Shown: positions 1 through 64,000 of the stretch, one piece after another
How the letters are laid out: the number at the start of each line of letters is the position of its first letter
How positions within the stretch are numbered: the first letter of the stretch is position 1
Source of the DNA: Rhodovulum sp. P5
Lineage (GTDB): Bacteria > Pseudomonadota > Alphaproteobacteria > Rhodobacterales > Rhodobacteraceae
Direction of reading: 5' to 3'
DNA: 64,000 nucleotides
NCBI RefSeq assembly: GCF_002079305.1
Contig: NZ_CP015039.1
Span: forward strand, 2,377,501-2,441,500
Translations under genes and position numbers: made by a program
The notes under the pieces: generated by a model
The model's database searches: none
What the model was told of the DNA's origin: nothing
What the model saw: the letters and a program-made list of their open reading frames with translations, nothing else

Positions 1-79
1 CGTGGCATTCCGCGGCGATGCCAAGCGCGATTGCGGCGATCAGAAGGGCGGGTTTGATGTCTTTCAGTGCGCGGATCAT
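1..79 (-). CDS. Partial small protein with hydrophobic N-terminus (5' end only)
   Basis: Only the first 26 codons are inside the window; the gene runs off the left edge. The start ATG (complement of 77-79) is preceded by GGAG at a good distance. The visible product has a short basic start (MIRALKDIKP) followed by a hydrophobic stretch (ALLIAAIALGIAA), which looks like a signal peptide or membrane anchor. Its function cannot be judged from this piece. It lies downstream of, and on the same strand as, the large secreted protein. Confidence 0.45.
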   Translation of the reverse strand, partial: MIRALKDIKPALLIAAIALGIAAECH

Positions 80-220
80 GGCAGGTCTCCTTTTGGATCA
101 AAGCCTACGCCTGCGCGGGGAACACGCGGAACGCACAAGCCGGTGACCTCACGCAAATGGCACCGCGCGCGCGGGCCGATGGGTTTCCAGACGGACTGGG
201 CATATCCCCTGCAAACGCGA

Positions 221-243
221 ACAGCCCGGCATTGCCGGGCTGT
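221..243 (-). terminator. Hairpin downstream of the large secreted-protein gene
   Basis: A near-perfect inverted repeat (ACAGCCCGGC and its complement with almost no loop surplus) lies about 30 bp past the stop codon of the large minus-strand gene. The T-tract is weak, so it may be a processing or stabilising hairpin instead of a strong intrinsic terminator. Confidence 0.5.
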
Positions 244-274
244 CGCAAAGCGTTATTGGGCTTGGTGTGGAGTG

Positions 275-3200
275 TCAGACGATATCCCAGTCCAGCCCCA
301 CATCGGCGATGACGTGATAGGTGGCGTCGCCGTCGTTCATTTCCCAATAGCTGACGCGGCCGGTGTCCTTGCGCCAGATCACGTCATCGGTGCCGTCGCC
401 GTTCAGGTCGCCGATCCCTTCCACCGACCAGTCCGTGCCGGCCCACCCGATGGCGTGATAGGTTTCCTGCCCGTCATGCATTTCGAAATAGCCGACATGG
501 CCGCTATCCTTGCGCCACAGGATGTCGTCGGTACCGTCGCCGTTCAGATCGCCGATGCCCTGCACCGACCAGTCCAGTCCGGCCCATCCGATGGCGTGAT
601 AGGTTTCCTGCCCATCATGCATTTCGAAGTACCCGACATGACCGGCCGCCTTGCGCCACAAGATATCGTCGGTGCCATCGCCGTTCAGATCGCCGATCCC
701 TTCCACCGACCAGTCGGTACCGGCCCATCCGATGGCGTGGTAGGTGTGGTTGCCGTTGTCCATCTCGAAATATCCGACATGACCGGCGGACTTGCGCCAG
801 AGGATATCGTCGGTTCCGTCGCCGTTCAGGTCGCCGATCCCCTTGACGGTCCAGTCCGTGCCGGCCCATCCGATGGCGTGGTAGGTGTGGTTGCCGTTGT
901 CCATCTCGAAATATCCGACATGGCCCGCGGACTTGCGCCAAAGGATGTCGCTGGTTCCGTCGCCGTTCAGGTCGCCCTTGCCTTCGACAGACCAGTCCGT
1001 CCCGGCCCAGCCCATCGCGTGATAGGTCTGATGGCCATCGTTCATCTGCCAATAGCCCAGATGCCCGCTGCCCTTGCGCCACAGGATGTCACTGGTTCCG
1101 TCACCTTCGAAGTCGCTTGCGGCGGGTTTTTCCAACAGGGTGATCGTCGTGGTGTCGCCATCTTCCGACAGGCTGAACCGCTGGCCGGTATAGTTGCCCT
1201 CCAGCGTGATGGACCCGTCTGCCGTACCGTCGTTGTCGGTATCGATATAGAGGATTGCGGCGTCCTGCGAAAAATCGCTCGACGTGATCTCGACATCGAC
1301 ATCGCGGAACTCGATCCGGTCCTCGGCCGAGAAGTCGGTGATCGTATCGCCCAGAAGTCCGCCGGCCGACATCGTGAAGAACGTGTCGCTTCCCGCTCCG
1401 CCGGTCATCCGGTCCTCGCCAAGGCCGCCGGCGATCTCGTCATCCCCGGCGCCCGCGTCGATCGTGTCGTTCTGCGCGGTGGTAGAGTTGTTCCGGATGT
1501 AGTTGTCGAGATCGAGGTCGAGCCCACGCCACTGTTCCAGTGCGGCCTCGACATCAAGCGGTGCGTTGGTGAAGTCGTAGACGGCCAGAAGGGTGGCCTC
1601 GTCATAGAAGGACAGCTTTGTCAGCGTGCCCTTCACATCGGCTGCCGTTTGCGGGCTGTCCTTGACGAAGGTGCCCTCCAGTTCGACGAACAGGCGGTTG
1701 CCTGTGATCGTCTCGAAGAAGGTCACCAGGAACTCGTCGGCATAGGTCACCGTCCCGTCAAGCTTGACGGCGTTTGTGGACGGCCCGACGTTGATCGCCT
1801 TGTCGTCGTAGTTGATGAAGATGTCCCCGCCGGTCGTCGGCGCGACGCTGGAACTCAGCGCGATCGGGATGCTGGTGAGCCCGGCGACCGTGCCCGACGT
1901 GTCGAACTCCCCGCCGAGAGAGAAGGCATCCGCGGCGCCATAGTCGACCTCGTAGCCCAGATCCTCCAGCGACCCGATGGTGATGGTACTCAGCGGCATG
2001 CCCGGGCTGTTTTCCGAGTAGCCGGTCATCAACTCGATGTCGAAGAGGTCTTCTTCCCAGTGGCTGCCGGCCGTTCCCTGGCCGCCGTCGTTTTCGACGG
2101 GCACGTAGGTCTCGGACTGGCCGGTCATGGCACTGTAGGCGGCAAGTGCATTCGCGCCGGTGTACTGGAAGTCGGCCGAGATCCCGAACCACTCCCACAG
2201 CACCCCGAAGCCCAGCACGTGACCCATTTCGTGGGTGATCACCTCTGTCAGGATGCCCTTTTCGACCATGCCCTGCAGGTCGGCGGAGTCGAACTGCATG
2301 ATCCCGGCCACCGGAAGATAGCTGTCGGAGCGGACCGAGCGCGGACCGGCCTGGGCGAGGATGCCGCCCTCGCCGTCGATCTCATCGACGGAGGCCGTGA
2401 TGTGCAAGTCGTCGATGAAGCCAAGGGTTTCGGACGTGATATCGGGGATGTCGCCGATGATGACTTCTTCCCACCGGGCCTCTGCAATCTCGAAGTACTG
2501 CCGGTAGGCCTCGTCACCGGAGAAGTCGATGACGATGTCGAATTCGCCGGGTTCCGAGGGCGAGTCGGAAAGCTGGCTGACCGAAAGCCGGTACGTGCCG
2601 GTGTTGGAGCCGACAGCCCCGGCCGAGATATAGTAGGTTCCCGACGTGTCGGGCGTGAATTCAAGCCGGCTGTTGGAGCCGTCCCCGCCGTCATCGTTGA
2701 ACATGCCCGGAATCGCGGTGCCGGAACTGTCATAGATGCCGCGCAGATACGGATCGCTCAGCGTGTCGGCGTTGGCCTCCGCACCGACGATATCGATCTG
2801 GTAGGTTTCGCCGGCGGTCAGGGTGACCGCGAACCAGTCCTGATCCCCGGTGGTTTCGATCGTGCCGGTCACGCCGCCATCGACGGCGACCTGGCCCGTG
2901 GTGGCGGTGTCGTTGGAATAGTCGTCTTCGATCGGCGCGTCGGAAAGTGCTGCGATGCTCAGCTTGTAGTCGCCCGTCGCGTCATCATAGGCCCCGGCCG
3001 ACAGGTAGTGCGTGCCCGATGTTTCGGCCGTGAATTGCAGCTTGCTGTTCCGGCCCTCGCCACCGTCGTCGTCGCTGGTGTCCGAAATCAGGCTGCCGGT
3101 GCTGTCATAGACGCCCTCGAAGAACGGATCGTTCAGCGTTCCCTCGCCGGTCGAGGCGCCTTCGAGGTCGATCTCGTAGGTGGTGCCAGCCGTCAGGGTC

Positions 3201-5491
3201 ACGGCAAACCAGTCGGTATCGCCGCCCGTTTCGATCGCGCCGGTCTGGGCACCGCCAACCGTGATTTGCCCGGTCGTCGCGGTGGAGGCCGCATAGTCGT
3301 CGGCCGTTCCGCTGCCGGTTACCGAGACCTTGTAGGTACCGGTGTCGGAGCCGAAGGCGCCCGCGGCTACATAGTAGGTGCCGGTCTGTGCGACCTCATA
3401 GGTCACGCGGCTGTTCAGCCCCTGCCCGCCGTCATCGTTTTCCGTGCCGTCAAGCAGAGTGCCCGAGGCATCGTAGAGACCGTGCAAGAACGGATCGCTC
3501 AGGGTGCCCCCGGCGGTTTCCGCCCCTTCGACGTTGATCTCGTACACCTCACCGGCGCTTAGTGTCACCGCGAACCAGTCGGTGTCGCCCGCGGTTTCAA
3601 TGACCCCGGTGGTCGACCCGCCGGCCACCAGGCTGCCCGTGGTTGCAGTGCTTGCCGCGAAGTCGTCGCTTGCCGCGGAAACCTGCGAGACGGACAGCGA
3701 ATAGGTTCCGACCTCGTCGCTATAGGCACCGGCCGCAATGTAGTGCGTGCCCGATACGGTTGCCGTGAATTTCACCTGGCTGTCGCGCACCGTGCCGGTG
3801 TCGTCGTTCTCGGTATCGGAGATCAACTCGCCCGCCGCGGTGTAGATGCCGCGCAGATACGGGTCGGCCAGGGTGCCGCCGCCACCGGTCGCGCCCACCA
3901 GATCGATGATGTAATCCTCGCCCGCAACCAGGTTGACGGCGAACCAGTCCTGATCATGCGCGGTTTCGATGTTGCCCGACACCGTACCGTTGACGCTGAC
4001 CGTACCGGTCGTCGAGGTGTTGTCGCTGTAATCGTCGTGCGCGTCCTGGGTTTCAAGGATCAGCGTATAGCTGCCGGTGTTCGACCCATAGGCGCCCGCG
4101 CTGACGTAATAGGTGCCGCCCGTCGCGAAGGTCAGCTTGACCTCGCTATCAAGGCCGATCCCGCTGTCGTCGTTGGAACTGCCGTCCAGCAAGTTGCCGT
4201 AACTGTCGTAGACCCCGCGCAGATAGGGGTCTGCCAGCGTTCCGCCATTGGAATAGGAGCCCAGCAGCGAGATGTTATAGGTCTCTCCGGCATTCACCGA
4301 GATGGCGAACCAGTCCTCGTCCCCCTCGTAGTCGATGGTGCCGGTCGCCAAGCCGCTTGCCGAGACGACGCCGGTGGTGCCGGTGTCCGCCGCGTAGTCG
4401 TCAAGCTGGCCGTTGGAGGTCACGGAAAGCGTATAGGTGCCGGTGCCCGTGGAATAGGCTGCGGCTGCGATATAATAGGTGCCACTGGCCGATGGGGTAA
4501 AGTCGACGAGCGCGTTATAGCCCTGGCCGCCGTCATCATTGTAGGTGCCCGAGATATAGCTGCCTGAGGCGTTGTAGATCCCCTCGATCAGCGGATCGTC
4601 CAGCGACCCGCCATAGGTTCCGGAGCCTTCCAGGGAGATGGTGTAGGACTGCCCGGCGACGAGGTCGACGGCGAACCAGTCGCGGTCATAGCCGGTGTCG
4701 ATTTCACCGCTGACCGAGCCACCGACAGAAACGCTGCCCGCGGACTGGATGTTGTCGCCGTGGTCGTCGGCCATGCCGAGATCGGTGATGGAAATGGTGT
4801 AGTTGCCGGTTCCGCTGCCGTAGGCGCCGGCCGAGACGTACCAGTTCTCTGTCGCACTCGCCACGAAGTCGATCCGGCTGTTGAGCCCGTCGCCCCCGTC
4901 GTCGTCCGTCGAACCCGGGAACAGGTAGCCGTAACTGTCGTAGATGCCGTGGATGAAGGGATCGGACAGCGGATCGCCCGAAGCGCTGACCAGATCGATC
5001 CGGTAGCTGTGCCCCTGAACGACGCTGAACCGGAACCAGTCCCGGTCGTTGCTTTGTTCGATCTCGCCGCTTGCAGAGCCGTTCATCGCGATCTCGCCCG
5101 TCGTCGCGGTCGAGTCGTCGTAGTCGTCCAGCCCGCCGAGATCGGTGACGAACAGGGTATATGTTCCTGTCCCGTATCCGCCGGCCTCGATATAGATCCG
5201 CTGATCCGCCCCGGACGAGAAGCTTATCTGGCTGTCATAGCCATAGCCGCTGTCGTCGTCGTAGAACCCCAGCCATGAGCCATCGCTGGAATAGAGGCCC
5301 GAAATGAACGGGTCGGCCAGCGTTCCATTAGACGAAGACCACCCCATAAGGTCGACCTGGTAGGAGTGGTTCGCCTGCAAGTCGAGTGCAAACCAGTCCA
5401 GATCGTTGTAGAAGTCGATGCTCCCGGTCGCATAGGAGCCCGGGTAGACATACCCACTATAGTAGGCGTTCGCGCCGTAATCGTCTGACAT
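275..5491 (-). CDS. Large modular secreted protein: PPC repeats, M8-like metalloprotease, RTX patch, FG-GAP/VCBS repeats
   Basis: 1738 residues. Residues 1 to about 970 hold eight units of roughly 115-120 residues, each opening with a DDY..TATTG..G-type strand and a DWFAVxL motif, typical of bacterial pre-peptidase C-terminal (PPC) domains. Residues of about 980-1180 contain HEMGHVLGFG near residue 1087, a further His about 55 residues on (GSHWEEDLFD), then ELMTG. This is the zinc-ligand spacing of leishmanolysin-like (M8) peptidases, not the HExxHxxGxxH of M10. A glycine/aspartate RTX-like patch (GAGDDEIAGGLGEDRMTGG) follows near 1350-1375. The last 280 residues are six 47-residue FG-GAP/VCBS-like units (DLNGDGTDDILWRK). 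There is no N-terminal signal peptide, so type I secretion is inferred from the RTX patch. The start ATG follows a GGGGG-type ribosome site. No type I secretion genes lie nearby. Confidence 0.85.
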   Translation of the reverse strand: MSDDYGANAYYSGYVYPGSYATGSIDFYNDLDWFALDLQANHSYQVDLMGWSSSNGTLADPFISGLYSSDGSWLGFYDDDSGYGYDSQISFSSGADQRIYIEAGGYGTGTYTLFVTDLGGLDDYDDSTATTGEIAMNGSASGEIEQSNDRDWFRFSVVQGHSYRIDLVSASGDPLSDPFIHGIYDSYGYLFPGSTDDDGGDGLNSRIDFVASATENWYVSAGAYGSGTGNYTISITDLGMADDHGDNIQSAGSVSVGGSVSGEIDTGYDRDWFAVDLVAGQSYTISLEGSGTYGGSLDDPLIEGIYNASGSYISGTYNDDGGQGYNALVDFTPSASGTYYIAAAAYSTGTGTYTLSVTSNGQLDDYAADTGTTGVVSASGLATGTIDYEGDEDWFAISVNAGETYNISLLGSYSNGGTLADPYLRGVYDSYGNLLDGSSNDDSGIGLDSEVKLTFATGGTYYVSAGAYGSNTGSYTLILETQDAHDDYSDNTSTTGTVSVNGTVSGNIETAHDQDWFAVNLVAGEDYIIDLVGATGGGGTLADPYLRGIYTAAGELISDTENDDTGTVRDSQVKFTATVSGTHYIAAGAYSDEVGTYSLSVSQVSAASDDFAASTATTGSLVAGGSTTGVIETAGDTDWFAVTLSAGEVYEINVEGAETAGGTLSDPFLHGLYDASGTLLDGTENDDGGQGLNSRVTYEVAQTGTYYVAAGAFGSDTGTYKVSVTGSGTADDYAASTATTGQITVGGAQTGAIETGGDTDWFAVTLTAGTTYEIDLEGASTGEGTLNDPFFEGVYDSTGSLISDTSDDDGGEGRNSKLQFTAETSGTHYLSAGAYDDATGDYKLSIAALSDAPIEDDYSNDTATTGQVAVDGGVTGTIETTGDQDWFAVTLTAGETYQIDIVGAEANADTLSDPYLRGIYDSSGTAIPGMFNDDGGDGSNSRLEFTPDTSGTYYISAGAVGSNTGTYRLSVSQLSDSPSEPGEFDIVIDFSGDEAYRQYFEIAEARWEEVIIGDIPDITSETLGFIDDLHITASVDEIDGEGGILAQAGPRSVRSDSYLPVAGIMQFDSADLQGMVEKGILTEVITHEMGHVLGFGVLWEWFGISADFQYTGANALAAYSAMTGQSETYVPVENDGGQGTAGSHWEEDLFDIELMTGYSENSPGMPLSTITIGSLEDLGYEVDYGAADAFSLGGEFDTSGTVAGLTSIPIALSSSVAPTTGGDIFINYDDKAINVGPSTNAVKLDGTVTYADEFLVTFFETITGNRLFVELEGTFVKDSPQTAADVKGTLTKLSFYDEATLLAVYDFTNAPLDVEAALEQWRGLDLDLDNYIRNNSTTAQNDTIDAGAGDDEIAGGLGEDRMTGGAGSDTFFTMSAGGLLGDTITDFSAEDRIEFRDVDVEITSSDFSQDAAILYIDTDNDGTADGSITLEGNYTGQRFSLSEDGDTTTITLLEKPAASDFEGDGTSDILWRKGSGHLGYWQMNDGHQTYHAMGWAGTDWSVEGKGDLNGDGTSDILWRKSAGHVGYFEMDNGNHTYHAIGWAGTDWTVKGIGDLNGDGTDDILWRKSAGHVGYFEMDNGNHTYHAIGWAGTDWSVEGIGDLNGDGTDDILWRKAAGHVGYFEMHDGQETYHAIGWAGLDWSVQGIGDLNGDGTDDILWRKDSGHVGYFEMHDGQETYHAIGWAGTDWSVEGIGDLNGDGTDDVIWRKDTGRVSYWEMNDGDATYHVIADVGLDWDIV
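280..1125 (-). repeat. Six tandem 141-bp coding repeats (FG-GAP/VCBS-like units)
   Basis: The 3' end of the large gene consists of six units of about 141 bp (47 codons). Internal units are almost identical at DNA level; the blocks near 720-780 and 860-920 match for about 50 bp. The near-identity suggests recent unit duplication or homogenisation and makes the copy number likely to vary between strains. Confidence 0.8.
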
Positions 5492-5911
5492 GTATCCCCC
5501 ACGTCAAAAAAGATCTGTGAAATACCGGAATCCTGACGGATCCCGACTCGTACAATCGTAAAGATTAATGTTGGACCGCGAAAGTTCTGTAAGAAGGACA
5601 TTCCTGTGACACAAATCCGGCAGGCCGCCCTTGAGATGGATGCTGAAAAACTAGAAATCCCGCCATCGCAAGAGAAGACCGTTCCTTGTAAGCAACGATG
5701 CAACAAGGCGAGTAGGGCCATGCCCGACCCTGGGTGGGCGCATTGAAGCGCTCGTGCCGATCGGTTAATCTCAAAAGTGCGAACGACTTACGGGATCTGG
5801 AGGACATTGCCAATGCGCCCTCCCGCGGGGAGGGTCGGGCGCGGCCCGGGCTGGTCGCCCGGACCAGCTTCGGGACGATGTTCCGAAAGCTTTCGACCGT
5901 AGACGCATGTC
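5492..5911. other. Intergenic region between the secreted protein and the NusG remnant
   Basis: About 420 bp with no supported gene. It must hold the promoter of the large minus-strand gene; the stretch near 5545-5575 is AT-richer than its surroundings, but no convincing -35/-10 pair is visible. An imperfect inverted repeat (AGCTTCGGGAC and GTTCCGAAAGCT) lies near 5866-5891. No NusG N-terminal domain could be found here in any frame. Confidence 0.5.
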
Positions 5912-6247
5912 GTGTGCTCTTTCAGCAGCCTGTTAGATGGATACCGTCGGTCCCGGAACCGTCGTCCGGGCACAGTGCCTATTCCTTTGAATTTGCGCAG
6001 GTCCGACGGCATGCGCCCGGTGCCGGAGGCGCTGATCGACGGGTTGCGCGCCCGGACGGACCCGGAGACGCATGTGCTGCTGTCCCCCGGTGACAAGGTG
6101 GAAATCACCGCCGGGGCCTTCACGGACTTCGTGGCCACGGTGGACGCGCTCGCCCCCGATCAGCGGGTGTGGGTGTTGCTTGACCTGATGGGACGGGCGA
6201 CGCGCGTCGCAGTTCCGCGGGACAATGTGATGGTCAGGCGCGCCTGA
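5912..6247 (+). pseudogene. 5'-truncated NusG/RfaH-family antiterminator (KOW-domain remnant)
   Basis: The last 78 or so residues look like the C-terminal half of a specialised NusG paralogue: a linker (PVPEALIDGLRARTDPE) leads into a KOW domain (LSPGDKVEITAGAF...VWVLLDLMGRATRVAVPRDN). The whole N-terminal NGN domain, which contacts RNA polymerase, is missing, and the preceding residues (from a GTG at 5912 to about 5990) do not resemble it. A TAG at 5900-5902 closes the frame just upstream. An internal ATG at 6011 could make a 78-residue KOW-only protein. RfaH-type proteins normally act on long surface or secretion operons, so the large secreted-protein gene next door may be relevant. A stand-alone KOW protein cannot be excluded. 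Confidence 0.55.
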
Positions 6248-6296
6248 CCATCAAACAGCGCGTTGTCCGGCTGGGTCGGTCTCAGGTCATCGGGGT

Positions 6297-7289
6297 TCAG
6301 AGGGCGCTGTCATAGCCGAACAGCGCCGCGGCGCCGCCGGTGTGCACGAAGACCACGCGTTCCCCCTTCGTGAAATGGCCCTTGCGGATCAGGTCGATCA
6401 GGCCCGCCGCGCCCTTGGCGGAATAGACCGGATCGAGAAGGATCGCCTCAAGCTCGGCGAACATGCGGATGGCCTCCAGCCCGCCCTCGGTCGGGATGCC
6501 GTAGCCTTCGCCGACATAGTCGGTGTTTGCCACCACGTCGGCCCGCTCAACGACGCCGGGGCATCCCAGTTTCTCGGCGGTCGCAACGGCGAGGTTGAAG
6601 ACGTTTTCCTCCTGCTTGGGTTTGGGCGCGCGCACGCCGATCCCAAGCAGGGGGATGCCGGCATTCATCGCCTTCAGCCCGGTGATCAGGCCGGCCTGCG
6701 TGCCAGCACTGCCGGTGGCATGGACGATGTGATCGACCCTCAGCCCCCGGTCGTTGAACTGCCCCAGCATTTCAAAGGCGCAATTGACATAGCCAAGCGC
6801 GCCCGTCGGGTTCGACCCCCCGCCCGGAATGGTATAGACACTCCGCCCCTCGGCACGGAAGCGGTCGGCGACGGCTTCCATCTCGGCGTTCATGTCCAGA
6901 CCGCCGGGGCGCTTTTCGGTCGTGGCACCGTGCAGGTGGTCGAGCAGCACGTTGCCGTTGTTGTTGTAGTTGGGATCGTTCGATCCGGTCCGGTCTTCCA
7001 GCAGGATATGGCAGGCCATCCCCAGCTTGGCCGCGAAGGCCGCGGTTTGCCGGGCATGGTTCGATTGGGTGGCGCCCTGCGTCATGACCATGTCGGCGCC
7101 CTGAAGCTCTGCCTCGGCCATCAGGAATTCAAGCTTGCGGGTCTTGTTGCCACCGGTGGACAGCCCCGTGCAGTCGTCGCGCTTGATCCAGATTTCCGGG
7201 CCGCCCAGTTCGGCGCTGAGCCGGTCGAGCCTTTCCAGCGGTGTGGGCAGATGGGCAAGGAAATGGCGGGGATAGCGGGCAAGATGCAT
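6297..7289 (-). CDS. cuyA: L-cysteate sulfo-lyase / D-cysteine desulfhydrase family PLP enzyme
   Basis: 330 residues, usual length for the ACC-deaminase/D-cysteine desulfhydrase family. The PLP lysine lies in [44 protein letters not shown] (phosphate loop) and [10 protein letters not shown] are all present. The sequence closely resembles what I recall of CuyA from Ruegeria and Roseovarius, which cleaves L-cysteate to pyruvate, ammonia and sulfite. D-cysteine desulfhydrase is the alternative, since motif reading alone cannot separate the substrates. The ATG at 7289 follows AGGGAGCC; a longer upstream frame overlaps the divergent regulator and is not used. It is transcribed divergently from a LysR gene, the usual arrangement for a regulated catabolic enzyme. 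Confidence 0.85.
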
Positions 7290-7364
7290 AAGAGGCTCCC
7301 TATGTTCATTAGTCCGGCGATTACCAACTCTCATCTGGCAAGTCGAACGGCTTTCTTGCATCTT

Positions 7365-7385
7365 AACTTGCAAAACGCGCAAGTT
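7365..7385. promoter_or_regulatory. Palindromic LysR-type operator between cuyA-like gene and regulator
   Basis: A perfect 7-bp inverted repeat, AACTTGC-N7-GCAAGTT, contains the T-N11-A core typical of LysR-family binding sites. It lies 14 bp before the regulator's ATG and about 76 bp upstream of the divergent lyase start, suited to autorepression of the regulator plus co-inducer-dependent activation of the lyase. A possible TTG start for the regulator lies inside the palindrome, another reason to prefer the ATG at 7399. Confidence 0.65.
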
Positions 7386-7398
7386 GTGGGGCCGGACC

Positions 7399-8340
7399 AT
7401 GCGATACGACTGGATCGAAGACATTCTTGCGGTGATCGAAACCGGTTCCTTTTCACGCGCGGCCGACCGGCGCAGCATCACACAATCCGCCTTCGCCCGC
7501 CGCATCGACACGATCGAGCAGCATCTTGGCGGGGCGCTGTTCGACCGCCGGCGCAAGCCCGTCGCGTTGTTTCCGCAGGCCCGCGCGCTTGAACCCGGTC
7601 TTCGCCAGTTACGTCAGATGCAGGCGTCGATCCTGCAGGAGGCGGCGCAGATCGCGCTGGGCGGCGGCCCTTCGGTTACGCTCGCCTGTCAGCATGCCAT
7701 CACGGCGACCTTTTCGCCCCACCTGGTTCGGGCCATTTCGGCGTCCGGGCTGGAACCGGTGCGCGTGCGCGCGGGCAACCGGGATGAGTGTCTTGTGATG
7801 TTGCTGTCGGGAGAGGCCGATCTGGTGGTAAGTTACGCCTTTCCCGGGCAGCCCACCGATATGAGTTCGGGATTTGTCGAACATACGATTGGCCGGGACA
7901 GCCTGCTTCCGGTGGGGGTGAGCGCGATGGCGCGCGATGCCGGCGGTACATTGAAGGTCATTGCCTATCCGTCAGACGTCTTTTTCGGCGCGCTGGTGCA
8001 GCGGGAGCTTTGGCCGTCCTTGCCGCCCGGAACCATCCTGAAGCACCGGGCCGAAACGGCCCTGACACTGGCGGCGTACCGATACGCGCTGGCCGGGATC
8101 GGCGTCGCATGGCTGCCGCGGTCGCTGGTACAGGACGATCTGGCTGCCGGGCGGCTGTCGCGGGTGCAGGATGCCGGGCTCGCGTGCGAACTGGAGGTCC
8201 GTCTGGTCCGCCTGGCCAACCCGATGCGCCCTGCGACGCTGTCAGTCTGGGCGATGGCGCTGGACGCGGAGATGGATCTAGAACGCTTCCCAGATCTTGC
8301 GCCCGATGGGGTCGAGCCTGTCGGGGGAACAGAAGAGTGA
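7399..8340 (+). CDS. LysR-family transcriptional regulator (divergent to the cuyA-like gene)
   Basis: 313 residues. The N-terminal winged helix-turn-helix is clear ([20 protein letters not shown], then [20 protein letters not shown]), followed by a LysR substrate-binding domain. ATG 7399 is used instead of the upstream TTG because it fits the family start and avoids the operator palindrome. The gene probably senses a substrate of the divergent lyase; this is inferred from position only. Its 3' end overlaps the next LysR gene tail-to-tail by 63 bp. Confidence 0.85.
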
Positions 8341-9162
8341 AATCGTCAGCCGGGCAACCCAGGACCGCCCGCCAAGGCGCACCAGCGTTCCGTCGGCAAG
8401 TTCGCTGGCGATGGAAAACTCCGGCAGCCATGCCACCCCGCTGCCCGCCAGCGTCCGGCGTTTCAGCGCCTCGGCCAGCGCATCCATGTAGCGGATTTCA
8501 AGCGGGGTTTCCCGCTCTCCAATGGTGCGGTCGACGACGGTGCCAAGAAAGGTATCGGAATCATAGGCGAGATACGGCACCGGGATGCGGCTGCGCCCGC
8601 CGAGCGTCCAGCCATGGCGCGACGCCGCCGCGTGATGCGCAACCGGAATAAGATCCTCGGTGCAGATGTCTTTGCGCACGAACCGGGTTTCATCGAGGAT
8701 CGGTTCGAAATGCTGATGGCGGTAGTAGAGCAGGAAATCGCTGCCCCCCTCGCTCAGCAACTGGCAACAGGCGGCCATCGTGTCGGAAATGACCCGCGTT
8801 CGCAGGTCGGGCGTGGTCTTTTCGAACTCTGCCAGGCGCGGCTGAAGGTAATTGACCGAGATCGCATGGAGCGCGGCAAAGCGAAGAAGGGGCAGCTTGC
8901 CCCGTTCGGCGGCCCGGATGGATTGGCGGGCATCTGAAAGCTGCGCCAGAGTCTGTTGGGCGGTTCCCAGAAACTGACGGCCCGCGGGCGTTAGCTGCAC
9001 CGGATAGGTCGATCGGTCCACCAGCGGCGCGCCGACCCATGCCTCAAGCGACTTGATGCGGCGGCTGAAGGCCGGCTGCGTGACGTTTCGATCCTCGGCC
9101 GCGCGGGAAAAGCTGAGCGTTCGCCCAAGGCATACGAAATCCATCAGCCAGTTGATGTCCAT
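8278..9162 (-). CDS. LysR-family transcriptional regulator (divergent to the TRAP operon)
   Basis: 294 residues with a canonical LysR N-terminal domain (FVCLGRTLSFSRAAEDRNVTQ, SRRIKSLEAWVG) and effector domain. It resembles the neighbouring LysR protein and may be a distant duplicate. It is transcribed away from the TRAP transporter genes, with a palindromic site between them, so it probably controls the transporter. Its last 63 bp overlap the end of the convergent LysR gene. Confidence 0.85.
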   Translation of the reverse strand: MDINWLMDFVCLGRTLSFSRAAEDRNVTQPAFSRRIKSLEAWVGAPLVDRSTYPVQLTPAGRQFLGTAQQTLAQLSDARQSIRAAERGKLPLLRFAALHAISVNYLQPRLAEFEKTTPDLRTRVISDTMAACCQLLSEGGSDFLLYYRHQHFEPILDETRFVRKDICTEDLIPVAHHAAASRHGWTLGGRSRIPVPYLAYDSDTFLGTVVDRTIGERETPLEIRYMDALAEALKRRTLAGSGVAWLPEFSIASELADGTLVRLGGRSWVARLTISLFCSPDRLDPIGRKIWEAF

Positions 9163-9218
9163 TCTTGAACCCCGTCAGCGCCGTGCAAGCGACGGTAACG
9201 AAATGCGACGAACCGCGC

Positions 9219-9243
9219 AAACTATGCCGGATCGGAATAGTTT
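9219..9243. promoter_or_regulatory. Palindromic LysR-type operator upstream of the TRAP operon
   Basis: A perfect 7-bp inverted repeat, AAACTAT-N11-ATAGTTT, has the exact T-N11-A spacing of LysR-family boxes. It lies 57 bp upstream of the LysR start and about 150 bp before the TRAP binding-protein gene, in the right place to serve both divergent units. Confidence 0.65.
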
Positions 9244-9393
9244 CTTGTGCCATTGGCATTGGCCGAAACGCGACCGACTCGCTTACGCTGACCGTCATCG
9301 GGACGCGTTGTCACAGGCGCGTCAGAGAAGAACACAGCGCCAAGACCGCCGGTTTGCTGCGGCGGCAATCTTGCGACCAACCGGGAGAATGCC

Positions 9394-10383
9394 ATGACCA
9401 GACCCCTGAAGACCGTGCTGACGACCTCGGCCCTTGTGACGGCCATCGCCGCGCCGGCCTTTTCCGCCACGACGATCCCCCTGTCGACCTATGTGAACGA
9501 GGCCGACATCCGCTATGAAGGCTTCGTCCATTTCGCCGAACTGGTGGCCGAAAAGACCGGCGGCAGTGTCGAGGTGCAGATTTTCCCCTCTGCGACGCTG
9601 CATGGCTGGTCCGAGGGCGTGGACGCGATTCAGGGCGGTGTGTCCGATATCAGCTGGATCCCGGCCGATGAGCGCCTGCCCTGCTACCGCGTCACGTCGC
9701 TTTATCCAGCGTCCATCGATCTGGACAACCAGATCGAGATGGATGCCGCCTATGCAGATCTGGTGAGTGACGAGGCCGCCAAGGTCGGGCTCGTGCCGCT
9801 GTTCAACTCGAACTACTCCTACGATCAGGAGTGGTGGTTCGAAGAACCGATTGACGACCTTGGCGATCTGCAGGGCAAGCAGGTCCGCTCCATCGGGCCG
9901 CTGGTCAGCATGATGATCGAAACCTGGGGCGGCGCACCGGTCTTCGTGGCCCCCAAGGAAGTGTTCCAGTCTGCCGAACGGGGTGTCGTGGACGGCATCA
10001 ACATGGGCGTCGCCACCTATTCAAGCTGGCAGCTTTGGGATGTGATGCCCTACATGGTCAATGCCAGCCTGTTCTACGGCAACATCCAGTACATGATGAA
10101 CAAGAAGAAGTTCGACTCCCTCACCGCGGAGGAACAGGCGGCCCTGACCGAGGCCGCGAAGGAGACCGAGACCTGGTTGAAGCCGCGTTACGAAGACTGG
10201 GTCGATCAGCGGGTCGGCAATGCCGTGATGAAGGGCGGCGGGGCGGCCGTCTCGATCAGCAAGAACAAGCGCGAAGAGCTGATCGCAAGCGTGCAGGACA
10301 AGTGGAACGAAGAGGTCAGCGCGGCCTGCGGACCTGACCTGTCCGGCGCCATTCTCAAGCTTTTCGCCAACAACGCGCCCTGA
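9394..10383 (+). CDS. TRAP transporter periplasmic substrate-binding protein (DctP family)
   Basis: 329 residues with a signal peptide (MTRPLKTVLTTSALVTAIAAPAFSA, cleavage probably after AFSA). The mature part has DctP features: VNEADIRYEGFVHFAELVAEK, the GGVSDISW region and the conserved helix LGDLQGKQVRSIGP followed by VAPKEVFQSAERGVVDG. It binds substrate in the periplasm and hands it to the QM permease encoded next. The ligand is unknown; the nearby cuyA-like gene makes an organosulfonate or a C3/C4 acid a reasonable guess. An imperfect GC hairpin just after the gene may raise its transcript level above that of the permease genes. Confidence 0.88.
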   Translation: MTRPLKTVLTTSALVTAIAAPAFSATTIPLSTYVNEADIRYEGFVHFAELVAEKTGGSVEVQIFPSATLHGWSEGVDAIQGGVSDISWIPADERLPCYRVTSLYPASIDLDNQIEMDAAYADLVSDEAAKVGLVPLFNSNYSYDQEWWFEEPIDDLGDLQGKQVRSIGPLVSMMIETWGGAPVFVAPKEVFQSAERGVVDGINMGVATYSSWQLWDVMPYMVNASLFYGNIQYMMNKKKFDSLTAEEQAALTEAAKETETWLKPRYEDWVDQRVGNAVMKGGGAAVSISKNKREELIASVQDKWNEEVSAACGPDLSGAILKLFANNAP

Positions 10384-10398
10384 TCGGCACGTCGCAAC

Positions 10399-10429
10399 GC
10401 CCCGCTGCCGCGATTACCGGCGGCGGGGC
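10399..10429 (+). terminator. Intercistronic hairpin between binding protein and permease genes
   Basis: GCCCCGCTGCCG pairs with CGGCGGCGGGGC (one mismatch) around a short loop. There is no T-tract, so it is probably a 3'-stabilising or partial-termination hairpin that lets the binding protein be made in excess of the membrane subunits, as is common in binding-protein transporters. Confidence 0.5.
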
Positions 10430-10461
10430 CCATCCTTTCCCCAACATGCAGGAGTGACGCA

Positions 10462-10965
10462 ATGGCCGGTAATCTGGACCGTTTCATTCGCCTGACAGAG
10501 ACGGCGGTCGTCTGGCTGGCAGGTGCAGGGGCCGTGGTGGTCCTCGTTCAGATGGTCTGGATCAGCTACGGGGTGTTCACGCGCTACGCATTGAACGCGC
10601 CCGACCGCACGGTGACCGAGGCCACGGCGCTTTTGCTGTTTCCGGTCGCTTTCGCCGGCCTTGCCTATGCCTTGCGCGAAGACGCCTATCCCAAGGTCAC
10701 GATGCTGACCGACCACCTGCCCGCGAAGGCGCGCAAGGCGATCGCGGTGTTCAACCTCGCGATCATGCTGGGGGTCGGGCTGTTTTTCTCGCTCGCCGGG
10801 CTCGACGCGACGATCCGATCCTACAACTCCGGGGCCTCGTCGGAAATCCTGCTTTGGCCGCGATGGGCGTTCTGGGCGCCGGGTGCCGTGGCGCTGTTGC
10901 TCTTTTCGATCTACGCGGCCCTTCGGCTTGTGCGCCTTGTGCGCACCCCGGCGCAGGAGGTCTGA
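10462..10965 (+). CDS. TRAP transporter small permease subunit (DctQ family)
   Basis: 167 residues with four predicted membrane helices (around VVWLAGAGAVVVLVQMVW, ATALLLFPVAFAGLAYAL, AIAVFNLAIMLGVGLFFSLA, VALLLFSIYAALRLV). It is the usual size of DctQ, which pairs with DctM in the inner membrane. The gene lies 78 bp after the binding protein and 3 bp before the large permease gene. Confidence 0.85.
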   Translation: MAGNLDRFIRLTETAVVWLAGAGAVVVLVQMVWISYGVFTRYALNAPDRTVTEATALLLFPVAFAGLAYALREDAYPKVTMLTDHLPAKARKAIAVFNLAIMLGVGLFFSLAGLDATIRSYNSGASSEILLWPRWAFWAPGAVALLLFSIYAALRLVRLVRTPAQEV

Positions 10966-10968
10966 GCG

Positions 10969-12270
10969 ATGCAATGGTATGAAGTCGGCATCGGGCTGCT
11001 TGGCCTTTTGATGTTCCTCATCGCCATCGGCCTGCCGATCCCGTTTGCGCTGGCCGCGGCCTCTCTGCCGTTCCTGTGGCAGATCCAGAGCTTCCAGACC
11101 TCGCTGGTGTCGTCGCAACTGAAACTCTGGGGCGTGTGGATCGATTACATCCTGCTCGCCGTACCGCTGTTCGTTTTCCTGGGCGAGTTGATCGGCAAAT
11201 CCAATATCGGCCCGAACCTCTACCAGTTCCTGCATCAGGGGGTGCGCATGCGCGGCTCTGCCGCCTTCGGCTCCATCGGGGCCTGTGCAGGGTTCGGCGC
11301 GGTGTGCGGGTCGTCCATGGTCGGATCGCTGACCATCGGCGGGGTCGCCCTGCCCGAGATGCTGCGCCTTGGCTACGGCAAGCAACTCTCCTCGGGCGTG
11401 CTGGCCGCGGGCGGGACGCTGTCGGTCCTGCTGCCGCCCAGCCTGATCCTGCTGTTCTACGGGATCGTGACGGATCAAAGCATCGGCGATCTGTTCATCG
11501 CCGGCGTCATTCCCGGCCTGATCCTTGTCCTGTTCTTCTCGGCGGTGGTGCTTGTCTGGGGGGTCCTCTATCCCGACGACATCCCCGAAAGCGAACAAGC
11601 CCGGCGCATGGGCCTGTTTCAGATCGCGGCCACCGTCGGGCCCATCGCCCTGATCGGCCTTGTCATCACGGTTGCGATCTATGCCGGTATCGCCACCCCG
11701 ACCGAGGCCGCCGCGGTCGCCGCCCTTCTGACCGTCATTCTGGCCTTCGGTGTCGGTGGGCTTCGCTGGCAGGGGCTCAAGGACGCGCTGTTTTCGACCA
11801 TGCGCACGATGGGCTATCTGGGCCTGCTGCTGTCGGCTGGCACGCTCTTCGGCTTCGTGCTGACCTATTACCGTGTGCCTTACGAATTCACGCAGTATTT
11901 CATGGCGTTCGACCTGTCGCCCTACATGGTCCTCCTGATCGTGCTGGTCTTCTACATTGTGCTCGGCATGTTTCTTGAGCCGGTCTCGATGACCTTCATC
12001 ACCTTGCCGACGATCTTTCCGCTGATGTCGGCCGCCGGCTATGACCTGATCTGGTTCGGGGTCGTCTATACGATCACGATGGAAATCGCCGTGCTGACCC
12101 CGCCTGTCGGCCTGAACCTCTATGTCATCCAGGGGATCAGCCGCGGACAGGTGACAATCGGCGATGTCATCAAGGGATGCCTGCCGTTCATCGGCGCGCT
12201 GCTGGTGCTGATTGCGCTGCTGGTGGCGTTTCCGCAAATCGCCCTGTGGCTGCCCGAGCAGATGAAATGA
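10969..12270 (+). CDS. TRAP transporter large permease subunit (DctM family)
   Basis: 433 residues, about twelve membrane segments, the normal length for DctM. Conserved features include PLFVFLGELI, the glycine-rich SGSSMVGSLTIGGVALPEM-like loop (here CGSSMVGSLTIGGVALPEM), ATPTEAAAVAA and the C-terminal ITMEIAVLTPPVGLNLYVI. It is the ion-coupled translocation channel for the preceding binding protein. The stop codon overlaps the next ATG (ATGA). Confidence 0.88.
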   Translation: MQWYEVGIGLLGLLMFLIAIGLPIPFALAAASLPFLWQIQSFQTSLVSSQLKLWGVWIDYILLAVPLFVFLGELIGKSNIGPNLYQFLHQGVRMRGSAAFGSIGACAGFGAVCGSSMVGSLTIGGVALPEMLRLGYGKQLSSGVLAAGGTLSVLLPPSLILLFYGIVTDQSIGDLFIAGVIPGLILVLFFSAVVLVWGVLYPDDIPESEQARRMGLFQIAATVGPIALIGLVITVAIYAGIATPTEAAAVAALLTVILAFGVGGLRWQGLKDALFSTMRTMGYLGLLLSAGTLFGFVLTYYRVPYEFTQYFMAFDLSPYMVLLIVLVFYIVLGMFLEPVSMTFITLPTIFPLMSAAGYDLIWFGVVYTITMEIAVLTPPVGLNLYVIQGISRGQVTIGDVIKGCLPFIGALLVLIALLVAFPQIALWLPEQMK

Positions 12271-13034
12271 GCCCGGCTGACGTTGGTGATACCGGGGGCC
12301 GGTCCGAAGAACGGCCGCTGGTTCTTGTCCACGGTTATCTGGGCGGTGCTGGGCAGTGGGCCGACCTGCGGCAGGCGTTTTCCAATCGATTCAGGGTCGT
12401 CACCATCGATCTGCCGGGGTTTTCCGATGCCGCGCACAGGCCCGCCCCGGCGACCATCGGCGGCTTTGCCGACGACGTGATTGCACAGCTTGATGCGCTG
12501 GGCATCGACCGGTTCTGCCTGCTGGGCCATTCCATGGGCGGCATGATCGTGCAGGAGATGGCCCACAAGATCCCGTCGCGGGTGGACCGCCTTGTCCTTT
12601 ACGGCACCGGGCCGCTTGGCCGTATGCCGGACCGGTTCGAAACCCTTGAGGTTTCCCTTGAGCGGCTGGACTGCGAAGGCGTTGCAGCCACGGCCCGCCG
12701 GATCGCCGCAACATGGTTCGTGAAGGGCGAGGATCACCCGGGCTTTCAGATCGTCAATCGCATCGGCGCAATGGCAAGTGCGGCCGCGGCGCAGTCTTCG
12801 CTTCAGGCCATGGCGGACTGGGACGGCCGCCCCAACCTGTCGTCGCTGACCATGCCATCCCTGGTCGTATGGGGGGACCGGGACAAGTCCTATCGCTGGC
12901 CCCAGGTCGAAACGCTTTGGTCGGGTCTGCCCGATGCCTCCCTTGCCGTGGTCCCCGGCGCATCGCACGCGGTGCATCTGGAAAAGCCGGATATCTTCAC
13001 GGCCATCGTCATGGACTACCTGACCTCCCGTTGA
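12267..13034 (+). CDS. Alpha/beta-hydrolase, last gene of the TRAP operon
   Basis: 255 residues of alpha/beta-hydrolase fold. The oxyanion HG (LVHGYLGG), nucleophile elbow GHSMGG, acid (WGDRDKSYRW) and catalytic His (GASHAVHLEKP) are all visible. The ATG overlaps the DctM stop codon by 4 bp, so the two are translationally coupled. It probably hydrolyses the imported compound or an ester/lactone derived from it; the substrate is unknown. Confidence 0.82.
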   Translation: MSPADVGDTGGRSEERPLVLVHGYLGGAGQWADLRQAFSNRFRVVTIDLPGFSDAAHRPAPATIGGFADDVIAQLDALGIDRFCLLGHSMGGMIVQEMAHKIPSRVDRLVLYGTGPLGRMPDRFETLEVSLERLDCEGVAATARRIAATWFVKGEDHPGFQIVNRIGAMASAAAAQSSLQAMADWDGRPNLSSLTMPSLVVWGDRDKSYRWPQVETLWSGLPDASLAVVPGASHAVHLEKPDIFTAIVMDYLTSR

Positions 13035-13289
13035 CTGCGAAGGAGCCGCGGGCGCGGAACCTTCGATTGCGGGCGACGTTCCCCGCGCGCCACACCGTCT
13101 GCGGCAGACCAAGAGTCGCGCAAGGCCCCCCGTTTTGATACGCTAAGTCACGCGGAGAGCAGAGGATCCTGCGATGGACAGAGGTTGTCCCCATTCTTCC
13201 AGCCGCGGCCGGTACCGCCCGTGGCTGACATGGACTGCTACCCGACCGCGATGGCCGGGGCGCGCGTTGGCTGTTTTCGGAGACCTCGG

Positions 13290-13661
13290 ATGATGGTGCT
13301 TCGCGCGGCCTGGCTGATCGCGGGGGTGACGGCGCTTGGGCTGGGGATACTTGGTATTTTCCTGCCCCTGTTGCCGACGACCGGCTTTCTTTTGCTGGCG
13401 GCCTTCTGCTTTGCACGGTCCTCTCCGGTCCTGCATGACTGGCTGCTGCGGCATCCGCATCTCGGTGCCCCCATCGCCCATTGGCAGGAGCATCGCGCAA
13501 TCTCCCCCCGGGCCAAGCGGCTGGCGGTGGTATCGATGCTGGCGGCGTTCGGGTTGAGCGTTCTTCTGGGTCTTCGGCCCGTGATCCTTGTCGTTCAGGC
13601 GCTGGTGTTGTCGGCGGTCGCGGCGTTCCTGCTGACCCGGCCGAGCCCGCCCAGCGGTTAG
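13290..13661 (+). CDS. DUF454 (YbaN-like) inner-membrane protein
   Basis: 123 residues with two or three membrane helices. The family pattern is clear: [29 protein letters not shown], then [15 protein letters not shown]. The function of the family is not established. In many proteobacteria it lies near iron, haem or respiration genes, as here next to feo. The ATG follows CGGAG; an upstream in-frame extension does not look coding. Confidence 0.75.
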
Positions 13662-13772
13662 CCCGCCCGCGCCGGTGCCGGGACGGCAAACGCGGCGATC
13701 AGCCCCGCGCGGGCATGTTGGAGCGGCAGCCTTGACTGTGGAGCAGTCCCCAAACGGTGATGGGCGGGGCGG

Positions 13773-14006
13773 TTATTTGCGGGCGCCGGTCTCCGGTTCG
13801 GAGAAGTCGTAATTCACTGCCTCGCATGTCCCGCCGGTGGCGCAACCCGGGCAGGTGTTGCAGGCGGGCGAGGCCGCGCGCCGGCGGCGCCACAGGCCCC
13901 GGAAGAGAAAGCCAAGCGCGATGACGACGGCCAGCGCGATCAGTGCAATCTCATAACCCGCAAGGCTGGTTTCGGCGGTGAGGTCGATCTGCGGTGTCTG
14001 GTTCAT
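13773..14006 (-). CDS. FeoB-associated Cys-rich small membrane protein
   Basis: 77 residues: one membrane helix (YEIALIALAVVIALGFLFRGLW), then a basic segment and a Cys-rich tail (CNTCPGCATGGTC). This matches the layout of FeoB-associated Cys-rich membrane proteins, which may help ferrous iron uptake or exit. Its ATG overlaps the feoB stop codon (ATGA) and has a GGAGGA ribosome site, so it is the third translationally coupled gene of the feo operon. Confidence 0.75.
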   Translation of the reverse strand: MNQTPQIDLTAETSLAGYEIALIALAVVIALGFLFRGLWRRRRAASPACNTCPGCATGGTCEAVNYDFSEPETGARK

Positions 14007-16489
14007 GATGTCTCCTCCGCAACGGATGACCGGACGGGCAATCGAAGCCACGGCTTTGGCAGCGCCACGATCAACAGCGCGGCAAGCGCCAGAAGATAGA
14101 CGGCGGTCATTGTCTGCAACCCGCTCAACCCCAGAAGACTGCCGGTGGTGAAGACAAGGCTCGCCACGGTCAGCCCGAGCAATGTCGGGAAGACGATGGA
14201 AAAGCCTGTCCAGAACGCGCTGTGCGTCTGCGTGCGGATCATGATGACCGTCGCAAGGCAGGGCGGGTACAGCGCAAAGAACAGCATCAGCGCCACCGCC
14301 GACAGTGCGGTGTGGCCGGCCGCGGCCTGCTGCGCACCCATGCGCGCTTCCAGCGGCAGGTTCTGCCCGTCATCCTGATCGAACAGCACGCTGAGCGTGG
14401 CCACGCTGTTTTCTCGCGCGGCGAAAGAGGCCAGCAGCGCCACATTGATCCGCCAGTCGAAATCGGCGAATTGCGTGACGGGCTCCAGCCCGCGTCCGAT
14501 CACACCAAGAAAGCTCGACTCGACCTTGTCGCGGCGCAAAGTGCGGCGGATCGCGGTGCGCGCCTCCACAAGATCGGAGAGTGCTGCCGCAGCCGCGCGA
14601 TCCTGCGCGGTGCCGTTCGGAACGAAGAACGGGGCGAAGGCCGGATCGGCGCGGAGAAAACGCGCGTCGATGGCCGCGGACCGTTCCGGCGTCGCGGCGA
14701 TTTCCTGCGCTGAGGCGTAATCCGTGGCGCGGTTGAGAAGCCGGATCAACGCCGCCTGATCGGGCACGGCGGCAAGGTTTGGATTGCCCTGCAGCGTTTC
14801 GTAGAACTGCGCAATCGCGGTTTCGGCCCGGGCTTGATAAGTGGCCTGTCGCGTCTCCGGCACGCCGGGAAACTGCAGCAGCACATAGATGACGACGGCC
14901 ACCGCGACCACGACGGTGGCAACCTTCTTGATGTACAGCCAGGTCCGGTCGGTGGCGCGGCGCAGCACGCCCACCGGGGTGGGCAGGTGATAGTTCGGCA
15001 GTTCCATCACGAAGGGGGCGGTTTCGTGATGGCTCAGCACCGACACGGTAAGAAGCTTCGAGATCAATAGCGCCACGATCACCGTCAGGGTTGACAGATA
15101 GAACAGCATCAACCCCTTGGCATCGGGGAAATAGATGGTGATCAGAAGCGTATAGAGCGGGATCTTGGCCATGCAGTTCATGAACGGCACGGTGAGGATC
15201 GTCGCCATCCGCGCTCGATGATCGGGGATGCCCTTGGTCGCCATCACGCCCGGCACGGCACAGCCGCCCGCAAACACCCCGGCCAGAATGAAGGGCAGCG
15301 TCGATTGCCCGTGCAGGCCGAAGCGGTGCAGGATCCGATCGAGGATGAAGGCGATCCGCGCCATATAGCCCGAGTCTTCCAGTATCGCGATCAGCGCGAA
15401 CAGGATCAGGAAGATCGGAACGAAGTTCAGCAGGGTGAGGGCGGAATCGACCATCCACAGGCCCAGCACGCGCAATTGCGGATCGACGAGGAACCCGGCA
15501 TCGGGCAGCAAAGCCGCGACAAGGCTGCGCCCGCCCGCCAGAACAGGCCAGGTCAATTCGCTCAACTGATAGCCCTGCACGATGGATAGCTGATAGATCG
15601 TCCAGATCGTCGCGATCAGGAACAGCGGCGCCAGCCAGCGGTTGAGCAGGAACCGGTCGATCCGTTCGGAGATCGGCACATGGCCCGCACGGGTATGATT
15701 GATGCAGGTGGCTACGATGTCGGCGGCCAGCTGGTCGCGCGCGGTGGCGATCATGTCGGACGCGCTTTCGGGCCCGGGCACGGCCTCGCGCAACCGGTGG
15801 GCGCGGTCGAGTATCGGGTGGGGATTGTCCAGCCGCTCCGCAAGCAGCTTTTCGGCCTCGCTGTCGTCCTCCAGCAGTTTCACCGCCAGCCAGCGGGCGG
15901 AGACATCCCGAAGGGCATGTTCGTCGGCCAGCAGAGCCTGAAGCTCTTCCACCGCCGGTTCCAATGTGCCGTAGTTCAGCGTGGCGGGGCGGGTATCCTG
16001 CGCCGTCGCAATCGCGTCGCGCAAATCGTCGCCGCCCTGGCCCTTGCGTCCGATGACCGGGATAATGGGCACGCACAGCCGTTTGGACAGGGCATCAAGG
16101 TCGATCTCCAGCCCGCGCGCCCCGGCCACGTCCATCATGTTCAGGGCGATGATGATCGGAACGCCCATTTCCATAAGCTGGAAGGTCAGCGGCAGCCCGC
16201 GGCGCAGATTGCTGGCATCCAGGACGTTGACCGCGAGATGGGGCTTTTCCTCCAGCAGGAACTGTCGCGCGACGCGTTCCTCGGGGGAATAGGAGGTCAG
16301 GCTGTAACATCCCGGGAGGTCCACCACCTCAACGGTTTGGCCTTCATGGATGTAGCTGCCCGATTTCTTCTCGACCGTCACGCCGGGATAGTTGGCGATA
16401 TGCTGGGTCAGCCCGGTGAGCAGGTTGAACAGGGTCGATTTCCCCGCATTCTGCTGGCCGGCCAGCGCGACGAGTCGCCTCTCAGGCAT
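14003..16489 (-). CDS. feoB: Ferrous iron transporter FeoB
   Basis: 828 residues. An N-terminal GTPase domain carries G1 GQQNAGKS, G3 DLPG and G4 NMMD. The FeoB membrane domain follows with its gating motifs (GGCAVPGVMATKGI, FMNCMAKIPLYTLLI). It imports Fe2+ across the inner membrane, mainly in low oxygen. The start overlaps the end of feoA by 8 bp. It is slightly longer than the E. coli protein because of a large soluble insert around residues 545-660 rich in Ala and Arg. Confidence 0.93.
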   Translation of the reverse strand: MPERRLVALAGQQNAGKSTLFNLLTGLTQHIANYPGVTVEKKSGSYIHEGQTVEVVDLPGCYSLTSYSPEERVARQFLLEEKPHLAVNVLDASNLRRGLPLTFQLMEMGVPIIIALNMMDVAGARGLEIDLDALSKRLCVPIIPVIGRKGQGGDDLRDAIATAQDTRPATLNYGTLEPAVEELQALLADEHALRDVSARWLAVKLLEDDSEAEKLLAERLDNPHPILDRAHRLREAVPGPESASDMIATARDQLAADIVATCINHTRAGHVPISERIDRFLLNRWLAPLFLIATIWTIYQLSIVQGYQLSELTWPVLAGGRSLVAALLPDAGFLVDPQLRVLGLWMVDSALTLLNFVPIFLILFALIAILEDSGYMARIAFILDRILHRFGLHGQSTLPFILAGVFAGGCAVPGVMATKGIPDHRARMATILTVPFMNCMAKIPLYTLLITIYFPDAKGLMLFYLSTLTVIVALLISKLLTVSVLSHHETAPFVMELPNYHLPTPVGVLRRATDRTWLYIKKVATVVVAVAVVIYVLLQFPGVPETRQATYQARAETAIAQFYETLQGNPNLAAVPDQAALIRLLNRATDYASAQEIAATPERSAAIDARFLRADPAFAPFFVPNGTAQDRAAAAALSDLVEARTAIRRTLRRDKVESSFLGVIGRGLEPVTQFADFDWRINVALLASFAARENSVATLSVLFDQDDGQNLPLEARMGAQQAAAGHTALSAVALMLFFALYPPCLATVIMIRTQTHSAFWTGFSIVFPTLLGLTVASLVFTTGSLLGLSGLQTMTAVYLLALAALLIVALPKPWLRLPVRSSVAEETS

Positions 16490-16823
16490 AGTCGACTTCG
16501 ATCTGCGCGGCCTCGTGGCGCCGCAGCACGATAAAGCTGTCGCCGACGCGCAACTCGATCGGATCGCGAAGCGGCGCCGCGCGCAGCACGGTCACTTCGC
16601 GGTAGGGACGGATGCCGAGATCGAGGAGCCGCTGGCGCACCGCACCGCAGCCCATCAGGCGCCGGATGCGGCAGGTCGTGCCGGGGGCGCAGTCGTTCAG
16701 GCTGCCGCCTTGGGGACAGACGGCGCAGGTGCCGTCTTCTGCATGGCAGCGCCTGTGCTGTCCGTGACGGTGCCGGCCCTTGCCCTTGCCCCAGCCATGT
16801 CCACCGAAAAGTCCGCGTCCCAT
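16482..16823 (-). CDS. feoA: FeoA-family protein with Cys/His-rich N-terminal extension
   Basis: 113 residues. Residues of about 41-113 form the SH3-like FeoA core (LNDCAPGTTCRIRRLMG, RQRLLDLGIRPYREVTVL). The first 40 residues are unusual: glycine-rich, with a His/Cys cluster (GRHRHGQHRRCHAEDGTC, AVCP) that could bind a metal or an iron-sulfur cluster, perhaps doing the job of a FeoC-type sensor. It overlaps feoB, so the two are coupled. The start ATG follows AGGATAACGAT. Confidence 0.88.
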   Translation of the reverse strand: MGRGLFGGHGWGKGKGRHRHGQHRRCHAEDGTCAVCPQGGSLNDCAPGTTCRIRRLMGCGAVRQRLLDLGIRPYREVTVLRAAPLRDPIELRVGDSFIVLRRHEAAQIEVDYA

Positions 16824-16902
16824 ATCGTTATCCTGTCTGCTGGGGCGGAACCGCCGGCGGTCTGCCGCGGCCCCGTCTTTGCCGTGTTTCGTGACCTTCG
16901 CG

Positions 16903-17133
16903 CTACTTGAGGTCGCAAGCCTTGATCCAGATCACCGCGTCCTGACTCAGTTCCTTGACGCAATGCATCGTGGCTGGGCCCGCGCCCAGCACGCCACCGG
17001 GGCGTGAAAGGTTCGGACTTGGGCTGTAAGCAAGCTGGCAATTGGCACAAAGCGGCGTATGGGCCAGTGCCGCCGTCGCCAGACCCAGCCCGATCAGGGC
17101 AACCGCCAGTGAAGACTTCGCTGCAAGATGCAT
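16903..17133 (-). CDS. Small exported four-Cys protein upstream of feoAB
   Basis: 76 residues with a clear signal peptide (MHLAAKSSLAVALIGLGLATAALA). The mature part is about 52 residues with four cysteines (CANC near its start, then HCVKEL and KACDLK), suited to two disulfides or metal/haem binding in the periplasm. I do not recognise a named family. It is on the same strand as feoAB, 80 bp upstream, and may be the first gene of the operon; a periplasmic iron-handling role is inferred from context only. Confidence 0.65.
   Translation of the reverse strand: MHLAAKSSLAVALIGLGLATAALAHTPLCANCQLAYSPSPNLSRPGGVLGAGPATMHCVKELSQDAVIWIKACDLK
16922..16935. promoter_or_regulatory. Possible Fnr box upstream of feoA
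   Basis: TTGATCCAGATCAC matches the Fnr consensus TTGAT-N4-ATCAA at nine of ten positions. It lies about 100 bp upstream of feoA, inside the end of the small exported-protein gene. A second one-mismatch match to TTGA-N6-TCAA (TCGATTTAGGTCAA) lies at 17355-17368. Fnr control of feo is known in other proteobacteria, but the upstream gene is coding here, so chance is possible. Confidence 0.35.
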
Positions 17134-17683
17134 GCTGCCCTATTCCCTTGCTTTGGCAGTGGCCCGGCTGCCCGAATCTGTTTCCGGTGACCCCCTGGCG
17201 GCGGCATGGGGTGGCCTATCGGTACAAAGCCTGACCGTTTGGATCAAGAAAGTCGGATTGTCGCAGATCGTCTTGGTTCACGTGGTATGACATTCCCCTG
17301 CGCTCCAGCTTGCTCCGTACCTGAGTGCTCCTATCAGGAACGGCGCGCATAGGATCGATTTAGGTCAAGATATATGTCCTGAGTTGGAGCGGCCGTTGAA
17401 CAGTGATCCTGTGTGCCCAATAAACGGGCGGCGGCGCACAGGAACAAGGCGTGTGTGAGAGGCCGAGGCCGGTGTGCAGACCATGGCGAAAGGGCGCGCG
17501 GGCCTCGCGACGCGTGTCACCCCAGCCGGTCACAGAATCGATCTGAACAAAGATCAAGTAGAGCCGCTGACGGTCAGAGCTTGCGGCACAAGACCTGCCC
17601 CGGATCAAAGGTGTCGAAGCTATCGCGCCGTGTATTCGCCCGTGTGGCACGCCGCCGGTGCACACGGGCGATATCGGTGTCCC
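17134..17683. other. Long intergenic region between the feo cluster and argG
   Basis: 550 bp without a supported gene. It contains an Fnr-like TCGATTTAGGTCAA at 17355-17368 and a half-site AAAGATCAAG near 17548. Open frames here have no recognisable motifs and no good ribosome sites. The region should hold the promoter of the small exported protein/feo operon and the 3' untranslated end of argG. Confidence 0.5.
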
Positions 17684-18898
17684 CTAGAGACGCCGGTTGC
17701 GCATCGCGATCAGCCGCAGACGCAGGGCGTTGAGCTTGATGAAGCCCGCCGCATCCTTTTGATCATAGGCGCCGGCGTCATCCTCGAAGGTCACATGTTC
17801 CTCGGAATAGAGCGAGTGATCCGACCAGCGGCCCACGGTCCGGACGGACCCCTTGTAAAGCTTCAGCCGGACGGTGCCCGTGACATGCTCTTGCGACTTG
17901 TCGATCAGCGCCTGCAGCATCTCGCGTTCGGGGCTGAACCAGAAGCCGTTATAGATGAGCTCCGCGTATTTCGGCATCAGCTCGTCTTTCAGATGCGCCG
18001 CACCCCGGTCCAGCGTGATCTGTTCGATGCCGCGATGGGCCTCCAGCAGGATCGTGCCGCCGGGCGTTTCATAGATGCCGCGGGATTTCATGCCCACGAA
18101 ACGCCCTTCGACAAGGTCAAGCCGCCCGATGCCATGCTTGCCGCCCAGCTCGTTCAGCCTGGTCAGAACCGTGGCGGGCGACATCGCCGTGCCGTTGATC
18201 GCGACAGCGTCGCCTTTCTCGAACGTCACCTCGATATATTCGGGTTCGTTCGGGGCGTCTTCGGGATGCACCGTGCGCTGATAGACATAGTCGGGCGCTT
18301 CCTCTGCGGGGTCTTCCAGCACCTTGCCCTCGGACGAGGTATGCAAGAGGTTCGCATCGACCGAGAACGGCGCCTCGCCGCGCTTGTCCTTCGCGATCGG
18401 AATCTGGTTCTTCTCGGCGAAGTCGATCAGCTTGGTGCGGCTGGTCAGGTCCCATTCCCGCCAGGGCGCGATGACCTTGATATCGGGGTTCAGCGCATAG
18501 GCCGCCAGTTCGAACCGCACCTGGTCGTTGCCCTTGCCGGTCGCGCCATGGGCCACCGCATCGGCGCCCGTTTCGGCCGCGATCTCGATCAGGCGCTTGG
18601 AAATCAGCGGACGCGCGATGGAGGTGCCCAGCAGATAGAGCCCCTCATACACCGCATTCGCCCGGAACATCGGGAAGACGAAGTCGCGCACGAATTCCTC
18701 GCGCAGATCCTCGATATAGATGTCCGTCGCACCCATCATCTCGGCCTTGGCGCGGGCCGGTTCCAGTTCCTCGCCCTGTCCCAGGTCGGCGGTAAAGGTC
18801 ACCACCTCGCAGCCATATTCGGTCTGCAGCCATTTCAGGATGATCGATGTGTCGAGGCCGCCGGAATAGGCAAGGACAACTTTCTTGGGCGCAGACAT
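17684..18898 (-). CDS. argG: Argininosuccinate synthase
   Basis: 404 residues, standard length. Joins citrulline and aspartate using ATP in arginine biosynthesis. The N-terminal ATP-pyrophosphatase loop is AYSGGLDTS; further family signatures are [27 protein letters not shown] and [18 protein letters not shown]. The start ATG gives [14 protein letters not shown]. It is divergent from ilvA with a 108-bp shared promoter region. Confidence 0.96.
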
Positions 18899-19006
18899 GG
18901 GCCACCTTTCGTCAATCGGACAACGCGCGGCGGATACCGGTTTTCGTGGCACAGGGCAAGGGAGGGGCGGCTTGCGCAAGTCTGTCGAACGCGTCAAAGC
19001 TGCATC

Positions 19007-20254
19007 ATGAGCGATTTTGCCGACAAAGCCCGCGCTGCCGAACGCGCCATGCGCGCGGTGTTCCCGCCCACGCCCCTGCAGCGCAACGCACATCTGTCCG
19101 ACCGGTATCAGGCCGATATCTGGCTGAAGCGGGAAGATCTGTCGCCCGTACGATCCTACAAGTTGCGGGGTGCCTTCAATGCCATGCGCAAGGTCTTGTC
19201 GGCGACACCGGACCGGACGACCTTTGTTGCGGCCAGTGCGGGAAACCATGCGCAGGGCGTGGCCTATTGCTGCCGCCATTTCGGGGTGCAGGGGGTGATC
19301 TTCATGCCGGTCACGACCCCGCAACAGAAGGTCGACAAGACCCGCATCTTCGGCGGCGACAATATCGATATTCGTCTGACAGGCGACTATTTCGACGACA
19401 CGCTGGCCTCGGCCCAGGGGTACTGCCAGGGCGTGGGGGGCCATTTCCTGTCCCCCTTCGACGATGAGGACGTGATCGAGGGGCAGGCGACGCTGGCGGT
19501 GGAACTTCAGTCGGTCCTTTATCACACGCCGGACATGATCATCCTTCCGGTGGGCGGGGGCGGTCTGGCCGCGGGCGTCGTCTCGTTCCTTCGGGATGAG
19601 ACACCCGATATCGCCTTCCGGTTCGTGGAGCCTGCCGGCGGCGCGTCCCTGTCGGCCGCCGTGGCCGCGGGCGAACCGGTGACGCTGCCGAAGGTGGACA
19701 GTTTCGTCGATGGTGCGGCGGTTGCCCGGATCGGCAGCCGCACCTTCGCGCGCCTGAAGGGCATCGCCGCCGATGATGTCCTGCGTGCGCCAGAAGATCG
19801 GATCTGCACCACGATGCTGGAGATGCTGAATGTCGAGGGCATCGTTTTGGAACCGGCAGGCGCCATGTCCGTCGACGTGCTGCCCGTTCTGGCAAGCGAG
19901 ATCCGGGGCAAGTCCGTTGTCTGCGTGACCTCTGGCGGCAATTTCGACTTCGAGCGACTGCCCGAGGTCAAGGAACGCGCCCAGCGCTATTCCGGGGTGA
20001 AGAAGTATTTCATCCTGCGTCTGCCGCAGCGTCCGGGGGCCTTGCGCGATTTCCTCGACCTGTTGGGGCCGGAGGATGACATTGCGCGCTTCGAATATCT
20101 CAAGAAATCGGCCCGGAACTTCGGTTCCGTCCTGATCGGGATCGAAACCGGCCATGCCAGCAACTTCACGGCGCTGTTTTCGCGGATGGATGCACGGGGT
20201 TTCGTCTATCGCGACATCACCGACGACGCGACACTGGCAGAGTTCCTGATCTAG
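19007..20254 (+). CDS. ilvA: Threonine ammonia-lyase (threonine dehydratase), biosynthetic
   Basis: 415 residues. PLP-dependent deamination of threonine to 2-oxobutanoate, the entry to isoleucine synthesis. The PLP lysine is in [10 protein letters not shown], the phosphate loop is [11 protein letters not shown], and [11 protein letters not shown] is conserved. The C-terminal 80 residues ([20 protein letters not shown]) are a single ACT-like regulatory domain, so this is the shorter form. The stop overlaps the convergent HPt gene's stop by 4 bp (CTAG). Confidence 0.93.
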
Positions 20255-20580
20255 GCGACGTTGCGCCCGGTCTGGATCCGGTCGAGCAGGCAGTCTTTCG
20301 ACTCCGCATAGCAGGTCACGAGCGGGCCGAGTTCCACGGGCTGGCCACCGGCCAGCCGGTCCTCGATATCCCGGCACAAGCCGCAGAAGTCGCGAAGCCC
20401 CAGATTCAGCGCCGACCCCCGCACGAAATGCAGTTCCCCCGCCAGGGTCTCGGGATCCGTCGTTTGCGGAAGGCGGGCGATGACCTCGTCCACCTCTTCA
20501 AGGAACAGGTCGAGGACTTCGCCGAAGGCGTCCTCGCCGACTTCGCTACGCAGTTCGTCTATGCGTGCCCAATCGATCAT
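20251..20580 (-). CDS. Histidine phosphotransfer (HPt) domain protein
   Basis: 109 residues, one HPt four-helix domain. The phospho-accepting His lies in [20 protein letters not shown] 20580 is preferred over an upstream TTG. It is divergent from a response-regulator phosphatase gene, suggesting both act in one phosphorelay. No histidine kinase is nearby. Confidence 0.8.
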
Positions 20581-20738
20581 GACATGTTCCAACCCGATTT
20601 CTCACACCATGTCTTCACGCTAGGCCGGCGCCGTTAACAGCCGGTGACCGGGGCTTTGGCACATATGTTGAAAGCGATCTTTCACGCGGCGTTAAGTTGC
20701 GGGCGCTATTTCGGGCAGAGGCAAAGGCAAATGCATCC

Positions 20739-22013
20739 GTGAATATCCAGTCAGAACCCGGCACTGCAGACAATGGCGAGGCGCGCTTGGTGCGCCTTGT
20801 CCTGCTGGTTGACGACAGTCGCCTGCAGCGGCGCATCCTGCGCGCTTCGCTGGAGCGTTGGGGATATACCGTCGTCGAATGCGGATCGGCGGAAGACGCG
20901 CTGGAGGTCTGCCGCAGCCAGCCCGTCGATCTGATCATCAGCGACTGGATGATGCCCGGCATGGACGGGCCGGAGTTCTGCGAGGCCTTTCGCGCCCTGC
21001 CGCGGGAAAGCTATGGCTATTTCATCCTGCTGACGTCGAAATCGGAAACGGTGGAAATGGTCCATGGCCTGGACGTCGGGGCGGATGAATTCCTGACCAA
21101 GCCCGTGAATGCCAGCGAGTTGCGGGCGCGGATCGCCTCGGGTGAGCGGATCCTGCGCATGGAACATCAGTTGCGCGAAAAGAACCGGCTGCTGAGTTCG
21201 ACACTGGCGGAATTGCAGGGCCTATACGATGCGATCGACCGCGACCTGATCGAGGCGCGGAAACTGCAACAATCGCTGGTGCGCGAACGCAGCACCCGGT
21301 TTGGCGAGTCCGAGCTTTCGCTGCTTTTGCGGCCTTGCGGCCATGTGGGGGGGGATCTTGTCGGGTTCTTTCCGGCCGGGGAAGACAAGATCGGGCTCTA
21401 CTCCGTCGATGTGTCGGGCCATGGCATCAGTTCGGCGATGATCACGGCGCGTCTGGCCGGGCTCTTGGGGTCGCGGTCGGCGGAACAGAACATCGCGCTC
21501 GACCTCGACGATGACTGGACGGTTGTCGCGCGGCGACCGGAAAAGGTGGCAGAGCACCTGAACCGCCTGTTCCTGGAGGAGATCGAGACCGAACACTACT
21601 TCACGCTTTTGCTGGCCATCGTCACGATCGAGACGGGCCATGTCGATTTCGTGCAGGCAGGGCATCCGCATCCGGCGGTGCAGCACGCCGATGGCAGTGT
21701 CGAGTTCATCGGGCATGGCGGCCTGCCGGTCGGCCTGATCCCCGGGGCGGAGTTCGAATCGGGAGAGATCGTGCTGCAACCGGGCGACCGGCTATTCCTG
21801 ACCTCCGACGGGATCACCGAATGCGAAGCACCCACCGGCGAACAGCTTGGCGATGACGGGCTATGCCGCCTGATGAAGGCGAATTCCGATGCGGCGGGGG
21901 AAGACTTCTTCGTGGCCTTCCTGCGCGACCTGACGACCTTTGCCGGGGTCACCGAGTTTTCCGACGATATCTCGGGCGTGCTGTTCGACTTCGGCCGGTC
22001 GCACGGGGCGTGA
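20739..22013 (+). CDS. Response regulator with PP2C/RsbU-type phosphatase output
   Basis: About 424 residues. An N-terminal receiver domain (LLVDDSRLQRRIL, phospho-Asp in LIISDWMMPGMDG, Lys in DEFLTKPV) is followed by a coiled-coil linker (REKNRLLSSTLAELQGLYDA) and a SpoIIE/RsbU PP2C domain (GGDLVGFF, DVSGHGISSAMIT, LLLAIVTIETG, GHPHPAV, LTSDGITE). This type dephosphorylates an anti-sigma-factor antagonist in partner-switching. GTG 20739 is used; a TTG at 20697 is also possible and neither has a strong ribosome site. The divergent HPt protein may feed its receiver. Confidence 0.85.
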   Translation: MNIQSEPGTADNGEARLVRLVLLVDDSRLQRRILRASLERWGYTVVECGSAEDALEVCRSQPVDLIISDWMMPGMDGPEFCEAFRALPRESYGYFILLTSKSETVEMVHGLDVGADEFLTKPVNASELRARIASGERILRMEHQLREKNRLLSSTLAELQGLYDAIDRDLIEARKLQQSLVRERSTRFGESELSLLLRPCGHVGGDLVGFFPAGEDKIGLYSVDVSGHGISSAMITARLAGLLGSRSAEQNIALDLDDDWTVVARRPEKVAEHLNRLFLEEIETEHYFTLLLAIVTIETGHVDFVQAGHPHPAVQHADGSVEFIGHGGLPVGLIPGAEFESGEIVLQPGDRLFLTSDGITECEAPTGEQLGDDGLCRLMKANSDAAGEDFFVAFLRDLTTFAGVTEFSDDISGVLFDFGRSHGA

Positions 22014-22029
22014 CCCGGACGCTTGGGTT

Positions 22030-22476
22030 CTATCTGGCGAGGCCGAGGAATCGTGCCACGAAATGCCGGTCGCCCGCGTTGCCAAGCCGGTCGAGCGCCT
22101 CTTCCGCCGGCATCCAGAGCGCGATGTGGTCCGGCTCTATCGGGTCGCCAAGGGCGCGGACGGGCCGGGCCAGGTAAATCGTGCACAGCTTTTCCGCCCA
22201 GAGATCGTATTCGGGCATATAGGTGAAACGCCGAAAGGCCCCCAGCCGCCGCGGCGCCGCGATGGTCCAGCCGGTTTCCTCGTACACTTCGCGGTGCAGG
22301 GCCGCTACGGGGGATTCGCCGGGATCGATCCCGCCACCGGGCAACTGGAATTCGGGTGTTGGATGTTCCTGATGCGTGATGAGGAGCGACTCCCCCCGCG
22401 CCAGAACCGCATAGGCCCCCGGCCGCAGGCGATAGCGTTGCCGTCCGTCTATCCGTTCACCGAACCGTCTGATCAT
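22030..22476 (-). CDS. Nudix hydrolase
   Basis: 148 residues. A complete Nudix box is visible (GGGIDPGESPVAALHREVYEETGW). The substrate is unknown; the protein resembles generic MutT-like hydrolases of nucleoside diphosphate derivatives. ATG 22476 gives MIRRFGERIDG; a longer upstream frame overlaps the divergent hslO region. It is convergent with the phosphatase gene. Confidence 0.8.
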   Translation of the reverse strand: MIRRFGERIDGRQRYRLRPGAYAVLARGESLLITHQEHPTPEFQLPGGGIDPGESPVAALHREVYEETGWTIAAPRRLGAFRRFTYMPEYDLWAEKLCTIYLARPVRALGDPIEPDHIALWMPAEEALDRLGNAGDRHFVARFLGLAR

Positions 22477-22552
22477 GCGCCGTCCCTTTGTGCCCGCCTT
22501 GTGGCCTCTATATAAGGCGGGTATGCCAAGGCGAGAGGCCCAAGGAAACCCC

Positions 22553-23554
22553 ATGTCACTCGGATCGCAGATCGCCTGGGACGATACCGTCCTGCCCTTC
22601 CAGCTTGACCGCAGCGATATCCGCGGGCGCGTTGCCCGGCTGGACGGAGTGCTGGATCAGGTGTTGTCGCAGCACAACTATCCCCCGCAGATCGAAGCGC
22701 TGGTGGCCGAGGCCGCCCTGCTGACCGCATTGATCGGGCAGACGATCAAGCTGCGCTGGAAACTGTCGCTGCAGATCCGGGGCGATGGCCCCGCACGACT
22801 GATCGCGACGGACTATTTCGCCCCGGCCGAGGATGGCGCGCCCGCATGGATCCGCGCCTATGCCAGTTTCGACGAGGACCGGCTTGACCCCGAGGCAAAG
22901 CCGTTCGACCTGATCGGCAAGGGCTATTTCGCCGTTCTGATCGACCAGGGGCGGGACATGGTGCCCTATCAGGGGATCACGCCGATTGCGGGCGGTTCGC
23001 TGTCTGCCTGTGCGGAAACCTATTTCGCGCAGTCCGAACAGTTGCCGACGCGGTTCTCGCTCAGCTTCGGGCGGGCCATGCTGCCGGGCCAGGGGGAACG
23101 CTGGCGCGCGGGCGGCGTGATGCTGCAGATGATGCCCGAGGCCTCTCCCTTTGCGGCACAAGGGGGCGGCAGCGGGGACAAGGGATTGCTGATCGCCGAC
23201 GACATCCTTGACGGGGACGAGGCGGAGAACTGGCACCGGGCCAACACGCTGCTGGATACGGTTGAGGATATCGAGCTTGTCGGCCCAAGGGTGCAGCCGA
23301 CCGATCTGCTGGTGCGGCTGTTTCACGAGGAAACGCCCCGGGTTTTCGACCCGCAGCCGGTGCAATTCGGCTGCACCTGTTCCGAGGACCGGGTGCGGCA
23401 AAGCCTGTCGATCTACTCGGCCAAGGACATCGGCCACATGACCACGGACGAGGGCATCGTGACCGCCGATTGTCAGTTCTGCGGCGCGCATTACGAGCTT
23501 GACCCCACGACGCTGGGCTTCGAGGCGGAGAAAGACCCAGATGACGACGGCTGA
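22553..23554 (+). CDS. hslO: Redox-regulated chaperone Hsp33
   Basis: 333 residues, about 40 longer than the E. coli protein. Cytoplasmic holdase activated by oxidative unfolding. The C-terminal zinc-binding switch is complete: CTC near residue 281, then CQFC about 31 residues on. ATG 22553 gives MSLGSQIAWDD. The gene is the first of a tightly overlapping set (hslO, Nudix, cca). Confidence 0.92.
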   Translation: MSLGSQIAWDDTVLPFQLDRSDIRGRVARLDGVLDQVLSQHNYPPQIEALVAEAALLTALIGQTIKLRWKLSLQIRGDGPARLIATDYFAPAEDGAPAWIRAYASFDEDRLDPEAKPFDLIGKGYFAVLIDQGRDMVPYQGITPIAGGSLSACAETYFAQSEQLPTRFSLSFGRAMLPGQGERWRAGGVMLQMMPEASPFAAQGGGSGDKGLLIADDILDGDEAENWHRANTLLDTVEDIELVGPRVQPTDLLVRLFHEETPRVFDPQPVQFGCTCSEDRVRQSLSIYSAKDIGHMTTDEGIVTADCQFCGAHYELDPTTLGFEAEKDPDDDG

Positions 23555-24143
23555 GGCGATCGAGGCACTCCGATCCGCCCTCAGCCAGCCGGGGGGTGAG
23601 ACCTCCGACCACGATCTGAACCCCGATTTCATCCTGCCGGAGGGGCGCGTTCTGCGCCCCGCGGCCGTTCTGGTGCCGGTGCTGCCGTCCCCGGCCGGGG
23701 CGCAGGTGGTGCTGACCAAGCGGTCCTCCCGCCTGCAACACCATCCCGGTCAGATCGCCTTTCCCGGCGGCAAGGTGGATGACAGCGACACAGGCCCCAT
23801 CGATGCCGCCCTGCGCGAAGCGGAGGAAGAGATCGGCCTGCCCCGCGATCTGGTCGAGGTTCTGGGTACGCTGCCATCCCATGAAACGGTGACCGGGTTC
23901 ACGATCACGCCGGTTCTGGCCCATATCCGCGCCCGGTTCGACCCCCGCCCCGAGGCGGGCGAGGTCGACGAGGTGTTCGAGGTGCCCTTTGCGCATCTGA
24001 TGACGCCCGCGCATTTCGTGGTGCAGTCCCGCATCTGGCGGGGTCAGCGGCGGTTCTATTACACCGTGCCCTATGGGCCCTATTACATCTGGGGGGCGAC
24101 GGCGCGAATCCTGCGGTCGCTGGCGGGCCGGGTGGCACCGTGA
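23541..24143 (+). CDS. CoA pyrophosphatase-like Nudix hydrolase (NudL/YeaB type)
   Basis: 200 residues. It has the Nudix box GGKVDDSDTGPIDAALREAEEEIG, preceded by QHHPGQIAFPGG, the family pattern of CoA diphosphatases (LLTKRSxxLxxHxGQIAFPGG). It probably cleaves CoA or oxidised CoA. The start overlaps the hslO end by 14 bp, and the stop overlaps the GTG start of the next gene (GTGA). Confidence 0.82.
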   Translation: MTTAEAIEALRSALSQPGGETSDHDLNPDFILPEGRVLRPAAVLVPVLPSPAGAQVVLTKRSSRLQHHPGQIAFPGGKVDDSDTGPIDAALREAEEEIGLPRDLVEVLGTLPSHETVTGFTITPVLAHIRARFDPRPEAGEVDEVFEVPFAHLMTPAHFVVQSRIWRGQRRFYYTVPYGPYYIWGATARILRSLAGRVAP

Positions 24144-25291
24144 TCCGGGTTTCGGGCGAGTGGTTCTTTGCCGACCATACGCAGGCGGTCTGCGCCGTCT
24201 TGACGGATGCGGGCCATCGGGCCCTGTTCGTCGGCGGCTGCGTGCGCAATGCCCTGCTAGGGGCGCCGGTCACCGATATCGACATCGCCACCGATGCCCG
24301 CCCCGAACGGGTGATGGAATTGGCCGAGGGCGCGGGGCTGAAGGCCATTCCCACCGGGTTCGACCACGGCACCGTGACGATCGTGGCCGGGCATCTGCCC
24401 CATGAGGTGACAACCTTTCGCCGAGATGTCGAAACCTTCGGCCGCCACGCGGTCGTCGCCTTTGCCGACACGGCGGAGGAGGACGCCCACCGCCGCGATT
24501 TCACGATGAACGCGCTTTACGCCACGCCGGATGGCAGGGTGGTCGATCCGCTGAACGGCCTGCCGGATCTCAGGGCGCGGCGGGTAAGGTTCATTGACGA
24601 TGCCGGTGCCCGTATTCGGGAGGACTATCTGCGCATCCTTCGGTTCTTCCGGTTTCATGCGTGGTATGGCGACCCCGATGCCGGGATCGATGCCGAGGGC
24701 TTGGCCGCCTGTTCTGCGAATTCGGCGGGAATAGAGACGCTTTCAAAGGAAAGGGTGGGGGCGGAGATCAAGAAACTCCTGTCCGCGCCCGATCCGTCGC
24801 AAAGCGTCGCGGCGATGGCCCAAAGCGGTGTGCTGGCCCGCACTTTGCACGGGGCGGAGGCGCGGCTCTTGCCCGTTCTGGTGCATCTGGAAGGGGCGCA
24901 TGGTGTCGCGCCCAACCCGATCCGGCGGCTGTCGATTCTGGGGGGCGAGGATCACGCCGACCGTCTGCGGCTGAGCAAGGCGGAGGCGCGCAAGCTTGAC
25001 CGGTTGCGCCAGGCGATGGCGATGGATGCCGCCCCCGCGGCCCTGGGGTACCGGTTCGGTGTCGAGGACGCCCGCGATGCCGTTCTGTTGACGGCGGCTG
25101 CCTTGGGCGCCCCTCCGCCGTCCGGGTTCATGGCGGATATCGAAACGGGGGCTGCTGCCGCCTTTCCGCTGTCGGCGCGGGACCTGATGCCTGGGCTGTC
25201 GGGCCCGGCGCTGGGCGACCGGCTGAAGGCGCTTGAGGCGCGCTGGATCGCCTCCGGCTTCACGCTCACGCGCGAGGATCTGCTTGACTAG
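24140..25291 (+). CDS. CCA tRNA nucleotidyltransferase / poly(A) polymerase family
   Basis: 383 residues. Class II nucleotidyltransferase adding CCA to tRNA 3' ends. Motif A is seen as LFVGGCVRNALLG followed by the catalytic TDIDIAT; RRDFTMNALY and the ERVGAEIKKLL motif follow. The GTG start overlaps the upstream stop (GTGA). Assignment as CCA-adding instead of poly(A) polymerase rests on there being no other candidate in view. Confidence 0.85.
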   Translation: MIRVSGEWFFADHTQAVCAVLTDAGHRALFVGGCVRNALLGAPVTDIDIATDARPERVMELAEGAGLKAIPTGFDHGTVTIVAGHLPHEVTTFRRDVETFGRHAVVAFADTAEEDAHRRDFTMNALYATPDGRVVDPLNGLPDLRARRVRFIDDAGARIREDYLRILRFFRFHAWYGDPDAGIDAEGLAACSANSAGIETLSKERVGAEIKKLLSAPDPSQSVAAMAQSGVLARTLHGAEARLLPVLVHLEGAHGVAPNPIRRLSILGGEDHADRLRLSKAEARKLDRLRQAMAMDAAPAALGYRFGVEDARDAVLLTAAALGAPPPSGFMADIETGAAAAFPLSARDLMPGLSGPALGDRLKALEARWIASGFTLTREDLLD

Positions 25292-25312
25292 CCGCGACTG
25301 CTCCGGCAGCGC

Positions 25313-25906
25313 GTGACGGCCATGCTGGTCGACCCGCTTTACCTGTTCGTCTTTGCCGGGCTGTTTTCCCCGGGGCCCAACGTGATCCTGCTGACCGCGT
25401 CGGGCGCGCGGTTCGGGTTCCGGCGGACCTTGCCCCATGCCGCCGGGGTTGTCATCGGGGTTGGCGTGACCTCTGGCCTGACGGGCTTGGGCATCGGCGC
25501 GCTGGTCCTAGCGCAGCCGGCGCTCACTGTGGCGTTGCGTGTTCTTGCGGCGGGCTGGATCCTGTGGATGGCTTGGAAACTGCTGGGCGCGGCGCGTCAG
25601 GCCAAGGGGCAGACCGGCGACCGGCCCTTTACCTTCGCCCAGGCCGTGCTGTTCCAATGGGTGAACCCCAAGGTCTGGGCGGTGGCATTGGCGGCCGCGG
25701 CAGGCTACGGCGCGGGTCTTGGCCCCTGGGGGGAGGCCACGCGGCTGGCCACCGCGTTTTCGGGGCTGAACCTCTTCGTTTGCCTGTTCTGGGCCTTCGC
25801 CGGGTCGTTGCTGAGCGTCCTGTTGTCGAGCGAACGCGCATGGCGGCTGTTCATGGGCGGCATGGCCCTTGCCCTTGCGGCATCGGCGGGCTTGGTATTT
25901 CTCTGA
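25313..25906 (+). CDS. LysE/RhtB-family amino-acid exporter
   Basis: 197 residues, six membrane segments. The family signature FAGLFSPGPNVILLTASGARFG is near the N-terminus, and FQWVNPKVWAVALAAAAGY is conserved. It exports an amino acid or related metabolite. GTG 25313 is given; ATG 25322 is an equally possible start. Confidence 0.83.
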   Translation: MTAMLVDPLYLFVFAGLFSPGPNVILLTASGARFGFRRTLPHAAGVVIGVGVTSGLTGLGIGALVLAQPALTVALRVLAAGWILWMAWKLLGAARQAKGQTGDRPFTFAQAVLFQWVNPKVWAVALAAAAGYGAGLGPWGEATRLATAFSGLNLFVCLFWAFAGSLLSVLLSSERAWRLFMGGMALALAASAGLVFL

Positions 25907-25960
25907 CACGTGGCTGCCCTATAGTTGTGGGCACAGGCATCAGGAAGGCCGCTTTTCAAC

Positions 25961-27802
25961 GTGTTCCGATTCTTCGAATCCCTTGTCGATCCGTACAGGC
26001 CGTATGCGGACAGCGATACGCCGCCCCGGCGGTTGGCGCCGTTCCTGTGGGGCTATGCCAAACCCTTCTGGAAGGTGTTCGTCATCGCGATCGTGCTGGC
26101 CATCCTGTCGGCAGCGGTCGAGGTCTGGCTGATCAACGTGCTGGGGAACATCGTCGATCTGTTGTCCGATGGAACGCCGCAACAGGTCTGGCAGGCGCAT
26201 GGGACGACGATGATCGCGCTGGGGCTGTTCATCCTGATCGTGCGGCCGGCAATTCAGGCGCTGGATGCGGCGGTCCTGAACAACGGGATCATGCCGAATT
26301 TCGGCACGATGATCCGGTGGCGCGCCCATGCCCATGTGCTGCGCCAGTCCGTCGGCTGGTTCGAGAACGACTTTGCCGGGCGCATTGCCAATCGCATCAT
26401 GCAGACCCCGCCCGCCGCGGGCGAGGCGGTGTTTCAGGTCTTCGACGCGATCAGCTATGCGCTGGCCTATGTCGTCGGCGCCGCGATCTTCCTTGGGCAG
26501 GCCGATCCCCGGCTGGCGATTCCGCTGCTGGTCTGGCTGCTGCTCTACGCCATTCTGGTGCGCTGGACGATCAAGCGGGTGGGACCGGCGTCCAAGGCGG
26601 CGTCGGATGCGCGCAGCGCCGTGACGGGTCGGGTGGTGGATGCCTATACCAACATTCATGCGGTCAAGCTTTTCGCCCATCACGACCGGGAATTGGCCTA
26701 TGCGAAGGAGGCCATCGAAGACACGCGCCGGACCTTTGCCGCCGAGATGCGGATTTTCACCAAGATGGATTTTGCCCTGACCGCACTGAACGGCTTCCTG
26801 ATCGTGGGTGTGGTCGGTTGGGCAATCGGGCTTTGGATGCAGGGGATGGCAAGCGTGGGCGTCGTGGCGGCGGCCACCGCGCTGACGCTGCGCCTGAACG
26901 CGATGACCGGCTGGATCATGTGGTCGCTGTCCAGCTTCTTCCGCTCGCTCGGCGTCGTGGCCGAGGGGATGGAGACGATCGCGCAGCCGATCACGCTGGT
27001 CGATGCGCCCGATGCCCGCGCGATGGACTTTCGCGAGGGCCGGATCGAGATCAAGGCGCTGACCCATCACTACGGGCGCGGCAGCGGCGGGCTGGAGGGG
27101 ATCGACCTGACCCTGGAGCCCGGTGAGAAGGTCGGGCTGGTCGGGCGGTCCGGTGCGGGGAAGTCGACATTGGTGAAGCTGCTGTTGCGGTTCTACGACG
27201 CCGAGGGCGGGCGTATCCTGATCGACGGGCAGGACGTGGCCCATGTCACGCAGGAATCCCTGCGCCGCCATATCGGCATGGTCAGTCAGGAGGCGACGCT
27301 GATGCACCGCTCCGTCCGCGACAACATCCTTTATGGCCGACCCGAGGCGAGTGAGGACGAGATGATCGCCGCAGCAAAGCGGGCGGAGGCGCATGACTTC
27401 ATCCTCGATCTTGCAGACAGCGACGGTCGGCGCGGGTACGATGCGCGCGTCGGCGAACGCGGCGTGAAACTCTCGGGTGGGCAGCGGCAGCGGATCGCAC
27501 TGGCCCGCGTGATCCTGAAAGACGCCCCGATCCTTGTGCTGGACGAGGCGACCTCGGCGCTGGATTCCGAAGTCGAGGCGGCGATTCAGGAAACGCTCTA
27601 CGGGGTGATGGAGGGCAAGACGGTGATCGCCATCGCGCACCGGCTGTCGACCATCGCGCATATGGACCGGATCGTGGTGCTGGATGACGGCCGCGTCGTC
27701 GAAGACGGCAGCCATGGGCAGTTGCTGGCGCATGGCGGGCTTTATGCCCGGTTCTGGGCGCGGCAATCGGGCGGCTTCATCGGGACGGAGGCGGCGGAGT
27801 GA
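25961..27802 (+). CDS. ABC transporter half-subunit (fused membrane and ATPase domains), first of a pair
   Basis: 613 residues. Six-helix exporter domain to about residue 310, then an ATPase with Walker A GRSGAGKST (near 396), signature LSGGQRQRIALARV (near 504), Walker B ILVLDEATSALD and the H-loop AIAHRLSTIAHMDR. GTG 25961 is chosen with AGGAAGG upstream. It overlaps the next gene by GTGA. The partner is almost equal in length, so the two probably form a heterodimeric exporter; the substrate is unknown. Confidence 0.85.
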   Translation: MFRFFESLVDPYRPYADSDTPPRRLAPFLWGYAKPFWKVFVIAIVLAILSAAVEVWLINVLGNIVDLLSDGTPQQVWQAHGTTMIALGLFILIVRPAIQALDAAVLNNGIMPNFGTMIRWRAHAHVLRQSVGWFENDFAGRIANRIMQTPPAAGEAVFQVFDAISYALAYVVGAAIFLGQADPRLAIPLLVWLLLYAILVRWTIKRVGPASKAASDARSAVTGRVVDAYTNIHAVKLFAHHDRELAYAKEAIEDTRRTFAAEMRIFTKMDFALTALNGFLIVGVVGWAIGLWMQGMASVGVVAAATALTLRLNAMTGWIMWSLSSFFRSLGVVAEGMETIAQPITLVDAPDARAMDFREGRIEIKALTHHYGRGSGGLEGIDLTLEPGEKVGLVGRSGAGKSTLVKLLLRFYDAEGGRILIDGQDVAHVTQESLRRHIGMVSQEATLMHRSVRDNILYGRPEASEDEMIAAAKRAEAHDFILDLADSDGRRGYDARVGERGVKLSGGQRQRIALARVILKDAPILVLDEATSALDSEVEAAIQETLYGVMEGKTVIAIAHRLSTIAHMDRIVVLDDGRVVEDGSHGQLLAHGGLYARFWARQSGGFIGTEAAE

Positions 27803-29640
27803 GCGCCCTTGATGCCCTCGGGCGCCTGATCGACCCGTTTCAGCCGGCCGATGGCCCGCCGCCGCCGCGGCTGGTCTCCTTCGCGCGCTGGGCGCTGGCC
27901 GGGTCGGGGAAAGCGCTGCTGATCACCCTTGCCATCGTGGTGACCGCAGGTTTTGCCGAACTTGTGGCCGCGCGTTTTACCGGATGGGTGATCGACGCGG
28001 CGGCGGCCACCGGCCCGGGGGCCTTCTGGGCGCCGTTCTGGCCGCTGGTCGTTGGCGGCGCGGTTTTCTTCCTGGTGATCCGGCCGGTGATCTTCGCGGC
28101 CGATGCCGGGGCGGGGTCGATCGTATTGGGCCCGCATCTGTTCCCGCTGATCCTGTCGCGGTTGAACCGCCATACGCTCGGCCATTCGATGCGGTATTTC
28201 GAGAACGATTTTGCGGGCCGGATCAGCCAGAAGGCGATGCAGACCGCCCGCGCCTTGACCGATGTGGTGATCGAGGTTCTGGACGTGGTGACCTATGGCA
28301 TCGCGATCTTCCTTGGCACGCTGGTCCTGATAGCGGGTGTCGATGGGCGGCTGTTGCTGATCTTCGTGCTGTGGGCGGCGCTTTATGGCTTTGCGCTGCG
28401 CTGGTTCATTCCGCGCGTTCAGGCGCGGTCGAAGGCCCGCGCTGGGGCGCGGACGCAGGTGACGGGCCAGATCGTCGACACGCTGTCGAACATCGCGACC
28501 GTCAAGCTGTTTGCCCATGACGAGCACGAAGACCGCGCCACGCTTGATGCGCTGGATCGGTTCCGCGTCAAGGCCTTCGATTTCGGGGTGATGTCGGCCA
28601 GTTTCCGGCTGGTGCTGACATCCCTTGGCGGGCTGTTACCGCTGTTTTCGATCCTCGGCTCGCTCGCGCTCTGGACAGCGGGGCAGGCGACGCCGGGCGA
28701 TATCGCGATGACCGCGATGGTGGCCACGCGGCTGGCGCAGATCACCAACAGGCTGGGCATGGCGGCGGTGTCGATCTTTGCCAATATCGGCGAGATCGAG
28801 GACGGGATCGGAACGCTTGCCGTGCCACATGAGATCACCGACCGGCCGGACGCGGCACCGCAGGTGGCAGGCCAAGGGGCCGTCCGGTTCGAGAATGTGA
28901 CCTTTGCCTATGGCGGATCGGTCACAGCACTCGATGCCTTCGATCTGTCGATCACGCCGGGGGAAAAGGTGGCGCTGGTGGGCGCGTCGGGGGCGGGGAA
29001 ATCGACGGCGACGGCGCTGTTGCTGCGGCTTTACGATGTGGAGGGTGGGCGGATCACGCTGGACGGGGTCGATATCCGTGACCTGACGCAAACCGCGCTG
29101 CGCCACCAGATTGCCGTGGTCCGGCAGGAAACCGCGATGTTCAACCGCTCCGCGCGGGAGAACATTCGCTACGGGCGCCCCGATGCCACCGATGCAGAGA
29201 TTTTCGCCGCTGCCGCCCGTGCGCAGGCGCACGAGTTCATCGAAGAGCTTGTCGATTACAAGGGGCGGCGGGGGTATGACGCCTATCTGGGCGAACGCGG
29301 GGTGAAGTTGTCGGGCGGGCAGCGCCAGCGGATCGCACTGGCGCGGGCGATCCTGAAGGATGCGCCGGTGCTGGTGCTGGACGAGGCGACATCGGCGCTC
29401 GATTCCGAGGTCGAGGCGCAGATCCAGTGCGCGCTGGAGGAGGTGATGGAGGGCAAGACCGTGCTGGCCATCGCGCACCGGCTGTCGACCATCGCGCATA
29501 TGGACCGGATCGTGGTACTCGACCACGGTCGGATCGTCGAGGAAGGCAGCCACGCGGCACTGCTGCGCCGGGACGGGCTTTATGCCCGGTTCTGGGCGCG
29601 GCAGTCGGGTGGCTTCATCGGGACGGAGGCGGCGGAGTGA
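27799..29640 (+). CDS. ABC transporter half-subunit, second of a pair
   Basis: 613 residues with the same architecture and motif positions as its neighbour: Walker A GASGAGKST (near 396), LSGGQRQRIALARAILKD, VLVLDEATSALDSEVEA and AIAHRLSTIAHMDR. The last 19 residues of both proteins are identical (ARFWARQSGGFIGTEAAE and the preceding Y), and the DNA there is nearly identical too, while the membrane domains have diverged. Both start and stop are coupled through GTGA overlaps. Confidence 0.85.
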   Translation: MSALDALGRLIDPFQPADGPPPPRLVSFARWALAGSGKALLITLAIVVTAGFAELVAARFTGWVIDAAAATGPGAFWAPFWPLVVGGAVFFLVIRPVIFAADAGAGSIVLGPHLFPLILSRLNRHTLGHSMRYFENDFAGRISQKAMQTARALTDVVIEVLDVVTYGIAIFLGTLVLIAGVDGRLLLIFVLWAALYGFALRWFIPRVQARSKARAGARTQVTGQIVDTLSNIATVKLFAHDEHEDRATLDALDRFRVKAFDFGVMSASFRLVLTSLGGLLPLFSILGSLALWTAGQATPGDIAMTAMVATRLAQITNRLGMAAVSIFANIGEIEDGIGTLAVPHEITDRPDAAPQVAGQGAVRFENVTFAYGGSVTALDAFDLSITPGEKVALVGASGAGKSTATALLLRLYDVEGGRITLDGVDIRDLTQTALRHQIAVVRQETAMFNRSARENIRYGRPDATDAEIFAAAARAQAHEFIEELVDYKGRRGYDAYLGERGVKLSGGQRQRIALARAILKDAPVLVLDEATSALDSEVEAQIQCALEEVMEGKTVLAIAHRLSTIAHMDRIVVLDHGRIVEEGSHAALLRRDGLYARFWARQSGGFIGTEAAE

Positions 29641-30866
29641 GCCACCTGATCGAACGGCTTTCCCTGCGGGGCGAGGGTCTGACGGCGGACGGGATCACCG
29701 TGCCCCTGACCCTGCCCGGCGAGGAGATCGAGGGGGCGGCGGCGGACGGCCGGATCCCCAGCCCGCGGATCGTGACGCCGGTTCCGGAACGGGTGCGCGC
29801 CCCTTGCCCGCATTATTCCGGGTGCGGCGGCTGCGCCTTGCAGCATGCGAGCGACGCCTTCGTGGCCGACTGGAAGATGCAGGTGGTCAGGCGCGCGCTG
29901 GACGGGCAGGGGCTGGAGGCGCCGGTGCGGCCCATCGTGACCTCCCCGCCAGAGACAAGACGGCGGGCGGTGCTGGCGGGGCGGCGCACGAAGAAAGGTG
30001 TGCTTATCGGGTTTCATGCGCGTGCCTCTGACGTGATCGTGGAGGTTCCGGACTGCCGCCTGTTGCATCCCGATCTTCTGGCGGGGCTTCCCGCGTGCGA
30101 GGATCTGACGTCGCTTGGCGCATCGCGAAAGGGGGCCTTGGCCCTGACGCTGACCCGGTCGGAAGACGGGCTCGACATCGCGGTGGCGGAGGCCAAACCG
30201 TTGGAGGGCGGGCTGTTTGCTGAGCTGGCCGGGGTGGCCGAGCGCCATGACGTGGCGCGCCTGACATGGAACGGGGAGTTGATCGCCGAACGCCGCCCGC
30301 CGCGGCAGCGGATGGGCCGGGCCTTTGTTGCGCCGCCGCCGGGGGCGTTTTTGCAGGCGACCGAAGACGGGCAGGCGGCGCTGACGGCCGCGGTGGTCGA
30401 GGCGGTGGGATCCGCCGCAAATATTGCCGACCTGTTCGCGGGCTGCGGGACTTTCGCGCTGCCCTTGGCCGAACGGGCACAGGTGCATGCGGTCGAGGGA
30501 TCTCGCGCGATGCTGGCAGCGCTGGATGCCGGTTGGCGGCGGGCGACCGGCCTGAAACGCGTGACGACAGAGACGCGCGATCTCTTCCGCCGTCCCCTCC
30601 TGCCGGATGAACTGAGGAAACTTGACGCGGTCGTCCTTGATCCGCCGCGTGCGGGGGCGGAGGCGCAGGTGGAGCAGATCGCGGCATCTCAGGTCCCCGT
30701 GGTTGCCGCGGTGTCGTGCAATCCGGTGACCTTTGCACGGGATGCGCGGATGCTGTGCGCTGCGGGGTTTCGCATAGACTGGGTACAGGTGGTCGATCAG
30801 TTTCGCTGGTCCGGCCATGTGGAACTGGCCGCGCGGTTCAGCCGAACCGGCCCTGTTGGCCGATGA
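29637..30866 (+). CDS. RumA/TrmA-type class I SAM-dependent RNA uracil-C5 methyltransferase
   Basis: 409 residues. A four-Cys iron-sulfur motif (CPHYSGCGGCALQH plus a later Cys), SAM-binding DLFAGCGTFALPLA, the DPPRAG motif and the catalytic SCNPVTFARD. It methylates uracil in rRNA or tRNA; the exact target cannot be told from sequence. The GTG start overlaps the upstream ABC gene (GTGA), so the operon link is positional, not obviously functional. Confidence 0.87.
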   Translation: MSHLIERLSLRGEGLTADGITVPLTLPGEEIEGAAADGRIPSPRIVTPVPERVRAPCPHYSGCGGCALQHASDAFVADWKMQVVRRALDGQGLEAPVRPIVTSPPETRRRAVLAGRRTKKGVLIGFHARASDVIVEVPDCRLLHPDLLAGLPACEDLTSLGASRKGALALTLTRSEDGLDIAVAEAKPLEGGLFAELAGVAERHDVARLTWNGELIAERRPPRQRMGRAFVAPPPGAFLQATEDGQAALTAAVVEAVGSAANIADLFAGCGTFALPLAERAQVHAVEGSRAMLAALDAGWRRATGLKRVTTETRDLFRRPLLPDELRKLDAVVLDPPRAGAEAQVEQIAASQVPVVAAVSCNPVTFARDARMLCAAGFRIDWVQVVDQFRWSGHVELAARFSRTGPVGR

Positions 30867-30945
30867 CGCTTTAGCAGGTGAAGCAGACCGCAAGATCGCG
30901 TATGGTCGCACGCAACAAGACAAGCACAAAACGGGCGACACAGGC

Positions 30946-31440
30946 ATGATCGGGCGGCGGGCGTTTCTGGGGACGGGTGCATTCTTTGCGCTTGTCGGGT
31001 GTTCATCGAAATTCAAGCGCTATGACGGGCCGGAGGTCACCCGCATCCTTGTCTTCAAGGACAAGCGGAAGATGTACCTTGTCCACCATGACCGGGCGTT
31101 GAAGAGCTATGATATCGACCTTGGCTCTGCGCCCGTTGGCGACAAGACACATGAGGGCGACGGACGCACGCCGGAGGGGCGCTATGTCATCGACCGGCGC
31201 AATCCAAACAGCGACTATCACCTGTCGCTGGGGATCTCTTATCCCAACGCAGCCGATATCGCCGAGGCGCGGGCCCTTGGGAAGGACCCCGGCGGCGACA
31301 TCTTCATCCACGGCCGGTCGCGCGAGAATCGCGGCAAGGGCCCGGATTGGACGGCGGGCTGTATCTCGGTGAAGGACAAGGAGATGGAAGATATCTACGC
31401 GATGGTGCGGCTTGGCACCGTCATAGACATCTTTCCCTGA
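30946..31440 (+). CDS. L,D-transpeptidase (YkuD) lipoprotein
   Basis: 164 residues. The N-terminus is lipoprotein-like (RRAFLGTGAFFALVGCSS). The YkuD catalytic region reads FIHGRSREN...TAGCISV with the expected His, Gly and Cys. Such enzymes form 3-3 crosslinks in peptidoglycan or attach proteins to it. A convergent CAP lipoprotein and another L,D-transpeptidase lie within 1.3 kb. Confidence 0.82.
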   Translation: MIGRRAFLGTGAFFALVGCSSKFKRYDGPEVTRILVFKDKRKMYLVHHDRALKSYDIDLGSAPVGDKTHEGDGRTPEGRYVIDRRNPNSDYHLSLGISYPNAADIAEARALGKDPGGDIFIHGRSRENRGKGPDWTAGCISVKDKEMEDIYAMVRLGTVIDIFP

Positions 31441-31443
31441 GCG

Positions 31444-32004
31444 TCAGAGTCCGGCAAGGGCCGGTTGACTGCGGCCGGTGATGATCGTCCACCATATCTT
31501 GCCGTTGGGTTCCTGGAAGTAGGCAAAGCCCATTTCGGTGGCCGCGGGGTCGAGGATGATGGCACTCTTGTCGGCCTCCTCCATCCAGCCGGCCAGCGTT
31601 TCCAGTTCGGTTTCATAGCTTTCGGACACAAGCAGGCCCTGAAGGCTGCCCTGATATCCGACCTGGGTGGCAAGGATATACGGCGACTGCCCGCCGGAGC
31701 CGAAGGCCCAGGGGCGGTTCTGCACCGACATGTCGCGCGAATGGGTCTCTGCCGCGGCGTTCAGGCGCGCATCAAGCTCCAGGGGCGCCAGCCCGCGCGC
31801 GTTGCGCAGCACATTGACCGAATCTAGCATCCGGTACTGGATCTTGGCCGCATCGCCGCGCGAGATACGATAGACGCGCGGCAGGGGTTTGCCGTCGGGC
31901 CCATAGCGTGTCACCGGTTCGCCGGAGCCGCAGGCCGACAAGGTCATGAGCGCGGCAACCAGAGCGAGGACCAGACCCCTCATACAAAGCATCCCTTTCG
32001 TCAT
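31444..32004 (-). CDS. CAP/SCP-domain lipoprotein
   Basis: 186 residues with a lipobox (LVAALMTLSACGS). The mature domain has CAP features (NVLRNARGLAPLELDARLNAAAETHSRDM and a C-terminal GKIWWTIITG). The activity of bacterial CAP proteins is generally unknown. Three in-frame ATGs are possible (32004, 31992, 31983); the first has the best ribosome site (AAGGGAAGGG). Confidence 0.78.
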   Translation of the reverse strand: MTKGMLCMRGLVLALVAALMTLSACGSGEPVTRYGPDGKPLPRVYRISRGDAAKIQYRMLDSVNVLRNARGLAPLELDARLNAAAETHSRDMSVQNRPWAFGSGGQSPYILATQVGYQGSLQGLLVSESYETELETLAGWMEEADKSAIILDPAATEMGFAYFQEPNGKIWWTIITGRSQPALAGL

Positions 32005-32154
32005 TCCCTTCCCTTGTGTCTAGCGGGTATGCCGGGGCGGTTCAAACGCTTCCCGGCTGCGGTGCCGACTTTGACCGGTCTTTGATTTGCAGGTGCTGCC
32101 CGCTCCGCCTATATCCGTTTAAAAAGAGGCACGTCCCGCCAGAAGGAGGACCGC

Positions 32155-32742
32155 ATGGCTATCGACAGTCCGTTCCGGATGACACGCCGCCATTTCATGG
32201 GCGCATCCGCACTTGCCCTTGGGGGGGCGGCCCCTGCGGTTGCCTGGGCGCAAGACGAGGCATCGGCGGGCCAGGGAGTGCGCCGGAACACGGCGATGTT
32301 CCGGGCGCATGACTGGCAGGACTATTTCTCGACGACGCGGAAGGGGGCCATTCTGGTCGATATCAGTTCGACCGCCCTGCATTTCTGGTCGGAGGATCAG
32401 ACGATCTACAAGGTCTATCCGACATCCGTGCCGGTTTCGGATGACCTGACGCGGCGTGGCCGGACCGAGGTCGTGCGCAAGGTCGTCGGCCCGGAATGGC
32501 GGCCGACGCCAGCGATGAAGAAGCGCAACCCCGAATGGCCCGACTATGTGGCGCCGGGGCCGGACAATCCGCTGGGGACGCATGCGCTGTATCTGGGGTG
32601 GACATACTATCGTATCCATGGCACCCACGACACGCGCAAGATCGGGCGACGGTCCTCCAACGGCTGTATCGGGCTTTACAACGAGCATATCGCCGAACTC
32701 TTCGAACTGGCGGAAATCGGCACGCAGGTGTTGCTTATTTGA
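32155..32742 (+). CDS. L,D-transpeptidase (YkuD/ErfK) with Tat signal
   Basis: 195 residues. A twin-arginine signal (TRRHFMGASALALGGAAP) directs folded export. The catalytic stretch is YYRIHGTHDTRKIGRRSSNG with CIGLYN following, giving the full His...SxNGC motif. Role: periplasmic peptidoglycan crosslinking or lipoprotein attachment. AAGGAGG upstream supports the ATG. Confidence 0.87.
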   Translation: MAIDSPFRMTRRHFMGASALALGGAAPAVAWAQDEASAGQGVRRNTAMFRAHDWQDYFSTTRKGAILVDISSTALHFWSEDQTIYKVYPTSVPVSDDLTRRGRTEVVRKVVGPEWRPTPAMKKRNPEWPDYVAPGPDNPLGTHALYLGWTYYRIHGTHDTRKIGRRSSNGCIGLYNEHIAELFELAEIGTQVLLI

Positions 32743-32782
32743 CGACATCGGCGCCGGCGTCGCGCCCAATCCGCGTGTTCCG

Positions 32783-32811
32783 TTGAAAAGTCGGGAAATC
32801 GTGGATTAGAC
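32783..32811 (+). promoter_or_regulatory. Possible sigma-70 promoter of the 59-residue peptide gene
   Basis: TTGAAA and a weak TTAGAC element lie 17 bp apart, about 70 bp before the peptide's ATG. The -10 is poor; the call rests mainly on position. Confidence 0.3.
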
Positions 32812-32879
32812 AGAGGTTACATGTTCATAATGCATGTGACGGGTGGAAGAATCGTCCCGTGCAGAAATAGGAGAGACCC

Positions 32880-33059
32880 ATGAAGAAACTCGCTCTTGCC
32901 GCCGCTCTTTCGGTTGCTGCGACTTCGGCGTTCGCCGGTGGTTACACCGAGCCGGTCATCGAGCCGGAAGTGATTGTGGAAGACACCTCGTCCTCCGCCG
33001 CTGGTATCCTGGTTCCGCTGATCGCCGTCATCCTGATCGCCGCTGCTGCGTCGAACTAA
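32880..33059 (+). CDS. 59-residue exported or membrane peptide
   Basis: A short gene with a strong ribosome site (GGAG 6 bp before ATG) and a textbook terminator after it. The product has a signal peptide (MKKLALAAALSVAATSAFAG), an acidic middle (EPVIEPEVIVEDTSSS) and a C-terminal hydrophobic helix (AGILVPLIAVILIAAAAS). I believe similar peptides occur in other Rhodobacterales, but I cannot name a function. It is transcribed alone, convergent with hemH. Confidence 0.78.
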   Translation: MKKLALAAALSVAATSAFAGGYTEPVIEPEVIVEDTSSSAAGILVPLIAVILIAAAASN

Positions 33060-33076
33060 GCGATCCGCCGATCATC

Positions 33077-33109
33077 AAAAAAGGCGGTGGGTTGTCCCAC
33101 CGCCTTTTT
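33077..33109 (+). terminator. Strong intrinsic terminator
   Basis: A perfect 12-bp stem (AAAGGCGGTGGG / CCCACCGCCTTT), a 4-nt loop and T-run follow the 59-residue peptide gene by about 20 bp. A-runs on the other side make it usable by the convergent hemH as well. Confidence 0.9.
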
Positions 33110-33142
33110 CATGTCTGCCTGTCGGGGCGTGGCGCCAGTTGC

Positions 33143-34234
33143 CTAGTCCAGCCAGCCCCTGAGATTCGACCGGATGACCTCGCCCAGCGCGCGAATATGG
33201 GCATCGTCATCGTTCAGGCAGGGAATGTAGGTGAACTTCTCGCCGCCGGCTTCCTCGAAGCTTTCGCGAATCTCTTCGTTGATTTCTTCCAGCGTCTCGA
33301 TGCAATCGGCCGAGAAGGCCGGCGCGATCACCGCGATCTTCTTCTTGCCCTTCTCGGCCAGCCGCGCGACCTCTTCCACCGTATAGGGCTGAATCCACTC
33401 CTCCGGGCCGAAGCGCGACTGGAAGGTTGTCGTGATCTTGTCATGCGCCCAGCCCAGCTTCTCCTTCAGCAGGCGCGTCGTTTTCAGGCAGTGGCAGTGA
33501 TAGGGGTCGCCCTCGTTCACATAGCGTTGCGGCACCCCGTGATAGGAGCAGACGAGGATGTCGGGTTCGTAGTCCATCTGCGCATAGGCGCGCTCGACCG
33601 AGGCGGCCAGCGCCTCGACATAGAGCGGATCGTCGAAATAGGAGGTGATGGTGCGTACCGGCGGCTGCCACTTCTCGTGCATCAGCGCGCGGAAAAAGTG
33701 ATCGCAGGCCGTGGCCGACGTCGTGCCGGAATATTGCGGATAAAGCGGAAAGAACAGGATCTTCCGGCAGCCTTTCTCGGCCAGTTCGCGCACCTTAGAG
33801 CGGGTCGAGGGGTTGCCGTAGCGCATGCAGAAATCGACGACGACATCGTCACCAAAGCTTTCCTGCAAGTCGGTCCGGAGCTTTTCTGTCTGCGACTTCG
33901 TGATCGTCATCAGCGGGCTTTCCCCCGCCTCATGGTTCCAGATCGATTTGTACGCCTCGCCGGACGAGAACGGGCGCTTGGTCAACACCACGAGTTGCAG
34001 GATCGGCTGCCAGACCCAGGAGGGATAGTCGATCACGCGCTCGTCCGACAGAAATTCGTTCAGGTACCGCCGCATCGAGCGATAATCGTAGTTGTCCGGT
34101 GTCCCGAGATTGGCAAGCAGGACCCCCACCTTTGCCGGCGGAATCCGGGGATGGCCCGGCGGCGCGTGCGACGGACGTTCCGCCAACGCGGCGTTTTCGA
34201 GGGGTGCTGCCTCGTTCTGTTTGGAGTCAAACAT
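33143..34234 (-). CDS. hemH: Ferrochelatase
   Basis: 363 residues. Inserts Fe2+ into protoporphyrin IX, the last step of haem synthesis. The start region GVLLANLGTPD, the catalytic His in SYHGVPQRY and the acidic helix following FSADCIETLEEI are present, as is a CHC pair characteristic of alphaproteobacterial forms. ATG 34234 with GGAG upstream is chosen over a TTG further out. The first 35 residues form a flexible Pro-rich tail. Confidence 0.93.
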   Translation of the reverse strand: MFDSKQNEAAPLENAALAERPSHAPPGHPRIPPAKVGVLLANLGTPDNYDYRSMRRYLNEFLSDERVIDYPSWVWQPILQLVVLTKRPFSSGEAYKSIWNHEAGESPLMTITKSQTEKLRTDLQESFGDDVVVDFCMRYGNPSTRSKVRELAEKGCRKILFFPLYPQYSGTTSATACDHFFRALMHEKWQPPVRTITSYFDDPLYVEALAASVERAYAQMDYEPDILVCSYHGVPQRYVNEGDPYHCHCLKTTRLLKEKLGWAHDKITTTFQSRFGPEEWIQPYTVEEVARLAEKGKKKIAVIAPAFSADCIETLEEINEEIRESFEEAGGEKFTYIPCLNDDDAHIRALGEVIRSNLRGWLD

Positions 34235-34306
34235 CGTCTCGGCTCCGGGCTCTAGATCACTCTTCAATTTAGAATTCCTCGGGAAATAAACATATTCTGA
34301 CGGTGG

Positions 34307-35149
34307 TCAATCGGACTGCTCACCCGATCTGCCGGAAAAGCCTTGCTCTTTCGTTCCCAGCGCCGCGGCCAGACGCGTTTGCGCGGACCCGGGTCTAAGC
34401 GCTTTCGGTTGGATTTCGGAAGGCGCCCACCCGGTTAGGTAGATCATTTCGACCGTCGCGGGAATGCGTCCATCCGGCCCGGCATGGGCGTCGGCATAGC
34501 GGCGCGCAGCCTCGGGGAAGAGCGCGCGCGGCGGGACGCGGCGGTGGCGCGCGGTCAGCGCATTGGTTTCGCCCATCGCCCTGAGGTCTGCCATCAGGTG
34601 AAAAAGTGTTTCGTAGGTAACGGTTTGCGTCGCGGCATCGGCCACTGGCAGCGCGAAACCGGCCCGCTGCAGCAGCGCGCCGAGATCGCGGATTTCGGCC
34701 ATCGGCACCACGCGCGGGGACAGACCGCCGGTCAGTGCGGTTTCCACCTCGGCCAGGATCGCGCGCAACTCGTGCAGGCTGCGGCCGCCGAACAGGACGC
34801 CCACGAACAACCCATCCGGTTTCAGGGCGCGGCGGCACTGGACCAGTTGTCCGACGGGATCGTTCGACCAGTGCAGCGTCAGCGCATGGATCACAAGGTC
34901 GTGTGCGGCGGGTTCAAGCGACAGGTGGTCGGCATCGGGTACGAATCTGGCCCCGGGAAACCGATCTTCCCAGACCTCGGGGAAACCGGACACGACCGCG
35001 GGCGCCGTAAAGGTTCTGTTAACCTCGGCCAGCCTTTCCTGAATCTCGTCGGCCGCCAATTCATGCAGGAACAGCGCCGGGGCGCGCCGGGCGCGGGTCC
35101 GGTGCTGCAAAAGGGCGGTTCGGTCGGTCAGGTCGGGTGGTGCGGTCAT
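34307..35149 (-). CDS. Methyltransferase-fold protein (BioC/NDUFAF5-like)
   Basis: 280 residues. It resembles the SAM-dependent methyltransferase family containing BioC and mitochondrial NDUFAF5: LHELAADEIQERLAEVNRTF at the N-terminus, LVIHALTLHWSNDPVGQL and LKPDGLFVGVLFGG further on. The glycine-rich SAM motif I is not obvious (the region reads TAPAVVSGFPEVW), so it may not act as a typical methyltransferase; NDUFAF5 itself is a hydroxylase. Divergent from comF with about 45 bp between starts. Confidence 0.7.
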   Translation of the reverse strand: MTAPPDLTDRTALLQHRTRARRAPALFLHELAADEIQERLAEVNRTFTAPAVVSGFPEVWEDRFPGARFVPDADHLSLEPAAHDLVIHALTLHWSNDPVGQLVQCRRALKPDGLFVGVLFGGRSLHELRAILAEVETALTGGLSPRVVPMAEIRDLGALLQRAGFALPVADAATQTVTYETLFHLMADLRAMGETNALTARHRRVPPRALFPEAARRYADAHAGPDGRIPATVEMIYLTGWAPSEIQPKALRPGSAQTRLAAALGTKEQGFSGRSGEQSD

Positions 35150-35194
35150 CGGGCCTCCGGGCTGTCGCGAGGGGAATGTAGGAAACCGGTGCAC

Positions 35195-35914
35195 ATGATT
35201 CAAAGCGCGCTTCGTCTCGTCTACCCGCCGCGCTGCGTGTCCTGTGGCGATCTGGTCGAGCGGGACTTTGCCCTGTGCCCCCGATGCTGGGGCGAAATGG
35301 GGTTTCTCTCGGGCCTGGTGTGCGACAGTTGCGGGGTGCCCCTGCCCGGAGAGGACAGCGGCGGGCCGGACTATTGCGATGAGTGCCTGACGCGGCCGCG
35401 GCCCTGGACCCGGGGGCGGGCGGCCTTTCTCTACCGCGACAGGGCGCGGGCGCTGGTTCTGGCGTTCAAGCATGGCGACCGGACGGACCTTGCCCGGCCA
35501 GCGGCGGACTGGATGCTGCGGGCCGCCGGGCTGATCCTGCAACCCGGGATGCTGGCGGCACCCGTGCCGCTCCATCGCTGGCGGCTTCTGTCGCGGCGCT
35601 ATAACCAGTCGGCCCTCTTGTCGGCGCGGATTGCCGGGCGTGCCGGCCTTGAACATGTGCCCGACCTGTTGCGGCGCATCCGGCGGACGGCGGTTCAGGA
35701 CGGGATGGGGGTCGAGGCCCGGTATGCCAATATCGACGGTGCCCTTGCCGTCACGCCCCGCCATCAAGACCGCTTGAGGGACCGTCAGGTGTTGCTGGTC
35801 GATGATGTGATGACGTCGGGCGCAACCTTGACCGCGGCAGCGGAGGCTTGCTTTGCGGCGGGGGCCGCGGATGTCCGCATTCTTGTTCTGGCCCGCGTTG
35901 CGAAAGCCGACTAG
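35195..35914 (+). CDS. comF: ComF-family phosphoribosyltransferase-like protein
   Basis: 239 residues. N-terminal zinc-ribbon cysteines (CVSCG, CPRC, CDSC, CDEC) precede a PRTase fold with the PRPP loop VLLVDDVMTSGATLTAA. ComF proteins help DNA uptake in naturally competent bacteria, but the family is widespread and its activity is unclear. The next gene, grxC, begins 35 bp after its stop. Confidence 0.85.
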   Translation: MIQSALRLVYPPRCVSCGDLVERDFALCPRCWGEMGFLSGLVCDSCGVPLPGEDSGGPDYCDECLTRPRPWTRGRAAFLYRDRARALVLAFKHGDRTDLARPAADWMLRAAGLILQPGMLAAPVPLHRWRLLSRRYNQSALLSARIAGRAGLEHVPDLLRRIRRTAVQDGMGVEARYANIDGALAVTPRHQDRLRDRQVLLVDDVMTSGATLTAAAEACFAAGAADVRILVLARVAKAD

Positions 35915-35949
35915 CGGCCTATAGTTCTGCCAAACACCGGAAAGACCAG

Positions 35950-36207
35950 ATGCAACAGATCGAGATATATACCTCCGCCTATTGCGGATACTGCCGGGCG
36001 GCCAAACGACTGCTGGATGACAAGGGCGTCAGCTATTCGGAAATCGATGTCGGCCTGCAGCCGCAGCTGCGCCAGCAGATGATGGCCCGCGCCCATGGGC
36101 GCCACACGGTTCCGCAGATTTTCATCGGGGAAACCCATGTCGGGGGCTGCGATGAGCTTTATGCGCTGGAGCGTGAGGGAAAGCTCGATCCACTTCTTGC
36201 TGGCTGA
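35950..36207 (+). CDS. grxC: Glutaredoxin 3
   Basis: 85 residues, standard GrxC length. Glutathione-dependent dithiol-disulfide exchange. The active site is CGYC instead of the more common CPYC; TVPQIFIG and GGCDELYAL are conserved. It is followed after 6 bp by an amidase gene. Confidence 0.88.
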   Translation: MQQIEIYTSAYCGYCRAAKRLLDDKGVSYSEIDVGLQPQLRQQMMARAHGRHTVPQIFIGETHVGGCDELYALEREGKLDPLLAG

Positions 36208-36213
36208 GCGGGC

Positions 36214-37047
36214 ATGCACGCGGCCCTGATCCAGATGACGTCCGGCGATCTGCCGGGGGAAAACCTGCCGGTCACGCGGGCGATGATTCGAGAGGCGGCG
36301 GGGGCCGGCGCCGGGTTCGTTCTGACGCCGGAGGTGACCAACTGCCTGTCGTCAAGTCGGGCACATCAGCGAAAAGTGCTGCAGGATGAGGCAGATGACC
36401 CAACCCTTTCTGCGTTGCGGCAAGAGGCCGCGGATCTTGGGGTTTGGCTGCTGATCGGGTCGCTTGGCCTGACGACGGATGACCCCGATGGGCGTTTTGC
36501 CAACCGGTCCTTCCTGATTGCCCCGGACGGGTCGGTCGCGGCATGGTACGACAAGATCCATATGTTCGATGTGCAGATCAGTGAAACCGAAAGCTACCGC
36601 GAGTCGGAAGGCTATCGGCCCGGGGCGCGCGCGGTGACGGCTGAGACGCCGTTCGGCAAGATCGGGATGTCGATCTGCTACGACCTGCGCTTTGCCTATC
36701 TGTATCGGGCGCTTGCCCATGCAGGTGCCGAGATCCTGACCGTGCCTGCCGCGTTTTCCCCCGTCACCGGCGCCGCCCATTGGGAGCCGCTTCTGCGCGC
36801 CCGCGCCATCGAGACGGGGTGTTACGTTCTGGCGCCGGCCCAATGCGGGTTGCATCCCGCGACGGAGGGGCGGCCGCGGCGCACCCACGGGCACAGCCTT
36901 GCGGTCTCTCCCTGGGGGGAAGTGCTGGCCGATGGTGGCGAGGCGCCGGGCATCGTTTATGTCGATCTCGACAGGGAGGAGGTCGCCAGGGCCCGGGCCC
37001 GTGTGCCGTCGATCACCCATGACCGGCCGTTCGAGCCGCCGGCATGA
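36214..37047 (+). CDS. Nitrilase-superfamily carbon-nitrogen hydrolase (deaminated glutathione amidase-like)
   Basis: 277 residues. The Glu-Lys-Cys triad is visible: LTPEVTN, YDKIHMFDV and SICYDLRF. The protein resembles Nit1/YbeM-type amidases that repair deaminated glutathione, which fits its position directly after glutaredoxin. The stop overlaps the next ATG (ATGA). Confidence 0.83.
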   Translation: MHAALIQMTSGDLPGENLPVTRAMIREAAGAGAGFVLTPEVTNCLSSSRAHQRKVLQDEADDPTLSALRQEAADLGVWLLIGSLGLTTDDPDGRFANRSFLIAPDGSVAAWYDKIHMFDVQISETESYRESEGYRPGARAVTAETPFGKIGMSICYDLRFAYLYRALAHAGAEILTVPAAFSPVTGAAHWEPLLRARAIETGCYVLAPAQCGLHPATEGRPRRTHGHSLAVSPWGEVLADGGEAPGIVYVDLDREEVARARARVPSITHDRPFEPPA

Positions 37048-37484
37048 GCGAAGCCAGCGACAGTCTGGCCGTGTCGCTTTTCTCGGAAATCCTGATGGCC
37101 GATCAATTGGCGCGCAGCCGGATCTCCAAGGCGCTGCCCAAGGGGATGGAGTTGAGCCATTTCTCGGTGCTCAACCACCTTGCCCATCTGAACGAGGAAC
37201 GCAGCCCCGCACAACTGGCCGCCGCGCTGCACGTCACCAAGGGCGCCATGACCAATACGCTGAGCCGTCTGGACTGGGCGGGTCATGTGCATATCCGCCC
37301 CGACTGGGACGACGCGCGGCGCAAGATGGTGTCGATCAGCCCCGCGGGGCGCGCGGCCCGCGAGGCCGCGATTCAGGCGATGGCACCGGTTTTGAGCGCG
37401 GCGGTGGCCGATATCGGGGAAGAAAAGTTGCGCTCTGCCCTGCCGGTCTTGCGGATGCTGCGCCAGAGGCTGGAGCGGCCCTGA
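37044..37484 (+). CDS. MarR-family transcriptional regulator
   Basis: 146 residues, winged-helix MarR fold (LSHFSVLNHLAHL, SPAQLAAALHVTKGAMTNTLSRL, then the wing DWDDARRKMVSISPAGRAA). The effector is unknown. It is coupled to the amidase gene by an ATGA overlap, so it may control the grxC-amidase unit. Confidence 0.83.
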   Translation: MSEASDSLAVSLFSEILMADQLARSRISKALPKGMELSHFSVLNHLAHLNEERSPAQLAAALHVTKGAMTNTLSRLDWAGHVHIRPDWDDARRKMVSISPAGRAAREAAIQAMAPVLSAAVADIGEEKLRSALPVLRMLRQRLERP

Positions 37485-37501
37485 TGCCATAGAGATGATC
37501 T

Positions 37502-37583
37502 GGAACGCGCCCCGGGTTCGACCCCGGGGCCTGTTCCGTGCCGCGCAGTAGGGAGAGGGGAGGCCCCGGATCAAGTCCGGGGC
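37502..37583. repeat. Two CCCCGG hairpins between convergent genes
   Basis: Two perfect inverted repeats lie between the MarR gene and ubiG: GCCCCGGG-N6-CCCGGGGC at 37509-37530 (extended by GGAAC/GTTCC outside) and GCCCCGGA-N5-TCCGGGGC at 37563-37583. They resemble short dispersed palindromes common in alphaproteobacteria and may end transcription from both sides. Confidence 0.65.
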
Positions 37584-37605
37584 TGGGGTGGTGTGAACCG
37601 ACGGG

Positions 37606-38352
37606 TCAGGACGGCTTGATCGCGGCGGTGACGTAATTCACGCTCAGATCGCGGCTCGACAGCGACCACGACCACGAAATCGGGTTGAACACGAAACCGG
37701 TGCGATCCACCGGGTTCATCCCTGCCTGCTCGATCAGGTTGCACAGCTCATCGGGTGTGATGAACTTGGCGTATTCATGGGTGCCCTTGGGCAGCCACCG
37801 CATCACGTATTCCGCGCCGAAGATCGCCATCACGAAGCTTTTCGGGTTGCGGTTGATCGTGGAACACAGGTGCAGCCCGCCCGGTTTCAGCAAGACCCGG
37901 CAGGCGGTCAGATAGGCCAGCGGGTCGGCCACATGTTCCACCACTTCCATGTTCAGGACGACATCGAACTGTTCGCCCGCCTCGGCCAACGCCTCGGCCG
38001 TGGTGTGGCGATAGTCGATATCCAGCCCCGATTGTTCGGCATGGATGCGGGCCACGGGAATGTTGCGCTCGGCCGCATCGGCGCCGACGACCGTCGCGCC
38101 AAGCCGCGCCATCGGTTCCGACAGCAGCCCGCCGCCGCAACCGATATCCAGCAGGCGCAGGTCCGCAAAGGGAGTGTCAGCGGACAAATCCCGGTCGAAC
38201 TCTGCCGCGATCTGGCGGGTGATATAGTCCAGCCGGCAGGGGTTGAGCATGTGCAGCGGTTTGAACTTGCCGTTGGGGTCCCACCATTCCGCGGCCATTG
38301 CCTCGAATTTTGCGACTTCCGAAGGGTCGACGGTGGTCTCTGCTGCTTGCAT
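37606..38352 (-). CDS. ubiG: Ubiquinone biosynthesis O-methyltransferase
   Basis: 248 residues. Performs both O-methylations in ubiquinone synthesis. SAM motif I is [31 protein letters not shown] and [19 protein letters not shown] are typical UbiG signatures. ATG 38352 follows GGAG. Longer upstream frame has no similarity. Confidence 0.93.
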
Positions 38353-38423
38353 CACGGGCTCCGTTCCTGTCTTCTGTGATCGCCCCTTGGGCTTCTTCAC
38401 TCCCGCGTCTATATAGGCGGTCC

Positions 38424-39413
38424 ATGGACAGATCCGCAGGCCAAAAGCGCGCATCGCAACATCTTTACCCGCCGGCCGACCCGTTCGACCAGCGCATGGT
38501 CGACGTGGGCGACGGGCATCGCCTGTATGTCGAACAGTGTGGAAATCCCGACGGGATCCCGGTTGTGGTGCTGCATGGCGGCCCCGGTGGCGGCTGCAGC
38601 CCCGCGATGCGGCGCTATTTCGACCCAAGCGAGTATCGGGTGATTCTGTTCGATCAGCGCGGTTGCGGACGGTCGCGCCCCCATGCCAGCGTCGAGGCCA
38701 ACACCACCTGGCATCTCGTCGCGGATATCGAGACGATCCGGGAAGAGCTTGGTATCGACCGCTGGGTCCTCTTCGGCGGAAGCTGGGGCGCCACGCTGGC
38801 GCTGGTCTATGCCCAGACCCATCCCGACCATGTCGCCTATATGGTGCTGCGCGGCGTCTTCCTTATGACGCAGGCAGAGCTTGACTGGTTCTACGGCGGC
38901 GGCGCCGGCCAGTTCTGGCCCGATCTCTGGGCCCGGTTTGCCAAGCTGATCCCCGAGGATGAGCAGGGCGACATGATCGCCGCCTATCACAAGCGGCTCT
39001 TTTCCGGCGATATGATGCTGGAAACCCGCTACGCCCGCGCCTGGGCGTCCTGGGAAAACGCGCTGGCCTCGATCCAGCATGAGGGCCCGGCGGGCGAGGC
39101 CCCGGCGGATTATGCCCGCGCCTTCGCCCGGCTTGAGAATCACTATTTCCTCAATCGCGGCTTCCTCGACCGGGATCGGCAGATTCTGGAGGATGTTCCG
39201 ACGATCTCCCACATTCCGGCCACCATCGTGCAGGGTCGGTATGACATGGTTTGCCCCCCGGCTTCTGCCTGGGCGCTGGCCGAACATTGGGATCGGGCGG
39301 AGTTGAAGATGGTGCCGCTGGCGGGCCATGCCCTGTCCGAACCGGGGATCAGCGCGGAACTGGTGCGCACGATGCACAATGTGCAGCGCCGGGCAACGCA
39401 ATTGGGGCTGTAG
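38424..39413 (+). CDS. pip: Prolyl aminopeptidase (proline iminopeptidase)
   Basis: 329 residues, alpha/beta-hydrolase peptidase S33. [10 protein letters not shown] oxyanion loop, [11 protein letters not shown], nucleophile GGSWG, acid GRYDMVCPP and catalytic His in AGHALSEPG are all present. Releases N-terminal proline from peptides. Divergent from ubiG. Confidence 0.93.
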
Positions 39414-39419
39414 ACCAAG

Positions 39420-40046
39420 ATGAGTGTGAATGTCCGGTTCTGGGACCGTCTGGCCCGTCGGTATGCGCGGATGCCACTGCGCGATCCCGAAACCTATGAG
39501 GAAAAGCTGACGCGCACGCGGGCCCATTTTTCGCCCGAGATGGAAGTGTTCGAATTCGGCTGCGGCACCGGGTCGACGGCGCTGGCCCATGCGCCCTTCG
39601 TGAAACAGGTCACCGCGATCGACTGTTCGGCCAACATGATCGAGATCGCGCAGGAAAAGGCGCTGGCCGAGGGCATCGACAATGTGCGGTTCGAGGTCGC
39701 CCGGCTGGAAGACATGGGCCTGCGCCCGGGTTGTTATGACATGGTCATGGCGCACAATGTCCTGCACCTGCTTGAGGATCGGAAGGGCGCGCTGGCCCAT
39801 GTGCACGAGATGCTGCGCCCGAATGGTGTGTTCGTCTCCAGCACCGCCTGCGCGGCAAGCGCGCCGCTTTTGTTCCGGATCATCGTCAAGCTGGGGCACA
39901 TGGTGCAGCTGTTGCCGCTGTTCCACCTGCTGACCGAGGACCGCCTGAAGGCCGATATCGAGGCGGCCGGGTTCAAGATCGTTGATGAATGGCTGCCCGA
40001 GGGCGGTCGGTCCGCGCTGTTCCTGATCGCGCGGAAGGTGGGCTGA
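39420..40046 (+). CDS. Class I SAM-dependent methyltransferase
   Basis: 208 residues. SAM motif [17 protein letters not shown], the acid [12 protein letters not shown] and [11 protein letters not shown] are clear. The substrate is unknown. It lies 6 bp after the aminopeptidase gene and probably shares its transcript. Confidence 0.8.
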
Positions 40047-40081
40047 CGGGCGTCTTCGGACCGGGCCGCAACATAATCTTC

Positions 40082-40110
40082 TTGCACGGGAGGGGCTTTC
40101 GTCCTATACG
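40082..40110 (+). promoter_or_regulatory. Probable sigma-70 promoter of the rimP-nusA-infB operon
   Basis: TTGCAC and TATACG are separated by exactly 17 bp. The spacing and the TTG/TATA cores fit the housekeeping promoter of this group. Transcription would start near 40117, about 50 nt before an intrinsic terminator and 88 nt before the rimP ATG. Confidence 0.55.
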
Positions 40111-40166
40111 CCCCTCAACAACGGCGGATCGGCCTCCACCCCCGACCCTCCACCGGTGGAATATGC

Positions 40167-40189
40167 ACGGGCCGTTGGCCCGTTTTTTT
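40167..40189 (+). terminator. Intrinsic terminator in the rimP leader (candidate attenuator)
   Basis: A 7-bp perfect stem (ACGGGCC / GGCCCGT) with a 3-nt loop runs straight into seven Ts. It lies between the operon's apparent promoter and rimP. It could simply end the preceding methyltransferase transcript, but its place inside the leader suggests attenuation of rimP-nusA-infB. Confidence 0.7.
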
Positions 40190-40204
40190 ATGTCTGGATG
40201 TTCC

Positions 40205-40798
40205 ATGGCCGACCTCATCGCCAAGACCGCCATCGACCGGCGCCTGGCCGAGATCCTGACCCCCGTGATCGAGGGGATGGGCTTTGAACTGGTGCGCGTT
40301 CGCCTGATGGGCGGCAAGACCAAGACGCTTCAGGTCATGGCCGAGCGTCCCGAGGGCGGGATCGAGGTCGACGACTGCGCCGAGATTTCGATTGCGATCT
40401 CGGCCGTCATGGATGTCGAGGATCCGATCGAGGATGCCTATACGCTTGAGGTCTCCAGCCCCGGGATCGACCGCCCCCTGACCCGGCTGAAGGATTTCGA
40501 GACCTGGGACGGTTACGAGGCCAAGCTGGAAACCGCGGAGTTGATCGACGGGCGCCGCCGCTTCAAGGGCGTGCTGGCCGGGGTCGAGGGCAACGAGGTG
40601 CTGATCGAAATCGACGGCCCCGAGGGCGAACCGATCACCATCGGGCTCGATTACGAGTGGCTGTCGGATGCCAAGCTGGTGCTGACCGATGAATTGATCC
40701 GCGACATGCTGAGGGCGCGGAAGGATGCGGGTGTGGTGGACGAATCCGCCTTTGACGAGATCGAGACGGATCAGGCATCCGTCCCGCAGGAGGAGTAA
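40205..40798 (+). CDS. rimP: Ribosome maturation factor RimP
   Basis: 197 residues. Assists 30S subunit assembly. Family features: [44 protein letters not shown] and the C-terminal SH3-like domain. ATG 40205 is taken as the start. Two in-frame ATGs upstream (40163, 40190) would read through the terminator stem. The acidic tail is longer than usual. Confidence 0.92.
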
Positions 40799-40801
40799 GA
40801 G

Positions 40802-42430
40802 ATGGCGATTACCTCTGCCAACCAGTTGGAACTGCTGCAAACCGCCGAGGCGGTCGCGCGCGAGAAGATGATCGACCCCGATCTGGTCGTGCAGGCGATG
40901 GAAGAGAGCCTCGCCCGGGCGGCGAAGTCCCGCTATGGCGCCGAGATGGACATTCGCGTCGCCATCGACCGCAAGACCGGCAAGGCGACCTTCACCCGCG
41001 TGCGCACCGTGGTCGAGGATGAGGAGCTTGAGAACTATCAGGCGGAACTGACCGTTGCCCAGGCCAAGCAGTATCTCGACAATCCGCAGGTTGGCGACAC
41101 CATCGTGGACGAGGTGCCACCCGTCGAACTGGGCCGGATCGCCGCGCAAAGTGCCAAGCAGGTCATCCTTCAGAAGGTGCGCGAGGCCGAGCGCGACCGG
41201 CAATACGAGGAATTCAAGGACCGCGCCGGCACCATCATCAACGGGCAGGTCAAGCGCGAGGAATACGGCAACGTCATCGTCGATATCGGCCGGGGTGAGG
41301 GCATCCTGCGCCGTAACGAAAAAATCGGCCGTGAAAGCTATCGCCCGAACGACCGGATTCGTTGCTATATCAAGGATGTCCGGCGCGAGACGCGGGGACC
41401 GCAGGTGTTCCTGTCGCGCACGGACCCGCAGTTCATGGCCGAGCTGTTCAAGATGGAAGTGCCGGAAATCTATGACGGCATCATCGAGATCAAGGCCGTG
41501 GCCCGCGATCCGGGCAGCCGCGCCAAGATTGCCGTGATTTCCTACGACAACTCCATCGATCCGGTCGGCGCCTGTGTCGGTATGCGGGGGTCCCGCGTGC
41601 AGGCCGTGGTGAACGAGCTTCAGGGCGAGAAGATCGACATCATCCCCTGGAACGAGGATCAGGCGACCTTCCTTGTGAACGCGCTGCAACCGGCCGAGGT
41701 GTCGAAGGTCGTGATCGACGAGGAAGCCGGTAAGATCGAGGTCGTGGTCCCGGATGAGCAACTGTCGCTGGCCATCGGGCGGCGTGGCCAGAACGTGCGC
41801 CTTGCCAGCCAGTTGACCGGTCTCGACATCGACATCATGACCGAGGCGGAGGAAAGCCAGCGTCGTCAGGCCGAGTTCGAGGAACGCACCCGGCTGTTCA
41901 TGGATACGCTCGATCTGGACGAGTTCTTCGCCCAGCTTCTGGTCTCTGAAGGCTTCACCAACCTCGAAGAAGTCGCCTATGTCGATGTCGATGAACTTCT
42001 GGTCATCGATGGTGTGGACGAGGGCACGGCGGCCGAGTTGCAGGCCCGGGCCCGCGACTTCCTGGAAGAACAGAACCGCAAGGCGCTGGATCATGCCCGC
42101 GAATTGGGCGTGGAAGACAGCCTTGTTGACTTTGAGGGTCTTACACCCCAGATGATTGAGGCCTTGGCGTCTGACGGTATCAAGACGCTTGAGGACTTCG
42201 CGACCTGTGCGGACTGGGAACTTGCCGGTGGCTGGACAACCGTCGACGGCGAGCGGGTCAAGGACGATGGTCTTCTGGAGAAATTCGACGTTTCGCTGGA
42301 AGAGGCCCAGACCCTCGTGATGACCGCCCGAATCCAGTTGGGCTGGGTCGATCCTGCCGAACTGGAGTCCGACGAGGAAGAGGACGAAGAGGCCGGCGAA
42401 GAAGACGTTCAGGAGGAGGCCGGGGTCTGA
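40802..42430 (+). CDS. nusA: Transcription termination/antitermination factor NusA
   Basis: 542 residues. N-terminal RNA-polymerase-binding domain, S1 domain from about residue 143 ([20 protein letters not shown]), KH domains around GMRGSRVQ (near 261) and [15 protein letters not shown] (near 326), then two acidic helical repeats in the C-terminal 180 residues. The last 30 residues are strongly acidic. Begins 3 bp after rimP. NusA could feed back on the leader terminator. Confidence 0.95.
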
Positions 42431-42452
42431 TCCCCGGTTTCGGGCGGGGCGT

Positions 42453-43073
42453 ATGACGCGGGGCGGTGCGGCAAAGGCGAAGGACGGGCCCGAACGGCGC
42501 TGCATCGTGACCGGAGAGGTGCAGCCCAAGGCTGGGCTGATCCGCTTTGTGGTCGCCCCCGACGGGCAGATCGTTCCGGACCTGTTGGGTAAACTGCCGG
42601 GCCGGGGCATCTGGGTGAGCGCAGATCGAGACGCGCTGCAAACGGCGATGAAGAAGCGGCTCTTTGCCCGCGCCGCGCGTCAACAGGTTGCGGTTGCAGA
42701 GGACCTGTTGCAGGTGCTTGAGGCGGGTCTTTTGCGCCGGGTGACCGAAGGGTTGGCGCTGGCGCGCAAGGCCGGGCAGGCGGTCGCGGGCTATGAAAAG
42801 GTCAAGGCATGGCTCGACACCGGGCAGGCGGCGGTGCTGATCCAGGCCCATGACGGGTCGGCGCGGGGCAAGTCCAAGCTGAAACCGCCGCGTCGGAATG
42901 ACGGATATATCGGCTGTTTGTCATCCTCGGAATTGGGTTTGGCATTCGGCAGGGAAAGTGTGATACATGGCGCGCTTGCGACTGGCGGACTCACTGAACG
43001 TGTAGTAGAGGATGCCGCCAAGCTTTCGGGCGTGCGCAAGAAGATCGGGGAAGACGTCCCCGGAAAGGGTTGA
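42453..43073 (+). CDS. YlxR/L7Ae-type RNA-binding protein
   Basis: 206 residues. The N-terminal half is a DUF448/YlxR domain ([31 protein letters not shown]); the C-terminal half looks like an L7Ae/ribosomal-eL8-like domain ([38 protein letters not shown]). The nusA-ylxR-infB order is conserved across bacteria; the protein probably binds RNA. Confidence 0.85.
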
Positions 43074-43080
43074 AGGCCTT

Positions 43081-45600
43081 ATGAGCGATAGTGACGGCAA
43101 GAAGACACTCGGTTTGCGCGGCGGCTCGCGTTCCGGTCAGGTGAAGCAGAGCTTTTCCCATGGCCGTACCAAGAACGTGGTGGTCGAGACCAAGCGCAAG
43201 CGCGTTGTCGTGCCCAAGCAGGGCGCCGGGAAATCCGGTGCCGGCGGCGCGGCCGGGGGTGATCCGTCGAAACGTCCCGCAGGCATTTCCGACGCGGAGA
43301 TGGAGCGCCGGCTGAAGGCGCTTCAGGCGGCCAAGGCGCGCGAGGCCGAAGAGGCCAAGCAACGCGAGGAGGACGAGCGCCAGCGCGAGATCGAGCGTCA
43401 GCGCCGCCGCGAGGAACAGGAAGCCAAGGAGCGCGAGCAGCGCGAGATCGAGGAAGCGGCCCGCCGCAAGGCGGAAGCCGAGGCCGAAGAAGCCGAGCGC
43501 AAGAAACGCGAGGCCGAAGAAGCCGCCAAGAAGAAGGCGGCAGAGGCGGCGAAGCCTGCGCCCAAAGCGGCCGCTGAACCCGCCGCCGAGAACGATCCGG
43601 CCAAGGCCGCACCCAAAACCGCGACGCCGCGCAAGACTGATCGTGAGCGTGAACGCACCGACGACCGCCCGGCCCGCGGCAAGGGCAAGGACGACAGCCG
43701 TCGTTCTGGCAAGCTGACCGTCAACCAGGCCCTGTCCGGTCGCGAAGGCGGTCGGCAACGGTCGCTTGCCGCGATGAAGCGCAAGCAGGAACGGATGCGG
43801 CAGAAGGCCATGGGCGGTGCCGAGAGCCGTGAAAAGGTCGTGCGCGATGTGCAGTTGCCGGAGACCATCGTGGTTTCCGAACTTGCCAACCGGATGGCCG
43901 AACGCGTGGCTGACGTCGTCAAGGCGCTGATGCAGAACGGCATGATGGTCACGCAGAACCAGTCCATCGACGCCGATACCGCGGAACTGATCGTCGAGGA
44001 ATTCGGCCATCGCGTGCAGCGCGTCAGCGATGCCGATGTCGAGGACGTGATCGCGACTGTCGAGGACAAGGCCGATGACCTTGAGGGCCGCCCGCCGGTC
44101 ATCACGATCATGGGCCATGTCGACCACGGCAAGACCTCGCTTCTGGACGCGATCCGAAATGCCAAGGTCGTGGCGGGCGAGGCCGGCGGTATCACCCAGC
44201 ATATCGGCGCCTATCAGGTCACGACCGACAGCGGCACGACGCTGACCTTCCTCGACACGCCGGGCCACGCCGCCTTTACGTCGATGCGCGCACGGGGTGC
44301 ACAGGTGACCGATATCGTGGTGCTGGTTGTGGCGGCTGACGATGCGGTGATGCCGCAGACGATCGAGGCGATCAATCACGCCAAGGCCGCCAAGGTCCCG
44401 ATGATCATCGCGATCAACAAGATCGACAAGCCCGCGGCCAATCCCGACAAGGTTCGTACCGATCTGCTCCAGCACGAAGTCATCGTCGAGAAGATGTCGG
44501 GCGAGGTGCAGGATGTCGAAGTGTCCGCCCATACCGGGCAGGGCCTTGACGAGCTTCTGGAGGCGATCGCGCTGCAGTCGGAGATCCTTGAACTCAAGGC
44601 CAATCCCGAACGCGCCGCCGAAGGTGCCGTGATCGAGGCGCAGCTTGATGTCGGCCGCGGCCCCGTTGCGACGGTGCTGGTGCAGAAGGGCACGCTGCGC
44701 CAGGGCGATATCTTCGTCGTGGGTGAGCAGTGGGGCAAGGTGCGTGCGCTGGTCAACGACAAGGGTGAGCGGGTCAAGGAAGCCGGACCGTCAGTGCCGG
44801 TCGAGGTTCTGGGCCTGAACGGCACGCCCGAGGCGGGCGATGTGCTGAACGTGGTCGAGACCGAGGCGCAGGCGCGCGAGATCGCCGAATACCGCCACGA
44901 AAAGGCCAAGGAAAAGCGCGCGGCTGCCGGGGCGGCCACGACGCTGGAACAGCTCATGGCGAAGGCCAAGGAAGACGAGAATGTTCAGGAGCTTCCGGTT
45001 CTCGTCAAGGCGGATGTGCAAGGGTCGGCCGAGGCCATCGTTCAGGCGATGGAAAAGATCGGTAACGAAGAGGTCCGCGTGCGTGTCCTGCATGCCGGTG
45101 TCGGCGCGATCACCGAAACCGATGTGGGCCTGGCCGAGGCCTCTGGCGCGCCGGTCTTCGGGTTCAACGTCCGGGCTAACGCGCCCGCACGGAACGCGGC
45201 CAACCAGAAGGGTGTGGAAATCCGCTATTACAGCGTGATCTACGATCTTGTGGATGATGTGAAGGCGGCGGCGTCCGGTCTGCTTGGGGCCGAGATTCGC
45301 GAGAACTTCATCGGCTATGCCCAGATCAAGGAGGTCTTCAAGGTCTCCGGCGTCGGTAAGGTTGCGGGCTGTCTGGTGACCGAGGGCGTGGCCCGGCGCA
45401 GCGCAGGCGTTCGCCTGCTGCGCGACGATGTCGTGATCCACGAAGGCACGTTGAAGACGCTCAAGCGCTTCAAGGACGAGGTCGCCGAGGTCCAGTCCGG
45501 TCAGGAATGCGGCATGGCCTTTGAGAATTACGACGATATCCGCCCGGGCGATGTCATCGAGATCTTCGAGCGGCAGGAGGTCGAGCGTACGCTCGCATGA
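43081..45600 (+). CDS. infB: Translation initiation factor IF-2
   Basis: 839 residues. A long charged N-terminus with an Ala/Glu/Lys/Arg coiled-coil (residues of about 75-190) precedes the G domain: [15 protein letters not shown] near 345, DTPGHAAF near 392, NKIDKP near 446. Two beta-barrel domains follow. Brings fMet-tRNA to the 30S subunit. Starts 7 bp after the ylxR-type gene. Confidence 0.96.
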
Positions 45601-45626
45601 TTTCCGGCCGACTGTCTGTTTGACGA

Positions 45627-45658
45627 TAAAGGGGCGCCCATCAAGGCGCCCCTTTTCT
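45627..45658 (+). terminator. Intrinsic terminator after infB
   Basis: A stem of about 11 bp (AAAGGGGCGCC / GGCGCCCCTTT) with a 6-nt loop is followed by TTTTC. It ends the rimP-infB operon and lies just before the convergent 44-residue ORF. Confidence 0.9.
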
Positions 45659-45684
45659 TGGTCGCGTGAGTGGAAAGCCGCCGC

Positions 45685-45819
45685 CTAGGCGGTCGCGTTG
45701 ACCGGAAGGCCTTCGTAAAGCCGCTGTCCCACGCGAACCACGATCTTGCCGTCTGCGAGGTGTCGAACGAAGGAACCCTGGACCGAAACACAGGTTCCCA
45801 ACAGGATTGTGCGAATCAT
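45685..45819 (-). CDS. 44-residue ORF, small hypothetical protein
   Basis: ATG at 45819 to TAG at 45685. The product begins MIRTILLGTCVSVQGSFVR and continues with a strand-rich KIVVRVGQRLYEGLPV, compact and mixed in composition, so it reads like a real small beta-rich protein. I think similar short proteins occur in related genomes but cannot confirm it. A weak ribosome site (GGAAACGG) precedes it, and the 130 bp upstream are AT-rich, as expected for a promoter. Confidence 0.6.
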   Translation of the reverse strand: MIRTILLGTCVSVQGSFVRHLADGKIVVRVGQRLYEGLPVNATA

Positions 45820-45945
45820 GAGTCTGCCGTTTCCATTTTTGCAACAAAATTACTTTAGCAATAAGTTCGTAAACATGATACGTACAAAAACCGCGCAGAG
45901 CTTGGAATTTTGCCCGCTAAGACGCTCAAAAACCTGGCATTTGCG

Positions 45946-46344
45946 TTAAAGCAGGTCACGAAGGACGGGAATTAGCGGAATATCGGCAGGCGGCATCGGG
46001 TACTTGCCCAGATCCTTTGCAAATGCCCATTTCAGCACCTGCCCTTCATGCCCATGCACCTGGCCCCGCCATTTACGGCAGGCAAAGACCGGCATCAGCA
46101 AGTGGAAGTCGTCATAGCTGTGGCTGGCAAAGGACAGCGGGGCGAGGCAGGTCTGCGCCACCTCGATCCCCAGTTCCTCCTGCAACTCTCGGATCAGGGC
46201 GGCCTCGGGCGTTTCGCCGACTTCGACCTTGCCGCCCGGAAACTCCCACATCCCGGCCATCGACTTGCCTTCAGGCCGCTGGGCCAGAAGCACGCGATTG
46301 TCGGCGTCGATCAGCGCCACCGCGGACACAAGAACCAGTTTCAT
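45946..46344 (-). CDS. mutT: 8-oxo-dGTP diphosphatase MutT
   Basis: 132 residues. Removes oxidised dGTP from the nucleotide pool. The Nudix box is GGKVEVGETPEAALIRELQEELG, and the family pattern AQRPEGKSMAGMWEFPGG precedes it. The ATG overlaps the argJ stop (ATGA). AT-rich DNA lies downstream. Confidence 0.9.
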   Translation of the reverse strand: MKLVLVSAVALIDADNRVLLAQRPEGKSMAGMWEFPGGKVEVGETPEAALIRELQEELGIEVAQTCLAPLSFASHSYDDFHLLMPVFACRKWRGQVHGHEGQVLKWAFAKDLGKYPMPPADIPLIPVLRDLL

Positions 46345-47711
46345 GAGCGGTAATCTGCGTTGATCTCGATATAGCGCTTGGTCAGATCGCAGGTCCACAC
46401 GGTGGCCGCGCCATTGCCCAGACCCAGATCGACGCCGATGACCAGATCGTCCCGTTTCATGTAGGCAGCGCCGGCTTCCTCGGCATAGCCGGGCGAAACC
46501 CAGCCCTTTTCCGCGACCAGTATGTCGCCGAAGCGGATCGACAGGCTGTCCCGGTCGGCCTTGGCGCCCGACTTGCCCACCGCCATCACGATCCGGCCCC
46601 AATTGGGATCTTCGCCGGCAACGGCCGTCTTGACCAGCGGCGAATTGGCGATTGCCATGGCGGCCTTCTTGGCATCGGCGTTGCTGGCGGCCCCGGTCAC
46701 GGCGACCTCGACGAATTTCGTGGCGCCCTCGCCATCCCGAACGACCTGATGGGCCAGGTCGAGCATCACGCCCCGCAGGGCGTCCTGAAACTCGCGCGCG
46801 GCCTTGCTGCGCAGATCGGTGATTTCGGGGGCGGGTGACCGGCCCGTTGCGGCAAGAAGCAGGGTGTCGGAGGTCGACGTATCGCTGTCGACGGTGATGC
46901 AGTTGAAGGTCTCGTCCGTCACACGGCCCAGAAGCCGCTGCAGCGGTTCCCGGGCGATTTTCGCATCGGTGAAGATGTAGACCAGCATCGTCGCCATGTC
47001 GGGCGCGATCATGCCGGAGCCTTTGGCGATCCCCGCGATGCGGATGGTCTCGCCCTCGATCTCGACCGTGCGCCCGGCACCCTTGGCGAAGGTGTCGGTG
47101 GTCATGATGGCGCGGGCGGCGCGTGGCATGGCCTGCGGGGACAGGTCTGCCACCAGATTGTCCAGGACCGTGGTGATGCGGTCATGGGGCAGGACTTCTC
47201 CGATCACGCCGGTGGAACTGGAAAACACGCGGGACGCGGGCACGCCAGCAGCCTTTGCAACGGCCTCGGTCACGGTGTGCACGGCCTGTTCCCCGTTCTT
47301 GCCGGTAAAGGCATTGGCGTTGCCGGAGTTGACAAGAATGGCCGCGCCCTGCCTTGCACCCGAATAGTGTGACAGCTTTTGCTGGCAGTCGAGCACGGGC
47401 GCCGATCGCGTTGCCGACCGTGTGAACACCCCGGCGATCTGCGTCCCCGGGGCCAGGCGCGCCAGCATCACGTCAAGCCGACCCTTGTAGCGGACCCCGG
47501 CCTCGGCCGCGGCGAATTCGACGCCTTCGATCACGGGAAGATCGGGAAAGCCACCGGCGGGTGCCAGCGGCGAAATCGTCGGGACCTTGGCCGGCACCTT
47601 CTGGGCGACGATTTCCAGTTCCTGACGCAACCGGGCGACTTCGCGCTTCAGCGGTTTGACCTTGGCGTTCTTGATCTTCTTTTCGATCTTTTTCTTCTTG
47701 TCTTTGCCCAT
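46341..47711 (-). CDS. argJ: Bifunctional glutamate N-acetyltransferase / amino-acid acetyltransferase ArgJ
   Basis: 456 residues. Recycles the acetyl group in arginine synthesis. The self-cleavage site is in KGSGMIAPDMATMLVY, where the Thr becomes the new N-terminus of the beta chain. The first 45 residues are an unusual Lys-rich extension (MGKDKKKKIEKKIKNAKV) with heptad-like spacing; the conserved domain starts near SPLAPAGGFPDLP. AAGGA just upstream supports the early start. Coupled to mutT. Confidence 0.92.
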   Translation of the reverse strand: MGKDKKKKIEKKIKNAKVKPLKREVARLRQELEIVAQKVPAKVPTISPLAPAGGFPDLPVIEGVEFAAAEAGVRYKGRLDVMLARLAPGTQIAGVFTRSATRSAPVLDCQQKLSHYSGARQGAAILVNSGNANAFTGKNGEQAVHTVTEAVAKAAGVPASRVFSSSTGVIGEVLPHDRITTVLDNLVADLSPQAMPRAARAIMTTDTFAKGAGRTVEIEGETIRIAGIAKGSGMIAPDMATMLVYIFTDAKIAREPLQRLLGRVTDETFNCITVDSDTSTSDTLLLAATGRSPAPEITDLRSKAAREFQDALRGVMLDLAHQVVRDGEGATKFVEVAVTGAASNADAKKAAMAIANSPLVKTAVAGEDPNWGRIVMAVGKSGAKADRDSLSIRFGDILVAEKGWVSPGYAEEAGAAYMKRDDLVIGVDLGLGNGAATVWTCDLTKRYIEINADYRS

Positions 47712-47732
47712 CTGTTCCTTCGCCCCTTGGCC

Positions 47733-48578
47733 TTAGTCGTTCAGAAGGTCCCGGTTTTTCAGAAGCGCGGGATCGATATCGACTGCGGGCCGGGTGATAT
47801 CGGCCGCGGCGGTGATGTCCTCGATGGCATTGGCCATGGCGTCCTGCTGGATCTTTTCGATCAGATCGGCCCGAACGTCGTCCAGCCGCGGCGCCTCGGC
47901 CAGCCGGGTGTCGTTCAGCTTGATGACGTGCCATCCGAACTGGGTCTCGACCGGTTCCGAAACCTCGCCGGGTTTCATCTTCAGCACCGCGTCTTCGAAG
48001 GGTTTGACCATCATGCCTTCGGTGAACCAGCCCAGATCGCCGCCATTCGGGCCGGAGGGGCCGATGGATTTCTCGCGGGCAAGTTTCACGAAATTGGCGC
48101 CGCTCTCAAGCTCTCCGATGATGGCCTCTGCTTCTTCCCGTGTCTCTACAAGGATGTGCGAGGCATTGAACTCCTTGTCGGGATGGTCGGTGGAATAGGT
48201 GGCTTCATACGCCTCGCGCACCGCGTCCTCTGTCACCGCGCGTTCGGCGACCCGCGACAGCGCTTCGCCCGCGATGAAGGAGCGTTGCTCGTTTTCAAGC
48301 GCCAGTCGCGCGCCAAGCGACAGATCCGTGCCGATGCTGTCGACAACGGCGGTCTGGCGGATCAACTGGTCCAGAACCGCAGAATAGAGCACGTCATCGG
48401 GCAGTTGCTGGTATTCCGCCGGAAGCTGTGCCCGCGTGACGATCATGTGGCCCAGCGTGATTTCGGTGTTCCCCACGCGCGCCACGACGGTGTCGGCGCT
48501 GATCTCCTCGGCGGCAAGGGGCAGGGCAAGACCCCCGGCAAGGACCAGCGCGACAAGCGGTCTGAAGGCAAAATGCAT
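47733..48578 (-). CDS. Parvulin-type peptidyl-prolyl isomerase, exported
   Basis: 281 residues with a signal peptide ([24 protein letters not shown]). The parvulin domain is clear ([50 protein letters not shown]). It helps outer-membrane or secreted proteins fold in the periplasm. Divergent from secA. AAGGAG supports the ATG. Confidence 0.9.
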
Positions 48579-48757
48579 CGGGGTACTCCTTGCGGGCCGC
48601 GCGACTGGGCGGCGTTGACTCCATTCCGGCCGACCCTTACATCGCAGATGATTTTTGGGGCCCGCTGGCGTTTGCAGGCCACTTCTATTGCCGCGAACCA
48701 AGGCGGGCAAGCGTCCGTCGAACAACAACCTGTCAGATACGCATTCGCCGCGGAGAA

Positions 48758-51484
48758 AACATGCTGGGCATCGGAACAGTCACGAAGAAGGTCTTTGGGA
48801 CCCGCAACGACCGCATGGTCAAGAAGGTCCGCCCGATCGTCAATCGGATCAACGAGCTGGAGCCGGACTTCGAGGGGCTGACCGACGAGGGGCTGAAGGA
48901 AAAGACCCAGGAGTTCATCCGCCGCCACCAGCAAGGCGAAAGCCTTGATGACCTGCTGCCCGAAGCCTTCGCCAACTGCCGCGAGGCCGCGCGCCGCGCG
49001 CTGGGCCTTCGGGCCTTCAACGTGCAGCTTGTGGGCGGCATCTTCCTGCATCGCGGCAACATCGCCGAGATGAAGACGGGCGAGGGCAAGACGCTGGTTG
49101 CAACCTTCCCCGCCTATCTGAACGCGCTGACGGGCAAGGCGGTGCATATCGTCACGGTCAACGACTATCTGGCCAAGCGCGACGCGGAATGGATGGGCAA
49201 GGTCTTTGCCGCGCTGGGCATGACCACCGGATGCGTCTACCCCTATCAGGGCGATGTGGAAAAGCGTGCCGCCTATGCCGCCGACATCACCTATGGCACC
49301 AATAACGAGTTCGGCTTCGACTATCTGCGCGACAACATGAAGTCGGAGCTGAAGGACATGGCCCAGCGGGGCCACTACTTTGCCATCGTAGACGAGGTCG
49401 ACTCGATCCTGATTGACGAGGCACGGACGCCGCTGATCATTTCCGGCCCCAGCCAGGACCGGTCGGAACTTTACAAGACCCTCGACGCGGTCGCCCCCGA
49501 ACTGGTCGAGGAGCACTACAAGCTCGACGAAAAGACGCGCAACGTGACCTTCACCGAAGAAGGCAACGAGTTCATGGAGAGCCGTCTGCATGAGCTTGGC
49601 ATCCTGCCCGAGGGGCAGTCGATGTATGACCCCGAAAGCACGACCATCGTCCACCACGCCCAGCAGGCCCTGCGTGCGCACAAGCTGTTCCTGAAGGACC
49701 GCGACTACATCGTCCGCGACGGCGAGGTGATGCTGATCGACGAGTTCACCGGCCGGATGATGCGCGGGCGCCGCCTGTCCGACGGTCTGCACCAGGCCAT
49801 CGAGGCAAAGGAAGGCGTGACGATCCAGCCCGAGAACGTGACGCTGGCATCGGTCACCTTCCAGAACTACTTCCGCCTTTACGACACGCTCGCCGGCATG
49901 ACCGGGACCGCCGCCACCGAGGCCGAGGAATTCATGCAGATCTACGGCCTTGGCGTGGTGGAGATCCCCACCAACATGCCGATCGCCCGGATCGACGAAC
50001 ACGACGCCGTCTATCGGACCGGCGACGAGAAGAATAACGCCATCGTTGAAACGATCCGCGAGGCGCACAAGCGCGGCCAGCCGCTTCTGGTCGGCACCAC
50101 CTCGATCGAGAAGTCCGAGATACTGTCGGAGCTTCTGAAGAAGGAAAAGATCGAGCACAACGTTCTGAACGCGCGCCACCACGAACAGGAAGCCAAGATC
50201 GTCGCAGAGGCCGGCCGCTATGGGGCTGTGACCATCGCCACCAACATGGCCGGGCGCGGCACCGACATCCAGCTTGGCGGCAATGTCGAGATGAAGGTGA
50301 TGGAGGCGCTGGACGCCGACCCGAACGCCCATCCCGACGAGGTGCGCCAGAAGATCGAGGCCGAACACGCCGACGAAAAGCGCCGCGTGCTTGCCGCCGG
50401 TGGCCTGTTCGTTCTTGGCACCGAACGCCACGAATCCCGCCGCATCGACAACCAGTTGCGCGGCCGTTCGGGCCGTCAGGGCGACCCGGGGCGGTCCGCC
50501 TTCTTCCTGTCGTTGCAGGACGACCTGATGCGCATCTTCGGCTCCGAACGTCTGGACAAGGTGCTCTCGACCCTCGGCATGCAGGAGGGCGAGGCGATCA
50601 TGCACCCCTGGGTGAACAAGTCGCTGGAAAAGGCCCAGGCCAAGGTCGAGGGGCGCAACTTCGACATCCGAAAGCAGTTGCTGAAATTCGACGACGTGAT
50701 GAACGAACAGCGGAAGGTCATCTTCTCCCAACGCCGTGAGATCATGGAGGCTGACGACCTCTCCGACATCGTGCAGGACATGCGCCAGCAGGTGATCGAC
50801 GATCTGGTCGAACAATACATGCCGCCGAAGTCCTATGCCGACCAGTGGGACACTCAGGGCCTGAACAACGCGCTGATCGAACAGCTGAACCTGGACGCTC
50901 CCGTCGCCGCATGGGCCGATGAGGAAGGCGTCGACGACGAGGATATTCGCGAGCGGCTTTACACCGCCGCGGACGAGGCGATGGCGGCGAAGGCGGCGCA
51001 GTTCGGCCCCGAGGCGATGCGCACCGTCGAAAAGCAGGTCCTGCTTCAGACCATCGACACGAAATGGCGCGAACATCTTCTGCGGTTGGAGCATCTGCGC
51101 TCCGTCATCGGGTTCCGCGGCTATGCCCAGCGTGATCCGCTGAACGAATACAAGACCGAGGCCTTCGCGCTGTTTGAGTCGCTGTTGAACGGTCTGCGGG
51201 AGGATGTCAGCCAGAAACTTGGCATGATCCGCCCGCTGACCGAGGATGAACAGGCAGAGATGATGCGCCAGATGGCCGAGCAGCAGGCGCGCCTTGATGC
51301 CGCGGCGGCGGCCGGTCGCGCGGCCCATCCCGGCCTGCCGGGCAGCCCGCCGGCAGCGCCCGAAGGGGCTGTCGAGGGATTCGATGAAACCCGCCCCGAA
51401 ACATGGGGAAACCCCGGCCGAAACGATCCGTGCCCCTGCGGTTCCGGCAAGAAGTTCAAGCATTGCCACGGCCAACTGGCCTGA
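48758..51484 (+). CDS. secA: Preprotein translocase ATPase SecA
   Basis: 908 residues. Motor of the Sec pathway. Walker [12 protein letters not shown] near 108, [15 protein letters not shown] near 211, the second helicase motif [14 protein letters not shown], and a C-terminal zinc knuckle ([16 protein letters not shown]) that binds SecB. A Gln/Ala-rich linker precedes the knuckle. Confidence 0.97.
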
Positions 51485-51494
51485 CCGCCTGATC

Positions 51495-51522
51495 CGGGGT
51501 CCCGTCGCAACACGGGGCCCCG
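51495..51522 (+). terminator. GC hairpin after secA
   Basis: CGGGGTCCCGT pairs with ACGGGGCCCCG (one G-T pair) around a 6-nt loop, 10 bp past the secA stop. There is no T-run, so termination strength is uncertain. Confidence 0.45.
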
Positions 51523-51576
51523 ACGCGGGTTCAAGGGCTGCCCTGTGGCGCCCGTCGCACCAGCGCAGATAACGGC

Positions 51577-51605
51577 TTGACGCCCCCGAACTAGCCACCT
51601 ATTCA
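51577..51605 (+). promoter_or_regulatory. Promoter of tRNA-Cys
   Basis: TTGACG and TATTCA are 17 bp apart, ending 12 bp before the mature tRNA 5' end. The -35 matches consensus at five of six positions. Confidence 0.6.
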
Positions 51606-51617
51606 GAAGACCGCTCT

Positions 51618-51691
51618 GGCGAGTTGGCGGAGTGGTGACGCAGCGGATTGCAAATCCGTGTACACCGGTTCGATTCCGGTACTCGCCTCCA
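51618..51691 (+). tRNA. tRNA-Cys (anticodon GCA), integration target of the island
   Basis: 74 nt with encoded CCA. The acceptor stem GGCGAGT/ACTCGCC, discriminator T, T-loop GTTCGATTC and anticodon loop TTGCAAA are all correct. From position 51648 onward (3' part of the anticodon arm) the sequence is repeated at the far end of the island, so integration left the gene intact. Confidence 0.96.
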
Positions 51692-51705
51692 TTTACTTTC
51701 AATGG
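51648..51705 (+). repeat. attL, 58-bp direct repeat
   Basis: Starts in the anticodon loop of tRNA-Cys and runs 14 bp past the CCA end. Identical to 60851-60908. The adjacent bases differ (A against C before; C against A after), fixing the limits. Confidence 0.9.
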
Positions 51706-51934
51706 CTTAGCGCCCTATTGGGCCGTCAAGAGCACCTCCGTCTAGGAATGTCTAAACAATCGTCTAAACATTCTGTTTTTGTTCCGTTCTATACAGAAGG
51801 CGGAACGGCCCGGATGATCAGACGCATATGAGGCGCGTGATCGCGCAAGATAGACGAGCTCAGGCGCTAGTCGGCCTGACCCGAGGAAGCTCATGGCTAG
51901 CGATGTGAAGGCGTTCCGATGTAACGCAGCCTGC
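51706..51934. other. Left-end non-coding segment of the island
   Basis: About 230 bp between attL and the integrase stop. It contains an inverted pair GTTCCG...CGGAAC near 51780-51805 and a stretch AGAAGGCGGAACGGCCCGGA. A diverged copy of the whole segment lies just outside attR at 60909-61140. Confidence 0.65.
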
Positions 51935-52945
51935 CTAGCGCGGGCTGCTTTGTTCAGTTCGTTTTTGCTGGGCCTGCAAGGCGCGGACCTTCTGACGCAC
52001 CTTCTTGGTGTAGTGCAGCACCATTGCCGGACTCTGGCCCGTTACGGCCGCGACCAGATCGTCCCCGCAGCCCGCTTCTACGAGCTCACAGGCCGCGTTG
52101 TAGCGCCAGCTGTGAATGTCATAGTCCAGCGCGCCAATGGTGTCCCTGACCTTCCTGACGGCCTGTGAGGCCCCGCGATATGACCAACGGTTCGTTCCCC
52201 GTTCGTTGGTCAGGATGAAGACCGAAAGCCGCGTGGAGGCATCGAGTGCGGCTTGCAACTCTGGCAAGATCGGAACCCAGAGTTCCTTGCCGGTCTTGTT
52301 CTGGCGAATGACGACTCCGCCATCTTGAATGTCGGACCAGCGCATTTCCAGCACATCGCCAATTCGCTGCCCGGTGCCAACACAGAGCTCCATGACGAGG
52401 CGCTCACGCGTACCCAGCGGGCAGCTGGTGCGGTAGGCTTCGAGCAACTCTCTGGGCCAAGGTTCGCGCTCCTTGCGCGCCGTCTTGAGCTCCTGGACAC
52501 CCTTGGCAGGGTTGGTGTCTCGCCAGCCCAAATCAACGCAATGCTCCATGAGGACCCGTAGGACGCGCAGTGAGTAGTTTGCGAAGTAGGCCTTGTCGGC
52601 ATTCGCATCCCGAAGCCGGATGACGTCCTTGCGCATCATGTTCGCAGGATTGGCCTCGCCCATGATCGAGCAGAAGAAGTCGAGGTACTTGTCGTAATCC
52701 AGTGCCGTGCGCGGTTTGAGCTTCCGGTATCTTGGTGACCCACGGTAGTCTTTGACGAGGGCAGCGAAATTCCGAGTGATGACCCGCTTGGGCGGTGCTT
52801 CACCCGCAAGAATATCTGCATACTCCTGCCAAAACTCGGGAGTTCCAAATTCGTTTTGCAGCTTCCGCGACGGCCACCCCCGGCGCTGGAAGTACAGACC
52901 GTTCCGCTGGCGGTAAACGTGTTTTGGAAGCTCACGTTTTGCCAT
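51935..52945 (-). CDS. Tyrosine recombinase/phage-type integrase
   Basis: 336 residues. The C-terminal catalytic domain shows Arg I in GTGQRIGDVLEMRW, Lys in QNKTGKELWVPI, HxxR as IHSWRYNAA, and the nucleophilic Tyr in MVLHYTKK. The N-terminal half holds a SAM-like core-binding domain (YDKYLDFFCSIMGEANPANM). It is read toward tRNA-Cys, the normal orientation for site-specific integration there. It overlaps the preceding small gene by 14 bp. Confidence 0.92.
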   Translation of the reverse strand: MAKRELPKHVYRQRNGLYFQRRGWPSRKLQNEFGTPEFWQEYADILAGEAPPKRVITRNFAALVKDYRGSPRYRKLKPRTALDYDKYLDFFCSIMGEANPANMMRKDVIRLRDANADKAYFANYSLRVLRVLMEHCVDLGWRDTNPAKGVQELKTARKEREPWPRELLEAYRTSCPLGTRERLVMELCVGTGQRIGDVLEMRWSDIQDGGVVIRQNKTGKELWVPILPELQAALDASTRLSVFILTNERGTNRWSYRGASQAVRKVRDTIGALDYDIHSWRYNAACELVEAGCGDDLVAAVTGQSPAMVLHYTKKVRQKVRALQAQQKRTEQSSPR

Positions 52946-53141
52946 GGCGCATATCGATTCTGTCGAATTCGTCAGCCATCGTGTCTGAGGTTAGCACAAT
53001 CTCGATCCTACGTCCCTCCACTGCGATCCGGCTTACCGACTTGCCCGCACCCTCCAGCGCATTGAGCAGATCAAGCGCCTTCTTTTCCAGACTGCTTCCT
53101 GCCACGTTCCTCTCGCTCCCTTCCGCGTTGGTTTTGCGCAT
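52932..53141 (-). CDS. Small protein coupled to the integrase
   Basis: 69 residues. Helical N-terminus (SSLEKKALDLLNALEGAGK) and a strand-rich end (SRIAVEGRRIEIVL) finishing with DEFDRIDMRHGKT. It overlaps the integrase start by 14 bp, so it is almost certainly coexpressed. Proteins of this type seem to precede alphaproteobacterial integrases; a role in recombination direction (Xis-like) is only a guess. Confidence 0.65.
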   Translation of the reverse strand: MRKTNAEGSERNVAGSSLEKKALDLLNALEGAGKSVSRIAVEGRRIEIVLTSDTMADEFDRIDMRHGKT

Positions 53142-53236
53142 CCTGTTGGCTGAATGAGGAAGCTCTCCTCATGCAAAGCACTGATAGGTCCTCGATAGGC
53201 AGCGAGCTCGGAACGCAGCAACAACAACTTTGCGGA

Positions 53237-53254
53237 GGTGTCACTAAGTGCAAC
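53237..53254 (+). repeat. 18-bp direct repeat, copy 1
   Basis: GGTGTCACTAAGTGCAAC, repeated exactly at 53442-53459. Lies upstream of the integrase unit next to the inverted repeat at 53264-53278. Could be arm-type integrase sites or operators. Confidence 0.8.
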
Positions 53255-53441
53255 AGCGCTTTTGTAACAATTCGTTACCCGATAGCGCCGTTCCGGCGCC
53301 CGAATTGTGCGCCTGATCCCAGTTGTGGGACGCGGCACACACAAACAAACGCGTGCCGCTGCCACTACTATTTTCCGATGCATACGTGACCCGATCCCGC
53401 CTGATGGTGCACCAAATCCCCAAGTGACCCTAGTCGGGATC

Positions 53442-53459
53442 GGTGTCACTAAGTGCAAC
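53442..53459 (+). repeat. 18-bp direct repeat, copy 2
   Basis: Exact copy of 53237-53254, 205 bp downstream in the same orientation. Confidence 0.8.
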
Positions 53460-53488
53460 CACTGACAAGAGGTGTGTGTATGTGGGCC

Positions 53489-53532
53489 GCCTCCCGCCCC
53501 CTCCGATCCTTGCGTCTCCGGGGGTGGGAGGC
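53489..53532. other. Long-stem hairpin in the RT upstream region
   Basis: GCCTCCCGCCCC pairs with GGGGTGGGAGGC (11 of 12 positions) around a 20-nt loop. A stem this long in otherwise non-coding DNA suggests a structured RNA or a terminator between the integrase unit and the RT. Confidence 0.55.
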
Positions 53533-53675
53533 TCGCGTCAGCCCTCACATCGTGTGCCTGCTTGCCATGGAAGGCGGTCTGCAGGGCCAGCAGCGCAGCG
53601 GTGATTAGAGAGCTTCGAACTAGCTTTGTGCTTCGCGGAATAGCGATCTCGAATTTGTCTCGCGTGAGAGGGCTA

Positions 53676-53706
53676 GGCCGACGCAAAAACGACTGCGTCG
53701 AAGGCC
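53676..53706. other. Second hairpin in the RT upstream region
   Basis: CGACGCA and TGCGTCG pair perfectly around an 8-nt loop, extended by GGCC on both sides with a small bulge. It lies just before the promoter-like element. Confidence 0.5.
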
Positions 53707-53717
53707 CCTCAGTTCGC

Positions 53718-53745
53718 TTTCAAACCCTCGCCCTTAAAGTATAAC
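53718..53745 (+). promoter_or_regulatory. Possible promoter for the RT transcript
   Basis: TTTCAA and TATAAC with a 16-bp spacer; the -10 matches consensus at five of six positions, the -35 is weak. Transcription from it would give a leader of about 370 nt before the RT ATG. Confidence 0.35.
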
Positions 53746-54125
53746 CCATGGAATCGGCACACGTTTCCTTCAGGCGCCCGGCTGAGCCAGGTGACATAGC
53801 GGGTAGGCGGAGGCCATACTCCAGACATTCGCTGTCATCGGCGCTCAGGTTTGCCCGGCGGGGCTTTCCGGCCGTTCGCCGCCCGCGCTCGATTTGCGCT
53901 AGGGCTGTGAGAAACGAGCAAGGTAGGGGCAGAGACCTCCCGTACGCCACTGTCCGCTCGAATGGCAGCGATACGCACGTGGCCGTTTATCAGGTGACTT
54001 GATCTGGGCCTCGCATTTACAATCTCGACGCGCCAGAGTGCAACAAAGTCTTCACGATCAAGTCCCCCTCTTGCCAGCGAGTTCACGCGGTCCGATAACT
54101 AAGCGAACAACGTGCGAGGCCTGTT

Positions 54126-55949
54126 TTGCAATCTCCGAAGTTTCAGTTTCTAAAAGATGATATCAGGGATGTTTTCGATATCAGCCTGTTGAAGGATGAG
54201 TGGAAAAGGCGAACGAAGCCGCAAATAAGGAAGCAACTCGTATTTGATGCAATTGAGTATAGAGACATTGACCAAGATATATCGCACCTACTTCAACGTG
54301 TTCGAAGAGAGGTCAGCGAAGGGAGCTATGTCGTCCGAAGGCCGAAGAGATACCTGACTGAAAAATCTCGCGGCCTTTGCCGTCAAATGACCTTGATACA
54401 CCCAAGAGACCTGCTCGTTCTGGAAAGGCTTTCTAGGTCGGTCTACTTCGAATTGAAACTCAAAGCTCCGAGCAAGTCAGCATTCTTCGAGCCAGACGAC
54501 GGAAAATTTGCGAAGGGTTTCAGGCAAAGCGACTTTGAGTACGGGTCCTTTGCAAGCTGGAAGAAGTTTCAGAAAAGCATCTTTGGCTTTGCAAAGGAGA
54601 ATGACTACATAGTCATTACTGATGTGGCGAACTTCTACGACTTCATCAACTTTCAACATTTAAGAAACATCGTCTCTTCGCTGGCGGACATCCGGGAGTC
54701 TATTCTCGACCTCCTAATTCATGTATTGAACCGCCTAACATGGACGCCAGATTTCATGCCTTTGACACAAGTGGGTATGCCTCAGATTGAGACATCAGCC
54801 ACACGTGTTTTGGCGAACGCTATGCTCTATGAGGTGGACAAGGTTTGCGAGCACTCAGCGGTCTCTAACTACGCTAGATTCATGGATGACATAGATGTTG
54901 GCGTGGCTTGTGTTGAGAAAGCCAAAGCCATTGTTCGGGATATTGACCTGACCCTGCAATCACGCCAACTCAGGCTCAACTCTTCAAAAACTCGAATATT
55001 ATCACGGCAAGAGGCCTTCACGCATTTCTGCATATCTGAAAATATGACTCTGTCGCGGATAGAAGCGTTTACCGAGAAGGGGCGATTCCTAACTCTTGCC
55101 AAGGCAATCTTGACATCGAAATATGAGACCTGGCTTCACCGGTCCCCCGATGGCGGGCCGGGCGAGAATTCCCGTTTCATTCGGGGCAATGGGCCGAAAA
55201 TCCACAAGCGTGTATTGAGTTTGATCTACGAGGTGGGAGGCGCTGTCAGTGATGAGGACCTTCTCTGGCAGGTCGAGTACAATCCATCTATGCGACCGAC
55301 AGCGCTGCGATACCTCTCAAGGACACGTAGAGGAAACACAGTCCTCAAGAAATTGATCACAATGGTGAAAAGTGGCGTGTTCGTCGACGATGCTGCATAT
55401 GTAGATGTCGCTGGCTTCATGCTTCACGCTAAGTTTCGAAAGACCCACGCATGCACGTTGCGAGCGGAGGAGTTTTGTAAGCTCGCTGCTTCGACGAGCG
55501 ATATTGGCTTGCACAGTGCAATATTTGTGTCAGCGCGCTTTCTCGCTCGCTCAAAAATACAAAGACTTCTGGATAACAACGTCGAACGAATTTCAGATGA
55601 CTTCTGGCTCAGCCGAGCCGCGGCGGGCCTGACATCTCTATTCATTGGGGAATCCGAATGGGGGAAATATCTCGACTTCCTTCGCAGTTTAAACTCGCCA
55701 GATGCCGAAGACGTGTACGAGTATCTGCTGTCGATAAGTAGCTCGACGAGCTTTACTCAATCCCTCAAAGCCTACATCAAAGCTCCAAATCACACCTTTC
55801 CTCAGGCACTTTTCTTTCCCAAGGTCCTGATTCTACTGGCGGTGGCGAAAAACGTCAGCAGCGCAGCATTGGCTCCTAACCTCCATGTGGATCACCCCGC
55901 GCTCAAGAAGGACCCCTCAAGTTCACCAGTAAAACGCGTAAGTGATTGA
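54126..55949 (+). CDS. Stand-alone reverse transcriptase (Abi/UG/DRT-like), 3' end altered by IS insertion
   Basis: 607 residues. RT motifs in order: RGLCRQMTLIHPRDLLVLER (motif 1-2 region), DVANFYDFINF (motif A, Asp near 166), GMPQIETSATRVLANAMLYE (motif B, near 217), YARFMDDIDVG (motif C, FMDD in place of YxDD, Asp 254-255) and LRLNSSKTRIL (motif D/E). The remaining 300 or so residues appear all-helical and could be a HEAT-like repeat domain as in class 1 defence RTs. There is no maturase, integrase or retron-type feature. The gene is clearly AT-richer than its host. TTG at the stated start; a long non-coding leader precedes it. An IS copy begins at 55916, so the last ten residues are IS-encoded; the ancestral protein was 604 residues ending YYAQMGF. 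Probably still functional. Confidence 0.82.
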   Translation: MQSPKFQFLKDDIRDVFDISLLKDEWKRRTKPQIRKQLVFDAIEYRDIDQDISHLLQRVRREVSEGSYVVRRPKRYLTEKSRGLCRQMTLIHPRDLLVLERLSRSVYFELKLKAPSKSAFFEPDDGKFAKGFRQSDFEYGSFASWKKFQKSIFGFAKENDYIVITDVANFYDFINFQHLRNIVSSLADIRESILDLLIHVLNRLTWTPDFMPLTQVGMPQIETSATRVLANAMLYEVDKVCEHSAVSNYARFMDDIDVGVACVEKAKAIVRDIDLTLQSRQLRLNSSKTRILSRQEAFTHFCISENMTLSRIEAFTEKGRFLTLAKAILTSKYETWLHRSPDGGPGENSRFIRGNGPKIHKRVLSLIYEVGGAVSDEDLLWQVEYNPSMRPTALRYLSRTRRGNTVLKKLITMVKSGVFVDDAAYVDVAGFMLHAKFRKTHACTLRAEEFCKLAASTSDIGLHSAIFVSARFLARSKIQRLLDNNVERISDDFWLSRAAAGLTSLFIGESEWGKYLDFLRSLNSPDAEDVYEYLLSISSSTSFTQSLKAYIKAPNHTFPQALFFPKVLILLAVAKNVSSAALAPNLHVDHPALKKDPSSSPVKRVSD

Positions 55950-57811
55950 TATCGTTATGGCGAGATTGGCCAAAATGTAACTACGCGAGGGTGATCAGGC
56001 GGGTTTTGGCAGGTTCAGGGTGTCGAAGAGGTCCAGTTGTTCGGGGGTCGGGGTGGTGAGGCCGTCGAGCTTTCGGTCGGCGATCCGGGCTTCGTGGCGG
56101 TGGATGCGCGCGAGCATGTCGAGGGCGGTTCGTGGGCTGGCGTCATGTCCTTTTGCCTTCAGCCGCATGCGCATGACGCGGTAGAGGACGAGGGCGAGAA
56201 AGCAGATCAGCGCGTGGGCGCGGATGCGGTCGGGCAGCCGATGGTGGACGGGGGCGATCTCGATATCGGATTTCAGGACGCGGAAGCCGCGTTCGATATC
56301 GGCCAGCGACTTGTAGCGGGTCACGGTTGCGGTCGGCGTCAGGTCGGGGGCATTGGTCAGCAGGGCGAGCTTGCCGTCGAAGAGTTCGGCTCGGGCGACG
56401 GCGTCTTCGTCGATGCTGTAGCTGAACCGGTCGGCCTGCAGGTCTGCCTTGAGGAACCGGGTCAGTTCGGCCTCGGCCACGGCGCGCGTGAAGCGGCTAT
56501 AGGCGCCGCGGTCGGAGGCGCGGCGGCCCCGCGCCGTCTGGCCGTCGTCTTGCGCATCGAGCTTGGCGACCATCTTTTCGGCCTGGGCTTCAAGTTCGGC
56601 GATGCGGGCGCGACGTCGTTCGGATTGGTCGGCGGCTCGAACGGGATCATGGGCGACGATCAGGCGATGGCCGGCAAAATTGCTTTCCGCCAGGCCGCCT
56701 TCGTCGAAGGCAAGGCCCCGAAAGGTCTCGACCAGATCGGCATAGCGACGGGCGGGGACGGCGAGGATGAACTCCAGCTTGCGGTCGTCCTGATCGGCCA
56801 GGGCGGTCAGTTCGTCGATGTTTTCAAGGCTGAGCAGGCCACGGTCGGCGACCAGGATGACACGCTGCACGGGAAACCGCTGCAACACCGTCTGCAGCAT
56901 GCCCTGCAGGGTTTTCGTCTCCCCGACATTGCCGGGGTGGACCGTGTGCATGAGCGGCAGGCCGTCGGCGGTTTGCACGACGCCGAGCACGAATTGCCGG
57001 GCGATGCCACCGGTTTCCTTGTTCATGCCATAGGCGCGGAGGTCGTCGTCAACCTCTCCGTCGCCATGGATGCGCACCGTGGTCAGGTCGTAGAAGACCA
57101 CGGCCAGGTCCCGATCGACCAGCGGACGGATTTGTCTGGCCAGTTCCATCTCGACCCGCTCGGCATGGTCCATCAGCGCATCCATGGCGCGGAGCAGATG
57201 TTGATGCGTGACGGTGTCCGGCATCGCCGGCATGGCGACCGTTTCCAGCCAGCGCAGGCAGCCCAGCTTGCTTGTGGGGTCGCACAACCGATTGAACACC
57301 ATGGCGCGGACCAGCGCCTCCACGTCGACTTTCCGCTTGCCGGAACGCAGCGCACGGCCGAGGGCATGATCGAAACCAAGGTCCTTCCACAACTCGTGCA
57401 GGGCAAAGACGTCGCCATAGCTGCGCGCCGCCTCGTAGGTGATCTCGGCCTTCTCGGGCTCGACCCGACCCGCGGCGCGACTGAGCCCCCGGATCAGCGC
57501 ATCGAGCTGGCCATCCTTCATCCCGTCCACGCGCCCCAGATTGGCCACGACGCGCAGCCGGGGCTTGCCCGCCTCGTTACGGAAGGACTCGACAATCTGC
57601 AGATAGCGACGCCCGCCGCTCTCGGTGATGCGCGTGAACATGGCATGCAGGATATCGCACGTTTGGGCGCATTCATAGGGTCTTAAACATCATAACGTGT
57701 AACTACACGACTTCGGCCGAACTGCCCACCTCGCGCGCCTTAAGCTATTGAAATCCCATACCTGCGCTGAACGCGCTCACGCAGATTCCCCCGGATTTTG
57801 TCGAAGTTCGG
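55916..57811 (-). mobile_element. IS1634-family insertion sequence, copy 1 (1896 bp)
   Basis: Flanked by a perfect 6-bp target duplication GGACCC (55910-55915 and 57812-57817). The ends show imperfect inverted repeats (CTCAAGTTCACC on the left against CCGAACTTCGAC reading in from the right). It differs from copy 2 at three positions only. It lies in the 3' end of the RT gene. Confidence 0.9.
55995..57641 (-). CDS. IS1634-family DDE transposase, copy 1
   Basis: 548 residues, intact. The DDE residues are probably in VVFYDLTTVRIHGD, VILVADRGLLSLEN and SLADIERGFRVLKSDIEI. The N-terminal MFTRITESGGRRYLQIVES pattern and the overall length fit IS1634 relatives of the IS4 superfamily. Identical in sequence to the copy-2 protein, so both are likely active. 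Confidence 0.9.
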   Translation of the reverse strand: MFTRITESGGRRYLQIVESFRNEAGKPRLRVVANLGRVDGMKDGQLDALIRGLSRAAGRVEPEKAEITYEAARSYGDVFALHELWKDLGFDHALGRALRSGKRKVDVEALVRAMVFNRLCDPTSKLGCLRWLETVAMPAMPDTVTHQHLLRAMDALMDHAERVEMELARQIRPLVDRDLAVVFYDLTTVRIHGDGEVDDDLRAYGMNKETGGIARQFVLGVVQTADGLPLMHTVHPGNVGETKTLQGMLQTVLQRFPVQRVILVADRGLLSLENIDELTALADQDDRKLEFILAVPARRYADLVETFRGLAFDEGGLAESNFAGHRLIVAHDPVRAADQSERRRARIAELEAQAEKMVAKLDAQDDGQTARGRRASDRGAYSRFTRAVAEAELTRFLKADLQADRFSYSIDEDAVARAELFDGKLALLTNAPDLTPTATVTRYKSLADIERGFRVLKSDIEIAPVHHRLPDRIRAHALICFLALVLYRVMRMRLKAKGHDASPRTALDMLARIHRHEARIADRKLDGLTTPTPEQLDLFDTLNLPKPA

Positions 57812-57945
57812 GGACCCGTACTACGCTCAAATGGGTTTCTGAAACCGGGTAAGCTTCAGGTGCTCTGTGCCGCAGCAGTGGGACGTTCGCGAGAGGCTGA
57901 AAAGGGCTGAGCGACAGCTTTTCTCTGTGCGATTCACGCATGCCG
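57812..57945 (+). other. Original 3' end of the RT gene plus downstream DNA
   Basis: Joining 55915 to 57818 restores an open frame that adds YYAQMGF and ends at TGA 57840-57842. The remaining 100 bp before IS copy 2 have no gene; a copy of the target hexamer ATGCCG closes the segment. Confidence 0.8.
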
Positions 57946-59841
57946 CTCAAGTTCACCAGTAAAACGCGTAAGTGATTGATATCGTTATGGCGAGATTGGC
58001 CAAAATGTAACTACGCGAGGGTGATCAGGCGGGTTTTGGCAGGTTCAGGGTGTCGAAGAGGTCCAGTTGTTCGGGGGTCGGGGTGGTGAGGCCGTCGAGC
58101 TTTCGGTCGGCGATCCGGGCTTCGTGGCGGTGGATGCGCGCGAGCATGTCGAGGGCGGTTCGTGGGCTGGCGTCATGTCCTTTTGCCTTCAGCCGCATGC
58201 GCATGACGCGGTAGAGGACGAGGGCGAGAAAGCAGATCAGCGCGTGGGCGCGGATGCGGTCGGGCAGCCGATGGTGGACGGGGGCGATCTCGATATCGGA
58301 TTTCAGGACGCGGAAGCCGCGTTCGATATCGGCCAGCGACTTGTAGCGGGTCACGGTTGCGGTCGGCGTCAGGTCGGGGGCATTGGTCAGCAGGGCGAGC
58401 TTGCCGTCGAAGAGTTCGGCTCGGGCGACGGCGTCTTCGTCGATGCTGTAGCTGAACCGGTCGGCCTGCAGGTCTGCCTTGAGGAACCGGGTCAGTTCGG
58501 CCTCGGCCACGGCGCGCGTGAAGCGGCTATAGGCGCCGCGGTCGGAGGCGCGGCGGCCCCGCGCCGTCTGGCCGTCGTCTTGCGCATCGAGCTTGGCGAC
58601 CATCTTTTCGGCCTGGGCTTCAAGTTCGGCGATGCGGGCGCGACGTCGTTCGGATTGGTCGGCGGCTCGAACGGGATCATGGGCGACGATCAGGCGATGG
58701 CCGGCAAAATTGCTTTCCGCCAGGCCGCCTTCGTCGAAGGCAAGGCCCCGAAAGGTCTCGACCAGATCGGCATAGCGACGGGCGGGGACGGCGAGGATGA
58801 ACTCCAGCTTGCGGTCGTCCTGATCGGCCAGGGCGGTCAGTTCGTCGATGTTTTCAAGGCTGAGCAGGCCACGGTCGGCGACCAGGATGACACGCTGCAC
58901 GGGAAACCGCTGCAACACCGTCTGCAGCATGCCCTGCAGGGTTTTCGTCTCCCCGACATTGCCGGGGTGGACCGTGTGCATGAGCGGCAGGCCGTCGGCG
59001 GTTTGCACGACGCCGAGCACGAATTGCCGGGCGATGCCACCGGTTTCCTTGTTCATGCCATAGGCGCGGAGGTCGTCGTCAACCTCTCCGTCGCCATGGA
59101 TGCGCACCGTGGTCAGGTCGTAGAAGACCACGGCCAGGTCCCGATCGACCAGCGGACGGATTTGTCTGGCCAGTTCCATCTCGACCCGCTCGGCATGGTC
59201 CATCAGCGCATCCATGGCGCGGAGCAGATGTTGATGCGTGACGGTGTCCGGCATCGCGGGCATCGCGACCGTTTCCAGCCAGCGCAGGCAGCCAAGCTTG
59301 CTTGTGGGGTCGCACAACCGATTGAACACCATGGCGCGGACCAGCGCCTCCACGTCGACTTTCCGCTTGCCGGAACGCAGCGCACGGCCGAGGGCATGAT
59401 CGAAACCAAGGTCCTTCCACAACTCGTGCAGGGCAAAGACGTCGCCATAGCTGCGCGCCGCCTCGTAGGTGATCTCGGCCTTCTCGGGCTCGACCCGACC
59501 CGCGGCGCGACTGAGCCCCCGGATCAGCGCATCGAGCTGGCCATCCTTCATCCCGTCCACGCGCCCCAGATTGGCCACGACGCGCAGCCGGGGCTTGCCC
59601 GCCTCGTTACGGAAGGACTCGACAATCTGCAGATAGCGACGCCCGCCGCTCTCGGTGATGCGCGTGAACATGGCATGCAGGATATCGCACGTTTGGGCGC
59701 ATTCATAGGGTCTTAAACATCATAACGTGTAACTACACGACTTCGGCCGAACTGCCCACCTCGCGCGCCTTAAGCTATTGAAATCCCATACCTGCGCTGA
59801 ACGCGCTCACGCAGATTCCCCCGGATTTTGTCGAAGTTCGG
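57946..59841 (-). mobile_element. IS1634-family insertion sequence, copy 2 (1896 bp)
   Basis: Perfect 6-bp target duplication ATGCCG at 57940-57945 and 59842-59847, different from that of copy 1, so it inserted independently in the same orientation only 134 bp away. Confidence 0.9.
58025..59671 (-). CDS. IS1634-family DDE transposase, copy 2
   Basis: 548 residues, protein identical to copy 1. The three DNA differences between the copies (57228/59258, 57234/59264, 57264/59294) are all silent. Confidence 0.9.
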   Translation of the reverse strand: MFTRITESGGRRYLQIVESFRNEAGKPRLRVVANLGRVDGMKDGQLDALIRGLSRAAGRVEPEKAEITYEAARSYGDVFALHELWKDLGFDHALGRALRSGKRKVDVEALVRAMVFNRLCDPTSKLGCLRWLETVAMPAMPDTVTHQHLLRAMDALMDHAERVEMELARQIRPLVDRDLAVVFYDLTTVRIHGDGEVDDDLRAYGMNKETGGIARQFVLGVVQTADGLPLMHTVHPGNVGETKTLQGMLQTVLQRFPVQRVILVADRGLLSLENIDELTALADQDDRKLEFILAVPARRYADLVETFRGLAFDEGGLAESNFAGHRLIVAHDPVRAADQSERRRARIAELEAQAEKMVAKLDAQDDGQTARGRRASDRGAYSRFTRAVAEAELTRFLKADLQADRFSYSIDEDAVARAELFDGKLALLTNAPDLTPTATVTRYKSLADIERGFRVLKSDIEIAPVHHRLPDRIRAHALICFLALVLYRVMRMRLKAKGHDASPRTALDMLARIHRHEARIADRKLDGLTTPTPEQLDLFDTLNLPKPA

Positions 59842-59969
59842 ATGCCGGCTCTGGGCCGGCTTTGCCAGCGCACTCTCGCTGCACCCGTGAAGTGCCGCGC
59901 CTGCACGGTGGGTATTTCGGCTCGGGGCCGTCGTTCGCTGCGGTGTGAAGGAAGGGCTGAGGACGCCTT
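59842..59969. other. Short intergenic segment between IS copy 2 and the SNase gene
   Basis: About 128 bp. GC-rich with short palindromes (GCCGGCTCTGGGCCGGC near 59845). It is the 3' side of the minus-strand nuclease gene and may hold its terminator. Confidence 0.4.
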
Positions 59970-60518
59970 TCACTTGTGAAATACGCTCATATTTCCGCGC
60001 TGTCTTGCGGCGGCTTTCCAGTGCTTCTTTCGCACGCCATCTGGCTCTAGATGAGCATACTTCCCGCCAGAGAACTTTGGCCAGTCGAGGGCCAGCCCCC
60101 GCGTGACCATTTCGGCGCTAAGGTCACGACCGTCGGGCAAAAAACAGGTTGCGACGACGCGATCATAAGAGATTTCCGGTTCAATCTCCGCCGTTATGAC
60201 CCTTCCCTTGCAGAGCTGGACCAGCTCCCACTTGGCCTTCTTGCCCCAAGGGTGATCAAGTTCCGGCGCATCAATGCCCGCAAGCCTCAGTCTGACTTTT
60301 CCGATCTGTATCGTGTCGCCGTCGATGACATAGCATTTACCGGTCAGCGTGGACGGGCAGGAGGCGGGCGCTGATGACTGGTCGGCGACACAGGAAACCG
60401 ACACCGACCGCTGATCTGACGCAGGTGTTGGGACGCTTGGCGCAGGGCGTGGGCGCGCCTGCCGTTTTCGCTGCTTCGCAGCTGCCTTGAACAACGTGCG
60501 AATTACCAGTTTCAGCAA
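59970..60518 (-). CDS. SNase-family (thermonuclease-like) nuclease
   Basis: 182 residues. The C-terminal two thirds form a staphylococcal-nuclease fold: CYVIDGDTIQIGKVRLRLAG with IDAPE, then KGRVITAEIEPEISYDRVVATCF and AEMVTRGLALDW. The first 60 residues are basic, Pro/Ser-rich and membrane-adjacent (LKLVIRTLFKAAAKQRKRQ). No ATG fits; TTG 60518 is preceded by GGAG at the right distance. Such nucleases are common on mobile elements; whether it works with the RT is unknown. Confidence 0.8.
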   Translation of the reverse strand: MLKLVIRTLFKAAAKQRKRQARPRPAPSVPTPASDQRSVSVSCVADQSSAPASCPSTLTGKCYVIDGDTIQIGKVRLRLAGIDAPELDHPWGKKAKWELVQLCKGRVITAEIEPEISYDRVVATCFLPDGRDLSAEMVTRGLALDWPKFSGGKYAHLEPDGVRKKHWKAAARQRGNMSVFHK

Positions 60519-60850
60519 AGCAGGCTCCGTTTGCTTTGAGAGGAATATCCCTCAGCGTAGCGGCCAAAGTTCAATCGAGAAAGTGTTAAGAACTGGACGC
60601 TTGGTCTCACCCTCCCAATCCGGATGTCGGCCATTGATCGACCGTGTTTCGAAACGCGCATCGCGCTGCGAATTTGGAATCTTGAAGCGCAATAGCCGCA
60701 GCACTGTGTCTGGAGCGGATGGCCTGAAGATTGCGGCTATTTCGAACGATCAAGCGAGTTCCGCGCCCTCTAAACTTTCACCCTATGTTCTTCACAATAC
60801 TAGCCGCTGTCTACGCATTTAATCCTTTTAATTCAGTCTCATACCTAGTC
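60519..60850. other. Right-end segment of the island before attR
   Basis: About 330 bp, no supported gene. It becomes AT-rich toward attR (60770-60850). It probably contains the promoter of the nuclease gene and, by analogy, right-end integrase binding sites. Confidence 0.45.
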
Positions 60851-60908
60851 TTGCAAATCCGTGTACACCGGTTCGATTCCGGTACTCGCCTCCATTTACT
60901 TTCAATGG
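60851..60908 (+). repeat. attR, 58-bp direct repeat with tRNA-Cys 3' fragment
   Basis: Identical to attL. Holds only the 3' 41 nt of tRNA-Cys plus 17 bp or less of flank, so it is not a functional tRNA. Confidence 0.9.
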
Positions 60909-61447
60909 AATAATGGTCCGAAAAGTCGTCAACTGCGCGACTAACTAGGGCTGTCCAAACAATCGGCCAACCATTCTGATTGTTCCGTTCTTCAAAGAAG
61001 GCGGAACGGCCCGGATGATCCGAGGCAGATGCGGTGCGTGGTCGGGCAGGATAGACGGGCTCATGGCGGCCTGACCGGCGGATACTCATCACTCGCCATG
61101 CAAAGGCGTTCCCGCGTCTCGCAGTTTGCCTACCTCACGCCCTCATAAAGGACGCGCGACGTTTGCGGATGGCTGTCTCACTCTTGGCGCAGAACGGATT
61201 GGCCCAATGCGGGTATCGGCTGCCGTCTCGGTCCGCGATCCGAAATGGACGGTTCGAGGCCTCAGTGCCGGGCTATGCACAAGGGGGCTCCTCCCTTTCG
61301 TCCGATGTCGGAAGAATGACCGTGCCGGCGTGATTTTGCGCCGGGATGGTGTCTTTGCCGCCGCTTCTGCGGTGCCATCACGTCTTTGCAGCGGACGCGC
61401 CCATTTCGCATTTGGCAGCCCTTCCTTGCCCGTTCTATCCTCTGCCC
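60909..61447. other. Relic of a related island's left end, then non-coding DNA
   Basis: The first 230 bp (60909-61140) align with the island's left end at 51706-51940, with patches of identity such as AAGGCGGAACGGCCCGGATG and gaps elsewhere. The integrase itself is absent. The remaining 300 bp, up to the sigma factor gene, hold no convincing gene. Confidence 0.65.
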
Positions 61448-62023
61448 ATGCGCGCATCTCAACGTCAGGATTCCAACGAAGAACGGCCCGCTGATGCTGT
61501 CCTTCTGGCCCGCGTCGCCGAGGGCGACATGGCGGCGATGAAGGCGCTCTATATGGCCCATGCCGACGCGGTGACCCGGTTCGTGCGGTCCCGCGTGCGT
61601 GACGAGGCCGAGGTCGCCGATATCGTGCAGGACACGATGCTGACCGTCTGGCATGCCGCGGCCGGGTTCCAGGGGCGCTCCACCGTTCTGTCATGGATAT
61701 TGTCGATGGCGCGGAACAAGACCGTGGATCACATCCGCAAGCAAGCCCGCGTGACCCTTGGTGCCCCGGATGAGGAGATCCCCGACAGCGACCCCGACCC
61801 TGAAGCGGCACTGGGTGCGGTGCAGGATGCCGCCCGCCTGCGCGCCTGCGTGGAGGCCCTGCCGGAGCGGCAGCGGGCCGTCGTGCACCTCGCCTATTAC
61901 GAAGACATGACCCTGGGTGAGATCGCCGGCATTGAATCCGTCCCCGAGGGCACCGTCAAAAGCCGGATCTACCACGCCAAGCAATTGCTGCTCCGCTGCC
62001 TGTCGCGGGATGGCCAGACATGA
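61448..62023 (+). CDS. ECF RNA polymerase sigma factor
   Basis: 191 residues. Sigma region 2 (LYMAHADAVTRFVRSRV, DIVQDTMLTVWHAA, STVLSWILSMARNKTVDHIRK) and region 4 (LPERQRAVVHLAYYEDMTLG, EGTVKSRIYHAKQLLL) are clear. It overlaps the following gene's possible upstream start. With the next two genes it makes a three-gene operon. Confidence 0.88.
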   Translation: MRASQRQDSNEERPADAVLLARVAEGDMAAMKALYMAHADAVTRFVRSRVRDEAEVADIVQDTMLTVWHAAAGFQGRSTVLSWILSMARNKTVDHIRKQARVTLGAPDEEIPDSDPDPEAALGAVQDAARLRACVEALPERQRAVVHLAYYEDMTLGEIAGIESVPEGTVKSRIYHAKQLLLRCLSRDGQT

Positions 62024-62090
62024 TTTTGAACCTTTCGCCCGCTCGCACGACCAACCTTCACGAGCACCGAAACCCGCGATGGAGGCGAGA

Positions 62091-62669
62091 ATGGACCGGC
62101 CCGACGGACTGAGTGAAGAGATGCTGCTGGCCCATCTGCGCGGTGAGGCGGGCCCCGAAGACGCCGCAAGGATCGAAGCGGCCGCCGCGGACGATCCAGC
62201 CTTGCGGGCTGAACTGGCGCTGATGGGCGGGCTGAAGGGCGCGCTGGCGACGGCGAGTGACGGGCCCGATACCCGCGAATTCGGATGGCGGCGGCTTGAG
62301 AAGGAGCTTTCCAGAACATCTCGGCCCGCGCCGGGGCGGACGCATCTTTGGCGCATCGCCGCAGTCTTCCTCGGCGCGCTGGTTCTGGGGCAGGGCACCT
62401 ATATCGCACTGACGCAGGGGCCGAACAACGCCCCGGTCTTCCGCACGGTGTCAGAGCATGCGGCGGACTTCGGTTTGGGTGTGGGGTTCGTGGACTCCGC
62501 GCCCATGGGCGATGTCCAGACCCTGCTGCGCGAGAGCGGCGCCCGCATCGTGGACGGGCCCGGCGCACTCGGGCTGTACCGTCTTGCATTTGAGAGCGCG
62601 GAGGCGCGCGATGCGGCCCGCGCGATGCTGGCGGCGTCTCCGCTCGTCGATCTGGTGGCGGAGGAGTAA
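62091..62669 (+). CDS. Membrane anti-sigma-factor-like protein
   Basis: 192 residues. The N-terminal 75 residues resemble an anti-sigma domain (LSEEMLLAHLRGEAGPEDAA, ADDPALRAELALMGGLKGAL) without zinc-binding His/Cys; a single membrane helix (IAAVFLGALVLGQGTYIAL) and a periplasmic domain follow. ATG 62091 has a strong GGAGG; ATG 62010, overlapping the sigma gene, is the alternative. It probably restrains the upstream sigma factor. Confidence 0.75.
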   Translation: MDRPDGLSEEMLLAHLRGEAGPEDAARIEAAAADDPALRAELALMGGLKGALATASDGPDTREFGWRRLEKELSRTSRPAPGRTHLWRIAAVFLGALVLGQGTYIALTQGPNNAPVFRTVSEHAADFGLGVGFVDSAPMGDVQTLLRESGARIVDGPGALGLYRLAFESAEARDAARAMLAASPLVDLVAEE

Positions 62670-62673
62670 GACC

Positions 62674-63810
62674 ATGCGCCTTTTGTCCCTTGTCCTGCTT
62701 CTGTTGATCGTCGCCTCCTGCACACCGACCGGCCAGCCCGGCGGGCCGGTCACCCGTGGGTCTGCCCCGGCCGTGGTGGACCCGCAGGAACTGATCGTCC
62801 TGACGGCACAGGCCCCCGCGACGCTGATCGCCAGGGCCGAGGCCCGCGGCTACACCCTGCGCGATGTCTTTCCGCTGCGCGATCTGGATGACACGCTTGT
62901 CGTGTTCGGCATTCCCGACGGAACCACGATCCCCGAGGCCATTGCCGAGATCGAGGCTGCCGTGCCGGGTGTGACGGCGGGGGCGCATCACGTCTACAGG
63001 TTGCAGGCCGATGCAACGCGCAGCCGGGACTATGCCGCCCGGATGATCGGCTGGCCGTCCGGTGGGTGCCGCGCGCGGGTCCGGGTGGGCCTGCTCGATG
63101 CCGGGGTGACGGCCGACCATCCGGGTCTGAGCGACGGGCGCATCCGGCAGGAAACCTTCACCGGCAGAACCGCGCCACCGGTCACCGATCACGGCACGCG
63201 CATGGCGGACCTGCTGATCGGGCCGAACCGTCTGCGCGGCACGACGCTTTTCAGCGCCAATGTCATCGATCCGGGCCTTGGTGCGGGCGATGCCGCCGGG
63301 GTGGTGTCGGTCCTGCGCGGGATGGACTGGCTGGCGGCGAACGGCGTGGACGTGGTGAACATCAGCCTTGCCGGACCGCGCAACAAGCTGATGAACCGCG
63401 CGATGGGGCGCGCCGCTGCCGATGGGATGGTGCTGGTCGCCGCTGTCGGCAATCTTGGCCGCGGGGCGCCGCCGCAATACCCGGCGGCTTTCCCCTTCGC
63501 CCTTGCGGTGACAGCCGTCGGCCCCGATGGCGCCATCTATCGAAAGGCCGTCCGGGGGGACCATGTCGACATCGCCGCGCCCGGGGTCGACATCCTGCTG
63601 ACGACCGGCGGCCGAATGGTCGTGGCCAGCGGCACATCGATGGCCGCCCCCTTCGTCACCGGCGTCGTGGCCGCGGACCCGGGCCTTGCCCGGTTGAACG
63701 TGGACGCGCTGCGCGCCGAACTCGGCCGCCGTGCAGAGGATCTTGGGGCGGTCGGCCGCGACCCTGTCTTTGGCGCGGGCCTGCTGCGCGCGCCGTCGGA
63801 ATGCCGATGA
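62674..63810 (+). CDS. Subtilisin-like (S8) serine protease lipoprotein
   Basis: 378 residues. Lipoprotein signal (MRLLSLVLLLLIVASC). The complete catalytic triad is visible: Asp in VGLLDAGVTADHPG, His in VTDHGTRMADLL, Ser in ASGTSMAAPFVTG; the oxyanion Asn is in VAAVGNLGRG. The N-terminal 110 residues may be an inhibitor-like prodomain. It starts 4 bp after the anti-sigma-like gene and may be its regulated protease or the output of the sigma factor. Confidence 0.88.
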   Translation: MRLLSLVLLLLIVASCTPTGQPGGPVTRGSAPAVVDPQELIVLTAQAPATLIARAEARGYTLRDVFPLRDLDDTLVVFGIPDGTTIPEAIAEIEAAVPGVTAGAHHVYRLQADATRSRDYAARMIGWPSGGCRARVRVGLLDAGVTADHPGLSDGRIRQETFTGRTAPPVTDHGTRMADLLIGPNRLRGTTLFSANVIDPGLGAGDAAGVVSVLRGMDWLAANGVDVVNISLAGPRNKLMNRAMGRAAADGMVLVAAVGNLGRGAPPQYPAAFPFALAVTAVGPDGAIYRKAVRGDHVDIAAPGVDILLTTGGRMVVASGTSMAAPFVTGVVAADPGLARLNVDALRAELGRRAEDLGAVGRDPVFGAGLLRAPSECR

Positions 63811-63971
63811 CCCGCGCCACGGATGGTCCGGAAGCAAGCGTCGCCGACCGCGCCAAATCATCGGGCGCGGGCCTCGGATCCGGTCGTGCTTTCCCGCCCC
63901 TTGGCCGGTCTGGTTTGGCCCAACCGACCGGGTTATGCACGATGTGACAGGGGATTGGAGAGTCGCACGGT

Positions 63972-64000
63972 ATGGCCGATTTCGACATTGCCATCGCCGG
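63972..64000 (+). CDS. Partial gene, probable FAD-dependent oxidoreductase (5' end only)
   Basis: Nine codons are visible (MADFDIAIA...), running off the right edge. The start resembles UbiH/UbiF-type monooxygenases, whose FAD-binding strand begins in this way. GGAG lies about 11 bp upstream. Confidence 0.4.

Follow-up and report, generated by a model that had tools for sequence, protein, structure and literature searches.

A 607-residue reverse transcriptase (RT) gene stands alone on a mobile island in the 64,000-nucleotide stretch of Rhodovulum sp. P5 DNA analysed here (the window), and it raises the question of whether such an enzyme defends its host against phages and, if so, whether it works alone or with an RNA encoded beside it. 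The reading that we prefer, and to which we give an even chance, is that the locus is a tRNA-Cys island with a stand-alone, single-gene UG13a defence system, free of non-coding RNA (ncRNA), which would act by protein-primed, template-independent DNA synthesis and abortive infection. That the UG13a RT is a defence RT of some kind is likely.

The RT belongs to the UG13a group

The RT frame was compared with the PADLOC, NCBIfam and Pfam profiles, and the following features were assigned to the gene:

54126..55949, + strand: UG13a reverse transcriptase, 607 residues as read; PADLOC RT_UG13a, E 2.2e-200
54116..54119, + strand: likely ribosome-binding site GAGG, 6 nt before the TTG start, judged from sequence
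54071..54099, + strand: putative RT promoter, TTGCCA-17 nt-GATAAC, both hexamers identical in seven aligned loci

The frame begins with TTG at a codon where most relatives also start (TTG, GTG or ATG), and it contains DVANFYDF, GMPQ and FMDD, which bears out the motifs A, B and C reported in an earlier note on this DNA. The RT_UG13a profile covered residues 1-600, and the next-best PADLOC models were UG21 (4e-35), then UG19, UG13b and Drt8. The window RT is thus a new copy of an already named group, and the undescribed subgroup that had been suggested is rejected because PADLOC already holds the model RT_UG13a. NCBIfam gave matches far below the cut-offs only, including TIGR04416 for group II intron RTs and maturases (57 bits, cut-off 300) and the model for retron St85 (32.6 bits, cut-off 235); Pfam RVT_1 scored 28.0 against 29.6. 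Since the Rfam scan also contained no intron and no retron msr-msd RNA match, both RT types were rejected, in agreement with the earlier note. No template/variable repeat pair of the diversity-generating type was present among the 20 of 23 direct-repeat families listed for 51500-61200.

Genome contigs were scanned and yielded 59 loci with RT relatives (numbered with the prefix L below). For 42 of these, L009-L050, E was at most 3e-46, and all ten members submitted to PADLOC, mostly divergent ones, matched RT_UG13a. Within the window's class, UG13a occurred in one of 385 genomes, namely the window's own; among 61 relatives of that genome any RT match was seen in two, the second being weak (E 2e-4), and no UG13a relatives were found in phage records. 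The window and 29 of the 46 relative frames read were aligned in 30 rows. Left out were L003 (the same as L009), the near-duplicates L011 and L036, L040 (N-terminus not recovered), the distant L042, L043, L047 and L050, frames of 86-509 residues (L005, L017, L030, L044-L046, L048 and L049), and L020, an open frame of 616 residues with an unrelated end that was judged frame-shifted on sight; L004, another copy of the L015 gene, lay outside the 46. The catalytic residues D166, D254 and D255 were invariant in all 30 rows, so the catalytic aspartates are kept in homologues. The window RT shares with the group its full-length profile match, the catalytic motifs, the N-terminal x-S-P-K/R-F and the helical C-terminal half; it differs in lacking the C-terminal [DEQ]-x-[YFH]-[YF], owing to the insertion of an insertion sequence (IS).

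UG13 was reportedly not among the groups assayed in a 2022 survey of UG/Abi RTs. The main texts of the RT papers searched contained no experiment on any UG13 member and no mention of UG13, and the name did not occur in the myRT paper (PMC8934634). We place the window RT in a defence-RT group that is known but apparently untested, its carrier being a tRNA island of ordinary kind.

The RT gene lies on an integrase island at tRNA-Cys

The RT sits on a 9.2-kb island at tRNA-Cys, as had been proposed, which carries an integrase and is bounded by a 58-nt perfect repeat:

51618..51691, + strand: tRNA-Cys (gca), integration target; ARAGORN, Rfam tRNA 65 bits
51648..51705, + strand: left attachment repeat, 58 nt, including the tRNA-Cys 3' end; 100% direct repeat with 60851-60908
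51935..52945, - strand: island tyrosine integrase, beside the left repeat; Pfam Phage_integrase, E 1e-15
52932..53141, - strand: 69-residue ORF adjoining the integrase; no Pfam match
59970..60518, - strand: SNase-domain protein, 182 residues, cargo of the island; Pfam SNase, E 2e-9
60851..60908, + strand: right attachment repeat, perfect copy of 51648-51705

Besides these genes, the island holds the RT and two IS copies. The AT-rich composition remarked on earlier was evident, with 46-52% GC in the RT; of the nineteen other intervals of 500 bp across 50500-61999, 18 had 56-67% and the remaining one (60500-60999) had 49%. Beyond the 58-nt repeat, 51724-51937 and 60927-61132 were 72-86% similar for about 200 nt, which looks as if the island holds a diverged copy of the chromosomal flank. 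Upstream of the RT, an 18-nt perfect direct repeat (53237-53254 and 53442-53459, 205 nt apart) had no other occurrence in the genome and perhaps represents integrase arm sites or an operator.

An insertion sequence replaced the C-terminal tail of the window RT

Comparison of the IS copies, with ends and lengths taken from it by hand, resolved the region behind the RT as follows:

55916..57811, + strand: IS copy 1, 1896 bp, in RT codon 597; Pfam DDE_Tnp_1 and copy comparison
55995-57641, - strand: DDE transposase of IS copy 1
55910..55915, + strand: target-site duplicate GGACCC of IS copy 1, right copy at 57812-57817
57818..57842, + strand: the RT's displaced last codons and native stop
57946..59841, + strand: IS copy 2, a separate insertion, with the duplicate ATGCCG at 57940-57945 and 59842-59847

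The two IS copies differ at 3 positions. Relatives at 86-88% identity have 604 residues and end in ...KKDPYY(A/S)QMGF, whereas the window RT ends in ...KKDPSSSPVKRVSD, its residues after about 597 being IS-derived. The length of 604-607 residues given earlier was apt: the closest intact relatives have 604, and the window RT reads 607 because the IS replaces its end. The interval 53142..57842 previously assigned to the system does include the RT end and native stop, but 55916-57811 of it is the insertion sequence.

The genome carries at least 19 full-length IS copies at 100% identity (rounded), the window's two included, and at least 4 further copies at 92-94%; these are lower bounds, since 40 of the 166 candidates found with a 1641-nt IS query were scored. 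The IS was probably active recently in this genome, and the insertion into the RT looks recent because the element is near-identical to at least 18 other genomic copies.

The motif [DEQ]-x-[YFH]-[YF] was present in 29 of the 30 aligned rows, 3-12 residues before the C-terminus; the window, where the IS entered codon 597, was the exception, a loss on which the earlier note was silent. This tail motif is a feature described here rather than a published criterion, and its absence does not bar UG13a membership. Over the 29 rows the aromatic pair was YY in 21, FF in 5 and HF in 3. A universal C-terminal priming tyrosine was rejected, since a tail tyrosine cannot prime in all UG13a members when the pair is Phe or His-Phe in 8 of 29. 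Across all 46 relative frames the motif was found in 34; L042, L043 and L047 read DPIY, DPLY and DPLY, with the second aromatic only, and it was absent from eight short or broken frames and from L020. Two full-length frames therefore lack it, the window RT and L020. The L020 frame (6001-7851) is open over 616 residues with an end unlike that of all relatives; the motif was sought in other nearby frames there and was not found, and the end may reflect a frame shift or a further tail change. Given L020, the tail may be dispensable, unless L020 is itself decayed.

A rival reading, plausible though somewhat short of even, sees in the window copy the decayed remnant of a UG13a system that no longer functions. 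The IS removed a tail motif kept in the 29 other aligned members, AbiK is reported to lose activity on deletion of 46 C-terminal residues (PMC9508834), and DNA is reportedly primed from C-terminal residues in DRT9 (two tyrosines; PMC12483538), DRT10 (a serine; PMC12632851) and DRT3b (a tyrosine; PMC13174585), so that the insertion is a natural lesion in the enzyme part used for priming in several other DRTs. However, the IS replaced the last residues alone and left the catalytic core, start, promoter-like block and helical domain untouched; L020 likewise lacks the motif, and the event looks recent. The window RT may be impaired through tail loss.

No conserved upstream RNA was detected at UG13a loci

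The earlier note described a long structured leader and suggested that an upstream ncRNA might be required. The stretch concerned is:

53142..54125, + strand: 984-nt non-coding stretch between the end of the small ORF (53141) and the RT start

Its length is as described, and it folds slightly better than shuffled sequence (z -2.3, 0 of 20 shuffles as good), but only its last 60 to about 175 nt have counterparts at related loci. In the seven close loci aligned, the DNA common to all starts about 60 nt before the RT start; sharing reaches further upstream in a subset, with 174-181 nt at 71-73% in the window, L010 and L015, and about 117 nt in L012. The invariant TTGCCA-17 nt-GATAAC followed by GAGG reads as a promoter with a short 5' UTR; a stricter consensus promoter scan did not list this block. 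Among 60 host relatives, the 984 nt gave only two short matches (36 and 23 nt). At the other end of the gene, the DNA shared between L009, L012 and the L010/L011/L015 group stops at the RT stop codon, L010, L011 and L015 having kilobases in common on both sides of the RT. The window aligns with its relatives up to the IS and again past it, at 70-72% over 97 nt, reaching about 66 nt beyond the relatives' stop.

All 406 pairs of 29 UG13a members were then compared by blastn over 1000 nt upstream and downstream of the RT. Flanks were shorter upstream of L022 (566 nt) and downstream of the window (101), L025 (540) and L037 (379); the downstream flank of L026 (55 nt) was too short to search, and its pairs were counted as misses. 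Matches by protein identity were:

90% or more: upstream 3 of 3 pairs; downstream 2
80-89%: upstream 11 of 16; downstream 1
70-79%: upstream 4 of 12; downstream 1
60-69%: upstream 0 of 27; downstream 0
50-59%: upstream 0 of 11; downstream 0
40-49%: upstream 0 of 46; downstream 0
30-39%: upstream 3 of 288; downstream 4
20-29%: upstream 0 of 3; downstream 0

The four upstream matches at 70-79% lay at least 115 nt from the RT, where the L027/L031/L038 and L023/L024/L026 sets share host genes. None of the 84 pairs at 40-69% identity showed flanking similarity within 1000 nt on either side, and five pairs at 83-89% identity had no similarity in 600 nt upstream.

DRT2, also a stand-alone RT with non-coding DNA upstream, served as the positive control, with the same blastn settings and 900 rather than 600 nt; for L071 the upstream limit was the start indicated by homology, which lies within the annotated N-terminus. 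Four DRT2 relatives formed six pairs. In three of these a shared block was found upstream (193, 193 and 338 nt), which probably represents the DRT2 ncRNA; the pairs with 193-nt blocks were about 50% identical. All three pairs that included L073, which is 32% identical to L069, were negative. No DRT2 relatives were found in viral contigs. DRT10 was unusable as an ncRNA control: it occurred in one of 299 genomes, its search found no relatives in viruses, and group II intron RTs made up most of the 30 rows listed for plasmids.

These results bear on the view that UG13a is an ncRNA-templated system like DRT2, DRT9 and DRT10, its RNA being short, fast-evolving or distant and so missed by comparison. 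In favour of this are the folding of the 984 nt, the upstream sequence shared by the window, L010, L015 and L012, the reported poor conservation of the DRT10 template loops (PMC12632851), and the failure of the control with L073, which means that a diverged RNA can escape the test. The empty 40-69% classes, the five close pairs with nothing in common upstream and the success of DRT2 pairs at about 50% identity nevertheless make it improbable. Little room is left for an RNA at several loci, where the upstream gap is 88-174 nt: the RT starts 112 nt (L027) and 98 nt (L038) behind uvrA, 174 nt behind rpoD in L029, 112 nt behind an integrase in L013 and, in the truncated L005, 88 nt behind a terminase. 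A structured upstream ncRNA was therefore rejected where the DRT2 control is positive, and a locus-encoded ncRNA for UG13a is unlikely, judging from these alignments. The leader idea thus fails a controlled test; what is informative at this locus is the tail motif, together with the fact that this genome has lost it. For cloning, one gene with about 100-200 nt of upstream DNA is indicated, taken from an intact relative and not from this genome.

The nearest structural matches of the predicted fold are single-gene and Abi-type RTs

The intact Roseivivax lentus protein (L010) was modelled with a 28-row alignment (pLDDT 86.4, pTM 0.87). Residues 294-600 were almost wholly helical and the tail was confident, in line with the long helical C-terminal half read earlier from the window. 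The class 1 UG/Abi (alphaRep) RTs, to which UG13a may belong, are marked by an RT fused to a helical domain of HEAT-like repeats and by protein-primed DNA synthesis without a template. The first seven Foldseek matches in the PDB were DRT4/UG15, DRT6 and Abi-P2; the top five had modest TM-scores of 0.41-0.46, normalised by query length. Among ranks 8-20, AbiK and AbiA were mixed with DRT9 and group II intron RTs. Placement among the template-independent enzymes is tentative because of these modest scores and the interleaved DRT9 and group II intron RTs. DRT4, with its relative DRT6, provides the best structural match and is reported to be a single-gene, template-independent system (PMC13213688); the single-gene organisation is shared with UG13a, whereas identity to UG13a in the Foldseek alignments was only 12-15%.

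AbiK, Abi-P2 and AbiA combine an RT lobe with a helical C-terminal domain and use no template RNA, as is proposed for UG13a. AbiK and Abi-P2 are described as protein-primed from a tyrosine in the alpha2-alpha3 loop (PMC9508834); UG13a, in contrast, has no invariant tyrosine in the apparently matching loop, matched by helix order only. DRT9, DRT10 and DRT3b resemble UG13a in their conserved C-terminal tail, from whose Tyr or Ser they are reported to prime, and the Phe or His-Phe pairs of UG13a set it apart; DRT9 and DRT10 also differ in reportedly requiring an encoded ncRNA, and DRT2 in the conserved upstream block of its relatives.

Taken with the flank comparison, the model points to the single-gene reading given at the outset. 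A UG13a RT would need neither a partner gene nor an encoded ncRNA, and would make DNA without a nucleic-acid template, starting on a hydroxyl residue of its own. The nascent DNA would pass along the cleft that separates the RT lobe from the helical lobe, and phage infection would convert DNA production into an abortive response. An active IS having replaced the protein end with its D-x-aromatic-aromatic tail, the window copy would perhaps be impaired in this activity. As an alternative to template independence, the enzyme could copy its own mRNA or an RNA encoded in trans.

When the window and the partial L016 were set aside, all 28 rows had the same residue at S3, Y68, Y139, Y171 and T289, and this comparison points to residues worth testing. 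Y68 and Y171 presumably fall in RT motifs, and Y139 borders 123-140, the sole loop of the L010 model with pLDDT below 50. It is improbable that UG13a represents a new single-gene DRT mechanism in which, for want of an encoded template RNA and of a tail tyrosine common to all members, DNA is primed from a conserved residue outside the tail (N-terminal Ser3, or Tyr139 bordering the disordered loop of the fingers) and the aromatic tail is a gate or anchor at the cleft; were it true, the window RT would be a natural tail-loss mutant. Its probability is lowered by the distant member L050, where both Ser3 and Tyr139 are missing, and by L020, which has no tail.

No fixed partner gene was found beside UG13a RTs

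ORFs of at least 70 residues within 4.5 kb of the RT at 35 loci were called by a simple method and clustered. No neighbour cluster occurred at more than 5 of the 35 loci, consistent with the earlier description of a UG/Abi-type RT on a mobile island without a conserved protein partner. A fixed partner gene was rejected: the clusters present at three or more loci comprised UvrA-type ATPases, recombinases or integrases, a gene that we take from its sequence to be LepA-like, and genes of the near-identical trio of L010, L011 and L015. Recombinases or integrases were confirmed at L006, L009, L010, L013, L016, L019, L032 and the window, with tyrosine and serine types alternating between hosts; the integrase-like ORF of L012 matched DUF6538 only. 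PADLOC matched four of ten neighbours at six loci, with defence-type genes at two of these: SIR2 and HerA upstream of the RT in L035 (L036 has the same ORF clusters) and a type IIG/DrmMI-like gene beside the RT in L037. The matches at L022 were to a UvrB-type helicase.

That the RT serves integration or retrotransposition of a mobile element rather than defence is very unlikely: its carriage on integrase islands and beside a phage terminase would fit, but no intron, retron or conserved neighbour was found, DNA shared between L009, L012 and the L010/L011/L015 group stops at the RT stop codon, the recombinase type changes from host to host, and some members adjoin defence genes.

Individual loci showed further arrangements. 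In L035 (1292-5955), SIR2, HerA and a 354-residue ORF lie directly upstream of the UG13a RT; the ORF, possibly an additional component, had no match in PADLOC or Pfam at the thresholds applied. L005 (2872-5638) has a UG13a gene truncated to 287 residues, which immediately follows the gene for the large subunit of a phage terminase. In L027, L038 and L031, three alphaproteobacterial genomes that are related to each other, the UG13a gene neighbours the 3' end of uvrA, and L031 has about 0.7 kb more between uvrA and the UG13a gene than L027 and L038.
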